Positions 1 through 21,848 of a stretch of DNA of 21,848 nt are shown in pieces (positions within the stretch are counted from its first letter, which is position 1; every line of letters begins with the position of its first letter). A program made the translations under genes and the position numbers. Source of the stretch: a virus; IMG/VR virus record IMGVR_UViG_3300009507_000151, positions 1 to 21,848 of that record; one strand, given 5' to 3'. The notes beneath the pieces are model-generated. The model was not told where the DNA came from. It saw only the letters and a program-made list of their open reading frames with translations, and did no database searches.

Positions 1-996
1 ACCAGTAGCACCTTTAGCACCTTGAGGACTTGAACCTTGAGCACCTTGGTCACCTTTAGTACCAGTAGCACCTTTAGCACCTTGAGGACTTGAACCTTGA
101 GCACCTTGGTCACCTTTAGTACCTGTTGAACCTTGAGCACCTTGAGGACTTGAACCTTGAGCACCTTGGTCACCTTTAGCACCTGTAGCACCTTTTGAAC
201 CTTGAGGACTTGAACCTTGAGCACCTTGGTCACCTTTTGTTCCTGTAGCACCTTTAGCACCTTGAGGACTTGCCCCTTGAGCACCTGTTGAACCTTGAGC
301 ACCTGTATCACCTTTAGCACCTTGAGGACTTGCCCCTTGTGCTCCTTGGTCACCTTTAGCTCCAGCAGCTCCAGTAGCTCCTTGAGGACTTGAACCTTGA
401 GCACCTTGAGGACCTGTTGCCCCAGTAGCTCCCTTAGCACCTTGAGGTGAAGAACCTTGAGCACCTTGAGGACCTGTTGCCCCAGTAGCTCCCTTAGCAC
501 CTTGAGGTGAAGAACCTTGAGCACCTTGTGGGCCTGTAGCCCCAGTAGCACCTTTAGGGCCGGTTGGACTTGCCCCTTGTGCACCTTGTGGGCCTGTAGC
601 CCCAGTAGCACCTTTAGGGCCGGTTGGACTTGCCCCTTGAGCACCTTGTGGGCCTGTAGCCCCAGTAGCACCTTTAGGGCCGGTTGGACTTGCCCCTTGA
701 GCACCTTGGTCACCTTTAGCACCTGTAGCACCTTTAGGGCCGGTTGGACTTGAACCTTGAGCACCTTGGTCACCTTTAGCACCTGTAGCACCTTTAGGGC
801 CGGTTGGACTTGCTCCTTGAGCACCTTGGTCACCTTTAGCACCTGTAGCACCTTTAGCACCTTGAGGACTTGCCCCTTGAGCACCTTGGTCACCTTTAGC
901 ACCTGTAGCACCTTTTGAACCTTGAGGTGAAGAACCTTGAGCACCTTGTGGGCCTTGAGCTCCAGTAGCACCTTGAGCACCTTGTGGACTTGAACC
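1..996 (-). repeat. 60-bp tandem repeats encoding a 20-residue collagen-like unit
   Basis: About 16 consecutive 60-base units keep the same phase from base 1 to about 996; bases 1-60 and 61-120 are identical. Each unit encodes 20 residues: six Gly-X-Y triplets plus a two-residue break (Pro-Gln or Pro-Thr), for example [20 protein letters not shown]. Units at 541, 601 and 661 are also nearly identical to one another, which suggests recent duplication. The array continues past the left edge. From 997 to about 1176 the Gly-X-Y pattern continues without the 60-base phase. Confidence 0.93.
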
Positions 997-1605
997 AGCT
1001 GAACCTTGAGCACCTTGTGGGCCTTGATTACTTGCTCCTTGAGCACCTGTTGAACCAGCACCACCGCCTGCTCCTTGAGCACCTTGTGGGCCTGCTCCAC
1101 CTTGTTGACCTGTCGGCCCTTGAGAGCCTAATTGGCCTTTTTGACCTTTTTGACCTTTAGCACCTTGTGGGCCTGTGTTATGTACTAATAAATTTCCTAC
1201 GAAATAATTGTGGTCTGGTTCTACTGTAATACTTACAACTTCAATGTCTTCTTCTACTAACTCTATTGATGTTATAGATAAATCATTGTAAAATAGGTTA
1301 TTACCACATTTACAATCAGAACATCCACATGATTCGTTATTAATTGGTGAAACCCATTCACCATTTTTGTATATTTTTATATCAACGGAAGTTTTTAAGG
1401 TACTTCCATCTGATAATTTAAATTTGAGATATTGGTGTAACGTACCAGTAGCTATTTGGGTAACTCTGTTATCTCTATTAACACCATTAGCTAAGTCACG
1501 ACCTTGTACTAAGTCTCCAATTTGGATAGTTTCTAACTTTACGGAACTTCCATTGATATTAACTAAGGTATCTTTATGTAAACTGTGTATTAAATTGTAA
1601 TTCAT
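1..1605 (-). CDS. Collagen-like fibre protein with N-terminal Hint (intein-like) domain, partial
   Basis: The gene starts at 1605 (GAGG, 6 bases before ATG) and stays open to the window edge, giving 535 codons without a stop. Residues 1-143 look like a Hint/intein fold. An intein block-A-like stretch (HKDTLV at 10-15, then IGDLV at 29-33) is followed by a block-B-like stretch ([10 protein letters not shown], 70-79) and a typical C-terminal intein end (PDHNYFV 130-136, LLVHN 139-143) with Thr144 as +1 residue. Ser8 sits where the first intein Cys/Ser would be, and Asp75 replaces the usual block-B His, so N-terminal chemistry may be lost while Asn143 cleavage could survive. A Cys cluster (C93, C95, C98, C100) lies where inteins often carry an endonuclease. 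From residue 145 on it is Gly-X-Y collagen-like, rich in Gln, Ala, Lys and Thr. It is probably a virion fibre, downstream of other fibre genes; the C-terminus is outside the window. Confidence 0.85.
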
Positions 1606-1617
1606 GTTTTACCTCAA

Positions 1618-2175
1618 TTATGTTGTTATCATATAAGTAATTGTTAGACCAAAACCTCTTGACCTAAGAGCGGCTTCTCTATCTATAAAAATGTTTATGT
1701 AATCTCCAGCTGCAAAAGAATGATTCGTACCGAAGTTGAAATCTGTTACAGTTCCGGCAGTTGCACTTACTGTTGCAGATACGTCTGATGATAATTGTGA
1801 CCCATTTTTTCGTATTCCCAACGTAACTGACCCTGCAGTTGCTCCTTGGTGTGGATGTAAACGTATATCTTTTACATATCCAGCAAATGGTACTACAAAT
1901 CTCCAATAACCTGTGGTTACTTTCCTATCAATGATGTTAACATTAGAAAATGGAACAAATCCTTCTATTTCATCATTTTTTAGTACTTCAGCATTTGTAT
2001 TTTGAATAAATGGTACTTTTCCTCGAATTGTATTACTTCCAGCGGAAATACTACCCACATTCGAAAGATTGTTATCATCAAAGTCTACTCCACCAGTAAA
2101 CAATGCAGCAGACGCTGTAATTTGATTTAAACTAGCATTAGAGCCGCTAGTGACTATTTTTTTCCAATTTGGCAT
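1618..2175 (-). CDS. Fibre-like structural protein with 'WKK..SGS' N-terminus
   Basis: The product has 185 residues. Its start has AGGA 8 bases upstream and follows a 116-base leader with a promoter-like motif. The N-terminus (MPNWKKIVTSGSNASL, 1-16) closely matches that of the 499-residue fibre protein encoded at 2710-4209, after which the two diverge. The rest is predicted to be beta-rich, with alternating Val/Ser/Thr/Gly and an aromatic patch (GYWRFVVPFAGYV) that resembles a small jelly-roll or head-like fibre tip. No transmembrane segment or enzymatic motif is visible. A shared N-terminus with varied distal parts suggests that the first 20 or so residues attach the protein to the same virion site. 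A phage fibre or decoration role is inferred from this and from the neighbours. Confidence 0.7.
   Translation of the reverse strand: MPNWKKIVTSGSNASLNQITASAALFTGGVDFDDNNLSNVGSISAGSNTIRGKVPFIQNTNAEVLKNDEIEGFVPFSNVNIIDRKVTTGYWRFVVPFAGYVKDIRLHPHQGATAGSVTLGIRKNGSQLSSDVSATVSATAGTVTDFNFGTNHSFAAGDYINIFIDREAALRSRGFGLTITYMITT
1631..1640 (-). promoter_or_regulatory. Candidate promoter motif, one-mismatch variant
   Basis: The coding strand reads TTACTTATAT, one base from the ATAYTTATAY motif found in the intergenic gaps. It lies inside the 3' end of the upstream gene and 25 bases before the start of the collagen-like gene, a spacing similar to the other sites. It is weaker evidence because it overlaps coding sequence. 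Confidence 0.3.
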
Positions 2176-2193
2176 ATCCTTAATCCTTTTTGC

Positions 2194-2240
2194 GGTTGGT
2201 AACTCTTCTTGAGCCCACTTCCCTTAACGGGCCAACAACC
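2194..2240 (-). promoter_or_regulatory. Possible structured leader of the 185-residue fibre gene
   Basis: Inverted segments GGTTG/CAACC (2194-2198 and 2236-2240) enclose GCCC/GGGC (2213-2216 and 2229-2232) in the transcribed leader between the promoter-like motif and the start codon. The loops are unequal, so this is a weak structural call. It is locally GC-rich for this genome. Confidence 0.25.
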
Positions 2241-2258
2241 AGATTTAACTTTGTTTGT

Positions 2259-2268
2259 ATATAAGTAT
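2259..2268 (-). promoter_or_regulatory. Candidate phage promoter motif ATACTTATAT
   Basis: Exact match to ATAYTTATAY on the coding strand, in the gap upstream of the 185-residue fibre gene and 83 bases before its start. The same motif recurs in the other long gaps. Confidence 0.5.
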
Positions 2269-2291
2269 TGGAATAAATAAAGAAAATGTAA

Positions 2292-2480
2292 CTATTCTTT
2301 TAGAATTATATCACCTTTAGATGGTTTATCTTTTGGATTAAGTGCGAAATCCATTTCCATCTCTATCTTTTTTTGTAATTTTACCATTAATGGAGCCTCT
2401 TGTCCTGTAATTGGTAACTTTTGAAGTGCTATTTGGATTATTTTAAAATCTGCAGCAGTTAATCCTTCGTATTGTTCCAT
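2292..2480 (-). CDS. Small protein of unknown function (62 aa)
   Basis: I do not recognise this protein. It has 62 residues and a predicted mainly helical N-terminal two-thirds (LTAADFKIIQIALQKLP, then EAPLMVKLQKKIEMEMD), ending in a short Lys/Asp/Pro-rich tail. There are no Cys residues and no membrane segment. It starts 2 bases after the stop of the preceding 69-residue gene, so the pair is almost certainly cotranscribed and perhaps translationally coupled. No Shine-Dalgarno site is visible. The compact size and position between fibre genes would suit a small chaperone or adaptor for fibre assembly, but nothing in the sequence proves that. Confidence 0.65.
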   Translation of the reverse strand: MEQYEGLTAADFKIIQIALQKLPITGQEAPLMVKLQKKIEMEMDFALNPKDKPSKGDIILKE

Positions 2481-2482
2481 AA

Positions 2483-2692
2483 CTAATTACTTTTGTTTAA
2501 TTTATTATTATCTTCTTGTTGTTTTGATAATTGCGAATGTAACTTATGTGCTAATTTATACATTACTTCTAAATCTTTGCCTGAAAATGTTCCGTTTGAT
2601 ATTAAAAACAATAATACCTCAAGCTCTTGATTAGAGAACTTGAGGTTATTGCTACTATTGGGTTTAATTCCAGCTTTTTTATGTAAACTCAT
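2483..2692 (-). CDS. Small helical protein of unknown function (69 aa)
   Basis: I do not recognise this protein by name. It has 69 residues: a basic N-terminus, a central amphipathic region (FSNQELEVLLFLISNGTF, 19-36), a second helix (DLEVMYKLAHKLHSQL) and a polar Gln/Asn/Lys tail. It lies 17 bases downstream of the 499-residue fibre gene and 2 bases upstream of the 62-residue gene. There is no Shine-Dalgarno site before its ATG, only AT-rich sequence. The predicted two-helix form and the location suit a small accessory or assembly factor for the neighbouring fibres; this is inference from position only. Confidence 0.65.
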   Translation of the reverse strand: MSLHKKAGIKPNSSNNLKFSNQELEVLLFLISNGTFSGKDLEVMYKLAHKLHSQLSKQQEDNNKLNKSN

Positions 2693-2709
2693 AACTTTTT
2701 AATTAATTT

Positions 2710-4209
2710 TTAAACGTAAATATATATTTCGTTTGATTCTATTCTGATGTTACCAGGATGGTCAGCTAAAGCAGTTGCAGCGTTTGCAGCACTTCCTTCA
2801 AATACACCACTTAAGTAGTATCCACTTGTTCCAGCAGCGAAATCAGCAGTTGAATTAGCAGCTGTATCTGTTACTTTCACAGCAAGACGACCATCATTAC
2901 TATTATATGTGTTATCTAATATAAGAGCGTGACCTGCTTGAGCAGTTCCATTAGAACCACCAAAGATAATACCACTATCACCTGACGTTGAACCTGAATT
3001 CAATAAAATGAATGCATCTTCTACGTTTAAGTTAGCAGTTTGTACTTCAGTTTTTGTTCCTTGAACAGTTAAATCACCACTTAACACTAAACTAGCACCA
3101 TTAGCAACTCCAGTAAATGTAGGAGCAGTAAACATTGTTGCTTTACTCTCGTTTGTTACATTTCCTAAAGATACGTCTGAAGCAGCAAGTCCTAAGAATG
3201 TTTTAACATTAGCAGCTGAACCTGAGACAACATTAGCATCATCCATCACAGTAACTACTGCTGCGTCAGTATAACCAACTTTATTTGTGTTAGTAGTAAT
3301 TGCTGAAGCCTGCCCACCACTTATAGTTGTAGTATCACCCGCAAGTGCAGTAGTACTACTCGTACCTAATTGTAAAGTTGTTACTGAACCACCTAATGAG
3401 ATAGCTGAACCATCTATTGATATAGAAGAGTTTGCTAATTTTCCATTTGCAATTGAACCAGCCAACATACCATTTGTAATACCACTAGCTTTTACTTTTA
3501 ATTGACCAGAACCAGATATTTCAATAGATGAATCATCTACATTCGCGTCTAAGTTCTCACCATTTGCTACAATACCATTTCCAGCTACATCTGAAGCGTC
3601 AAAATCAAATGTTATTGTTGAATCACTTGCATTGTTCAATGTAAATGAACCACCAGTTTTTAAACCATCACCAGCAGCTAATGTTATTGTTGAATTTTCA
3701 ACACCAGCTAAAGAAGATACTTGAGCAGATGATGAAATGATACCAGCACCCAATGCAGCGATACCTGCGGCATCTGTTACATCAGCACTTGCTTCAATAT
3801 TATCTAATTTAGTTTTTAAAGTATTTGTAAAATTGTTTTGTGTTAAACCACCATCACCTACACCAATTTGTGCTGAAGATGAAATGATACCATTTAAGAT
3901 ATCTGCTGAACCATTGAATGCTACTCCACCAATTGTTCTTGAAGTTTCAAGTAGTGTTGCTGTTGCAGCATTACCACTTGTGTCTTGATTACCAGATGCA
4001 TTTACGCCTGGTAAATTGATAGCGGAACTACCATCAAATGATACTCCACCAATGTTTACTGCACTTGCCAAGGCTGTCGCTGTACTTGCATTACCAGTTA
4101 CATTACCAGTTACTCCACCAATTAAGTTTCCTTTAAAACCTACTGATGCTGATACTTCTGCTAAACTTGCTACCGACCCCGAGACAATGACTTTTTTCCA
4201 TGTTGCCAT
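2710..4209 (-). CDS. Tail fibre-like protein with 'WKK..SGS' N-terminus
   Basis: The product has 499 residues, low in complexity and rich in Ala, Ser, Thr, Gly and Asn. It begins MATWKKVIVSGSVASL. It then carries repeats of the GNVTGNASTATALA and NIGGVSFDGSSAINLPG kind that are common in marine T4-like phage fibres and predict a trimeric beta fibre shaft. A segment near 120-150 (VGDGGLTQNNF, EASADVTDA) is shared with the 1501-residue protein upstream. The distal part (about 375-499) contains LSGDLTVQGTKTEVQT, then a Gly/Asn-rich domain ending in IRIESNEIYIYV. The start has AAGGG about 9 bases upstream. A role as a fibre or baseplate-attached adhesin is inferred from composition and neighbours. 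Confidence 0.8.
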   Translation of the reverse strand: MATWKKVIVSGSVASLAEVSASVGFKGNLIGGVTGNVTGNASTATALASAVNIGGVSFDGSSAINLPGVNASGNQDTSGNAATATLLETSRTIGGVAFNGSADILNGIISSSAQIGVGDGGLTQNNFTNTLKTKLDNIEASADVTDAAGIAALGAGIISSSAQVSSLAGVENSTITLAAGDGLKTGGSFTLNNASDSTITFDFDASDVAGNGIVANGENLDANVDDSSIEISGSGQLKVKASGITNGMLAGSIANGKLANSSISIDGSAISLGGSVTTLQLGTSSTTALAGDTTTISGGQASAITTNTNKVGYTDAAVVTVMDDANVVSGSAANVKTFLGLAASDVSLGNVTNESKATMFTAPTFTGVANGASLVLSGDLTVQGTKTEVQTANLNVEDAFILLNSGSTSGDSGIIFGGSNGTAQAGHALILDNTYNSNDGRLAVKVTDTAANSTADFAAGTSGYYLSGVFEGSAANAATALADHPGNIRIESNEIYIYV

Positions 4210-4255
4210 TTTGTTTTCCCTTTTTGTTTGTTATTTAAACGTTTACATTAAAAAT

Positions 4256-4281
4256 TGATACCAGAATCACTTTCCGTATCA
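4256..4281 (-). promoter_or_regulatory. Hairpin in the leader of the 499-residue fibre gene
   Basis: TGATAC and GTATCA pair perfectly (4256-4261 with 4276-4281), with an inner GAA/TTC stem. On the transcribed strand it is followed by ATTTTT. It lies between the promoter-like motif and the start codon, so it could be a weak terminator for the gene above, an attenuator or a 5'-end stabiliser. Confidence 0.4.
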
Positions 4282-4305
4282 GTTGTAACTACTTGTAATA
4301 TCTTT

Positions 4306-4315
4306 ATATAAGTAT
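4306..4315 (-). promoter_or_regulatory. Candidate phage promoter motif ATACTTATAT
   Basis: Exact match to ATAYTTATAY on the coding strand, in the 127-base gap upstream of the 499-residue fibre gene and 96 bases before its start. It shares the C variant at position 4 with the site at 2259-2268, which also precedes a 'WKK' fibre gene. Confidence 0.5.
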
Positions 4316-4336
4316 GTATTTAATTTTAATTACCTA

Positions 4337-4996
4337 TTAATCTGTTCCTAAATAATAGCAAGATGCTGAATATATTATTCCACCTTCTATTGGAGTAGGT
4401 GTACTATCAAATTTCTTAATACTAAATACCCCATTTACGTTTAATGACCCAGTAATTTCTAAATTATTTGTTGTACTTTTTACCGACCCAGTTGTAGCGA
4501 ATATACCACTTCCACCACCACCACTTAGTGCTGATAAGTCTACTACGTTACCATTTGATAATGTTAGATTACTATTACCTGAATTGAATGATAAAGTTTG
4601 TAAGAAAGAAGCCGTTTGACTATTTGATATAGCAGACCCAGTAAATGTATTCAATGCAGTTAAGCTTGTTTGAGCTGAACCTGTAAATGTATTTAGAGGT
4701 GTGGCATTAAATGAACCACCACCACCACTAATACCTAAATTAGTTGTGTGAAATGATGAAGAGTCATCCGTACCATCATACCCTACCGTTTCGAAAGCAA
4801 CAAACTTGCGAGTTAAATAGAGTTGGTCTGAGTTTTCAACATATATGATTTGACCATCAATTAATCTTGAGTTATCAAGACTTGTCATGTTAGAAGAAGA
4901 GGCTACAGTAATCCACCCACCTTGTACATATTGTACGGATGTAAATGCCCCTGAAGTGCCACTTCTTACATAAATATCGCCTGCCGTAGTTGCCAT
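4337..4996 (-). CDS. Fibre-like virion protein sharing modules with the 1501-residue fibre
   Basis: The product has 219 residues. The N-terminal part (1-95) is unique, with YVRSGTSGAFTSVQYVQGGW and IIYVENSDQLYLTRKFVAF, and looks beta-rich. From about 100 on it repeats modules of its upstream neighbour: LNTFTGSAQTSLTALNTF, then AISNSQTAS, then VVDLSALSGGGGSG and LEITGSLNVNG. The C-terminus ends in SASCYYLGTD. It starts 17 bases after the stop of the 1501-residue gene, with AAAGGG upstream, so the two are likely cotranscribed. It could be a partner protein or a spare module that recombines with the large fibre. No enzyme motif is visible. Confidence 0.72.
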   Translation of the reverse strand: MATTAGDIYVRSGTSGAFTSVQYVQGGWITVASSSNMTSLDNSRLIDGQIIYVENSDQLYLTRKFVAFETVGYDGTDDSSSFHTTNLGISGGGGSFNATPLNTFTGSAQTSLTALNTFTGSAISNSQTASFLQTLSFNSGNSNLTLSNGNVVDLSALSGGGGSGIFATTGSVKSTTNNLEITGSLNVNGVFSIKKFDSTPTPIEGGIIYSASCYYLGTD

Positions 4997-5013
4997 TTAT
5001 TTTTCCCTTTTGT

Positions 5014-8000
5014 TTATGGTGCCGATGCTGAATCAGGCATTATATAATATCTTGAATTATTTGTATTTTCACCCTCTGCAAATATCATACCCCATCTATT
5101 GTATCCTTGATGTGCGTTTTCTAAATCAAAGTAGTAAACACCAGTTCCAATTGTACCAGGTATTGATGCGTCTTTTGCATATACATAGTATTCTTTTGGA
5201 GTACCTGTTGAATCAGGTGGAACACCATCATACATACTTACAGGTTTACCAAGTTGATTAGACGCTGAAGCGAATAAAATTATTAATCTCTGAGACCCAC
5301 CACTTGAAAAATTAAAATGACCAAATGTTGATGTTCCGGTACCAGCTGAATCTGATAATGTGTTTAGTGACCCTGACTTATGTAATGTCATTGTACCACC
5401 AACATATGTTGGATTAAATGTTGTACCAAGTGAACCACTTTGTAAATGTGAAATCACAGAACCACTTGTTATACCAATACCGTCAGCTCCACTATCACCC
5501 ATAGCAGCGATTGCTGCAGCTTGACTAGCAGCAGAACCACCATTCCAACCATAACCATACACAAGTGCTTTTTGGTCAATAATAGTTATACTTTTATTAT
5601 AGCTTGTTGATTTACCAAAGTTATCATGTACTGATGCACTATAATTGTAAGTAACACCACTACTGATTATTCCTGTGTTTTGTAGTTGATATGATGATGA
5701 GTTTGCATTTTGTGGTACAAGTTTTAAATTACCTGCGTGTGTTCCACCTAATGAAGCCGAGAATGGTGTGTCCGATTCTGTATCTGTTATAGTAATTGTT
5801 GTAAGGTTTGTTGATGCCGCAACTGATGCGGTCATGTTTGCACCCACTTCACTAAATGTTGCAGTTGGTGCTTGGTTTGCGAATACATTAAGTGTTAAAG
5901 TACCTGTTCCAACATTATCATATTGGTCTCTGTATGTTATTGTTGATGTAATTACATCACCACTACCAGTAGATGAGCCATTAAGTGCTACACCCATAGT
6001 CAAATTACCACTATTGTCAATACTGACTGATGCGTTTGATGAAGTAAATGATTGAACAGCCGCTGAGTTATATGTTGGAGAATAACTAACCGTTACTTGT
6101 GAAGGGTTACCTGCACCAAATCCACTTGCATCTCTAATTGCTTCGTTATTTAATCCCGATTCAATTATGTATGACGTAGTGTCTCCACCTAATGTTCCGT
6201 TTCCGGCTTGAGCTATTGTATTTGTATGCTTACCTACCCCAGTACTAAAACCATGACTATCTTTTATAGATGCTGTATATTGGTAGGTTGATGCACTTAA
6301 GTTATTTATTGCTTGTACAAAATAAGTATTACCATCTTTAACAGTATTCAATTGACCACTTGGGTCTGTGAATACAAATGAAGGATGATTTAAATTATTA
6401 CTTTCAGCATCAGTAAATGATATTACACTAAGTGTACTACCAGACCTAGCACCATTTGTATTTAAGTTTTCAGATTGATTATTAAATGAAACAGATGGTG
6501 GGTTGTTTTTAACAACATTAATATCTACATCGATAAATTGTTTTGTTGTTTCAAACCCATGTTCTGATGCGGTTACAGCTACACTAATAGTACTACCACT
6601 TGCGTATGCAGAGCCACTTAAATTTCCTATTTGTAAAGTAGTACTTGAACCTGTAGCAGTTGATAATGAAACTAAATTACCAGTTACAGTACCTAATGAC
6701 CATCTTTGACTTACAGCAGATGTCCAAGTTGCAGTATTACCTGTTAGACCATCTGCGTTTACTTTAATATTGTCACCACTCGTAGCCGATTCTATAATAT
6801 ATAAGTTAGTCCAATTATCTGATACAGCACTTGTTGCGTCTGCTGTAATTGGAATTGTGATTTCACCTGTATCTTCTGTTGTGTTAAAAGCATCTTTAAC
6901 AGTAACTTGATAAACGTATCTATCAGCTATATCAGAGTTTAAGTATATTCCATTTTTTCTTGTTACTACGCCAGCAGAACTACATTGGAATGGATTACTA
7001 TGTGGGTTGTATAATGATACACCACCTAAAGATGACGTGATATTTGTGTTAACACCATTTTTGAATGCTTTAAGTAATGTAAAGTTTGAAAATACAATCG
7101 TATCACCTTCAGAGTCATTAGCGGTAATTGTACCTAAAGATGCACCATCTGCTGAATTTTCATTAATTGAACTTAATGTTTGGTTGTTTACAGTTGGTAT
7201 TACATTATCAACTACGGACACTCTGAATGGTAGGTAAGCAACTCCTTCACTATCATCACCACTCACATGATGTTCATCACTAGCAGTTAATACGATTTCA
7301 TATTTAGGAGTTACTTCAAAATCCAATGAAGCCGTTGTTTGGTTTAATTGTACATATGTTCCGTATTTTGTAAATGTAAATCCATTCATGTTTACAGAAC
7401 CACTTTTAATTGTTATTTCATCACTCTCGTCATCAGTAAAATAAACTCTTACTTTATTATTTCCAGCAGTTGAGTTTTCATTTAGAGAATGAGTAAAGTT
7501 AGTGATAATACTTCCACCAACTGAGGTTTGTCTCCACTTAGGAGCTGTATTGGGTGTTACCCTAATGTATATTGTTTTAGAACCAACTCCACCAAATGTG
7601 TCTACTGCCTCAACTTGAATTGGATGAGACCCACTGCCTGGTGTAGAATCGGTATTCAATGATGCCGTTGATTTTGTATTTAAAGTAACTGCTCCTGCGG
7701 TTGATATTTTAAATTTGTCAGCTGAGTAAGAACTTGCAGTTCTAAATGTAAAAGATTGACCTTCAGCATCCGTTCCAGTAATAGTTCCTATTGTTGAACC
7801 ACTTACAACAAATTCACCAATTGTAAATCCATTAGTATTAATTGTAGGTACTGTATTAGGGAAAAACACTTTAGAGACAAAATCGGATAATGATGTTGTT
7901 GTTCCAAAGTTAGTATTATATATACCACTTGGTAAATCAGTATTCGATACAACTCGGTTACCATCAAATCCTATAAAGGAAGATGTAGCGACTGACATTG

Positions 8001-9519
8001 AAGCCGTTTGACTATTTGATATAGCAGACCCAGTGAATGTATTTAAAGCCGTTAAACTTGTTTGAGCTGACCCAGTAAATGTATTTAAAGGTACAATGTT
8101 AGTAGAACCACCACCAAACCCTAAAGCGGTTATTTGATTTGATGAGGATACGACACCTGATGGTAAATTAGCTTTTACATTAATAGCATCTGTAACATCA
8201 GCACTTGCTTCAATTAAATCTAATTTATTATGGTCTGCTGTTGTAAAATCATTAGTGGTTAATCCACCATCACCTACAACTGGTTTATTTGCAATATTGT
8301 TAAAGTTTACTTGAGCTGATGAACTAATTGTTCCACCAGGTAAAGTAGATGACCCAAATCCAGCTTGTGATATTGAACGTGATACTTCAGTATCAAAATC
8401 TGTTATACTCGAAGTTGTAATTGAACCTACTGATGTTAGGTATGAACTTGAAGCTGCATTTAGAGCATTTATACTTGTTTGAGCTGAACCTGTAAAGTTA
8501 TTTAAAGGTGTAGCGTTGAATGACCCACCACCACCAAAACCTAAAGCGGTTATTTGTGCTGATGAAGATACTGTACCACTTGGGACTGATGTTAGGTATG
8601 AACTTGAAGCTACGTTTAAGGCAGTTATACTTGTTTGAGCTGAACCTGTAAAAGTATTTAGTGCACTAATGTCCGTAGAACCACCACCTTGTCCAAATCC
8701 ACTACTTGCGGCTGATGCCGAAATGTATGAATCAGTTACTACTGATGTTATCTGAGATGAACCTGAAATCGTTCCACTTGGAACTGATGTTAGATATGAA
8801 CTTGAAGCTGCATTTAGAGCATTTATACTCGTTTGAGCTGAACCTGTAAAAGTATTTAGTGATGATATGTCTGTATGTGATGAACTTACAAGACCACTTG
8901 GTACATTATCTAAATTAGACCAATCAATTGACCCAGTAATTCCACCATTAACTTCAAAAGACCCAGTTACTTGTAAATCTGCACTTACTTTATAGTAACC
9001 AGACCCAGTCGTCCATATAGATGAACCACCGGCTCCACCACCACCTAATGATGATAAATCAACAACATTTCCTTCTGATATACTTAATTCTTTAGATGCT
9101 TGGTTGAATGTAAGTGTCTGATTGTCACCACTAGCCTCTACTTGAGTTAAACGAGTGGATATTGAACCACTATCTGTTTCTAAAGAAGAAACTCTAGCTT
9201 TTATTGAACCACTTTCAGTATTTAATGCAACAATACTACTTGTTATAGCTTCTATACTATCTACTCTACTATCTAATATAGCTTTTTCACTTTCGACTGT
9301 TGTAAGTCGAGTGGATACTGACGCAGATGTAGCTAAGTTTGTAACTTGTCTAAAGTTATTGTTAGCTACAATTGAATTTTTTTGAAATGCAGAAATAGTT
9401 ACAGGTCTATTAGAAATAGAATTGTAATTAATCTGGTTTGATGACGACACAACTCCGTTAGAAGCCGTTATATCGCCATAAAATGACCCACTAAAGGAAC
9501 CTGAATAGTCAAATGACAT
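5014..9519 (-). CDS. Large modular fibre/adhesin with cadherin- or Ig-like repeats
   Basis: The product has 1501 residues; the start has GGAG 7 bases upstream. Residues 1-60 are a short Gly/Ser/Phe-rich head, and 65-130 look coiled-coil (RVDSIE, RVSSLETD, RLTQVEAS). Residues 150-510 hold repeated LNTFTGSAQTSI and ASSSYLTSVPSGT modules joined by Gly-rich linkers. From about 555 to 1300 comes a chain of beta-sandwich repeats of cadherin or Ig type, each beginning near N-x-x-P and carrying acidic D-x-E turns (TDAEGQ, NDSEGD, TDAESN, TDTESD), some of which may bind calcium. Residues 1316-1501 are a distinct C-terminal domain rich in Tyr and Gly, a plausible receptor-binding tip. No signal peptide is visible. 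The role in host attachment is inferred from architecture and position. Confidence 0.85.
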   Translation of the reverse strand: MSFDYSGSFSGSFYGDITASNGVVSSSNQINYNSISNRPVTISAFQKNSIVANNNFRQVTNLATSASVSTRLTTVESEKAILDSRVDSIEAITSSIVALNTESGSIKARVSSLETDSGSISTRLTQVEASGDNQTLTFNQASKELSISEGNVVDLSSLGGGGAGGSSIWTTGSGYYKVSADLQVTGSFEVNGGITGSIDWSNLDNVPSGLVSSSHTDISSLNTFTGSAQTSINALNAASSSYLTSVPSGTISGSSQITSVVTDSYISASAASSGFGQGGGSTDISALNTFTGSAQTSITALNVASSSYLTSVPSGTVSSSAQITALGFGGGGSFNATPLNNFTGSAQTSINALNAASSSYLTSVGSITTSSITDFDTEVSRSISQAGFGSSTLPGGTISSSAQVNFNNIANKPVVGDGGLTTNDFTTADHNKLDLIEASADVTDAINVKANLPSGVVSSSNQITALGFGGGSTNIVPLNTFTGSAQTSLTALNTFTGSAISNSQTASMSVATSSFIGFDGNRVVSNTDLPSGIYNTNFGTTTSLSDFVSKVFFPNTVPTINTNGFTIGEFVVSGSTIGTITGTDAEGQSFTFRTASSYSADKFKISTAGAVTLNTKSTASLNTDSTPGSGSHPIQVEAVDTFGGVGSKTIYIRVTPNTAPKWRQTSVGGSIITNFTHSLNENSTAGNNKVRVYFTDDESDEITIKSGSVNMNGFTFTKYGTYVQLNQTTASLDFEVTPKYEIVLTASDEHHVSGDDSEGVAYLPFRVSVVDNVIPTVNNQTLSSINENSADGASLGTITANDSEGDTIVFSNFTLLKAFKNGVNTNITSSLGGVSLYNPHSNPFQCSSAGVVTRKNGIYLNSDIADRYVYQVTVKDAFNTTEDTGEITIPITADATSAVSDNWTNLYIIESATSGDNIKVNADGLTGNTATWTSAVSQRWSLGTVTGNLVSLSTATGSSTTLQIGNLSGSAYASGSTISVAVTASEHGFETTKQFIDVDINVVKNNPPSVSFNNQSENLNTNGARSGSTLSVISFTDAESNNLNHPSFVFTDPSGQLNTVKDGNTYFVQAINNLSASTYQYTASIKDSHGFSTGVGKHTNTIAQAGNGTLGGDTTSYIIESGLNNEAIRDASGFGAGNPSQVTVSYSPTYNSAAVQSFTSSNASVSIDNSGNLTMGVALNGSSTGSGDVITSTITYRDQYDNVGTGTLTLNVFANQAPTATFSEVGANMTASVAASTNLTTITITDTESDTPFSASLGGTHAGNLKLVPQNANSSSYQLQNTGIISSGVTYNYSASVHDNFGKSTSYNKSITIIDQKALVYGYGWNGGSAASQAAAIAAMGDSGADGIGITSGSVISHLQSGSLGTTFNPTYVGGTMTLHKSGSLNTLSDSAGTGTSTFGHFNFSSGGSQRLIILFASASNQLGKPVSMYDGVPPDSTGTPKEYYVYAKDASIPGTIGTGVYYFDLENAHQGYNRWGMIFAEGENTNNSRYYIMPDSASAP
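7999..8100 (-). repeat. Copy of a module also present at about 4607-4692
   Basis: About 85-100 bases are nearly identical to 4607-4692 in the downstream 219-residue gene. Both encode LNTFTGSAQTSLTALNTF followed by AISNSQTAS. Conservation at the DNA level implies recent duplication or gene conversion between the two fibre genes. Confidence 0.75.
8431..8860 (-). repeat. Three dispersed direct repeats inside the large fibre gene
   Basis: Near-identical stretches of about 75 bases begin near 8431, 8588 and 8785. Each encodes ALN(A/V)ASSSYLTSV preceded by TFTGSAQTSI or NFTGSAQTSI. Spacings of 157 and 197 bases show that whole modules with variable linkers were copied. Confidence 0.8.
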
Positions 9520-9551
9520 CTATAATCTCCAAATATTTAACACTTTTATAC

Positions 9552-9561
9552 ATATAAATAT
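9552..9561 (-). promoter_or_regulatory. Candidate phage promoter motif ATATTTATAT
   Basis: Exact match to ATAYTTATAY on the coding strand, 32 bases before the start of the 1501-residue fibre gene, in the 65-base gap after PhoH. Confidence 0.55.
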
Positions 9562-9584
9562 GTTTCTTTTTTCCTAATAGTTAC

Positions 9585-10247
9585 TTATTCAAAAGAAAAC
9601 AGCAATCGTAACACTTCGTCAAGGGATTCGTGTCTATGGTTATCCTTGAGGTTTATTGTATATACATATGTAGATTCTTTTAATTTGTGTACTTCATGTA
9701 CAGCTGAATCATTTGCAAACTTTAGGTCAATTTGTTGCGGGTCTCCACACAACATCATTGTTGACCCCTTACCTAATCTTCCCAACACCATACTAAGTTG
9801 TTGTTTTGTTAAGTTTTGAAATTCGTCTACTATAACTATTGAATTATCAAAAGTTCTTCCTCTAAAATGTGATAAAGATACCAATTCAATATTTTCATCC
9901 TTCTCCATCTTTTCCAATATAGCTGGTTTGTTGTAAACCTTTCTCATATTAGAGCGAATTGGAACTAGCCAAGGCTCCATCTTCTCATTAAGTGAGCCAG
10001 GAAGAAATCCATTGTCCTCATTTGAGATAGTTGGTCTCGTTATTACAATTTTATTTACATTCCGTTTAAAATAAGAATCTAATGCTACTTGAACTGCTAA
10101 TAATGTTTTACCACTACCCGCCTTTCCTAAGATAAAATTAAATGGATGTTTTAAAACATTAGATTTTGCGACTTTTTGTTCGTCTGATAATGTTAGTGAA
10201 AACTTTATGGCTCCTTTAGGAACTCGCTTTGTTGTATTGTCTGGCAT
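9585..10247 (-). CDS. phoH: PhoH-like P-loop ATPase
   Basis: The product has 220 residues, close to the length of other phage PhoH proteins. It has a Walker A motif GKAGSGKT at 41-48, ITRPTISNEDNGFLPG at 69-84 as in the PhoH family, a Walker B IVIVDE at 137-142 followed by FQNLT, and the family motif CGDPQQIDL at 167-175. PhoH proteins are cytoplasmic ATPases related to helicases; some have RNA helicase or RNA-processing activity, but the role in phage is unsettled, and phosphate regulation cannot be assumed from the name. The gene is set apart: a strong terminator and a promoter-like motif lie upstream, and a second motif lies downstream. AGGA stands 7 bases before the start. This suggests expression control separate from the capsid operon. 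Confidence 0.93.
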   Translation of the reverse strand: MPDNTTKRVPKGAIKFSLTLSDEQKVAKSNVLKHPFNFILGKAGSGKTLLAVQVALDSYFKRNVNKIVITRPTISNEDNGFLPGSLNEKMEPWLVPIRSNMRKVYNKPAILEKMEKDENIELVSLSHFRGRTFDNSIVIVDEFQNLTKQQLSMVLGRLGKGSTMMLCGDPQQIDLKFANDSAVHEVHKLKESTYVYTINLKDNHRHESLDEVLRLLFSFE

Positions 10248-10287
10248 ATACTATCCTATTTAGATGTTATTGTGTAACTTTACTTTA

Positions 10288-10297
10288 GTATAAATAT
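10288..10297 (-). promoter_or_regulatory. Candidate phage promoter motif ATATTTATAC
   Basis: Exact match to ATAYTTATAY on the coding strand, directly after the gp23 terminator and 40 bases before the phoH start. The terminator-then-promoter order supports its reading as a promoter. Confidence 0.6.
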
Positions 10298-10306
10298 GTT
10301 GCGCAT

Positions 10307-10333
10307 AAAAAAAGGGTGACCGAAGTCACCCTT
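10307..10333 (-). terminator. Rho-independent terminator after the major capsid gene
   Basis: On the coding strand a perfect 9-bp stem, AAGGGTGAC with GTCACCCTT, closes a TTCG tetraloop and runs into seven T residues. It lies 37 bases after the gp23 stop and ends the capsid transcription unit before phoH. Confidence 0.93.
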
Positions 10334-10370
10334 AATTATTGATAATTAAATTTAATGTTTAATCAAATGA

Positions 10371-12005
10371 TTATGACATTATCTCTAATCCATGTACAAG
10401 TACCTTACCGTAGAACTCACCTCTTACCATTTGTTTAGCGTAACGTGTCATTACACCTTTTCTTGGCGTGAAGTTTTTCGGGTCATACACAAGTGGAGTC
10501 ATGATTAATGGAATGTACGGAGCGTAAACTGCACCAGTTTCCAAGAATTGAGAACCTTTGAATCCTAATAGGATTACATTTTCTTTCATGTATGGGTTTT
10601 TGTAAACTTGATATCTGTTAGCGAATGAACCTACTTGAGAAACTCCCATAGCAAATTGCATTTCGTTACCTGTACCACTAGCAGCAAATCCTGGAATTGA
10701 TTCTAAGATAGTTGCAACATCAGGAGAAACTACCATAAAGTTAGCTCCACCTCTCATAGTCTTAGAGTGAATCTGGTTAGAAACTCTCTGTAACTGAGTA
10801 CCTAAAGTCTGGAACCATTGTTGTTGAGTATATCTTTCAACATTAGCGTTAAGACCTGAAGATGTGAAACCACTTCCGTTCCATGAATATCCGATTCTTG
10901 CAGACCAGTATCCAGTTGTTAAAGCATTTTCTAATAACATATCTAAGATTTCTAAATCAATCTCTTGAGAGATGTACTCAGATAACATAGAAGTTAATTC
11001 TGCTTCAGCATCTACTGAATGGTAAGCATTTAAATCTTGTGCGAACTCAGGCGTCCATTGTGCTTTTAACTTTCTTGTCTTAGCAACGATTGGTACACTT
11101 CTAAGTTCAACGTTTAATTCAGGAATTCCTAAATCTGTAGCGTCAGAATCTGTGTTCTCAAAATCACCTCTTGAAATATCAGTAGGTTGTTTTTGATAGT
11201 TAACAACAACTTGGTCAAGTACAGTTGCAGCTGCAGAAGCTTTAACGATAAATTCAACATTGTTTCCAACTAATTTAGTGTATCTTGGGTAGCTATCAGC
11301 AATACCAGAACCTGAAATACTGAAAGCTCTTACACCTTCTAAATCAGGGTTAGTCATAGAACCTTTAGCAACAGTTACTTTTCTAAGTAAAGCAAAGTCA
11401 CCAGCAGCAGCAGCTTCTAATGATGCAGAAAATTCTGAATCATAATCAACAGCAGCCAAATCAACTGAACCAGTTGCGATTTCTGTGTTAGATGCAGCAG
11501 CAGCGATTCCTAATGCAACAGTTGAAGCTTCATTGATTGAATAACCAAATCTACCTGCCCCATAAAGACCTTCACTAGCTTTAGCAGCAGTTTCAGTAAT
11601 ACCGAAAACTGAGTCAGTTTGTGAATCTTTTCCAGCACCAGTTTCAAAGTTTGGTTGTGCTGTTCCATACTTAAAGTCTAAATAAAATACTAGACCTGAA
11701 GGTAAGTTCATCGGTTGAACCGAAACGAATTCTTTAGCAGCGATTTCGCTGAAAATTCTTCTTACTAATGGTAATGCAACACCAGCCCACTCTTCAGAGT
11801 TTGCAGATGTTCCTGTTGAAGAAGCTTCTTTTACTAATTCTCTTGCTTGATTTTCAAGTAGAGTAGCAATAGCGCTTCTTTCGAAATCAGACTCGATACC
11901 TTCTAAAAGGCCAGTCTTGTTCCACTTAGATACAAGACCTTTTGACTCTTCAGACATTTTCTTGTTAAATCCAGCGGATTCTTTTAATAATGAATTTGTA
12001 TCCAT
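10371..12005 (-). CDS. gp23: Major capsid protein, T4 gp23-like
   Basis: The product has 544 residues (T4 gp23 has 521) and forms the hexamers of the head. Family marks are the N-terminal scaffold-binding stretch, then FVSVQPMNLPSG (93-104) matching the T4 'GVQPMNSPTG' region, and a C-terminal stretch with TRYAKQMVRGEFYGK. T4 gp23 is cut after residue 65 by the prohead protease; here RELVKE|ASS at 60/61 is the matching position, and an earlier LLKE|S lies at 9/10. The central part (about 115-290) differs strongly from T4 and is Ala/Ser-rich, a likely insertion domain. It lies 26 bases after the scaffold gene with GAGGA upstream, so the two are cotranscribed, and a strong terminator follows. 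Confidence 0.95.
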   Translation of the reverse strand: MDTNSLLKESAGFNKKMSEESKGLVSKWNKTGLLEGIESDFERSAIATLLENQARELVKEASSTGTSANSEEWAGVALPLVRRIFSEIAAKEFVSVQPMNLPSGLVFYLDFKYGTAQPNFETGAGKDSQTDSVFGITETAAKASEGLYGAGRFGYSINEASTVALGIAAAASNTEIATGSVDLAAVDYDSEFSASLEAAAAGDFALLRKVTVAKGSMTNPDLEGVRAFSISGSGIADSYPRYTKLVGNNVEFIVKASAAATVLDQVVVNYQKQPTDISRGDFENTDSDATDLGIPELNVELRSVPIVAKTRKLKAQWTPEFAQDLNAYHSVDAEAELTSMLSEYISQEIDLEILDMLLENALTTGYWSARIGYSWNGSGFTSSGLNANVERYTQQQWFQTLGTQLQRVSNQIHSKTMRGGANFMVVSPDVATILESIPGFAASGTGNEMQFAMGVSQVGSFANRYQVYKNPYMKENVILLGFKGSQFLETGAVYAPYIPLIMTPLVYDPKNFTPRKGVMTRYAKQMVRGEFYGKVLVHGLEIMS

Positions 12006-12031
12006 AATATTATTTTCCTCTATTTTTTAAA

Positions 12032-13123
12032 TTATTTTACTAATCCAGCCAATTTCTTAAATCGGTTGGCTACTTCGTTACCTTCTGAGATTATTGATTT
12101 ACTTGGAGCAGAAGATTTAGTTGGTTTAGAAGCCAAAGACTCTTTTACAATTGTCTTAGTTTTCTTAGCAACGTTTAAATTCTCACCTAGTGTAGAAAAT
12201 ACTAACTTAACTTCTCTTAAGTTTGCAGCTCTATCAAAGTTCTCGATAACTTTAATTTTTTGTGACTCGTTCAAATCAAAAGTTCTGAATAGTTTATTAG
12301 TATAAAGTAGTTTAGCGTTTAATAAATTTACTTCGTTGATTGTACCTTGTAAAGACTTAATAGTCTCATAAGCTTCTTCCAACTCAGCTTCTTTGTTATC
12401 TTCTTCTTCTTTTACTTCTTCTTCTTCGTTTTCTTTTAATTCTTCTTCGTCAGACTCTTCTTCTTCAGTCATTTCTTTTAAAGTAGCGATGATTTCGTCT
12501 AAGTTAAGCTCTTCGTCTTCTTCTTTTACTTCGTCTTCTTCTTCTTCTTCTTTAAGTTCTTCAACTTCGTCTTCTTCGTCTTCTTCTTCGTTGATTGAAG
12601 CTTCAAGTTCAGCGATTACAGATTCTAAGTCAAGTTCATCTTCTTCTTCCATTTCATCTTCTTCAGATTCGTCTGCAGGTACAGCTTCAGCTTCTTCAGC
12701 TTCTTCTTCACCATGCATTTCATCTTCGTGAGATTCGATTTCATCAGATGCGATGTCTTTTACTTCTTCTTCTTCGTCAGACTCTAACTCTTCTTCAACT
12801 TCTTCTTCTTTTACTTCTTCTTCTTCAGATACTTCTTCACCTTCTTCAGATTCTTCTACTTCTTCTTCAGACTCTTCTACGTCTTCTGATTCGTAAGTTT
12901 CTTCAACTTCTTCTTCAGATTTCATATCAGACATCTCAGCAGAGATTTCTTCTTCTTCTTCAATTTCTTCATCGTCAAGCTCTTCAGCTATCTTATGAGA
13001 TAACATTGATTGAAGTTTAGGTGTAAAAGCTTCTTCAAGTGCCATTTTTGCGTTAGCTAGTGCAGTTTCTTTTACTGCTTTAGCATCGGCAATAGCTTCT
13101 TTTAATAAATCAGATTTAGCCAT
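12032..13123 (-). CDS. gp22: Prohead core scaffold protein, T4 gp22-like
   Basis: The product has 363 residues and is extremely acidic: residues about 48-245 are mostly Glu with Asp, Ser and Val. The N-terminus is helical and basic/Ala-rich (MAKSDLLKEAIADAKA), with LLKE|A at 9/10 as a candidate protease site. The C-terminal third carries the gp22 signature NLLNAKLLYTNKLF (about 266-279), followed by FDLNESQKIKVIENFDRA and REVKLVFSTL. Gp22 forms the internal core that directs capsid shape and is then degraded by gp21. The gene lies directly upstream of gp23, as in T4, with a strong AAGGAG site 7 bases before the start. It is longer than T4 gp22 (269 residues) because of the acidic middle. Confidence 0.9.
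   Translation of the reverse strand: MAKSDLLKEAIADAKAVKETALANAKMALEEAFTPKLQSMLSHKIAEELDDEEIEEEEEISAEMSDMKSEEEVEETYESEDVEESEEEVEESEEGEEVSEEEEVKEEEVEEELESDEEEEVKDIASDEIESHEDEMHGEEEAEEAEAVPADESEEDEMEEEDELDLESVIAELEASINEEEDEEDEVEELKEEEEEDEVKEEDEELNLDEIIATLKEMTEEEESDEEELKENEEEEVKEEEDNKEAELEEAYETIKSLQGTINEVNLLNAKLLYTNKLFRTFDLNESQKIKVIENFDRAANLREVKLVFSTLGENLNVAKKTKTIVKESLASKPTKSSAPSKSIISEGNEVANRFKKLAGLVK
12405..12975 (-). repeat. Low-complexity GAA/GAAGAA tract within the scaffold gene
   Basis: Purine-rich (GAA)n-like sequence on the coding strand encodes the poly-Glu region of the scaffold protein. Long open frames on the opposite strand here are shadows of this bias, giving poly-Ser and poly-Leu products, and are not genes. 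Confidence 0.9.
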
Positions 13124-13153
13124 TACAGTTCTCCTTAATTAAATTTTGGATAA

Positions 13154-13189
13154 TAAGATTATTTGGAATCTTAATAGAATATTTCTATT
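13154..13189 (-). promoter_or_regulatory. Two adjacent hairpins in the scaffold gene leader
   Basis: TAAGATT/AATCTTA (13154-13160 and 13167-13173) and AATAGAA/TTCTATT (13173-13179 and 13183-13189) form two small adjacent stems, about 30-65 bases before the gp22 start. They share base 13173, so they may compete. They could protect the 5' end of the abundant capsid message; function not shown. Confidence 0.35.
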
Positions 13190-13230
13190 GTTGTGTTGTG
13201 ACCACACATTGGGGAGTGGTATTCTTGAGG

Positions 13231-13240
13231 TAATAAATAT
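13231..13240 (-). promoter_or_regulatory. Candidate promoter motif, variant ATATTTATTA
   Basis: Differs from ATAYTTATAY in the ninth position and ends in A. It lies in the 152-base gap between bS21 and the scaffold gene, 107 bases before the scaffold start. It is the only long gap where the motif is not exact. Confidence 0.35.
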
Positions 13241-13275
13241 GGTAATAAACTTAAAAACGTTTAAGTGTTTACCAA

Positions 13276-13524
13276 TTATTGTTCTCTTTTGTTTCTTAGC
13301 CATTCTGCTCGAATAGCATCGTCCATCTTTTTTCGTTTTCTAGCTGATGGTTTGATAAACTCTTTTCGGTCTTTTAGCTCATCTAAGATTTCAGATTCCT
13401 TCATCTGTCTCTTAAAAAACTTTAATGCTGCTTCAATGTTTCCATTAACTACTTTAGCCGCTCTAAATCTACCTGGAATCATCATTTGTTCTTTTCGAAC
13501 TTTTCTATTATTGTTTCGTTGCAT
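13276..13524 (-). CDS. rpsU: Phage-encoded ribosomal protein bS21
   Basis: The product has 82 basic residues. The bS21 core is clear: VVNGNIEAALKFFKRQM (25-41), ILDELKDRKEF (46-56), FIKPSARKRKK (56-66). In bacteria bS21 sits on the 30S platform next to the 3' end of 16S rRNA, where the anti-Shine-Dalgarno lies, and helps initiation. The 'FIKPS' core resembles Bacteroidota bS21 more than the E. coli form. Aligned by eye with the flavobacterial protein, the residue matching Tyr54 is Arg72. The N-terminus is about 15 residues longer than usual; Met14 or Met15 could be the true start. No Shine-Dalgarno site precedes the gene, unlike most neighbours. A terminator hairpin abutted by a promoter-like motif lies upstream. 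It is likely a mimic that exchanges into host ribosomes during infection (inference). Confidence 0.88.
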   Translation of the reverse strand: MQRNNNRKVRKEQMMIPGRFRAAKVVNGNIEAALKFFKRQMKESEILDELKDRKEFIKPSARKRKKMDDAIRAEWLRNKREQ

Positions 13525-13535
13525 ATATAAGGTAT

Positions 13536-13570
13536 AAAAAAATAAACACCTATCAGTTGTTGATAGGTGT
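13536..13570 (-). terminator. Rho-independent terminator between the H1-like gene and bS21
   Basis: On the coding strand a perfect 10-bp stem, ACACCTATCA with TGATAGGTGT, closes a 5-base loop and is followed by TTA and seven T residues. It starts directly at the end of a promoter-like motif and lies 11 bases before the bS21 start, so bS21 is shielded from read-through. Confidence 0.88.
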
Positions 13571-13580
13571 ATATAAATAT
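13571..13580 (-). promoter_or_regulatory. Candidate phage promoter motif ATATTTATAT abutting a terminator
   Basis: Exact match to ATAYTTATAY on the coding strand, immediately upstream of the terminator stem and 46 bases before the bS21 start. If it acts as a -10 element, transcripts would begin inside the first arm of the stem and so escape termination. Confidence 0.55.
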
Positions 13581-13606
13581 TAAAAATAAATTAGTAAATT
13601 TAATTA

Positions 13607-13777
13607 TTACTTACTTTCGTCTACTGAAGCTTTTCTGTAATCGGTTACCAACTTTTTTATCTCTCCAATAGCTTTTCTTGCTCTACTCTTAGATGCTTTA
13701 GTTGTTCCATTGTGTTCTGCTTCAAATGTTTCGTATAAATCTTTTATACTTTCAAAAATTTCTTGTGACTTTGCCAT
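13607..13777 (-). CDS. Histone H1-like nucleoid protein (Bacteroidota type)
   Basis: The product has 56 residues and is Lys/Arg-rich. The N-terminal half is an amphipathic helix (MAKSQEIFESIKDLYETFEA), and the second half holds the family mark KASKSRARKAIGEIKKL (27-43) followed by YRKASVDESK. The order of a short helix, an 'A-x-R-A-R-K' block and a final 'FRK-x-S-(I/V)-(D/E)-E-S-K' matches the small H1-like (Hc1 family) proteins found across Bacteroidota. Those bind DNA in the nucleoid. Here it could coat phage DNA, compact the host chromosome, or be packaged. It lies between a helical protein of unknown function and bS21, 28 bases after the former, with only a weak GAG before the ATG. Family assignment is from memory of the motif. 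Confidence 0.75.
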   Translation of the reverse strand: MAKSQEIFESIKDLYETFEAEHNGTTKASKSRARKAIGEIKKLVTDYRKASVDESK

Positions 13778-13805
13778 AACGTTTCTCTTTTTAAATTATT
13801 ATTGT

Positions 13806-14510
13806 TTAACTTGCGAACTTCATTAGTTCTTTTACTTTCTTTTCCATAGCTGGTACTTTTAATCCATAGGTATTAGCCATTAAGGATTTCATATACCCAC
13901 TATTAAGAAAATTTTGTAATTCTTTTTTTGTAGCTACTGATGAGTTAAAATCATTTTTAGATATTTTATCTAATTCTTCAGCTGATACTTTACCCTTCAT
14001 GTAGGCGTTCATAGCATCTTGCTTGTAATTAAATTTAGCTTCTTCTAAATGTTTAATTGTGTCTTCTCTCATTGCTTTAGCTAAAGTTTTGATATGTTTC
14101 AATTCTTCTTTAGCACCTTTGAATTTAGCATATCTATCTAATCCCATAACACTCATAATACCTAATGATATGTGTAATCTAGCTTTAGCTGCTTTTGGAT
14201 ACTTTCTACCATAAGGAGATGAGTTAAACCAATCAATCATAGATTGTGCCATTTCTTTTGATAGTTTAATTCCTTCTACTCTATCAGTATTACCTTTTAC
14301 AACCTGCTTTAATCCACCGATTGCTGAGATTTCATTGATTGACTCAACTACATTTTCTGATAAGTCATCAACACCTTGCTTCATATCAACAAATAGTTTT
14401 GTAAATTCTTTTTGTTTTTTAGAATCTAATTTTTTGATATTCTTAAGGTGTTTTTTTATCATGAAAGATAAATCAACTGAGATGTCTTGTAGTATTGCTG
14501 TGTAATTCAT
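13806..14510 (-). CDS. Helical head-region protein of unknown function
   Basis: I do not recognise this 234-residue protein. The start is set at 14510 (MNYTAILQ), not the upstream in-frame ATG at 14558, because AGGAT lies 7 bases before it and the upstream version would overlap the previous gene by 43 bases. The protein is nearly all helix and basic: SFMIKKHLKNIKKLDSKKQK, then WFNSSPYGRKYPKAAKARLH near the middle, and a Lys-rich C-terminus (VPAMEKKVKELMKFAS). No Cys, membrane segment or enzyme motif is seen. It lies in the cassette between protease and scaffold genes, next to two proteins with capsid-targeting-like N-termini, so an internal head protein is possible; this is inference. Confidence 0.75.
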   Translation of the reverse strand: MNYTAILQDISVDLSFMIKKHLKNIKKLDSKKQKEFTKLFVDMKQGVDDLSENVVESINEISAIGGLKQVVKGNTDRVEGIKLSKEMAQSMIDWFNSSPYGRKYPKAAKARLHISLGIMSVMGLDRYAKFKGAKEELKHIKTLAKAMREDTIKHLEEAKFNYKQDAMNAYMKGKVSAEELDKISKNDFNSSVATKKELQNFLNSGYMKSLMANTYGLKVPAMEKKVKELMKFAS

Positions 14511-14515
14511 TGTGG

Positions 14516-14851
14516 TTATCCTATTTTCTTTAAGGAGTGTGTTTGTGTAGCAATCCAATTTTTTCCAACACCAGCCATCTTAGCTGCTTTCTTAATAGCT
14601 TCAACTGTATTTCTTGCTTTTACTTTATACACATTCTTCTTAGATAGTTTAACACCACCAAGATTCATATCTGAAAATCTCATTTCCCAAGTTGCAAATC
14701 CAGCTTCGTTGATTTCTTCAGATTCATTTACTTTTTCATTCTTAACTGAATCCATCATTTCTTTAGCAGATACTTTCATAGTTTTTAATTTAGATGAAGG
14801 TAATTCGCCCAATCCAAAGGATTCATTAATTAGTTTTTTTAATTTAATCAT
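14516..14851 (-). CDS. Unknown protein with capsid-targeting-like N-terminus (111 aa)
   Basis: I do not recognise the protein, but its first residues (MIKLKKLINES) match the leader of the gene above (MKLKDLLNES). They have the form of T4 capsid-targeting sequences, which end in L/I-x-E and are cut by the prohead protease. A second such site may be GLGE|L at 16/17. The middle is polar (VKNEKVNESEEINEAGF), and the C-terminal 55 residues look like a compact alpha/beta domain (WEMRFSDMNLGGVKL, then KVKARNTVEAIKKAAKMAGV) with a basic end. Its ATG overlaps the previous stop (ATGA), and AGGA lies 9 bases upstream. It is probably an internal head or ejected protein (inference). Confidence 0.72.
   Translation of the reverse strand: MIKLKKLINESFGLGELPSSKLKTMKVSAKEMMDSVKNEKVNESEEINEAGFATWEMRFSDMNLGGVKLSKKNVYKVKARNTVEAIKKAAKMAGVGKNWIATQTHSLKKIG
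14518..14522 (-). promoter_or_regulatory. Ribosome binding site fixing the start at 14510
   Basis: AGGAT on the coding strand, 7 bases before the ATG at 14510, overlaps the stop codon of the upstream 111-residue gene. It favours MNYTAILQ over the longer frame from 14558. Confidence 0.75.
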
Positions 14852-15420
14852 TTTATTAAGTCCTTTAGTTTTATTGATACTGATTCGTTAGTAAATTCTT
14901 TTGCGTTTTCTTTATCGTCCTTGTCAACTGACTTTACAGGATATTTTTTACCATCTACTTCGAATTCATCTTCGTCATTAGCGATTGCTTTAGCTCTTTC
15001 AGCACCGAATTCATTTCCTTCTTTAATTTCATAATATTTCGAAAGTACTTCACCGATTTCATCATAAGTAGACTCCATTCTTTGTTGTAAGGTATGAACT
15101 TCTTTTATAGTATTAGTAAATACTTTAAATGATTCATTCATTGATTTCATATGTCTATTAACTGTAACTCTATCAAACCAATCACCTGTTTCTTCAAGTG
15201 TTACTTTGTTTGCATTTTCTACAATACCTTTTATTGAACCATAGGTTTCCATTAAGTCACCATTTCTGTAAATAGCTTCTCCAAACTTCTTATATGCAGA
15301 TACAGCCTCTAAGAATGCTCTTTTTTCTTCAGAAGTCATTTTAGTTTCTTTTTCTTCTTCACCAATGTTTAATCTTTTGTAAGACTTTGATGATTCGTTA
15401 AGTAAATCTTTTAATTTCAT
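14848..15420 (-). CDS. Unknown protein with capsid-targeting-like N-terminus (190 aa)
   Basis: I do not recognise the protein. It has 190 residues, is charged and mainly helical, and starts MKLKDLLNES, which fits the L-x-E|S pattern cut by T4-type prohead proteases. A similar peptide, SIKLKDLIK, ends the protein, so the motif is at both ends. The middle holds a heptad-like region (about 95-130, FKVFTNTIKEVHTLQQRM). Near 155-170 is FEVDGKKYPVKSVDK, a short beta-rich part seen in some phage proteins. It follows the protease gene by 14 bases, with AGGG about 7 bases before its start, and overlaps the next gene by four bases. It is likely an internal head protein and a substrate of the protease encoded just upstream; this is inference. 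Confidence 0.72.
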   Translation of the reverse strand: MKLKDLLNESSKSYKRLNIGEEEKETKMTSEEKRAFLEAVSAYKKFGEAIYRNGDLMETYGSIKGIVENANKVTLEETGDWFDRVTVNRHMKSMNESFKVFTNTIKEVHTLQQRMESTYDEIGEVLSKYYEIKEGNEFGAERAKAIANDEDEFEVDGKKYPVKSVDKDDKENAKEFTNESVSIKLKDLIK

Positions 15421-15434
15421 AATATATCCCTAAT

Positions 15435-16067
15435 CTAAAAACATTCACAATAGCCACCAACTTCACAGATGATGTCTCTCATAATGTTTTGTGCTTTTTT
15501 ATATCTATAAGTATTATTTTTTTGTGAAACACCTTCTTTTAACATACTTTCATTTGTAGGTTTTAAAAAAGCGCCGTGAGTAGATGGGTTGGAAACAAAG
15601 TCCCAGCATATCAAATCAAAATCATTTTCCACAGCAACCGTTCCATCTTCTCTAATTTGTTTAACCGAACCCATCCCTCTTGAGGATATACCCACGGTAC
15701 AACCAGCTTTTATTATTTCTTGTAATATTTTACCTGAAGGTGTGTTTAGTATCTCTACTGAACCTACAACGTCATTTCCAGCCCACTCAACTTTTCTTAC
15801 GATGTGTGAGGTGTTCTTAAGTTCTACTACTGAAGATTCTGGATGGTCTAATTCACCATATGCTCGGTTTTCTTTGATTTCTCTACCGATATATTTAGTT
15901 ACTTCACGTTCAAGTATGTTTTTTGGATATACACGACCATTTTGGTTTTTGGCATCAGCTCGTTGTAAAACGCCACTAACCAAAAATCTACCATGTTCAG
16001 ATTTTGCTTCTGCTAACATAGTAGGTGTTACTTCAAATACCATTGTATCAATCAATAGTTGCTTCAT
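15435..16067 (-). CDS. gp21: Prohead maturation protease, T4 gp21-like
   Basis: The product has 210 residues from the start chosen at 16067 (MKQLLID), where GGGAG lies 5 bases upstream. The ATG at 16079 has no such site and overlaps the preceding small gene more. It is a serine protease of the T4 gp21/herpesvirus assemblin type: catalytic His75 in GELDHP (71-76) and a serine in GISSRG (126-131, Ser128 or Ser129), with VYPKNILEREV (46-56) as in the family. It lies inside the prohead, cuts scaffold, capsid and internal proteins after L/I-x-E, and then degrades itself. A site MLKE|G near 178/179 may serve self-cleavage. The end, YCECF, has two Cys close together, which is unusual for the family. 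Length is similar to T4 gp21 (212). Confidence 0.93.
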   Translation of the reverse strand: MKQLLIDTMVFEVTPTMLAEAKSEHGRFLVSGVLQRADAKNQNGRVYPKNILEREVTKYIGREIKENRAYGELDHPESSVVELKNTSHIVRKVEWAGNDVVGSVEILNTPSGKILQEIIKAGCTVGISSRGMGSVKQIREDGTVAVENDFDLICWDFVSNPSTHGAFLKPTNESMLKEGVSQKNNTYRYKKAQNIMRDIICEVGGYCECF

Positions 16068-16069
16068 TG

Positions 16070-16204
16070 TTACTCCCATTGTTTTTTCTTACGGTATAAA
16101 TCAAAAAATACTCTAGCTAACTCATGACGAATTAACTTTCTGATTTGTTGGATATCCGAAATTTCCAATTCTTCGTTTATTTTATTTTTGTTACATCCAC
16201 ACAT
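16070..16204 (-). CDS. Small Cys-containing protein of unknown function (44 aa)
   Basis: The product has 44 residues, begins MCGCNKNK and ends RKKKQWE. The body is an amphipathic, basic helix (ISDIQQIRKLIRHELARVFF, 15-34). The ATG lies 1 base after the stop of the previous gene, and its stop lies 2 bases before the protease ATG at 16067, a tight fit that supports a real gene. The stop TAA follows the GGGAG that serves the protease, so translation may be coupled. In T4 two small core genes (67 and 68) lie between portal and protease; this could be a counterpart, but no sequence match can be claimed. The CxC pair may bind metal or form a disulfide. Confidence 0.6.
   Translation of the reverse strand: MCGCNKNKINEELEISDIQQIRKLIRHELARVFFDLYRKKKQWE
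16073..16077 (-). promoter_or_regulatory. Ribosome binding site fixing the protease start
   Basis: GGGAG on the coding strand, 5 bases before the ATG at 16067, lies inside the last codons of the 44-residue gene. It supports MKQLL as the protease start over the ATG four codons earlier. Confidence 0.7.
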
Positions 16205-16205
16205 A

Positions 16206-16745
16206 TTATGCACTCAATTCTTTTAATTGACGAGCAACTTTTAACATTCTTTCAGAAATTTTTCCAAAACGTTTTTGTGTAGACTTCCAATACTGACCAG
16301 TGTGTACACCTGTTTCAGTTTTTAGTTTGGAATTTTGATTTACAATTTTAGTGATTTCCCACATCAATCTGTTAATTTCTTTTATAGATGTATTAACCTT
16401 TTGATGAGCTTTCATTGAATCATCGTTCTTGTATTCCTTATATGTAGCCTCTATAATACTTTCTAAATTAGACTCCATTCGTGTTATGGATTCGAAATTA
16501 GATTTAGATTTTTTACTTTTCTTATATCCTAATACTTCAATATTGTCAATATTTAAATCATCTTCATCAGTACTCTTTGCAAATGCATTTGGGGTTTTTA
16601 TTGGGCCTGCTCCCCCATCCATGTTACCAGTTACATTAGCTTCATCAGTAGTATCTTCATCTTCGTCTTGACCAAGTAATACATCTTTCTTTTCCTCTAA
16701 CTCAACAAATTTCTTATCAAGTTGTTCTAATAAAAATCTTGACAT
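16206..16745 (-). CDS. Unknown head-module protein (179 aa)
   Basis: I do not recognise it with certainty. It has 179 residues, starts MSRFLLEQL, has an acidic low-complexity stretch (about 24-75, with DEDEDTTDEAN and STDEDDLN) and then a basic KKSKKSK patch. The C-terminal half is helical (ESNLESIIEATYKEY; IKEINRLMWEITKIV; ERMLKVARQLKEL). A protein with an acidic N-terminal half and helical C-terminal half between portal and protease genes is in the place of T4 core proteins gp67/gp68, so a prohead core role is plausible but unproven. Strong AAGGAG stands 6 bases before the start, and the ATG overlaps the upstream stop (TAATG), so translation is coupled. Confidence 0.7.
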   Translation of the reverse strand: MSRFLLEQLDKKFVELEEKKDVLLGQDEDEDTTDEANVTGNMDGGAGPIKTPNAFAKSTDEDDLNIDNIEVLGYKKSKKSKSNFESITRMESNLESIIEATYKEYKNDDSMKAHQKVNTSIKEINRLMWEITKIVNQNSKLKTETGVHTGQYWKSTQKRFGKISERMLKVARQLKELSA

Positions 16746-17581
16746 TATTTTCTCCTTAGTTCTTGAAGTAATTGATGATACCTTAATAAAGCAAGTACTT
16801 GATTTTCATTAACTACTTTATTTTTAGTTAGCTCACTAATTAAGTTTATAGTTTCATTTAGTTTTATCTGAGTTACTTTGTCAGTAATTTTGAGTTTTTT
16901 CAACTCTCTTCTTAACTTAGCTACCTCAGCAACAACAAATTTTCTTAAATTACCTGAGTTATCTATGTTGTTAATATAAGACTTAAGGATTCCCTTTTGG
17001 TCTTCAGATAGATTTGAATATTTTGAATTAAAAGAATCAACTAAAAATTTGTAAGCCAATAATCTAATTTCTTTTGGTTCTTTGTTGTATTTTTCGTTTA
17101 CGTTGTCTTCTTTGATTACTACCTTGTTAGTAGTGATTGCCTCAAAGATAGTACTCTTACAATCTACATAGTCTTTTGGAGACTCAGACTCAGTACTTTC
17201 AAATAATTTGTAAGTAGATGCCATTTCTTTGTAATTGTTTACTCTATACTTAAAGAAGTCACCTATATCATATGATTCTTTAATAGATTTAATTACATTG
17301 TATTTTTGTCTTCTTAAAATACTCTCATTAAGTTTAGTTCTTTCTTTAAGAACTATGTTTAAAAACTCTTGCGCTTTATATTGAGAGTCAAAGTTTTCTT
17401 TAGTTAGTGCTTGATACAAAGCTAATTCTTTTGCTATCTCACTACCCTTTTTGAAATGCTTTTTAATAATCTCAGTTGCGTAGCATTTTTTATCCGACAG
17501 CGTATCGGATGCAATTTGTCTAACTAATAGTTCAAACAATATGCCTGTGTTTTTAAATTTGCTATGTTTCAATTTTGCCAT
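16745..17581 (-). CDS. Unknown head-module protein (278 aa), downstream of portal
   Basis: I do not recognise a named family. It has 278 residues, is basic and almost entirely helical: KFKNTGILFELLVRQIA (8-24), then LNIVLKERTKLNESILRRQK, and near the C-terminus KLRRELKKLKITDKV, LNETINLISELTKNK and LALLRYHQLLQELRRK. No Cys pattern, membrane segment or catalytic motif is visible. It follows the portal gene by 48 bases with its own promoter-like motif, and AAGG lies 7 bases before the start. Position next to portal and core genes suggests a head-assembly role, for example a core or vertex protein; this is inference. Confidence 0.75.
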   Translation of the reverse strand: MAKLKHSKFKNTGILFELLVRQIASDTLSDKKCYATEIIKKHFKKGSEIAKELALYQALTKENFDSQYKAQEFLNIVLKERTKLNESILRRQKYNVIKSIKESYDIGDFFKYRVNNYKEMASTYKLFESTESESPKDYVDCKSTIFEAITTNKVVIKEDNVNEKYNKEPKEIRLLAYKFLVDSFNSKYSNLSEDQKGILKSYINNIDNSGNLRKFVVAEVAKLRRELKKLKITDKVTQIKLNETINLISELTKNKVVNENQVLALLRYHQLLQELRRK

Positions 17582-17608
17582 TTCTCTACCTTGTTATTAA
17601 CAACTACC

Positions 17609-17618
17609 ATATAAATAT
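17609..17618 (-). promoter_or_regulatory. Candidate phage promoter motif ATATTTATAT
   Basis: Exact match to ATAYTTATAY on the coding strand in the 48-base gap after the portal gene, 27 bases before the start of the 278-residue gene. Confidence 0.55.
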
Positions 17619-17629
17619 CTAAAAATAAA

Positions 17630-19507
17630 CTAAACCGTGTCATCTCTTAATTGAGATTCATCTAATAAACCACCTTTATCGGTGTTTTTAGTGTCTTCTT
17701 TTAAAGATTCAAGTATTACACTTCTTGATTTTCCTTTAACTTTCTTTAAAGATGTTGTTAAAGCTTCTTTTTGTTCATATGCCAGTGGTGAGTTCTTGTA
17801 CTTGTGATAAGTAGTAGCTCGTTTTCTATCTGTATCTTGACCAAGTGGGTCTCTACCAAATGGATTATCATCTGTTTTGTAGTTACCTGATTCTGGAGGT
17901 CTTCCAGCACCATCATGACCACCTTGAGGTGAACCACCCTCTTGTGCAGGTTGGTCACTATCATCACCACTTTGTTGAGATAATGATGCTAAATCATGTG
18001 CAGTACCAAATGATTCACCAGTTTTAACTGGGTCATTACCTTCATCTTCTATTTGACTATGTCTGAATCCTAATTTAATATCACTAATGACTTTTCCTTG
18101 TTCAAGCTTCCACTCGTCATCACTCATATTAAATATATTCTTATACATCCACTCTTGAGATAACATATTTAAGTCTTTCATATCTGAAACTAATGATACT
18201 TTTTCAGACCAAAGATTTGCTTTCTCTTGTTCGTATATGATAGATGGGTTAGTAAGTTCTAATTCAAAGTTTACTAAATCTGCGTTTTCATATCCTTGTG
18301 AATACAAGTGTACAACAGCTATTTTAGTTAATTCAGAAAGAACAATTTTTTGAATTCGTTCAACTGTTCTAGCGAAACGAATATCTTGTTGTGCAAGTGT
18401 AGCCTTACCTTCAACACCTTCTTCATACCCAATAAAAGCTTTCGGAACTTTCAGAGCAGCCATCATTCTATTTTTTAAATACTCAATATCATCAATACCA
18501 CCGAATTCCATTCCTTGTAATGAATCAATTTCAGTACCACTTTGACCACCTCTTACAGGTAGATAGTAATCTTCTAACATATTCATTAAGTTAAACTTTA
18601 GATTGTAATCGCCAGTATTTTGGTCTAAGTAAGGAACTTTTTTCATTTGGTCAATAATACTTCTCATGTGATTATCAACTTCACCAGGAGGAATATTACC
18701 AACATCAATTTTAAAGACTCTCTTTTCAGGCGCTCTCATAATTCTATGAATCATCATAGCATCTTCCATAAGAGTTAATTGCTTCCAAGTCTTTCTAGCA
18801 CCTTCTAATAGTGAACGACCATAAGGAAGGAAGTTTGTATCTGACATTAATCTAAAGTGTGCCATTTCATAAAACTCAAAGTACTCAGCATTTTTGTTTA
18901 CACTTGCACCATGTGCAGCCCCCATTGACCCCATTTTGAATCTTACTTCATATGGGTTCTCTGGATTAAAACCTTCTTCACGTTCTACTTCATATGCAGA
19001 CATTGGTGATGCGTTAACAATACCTACTTGTTCTTCTATATCAAGATGTAAGTAATAATCACCATACTTGTTCATACCCCTAATCCATGACCATAGATTA
19101 AACTCAATGTTTAGTACGTCATAGAATAAGTTATGTAATATCTTTTTAATATTCTCGTCATTTGACTTAATACGGATTACATCACCCATATCATTTTTTA
19201 GAGTAGTCTCGTCTGAATATATATCTAATACAGATGCGATGATAGAATCCTTATCCATCGCTTCGTAATCTGTATATAATTCTAATTTATTAGAATGATA
19301 GTTGAATTGATTGTTATAGGTTTCCCAATGTCTTCGAGTGGTATGTAGTCTACCAAATCTGTCGTAGTAAGATGAGCCTCTTAAGTTACCTTGAGACTGG
19401 AGTCGTTGCGTATCAATAGCTTGGGTATTACCCTTACCTACCCTACGAACTACCACTTGCGTGTTAAATAGTTTCTTTAACCTACCAAATAATGATTTAT
19501 CTGCCAT
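17630..19507 (-). CDS. gp20: Portal protein, T4 gp20-like
   Basis: The product has 625 residues (T4 gp20 has 524). Portal dodecamers form the unique head vertex, nucleate the core and provide the DNA channel. Family marks: YTDYEAMDKDSIIASVLDIY (about 76-95) followed by SDETT, WSWIRGMNKYGDYYLHLDI (about 141-159), FLPYGRSLLEGARKTWKQL (about 224-242), the RIMRAPEKRVFKIDVGN stretch (about 254-270) and IEYLKNRMMAALKVPKAFIG (about 345-364). The extra length is a low-complexity tail (about 515-550, rich in Gly, Gln, Ser, Pro) and a basic end with VILESLKEDTK, which includes possible protease sites. No Shine-Dalgarno site precedes the ATG. A promoter-like motif lies 37 bases upstream. Gp18 and gp19, which separate 17 from 20 in T4, are absent. 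Confidence 0.95.
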   Translation of the reverse strand: MADKSLFGRLKKLFNTQVVVRRVGKGNTQAIDTQRLQSQGNLRGSSYYDRFGRLHTTRRHWETYNNQFNYHSNKLELYTDYEAMDKDSIIASVLDIYSDETTLKNDMGDVIRIKSNDENIKKILHNLFYDVLNIEFNLWSWIRGMNKYGDYYLHLDIEEQVGIVNASPMSAYEVEREEGFNPENPYEVRFKMGSMGAAHGASVNKNAEYFEFYEMAHFRLMSDTNFLPYGRSLLEGARKTWKQLTLMEDAMMIHRIMRAPEKRVFKIDVGNIPPGEVDNHMRSIIDQMKKVPYLDQNTGDYNLKFNLMNMLEDYYLPVRGGQSGTEIDSLQGMEFGGIDDIEYLKNRMMAALKVPKAFIGYEEGVEGKATLAQQDIRFARTVERIQKIVLSELTKIAVVHLYSQGYENADLVNFELELTNPSIIYEQEKANLWSEKVSLVSDMKDLNMLSQEWMYKNIFNMSDDEWKLEQGKVISDIKLGFRHSQIEDEGNDPVKTGESFGTAHDLASLSQQSGDDSDQPAQEGGSPQGGHDGAGRPPESGNYKTDDNPFGRDPLGQDTDRKRATTYHKYKNSPLAYEQKEALTTSLKKVKGKSRSVILESLKEDTKNTDKGGLLDESQLRDDTV

Positions 19508-19544
19508 AATTTTATTTTCTAATAATGTGATATAACTCTACAAT

Positions 19545-19554
19545 GTATAAATAT
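19545..19554 (-). promoter_or_regulatory. Candidate phage promoter motif ATATTTATAC
   Basis: Exact match to ATAYTTATAY on the coding strand, in the 73-base gap between terminase and portal genes, 37 bases before the portal start. It is part of a near-palindrome, GTATATTTATAC. Confidence 0.55.
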
Positions 19555-19580
19555 ACAAAAAAAATAGTTTATATCCAAAT

Positions 19581-21155
19581 TTATAGTAACCAAGTTAAAT
19601 CGTTATCGTTTCCACGTTGGTCTTTTTGTTTCCATGGGTCACTTCTAAGGTTATGAGACGCATAAGCACCAGGTGAGTTTTTTCTCATATGGGTTAATGT
19701 AGTTCTTGTTAAATCCATACCCTGTTGTCTTAATTTTAATGCCGTATCTCTTACCCAAAGTCCTGTTGAGAATGATATCACCAAATCATCATTGTAACCA
19801 CGTTGGGCTTCAGCTCTACTACCATTCCATATAAAAACAAAGAGTTCATCTATTAAACGTTTTGAACGTACAATAGGTGTTCTCTCTCTCATATAAGTAT
19901 CTAATTTTGAGATAACCAATGGTCGTGTTCTACTTGTCATTGAGAATCCAGGTACCATATCATCTTTACGTTTTAAATCAAATCCTTTTCGTAAATGAAT
20001 ATCTTCATCAATATAACCAATATCTCTATATGAATAATATAAGTTTTGATAGTTTCGGTCTATAACTTCTTGAATAACTGCCCAACCTATATTAGCGTTT
20101 TCTATAACTAATAAGGCGTTGTTCCATTCGGTAGCAACTGAAGTTAAGAATGCCCCATATTGTTTAGTTTCTATTTTACCTTTATATTCGGCAACTTGCT
20201 CAACAGTCTCTACATCAAATACATGAAATGCTGAGTAATCCGTAGAATCACCACGAGCAACATCAGCCACTACTACATAACTTTTTGAATAATTAGGGAA
20301 GTCCCATAACCAATAATTTCCATCAAATCCTCGTTTTTCAATTGGGTCTTTAACGTGTGTTTCTTCATACCATTGTAGAGTAGAACCCTCAACAACTGTA
20401 TAACCAGATGAAATGAAGTCACAATCACATTCTTGTGCTGCTCCCTTTTCTCCAAGAAGTTTAGTTTGTTCTTCTCTCCATTGTTGATTTCTATCAGGAT
20501 GTACTGACCAATGTAGTTCTATTGGATTCCATTGTTCACCAGCTTGTCCTTGTAACCATACTTTATGAAACCAATTACCAACACCATTAGGGGTAGATAG
20601 TACAATTGCACCACCACCAGTAGATAATGTAGATTGTGCTGATGTCCAAATTTCTTCTACATTGTCGATAAAGGCAGCCTCATCAATTACTAATAATGAT
20701 AATGCTTCAGAACGACCAGCATCACCTGCTGCTGATGTAGCTTTTATTTGAGACCCATTTTTAAGTCTAAGAGAAAGTTTATTATCTTCTTCAGTCTGGC
20801 CTTTTAGCCACGATGGTAGATTTTGATGCATAAACCTAACTTTGGTAACTAAGTTTTTAGCTACCTCTTGTTTGGTTGCAATTACCAATACGTTCTTGTC
20901 TTCGTGAAATAACATTAACCAGAGTGAATATCCGGCTGATAGTGTTGATATACCTAACTGTCGTGATTTAAGTATTACATTGAATCTTTTTTCAGATACA
21001 GCCCCCATTAAGTCTTCTTGGAAATCATAAAGATTAAAAAGAATCTTACCACGAGATGGGTGTTGTATATAACAATACTTTCTAAAAAAGTATACGGGGT
21101 CTTTAGCACATTTAACGTACTCTTCTCTTACTATTTCTTTAATAGACTTTGACAT
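19581..21155 (-). CDS. gp17: Large terminase subunit, T4 gp17-like
   Basis: The product has 524 residues (T4 gp17 has 610). It is the ATP-driven packaging motor that docks on the portal and cuts the concatemer. The N-terminal ATPase has a Walker A variant SRQLGIST (64-71) as in T4-like terminases, Walker B LLVIDEAAF (154-162, catalytic Glu159) and the coupling motif LSTPNG (186-191). The C-terminal RNase H-type nuclease shows D298 in VVADVARGDSTD, E352 in VIENANIG and D456/D457 in YNDDLVISF, the expected acidic triad. It begins 3 bases after the stop of the membrane-anchored gene. No Shine-Dalgarno site is visible, so coupling with the upstream gene is possible. No small terminase is recognised beside it. 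Confidence 0.96.
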   Translation of the reverse strand: MSKSIKEIVREEYVKCAKDPVYFFRKYCYIQHPSRGKILFNLYDFQEDLMGAVSEKRFNVILKSRQLGISTLSAGYSLWLMLFHEDKNVLVIATKQEVAKNLVTKVRFMHQNLPSWLKGQTEEDNKLSLRLKNGSQIKATSAAGDAGRSEALSLLVIDEAAFIDNVEEIWTSAQSTLSTGGGAIVLSTPNGVGNWFHKVWLQGQAGEQWNPIELHWSVHPDRNQQWREEQTKLLGEKGAAQECDCDFISSGYTVVEGSTLQWYEETHVKDPIEKRGFDGNYWLWDFPNYSKSYVVVADVARGDSTDYSAFHVFDVETVEQVAEYKGKIETKQYGAFLTSVATEWNNALLVIENANIGWAVIQEVIDRNYQNLYYSYRDIGYIDEDIHLRKGFDLKRKDDMVPGFSMTSRTRPLVISKLDTYMRERTPIVRSKRLIDELFVFIWNGSRAEAQRGYNDDLVISFSTGLWVRDTALKLRQQGMDLTRTTLTHMRKNSPGAYASHNLRSDPWKQKDQRGNDNDLTWLL

Positions 21156-21158
21156 AGG

Positions 21159-21761
21159 TTATTTTTTACCGAATTGAAGTCGCCAATAAAGTCTACCTGT
21201 AATGATTGGTTCTAAATTCTGATTTACACCAATTCCTAACCCATATACATTATCTTTTTTAGACTTGTAAAGTAAGTCTCCAGATAAAAAGTTTATTTGT
21301 GATTTATTTCCACCTATACTAACACCACCAAAGAATTTACTTTGATTTAAATAAATATCATTGGTTATTGTAGTAGTTGGTATTAATATTTGACTATCAA
21401 ATCGTCTACTAAAGATTTTGTTCTGAGTAATTGTGTCCATAATAACAACATACCCTAAGCTATCTAGCTTAAGGGTATCTTGATAAACATACTTAGAATA
21501 ATAATCTTTTAGTATTGCTAAAGTATCTATTTTGTATTTTTTAAAAACAGTATCAGTAATAGTGTTCGTTCGAATAACAGTCTTAACCTTTGGTACAAAA
21601 ACCCGCTTTTCAACTTCTAAAGTATCGTATCTTACTTCTACTTTAGTTATTACTTTTTCAATTGGGTCAGATGAGCCAAGCCCACCACAGGTTTTTAATA
21701 AGACTAAAATTACTAAAACAAGGATTACTAATGTTTGTATATTGCCTACAAACTTTTTCAT
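21159..21761 (-). CDS. Membrane-anchored protein of unknown function (200 aa)
   Basis: I do not recognise a named family. It has 200 residues. The N-terminus has a short basic start and one hydrophobic segment (about 10-22, TLVILVLVILVLL) followed by KTCGG, so it is an inner-membrane anchor or an uncleaved signal. A lipoprotein signal is possible through Cys25, but the spacing is not ideal. Next comes a charged part (about 33-110) with alternating Val/Asp/Thr (EVRYDTLEVEKRVFVPKVK), and the last 60 residues are beta-rich with Gly/Tyr (FFGGVSIGGNKSQ; YGLGIGVNQNLEP; GRLYWRLQF). It lies directly upstream of terminase, where T4 has the small terminase, but shows no similarity to it. Spanin-like or phage-surface-exclusion roles are possible but unproven. 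AAGGA lies 6 bases before the start. Confidence 0.75.
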   Translation of the reverse strand: MKKFVGNIQTLVILVLVILVLLKTCGGLGSSDPIEKVITKVEVRYDTLEVEKRVFVPKVKTVIRTNTITDTVFKKYKIDTLAILKDYYSKYVYQDTLKLDSLGYVVIMDTITQNKIFSRRFDSQILIPTTTITNDIYLNQSKFFGGVSIGGNKSQINFLSGDLLYKSKKDNVYGLGIGVNQNLEPIITGRLYWRLQFGKK

Positions 21762-21773
21762 AGTAATTCCTTA

Positions 21774-21848
21774 TTAGTTTTTAGATTTACCGTTACCTCT
21801 ACCAGAACCTGATGATTTTCTTCCACGTCCTTTACCTGAACCTGATGA
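21774..21848 (-). CDS. C-terminal end of a Ser/Gly/Lys/Arg-rich protein, partial
   Basis: Only the last 24 residues and the stop are in the window: a Ser/Gly-rich basic tail (SGSGKGRGRKSSGSGRGNGK, then SKN). A second stop follows directly (TAATAA). It ends 12 bases before the start of the membrane-anchored gene and has the same strand, so the two are likely cotranscribed. The repeated GSG/GRGRK pattern is typical of a flexible, nucleic-acid-binding or linker tail. Identity of the protein cannot be judged from this fragment. Confidence 0.55.
   Translation of the reverse strand, partial: SSGSGKGRGRKSSGSGRGNGKSKN

Follow-up and report, generated by a model that had tools for sequence, protein, structure and literature searches.

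A phage bS21 with arginine at the Tyr54 position and conserved Shine-Dalgarno sites on late genes of a T4-like myovirus with a predicted Bacteroidota host

The window analyzed here, a stretch of 21,848 nucleotides from the viral record IMGVR_UViG_3300009507_000151, encodes a ribosomal protein bS21 with an arginine at the position of Tyr54 of Flavobacterium johnsoniae bS21. Many late genes of this phage and its relatives carry conserved, correctly spaced Shine-Dalgarno (SD) sites, and a sister clade of phages that lack bS21 does not use SDs. The reading that we tentatively favor, at slightly less than an even chance, is that host ribosomes become SD-competent for late messages through the phage bS21 and that Arg54 (F. 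johnsoniae numbering) is one plausible contributor. Late expression of the gene, incorporation of its product into the 30S subunit, a freed anti-SD in the host and a causal role of bS21 in SD use would all belong to this reading.

The sequence-only reading had described an 82-residue bS21 with an FIKPS core, an arginine (Arg72) at the Tyr54 position and no tyrosine, and closer analysis of the protein bore this description out. A match to the Pfam family Ribosomal_S21 (PF01165) was obtained with 46.5 bits against a gathering cut-off of 27 (E=2.9e-12), the FIKPS core was located and no tyrosine was present among the 82 residues. A phmmer comparison with chain z of 7JIL, the F. johnsoniae bS21, aligned residues 28-79 with chain residues 10-61 without gaps and placed Arg72, and not an aromatic residue, opposite Tyr54. 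Single-sequence AlphaFold2 modeling predicted an unbroken C-terminal helix for residues 60-80 (pLDDT of approximately 93 there and 70 overall), so that a hidden indel near Arg72 would not be expected. Trp75, which had gone unmentioned in the first description, is found at i+3 from Arg72 and corresponds to F. johnsoniae position 57. The identical protein was present in three IMG/VR contigs, that of the window included; a longer one among them (G001, locus L004, 111,909 bases, here called the 112-kb copy) was analyzed as a whole. Because the protein recurs in three contigs and Arg54 in 78-79 loci, this residue is neither due to chance nor to an assembly error.

Table 1. Coordinates of features in the window (SD, Shine-Dalgarno site).
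Feature	Position	Strand	Remarks
Collagen-like (Gly-X-Y) fibre	1-1550	minus	HINT/intein-like stretch before the collagen repeat, ending in VHN (PT-HINT E=1.4e-4, below the Pfam cut-off)
Putative fibre, 1501 aa	5014-9519	minus	repeated FTGSAQTS-type segments; weak cadherin-like match
Major capsid protein gene (gp23-like)	10371..12005	minus	SD-led
SD AGAGGA of major capsid gene	12016..12021	minus
Scaffold/core protein gene	12032..13123	minus	SD-led
SD AAGGAG of scaffold gene	13131..13136	minus
bS21 gene	13276..13524	minus	82 aa, ATG start; N-terminal extension of ~20 residues and C-terminal helix
Trp75 codon (TGG)	13300..13302	minus	one helical turn past Arg72; aromatic in most Arg54 relatives
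Arg72 codon (CGA)	13309..13311	minus	faces Tyr54 of F. johnsoniae bS21 in ungapped alignment
FIKPS core, residues 56-60	13345..13359	minus
SD-less bS21 leader	13525..13545	minus	from hairpin to ATG, U-tract included
Hairpin ACACCTATCA-acaac-TGATAGGTGT, then U-tract	13546..13570	minus	resembles a terminator; conserved ahead of the bS21 gene in most Arg54 phages
TATTTATA, candidate phage (late) promoter element	13572..13579	minus	intergenic enrichment in coding orientation
Small Hc1-like (histone H1-like) gene	13607..13777	minus	E=8e-9; directly upstream of bS21
Prohead protease gene (Peptidase_S77)	15435..16079	minus	without SD in the window copy
Structural-region gene	16206..16745	minus	strong SD AAGGAG at 16752-16757
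Portal gene (gp20-like)	17630..19507	minus	without SD in nearly all relatives
Terminase large subunit gene	19581..21155	minus	SD weak or none

Among relatives in viral contigs, Arg54 was found in about 78 loci (78-79), and the other residues at this position were Phe (22 loci), Tyr (20), His (2), Gly (2) and Lys (1). Leu54 was also met in two phage contigs of the Flavobacteriales bin G602, and Met54 in LR756508. Position 57 was occupied by Trp in 46, by Tyr in 24 and by Phe in three of 78 Arg54 loci. A Tyr54/Trp57 form (L126-L129) was nested within the Arg54 phage clade, in a short alignment with weak deep support. Chen et al. 2022 (PMC9723584) report an aromatic residue at position 54 in 61 of 61 phage bS21 proteins, and relative to that set the Arg54 clade departs from the published pattern. 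The only phage isolate with a near bS21 was Mel-JY01 (PP395634; L100, L373-L375), in addition to huge metagenomic phages close to it.

SD sites were counted on simple gene calls that start at the first ATG, and all SD figures are therefore approximate and probably conservative. It had been proposed that most messages of this phage carry SD sites, and this was found for the window, in which 12 of 19 genes are preceded by a match of 4 nt or more (15% in shuffled sequences); the statement was weaker for the 112-kb copy, with SDs on 32% of the genes of at least 90 aa compared to 14% after shuffling. A sharp peak of SD tetramers at -15 to -6 was seen in both Arg54 and Tyr54 phages. In Arg54 phages it reached 0.39 and 0.21 tetramers per gene per 5-nt bin over a background of 0.03-0.07, and in the bS21-less Flavobacterium phage immuto tetramers at these positions were absent or avoided. 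All 77 Arg54 loci measured showed an SD signal, and the median share of genes at dG<=-4 was 69% in these loci versus 12% in phages without bS21. Little SD use was detected in the Bacteroidota control phages phi38:1, 11b, P12002L, B40-8 and crAss001 (0.11-0.29 versus 0.03-0.22 shuffled).

The sites are concentrated on late genes, as 82 of 136 late genes but 42 of 153 early genes in five Arg54 contigs carried an SD (odds ratio 4.0, p=2e-7). Comparison of orthologues located SDs nearly always on the leaders of the capsid gene, the scaffold gene and the gene at 16206, and only rarely on those of bS21, portal and terminase. For the major capsid gene, all 39 distinct leaders from window-like phages with bS21 contained an SD, and the same was true for 31 of 32 distinct scaffold leaders from diverged window-like relatives. 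It is very improbable that these sites date from an ancestor in SD-using hosts and persist as relics without effect, since relics would decay, yet the capsid and scaffold sites were kept in diverged relatives and the bS21, portal and terminase leaders do without them. The existence of Mel-JY01, a bS21-encoding relative that is assigned to Microcystis and uses SDs, would fit such an ancestry.

Use of SDs largely followed the presence of a phage bS21. Among immuto-like phages, the capsid leader contained an SD in three of three distinct leaders from phages with bS21 and in none of 69 from phages without it; the bS21 region was covered in 49 of these 69, and no bS21 was found in 15 longer bS21-less contigs that were each searched whole. 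The capsid tree shows one change in bS21 and one in the capsid SD, both on the same branch, a perfect match that is a single event, and an independent-contrast test carries no statistical weight because only one independent pair exists. Three different T4-like phage contigs of the same wider lineage were found in the Flavobacteriales bin G602 (C35, C58 and C78; L490-L492). Two of them encode a bS21 with Leu54 and have SD-led genes, and the third has neither bS21 nor SDs. Even so, phage bS21 is not sufficient for SD use, because no SD use was detected in LR756508 (a 484-kb phage), in L154/L155 (extended bS21 with Phe54) or in phages with a short, host-like bS21 that has Tyr54 or His54 and no extension (L014, L015, L017-L020). 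Of 32 scaffold leaders from bS21-less relatives, 13 remained SD-like. In several bS21-less phages (L336-L363), an SD-like element was observed solely before the scaffold gene, for example TTTAAGGAGAAACAC.

Residue 54 itself is neither necessary nor sufficient for SD use, even though all measured Arg54 loci use SDs. The sequence-only reading had treated this position as the switch, and that part was not supported: phages of the same lineage with Phe54 or Tyr54 use SDs, LR756508 with Met54 does not, and Arg54 is native in Bacteroidota outside the Bacteroidia. Arg54 alone was likewise rejected as a predictor of SD use. An N-terminally extended phage bS21 is the better predictor. It could thus be argued that bS21 drives SD use through its N-terminal extension, changes in the N-terminal helix or dosage and that Arg54 reflects neutral drift. 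SD use in Phe54, Tyr54, Gly54, Lys54 and Leu54 relatives agrees with this explanation, as does the absence of SD use where the bS21 is short and host-like, and N-terminal extensions of phage bS21 proteins were noted earlier (PMC7162821). Nevertheless, the extended bS21 of L154/L155 goes without SD use, and neutrality of Arg54 is disfavored because Arg54 together with an aromatic residue at position 57 is strongly conserved in 78 loci of divergent relatives, which makes this explanation unlikely. Under the favored reading, in which bS21 makes ribosomes SD-competent, Arg54 would probably contribute without being the sole route, given that Phe54 and Tyr54 relatives use SDs as well; the extended N-terminus and the changes in the N-terminal helix probably matter too.

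The bS21 gene is itself an exception to SD use, and only one of 29 distinct bS21 leaders among the relatives contained an SD. Owing to this SD-less leader, unmodified host ribosomes should be able to make the phage bS21, which the proposed switch needs. Host rpsU differs in this respect, as it has an extended SD in many Flavobacteriales (PMC9976891). Both the hairpin with its U-tract and TATTTATA usually precede bS21 in the Arg54 clade. Judged by their sequence, the hairpin and the adjacent TATTTATA may represent the terminator of an upstream operon joined to a phage promoter for bS21. The TATTTATA motif precedes many genes in coding orientation in the phage group of the window, including the 112-kb copy, and in phage immuto. 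It is the reverse complement of the T4 late TATAAATA and a probable phage promoter element.

The meaning of Arg54 depends on the host. A bS21 was present in 385 of 396 Bacteroidota genomes of a phylum-wide sample, and 47 distinct host proteins, taken from best-scoring loci and not as a random draw, included 15 with Tyr54 and 31 with Arg54. In an RpoB tree, every Tyr54 genome fell into one clade with Tenacibaculum and Draconibacterium, which corresponds to the class Bacteroidia, and the Arg54 genomes were placed outside this clade. They included group b, which resembles Balneolales/Rhodothermia, and the mixed group d, both group names being inferred. Over loci L385-L444, residue 54 of host bS21 is thus Tyr in the Bacteroidia and Arg in the other Bacteroidota classes, in agreement with the report that Tyr54 is unique to the Bacteroidia (PMC9976891). 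As Arg54 is native outside this class, it is remarkable in the phage only if the host belongs to the Bacteroidia.

The earlier suggestion of a Bacteroidota-type host found support in the 112-kb copy. All six clear signal peptides had Gln at +1, a feature described as the Bacteroidetes Q-rule (PMC5837995), and 41 proteins matched Flavobacterium phage immuto, a common set of secreted proteins among them. Both lines of evidence point to a Bacteroidota host. Placement within the class Bacteroidia is probable, with a fair margin of doubt. Gln+1 carries little weight as proof of this class, since signal peptides of this type were also seen in groups b and d. Two further candidate markers were discarded: the Bacteroidota promoter TTG-N17-21-TAnnTTTG occurred at too few sites and is also present in the Flavobacterium phage, and a thymidylate synthase fragment was uninformative. 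A first scan of genome contigs with a phage alignment gave no match, and a second returned a mixture of Bacteroidota and Clostridia. Mel-JY01, although labeled a Microcystis phage, has signal peptides without Gln+1, which sets it apart from its relatives; its host label may be open to doubt.

A host from another Bacteroidota class (Rhodothermia/Balneolales-like or Ignavibacteria-like) would have Arg54 natively, and the phage bS21 would then simply match that of its host and SD use would be normal host translation. Clear SD use in group d (0.58 versus 0.31 shuffled) and the Gln+1 signal peptides of these classes accord with such a host, and so does the Balneolales-like bS21 C-terminus AVRExRRRQRENY, which resembles the phage AIRAEWRRNQFENY. 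However, the Balneolales-like group scarcely uses SDs (0.20 versus 0.14), and the window bS21 scored highest with the Bacteroidia profile (47.8 bits, compared to 40.5 for Balneolales-like and 33.0 for other proteins). Relatives of the phage capsid were absent from 129 genomes of the Balneolales-like order but occurred on three contigs of a single Flavobacteriales genome out of 388, where binning does not equal infection. In addition, the nearest bS21-less isolates infect Flavobacterium and Tyr54 variants nest within the Arg54 phage clade. Taken together, a host with native Arg54 is considered unlikely.

For a Bacteroidia host, a switch in translation could proceed as follows. The window bS21 would be functional and belong to a T4-like myovirus, and unmodified host ribosomes would translate the SD-less early genes and bS21 itself. 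The phage protein, made late in infection from its SD-less message, would replace host bS21 in new or exchanging 30S subunits. There it would not rebuild the stack of Tyr54 on A1534 that parks the 3' tail of 16S rRNA in Bacteroidia ribosomes, and because this stack would be missing, the tail may be less firmly parked and the anti-SD available. SD-led late messages, such as those for capsid and scaffold proteins, would gain an advantage. The importance of Tyr54, as claimed at the outset, is backed by experiments in F. johnsoniae, in which the Y54A mutation increased the output of SD reporters by between 70% and three-fold and left SD-less output about unchanged (PMC9976891). Phage bS21 was also shown to enter E. 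coli ribosomes, but translation by ribosomes with the viral protein dropped to about 5%, which counts against the proposal (PMC6375957).

A substitute for Tyr54 might be sought in Trp75, located one helical turn away; even a partial replacement of the stack by this residue would weigh against the switch. If Trp75 took over the stacking role, the anti-SD would stay hidden, and the phage protein would serve as a mimic or a resupply of host bS21. The prevalence of aromatic residues at position 57 in Arg54 relatives speaks for such a stand-in, but the conserved late-gene SDs would be left unexplained. Moreover, Clostridia bS21 also pairs a basic residue 54 with an aromatic residue 57. Clostridia commonly use SDs, so these two residues can coexist with an open anti-SD, and a stacking Trp75 is regarded as quite improbable. 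The proposed gain of SD competence can also be stated more broadly, namely that Bacteroidia phages of a widespread group override the class-wide anti-SD hiding through their own bS21 and have late genes built around SDs, so that the virus would in effect make an SD-dependent ribosome inside hosts that disregard SDs; this is a possibility to which we give less credence than to the switch itself.

The purpose of phage-encoded bS21 has been in question since such genes were discovered. Bacteroidia lend themselves particularly well to a test of this question, as bS21, bS18 and bS6 together keep the anti-SD of their ribosomes hidden. A phage bS21 that lacks the decisive residue, combined with late-gene SDs that track bS21, yields a concrete prediction that is testable by a reporter in F. 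johnsoniae. The Arg54 clade also calls for a qualification of the published view that an aromatic residue 54 is retained in phage bS21. Phage bS21 proteins, their expression late in infection and the notion of a takeover of the ribosome were already known (PMC6375957, PMC7162821, PMC9723584). A literature search that covered few subscription papers and preprints returned no report of a non-aromatic residue 54 in the lineage of the window and none that connects phage bS21 to SD use among Bacteroidota phages.

Several known systems resemble the window in part. According to the accessible text of Chen et al. 2022 (PMC9723584), freshwater Bacteroidetes myoviruses, whose hosts are predicted, likewise have bS21 near late structural genes, inside a T4-like terminase-portal-protease-capsid block. 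In those phages bS21 and the structural genes are on opposite strands, and residue 54 is aromatic in all 61 cases, whereas the window gene is co-directional with its neighbors (all minus) and encodes Arg54; SD use of phage genes is not reported in that text. Pelagibacter phage HTVC008M (PMC6375957) also encodes bS21, and it is this protein whose ribosome entry was demonstrated in E. coli. Its host is an alphaproteobacterium, where anti-SD hiding is not known, and the window is assigned to a Bacteroidota host by inference. Flavobacterium phage immuto (MW353175) and its relatives share the capsid, portal, terminase and tail gene set of the window and a Bacteroidota host, but differ in having neither bS21 nor SD use. 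A further parallel is the F. johnsoniae bS21 with Y54A or deltaC (PMC9976891), a member of the same family that aligns with the window protein and in which loss of Tyr54 raises SD-led translation in F. johnsoniae. That system is a host mutant, whereas the window encodes a phage protein that occurs naturally, carries Arg54 and Trp57 and is extended at its N-terminus.
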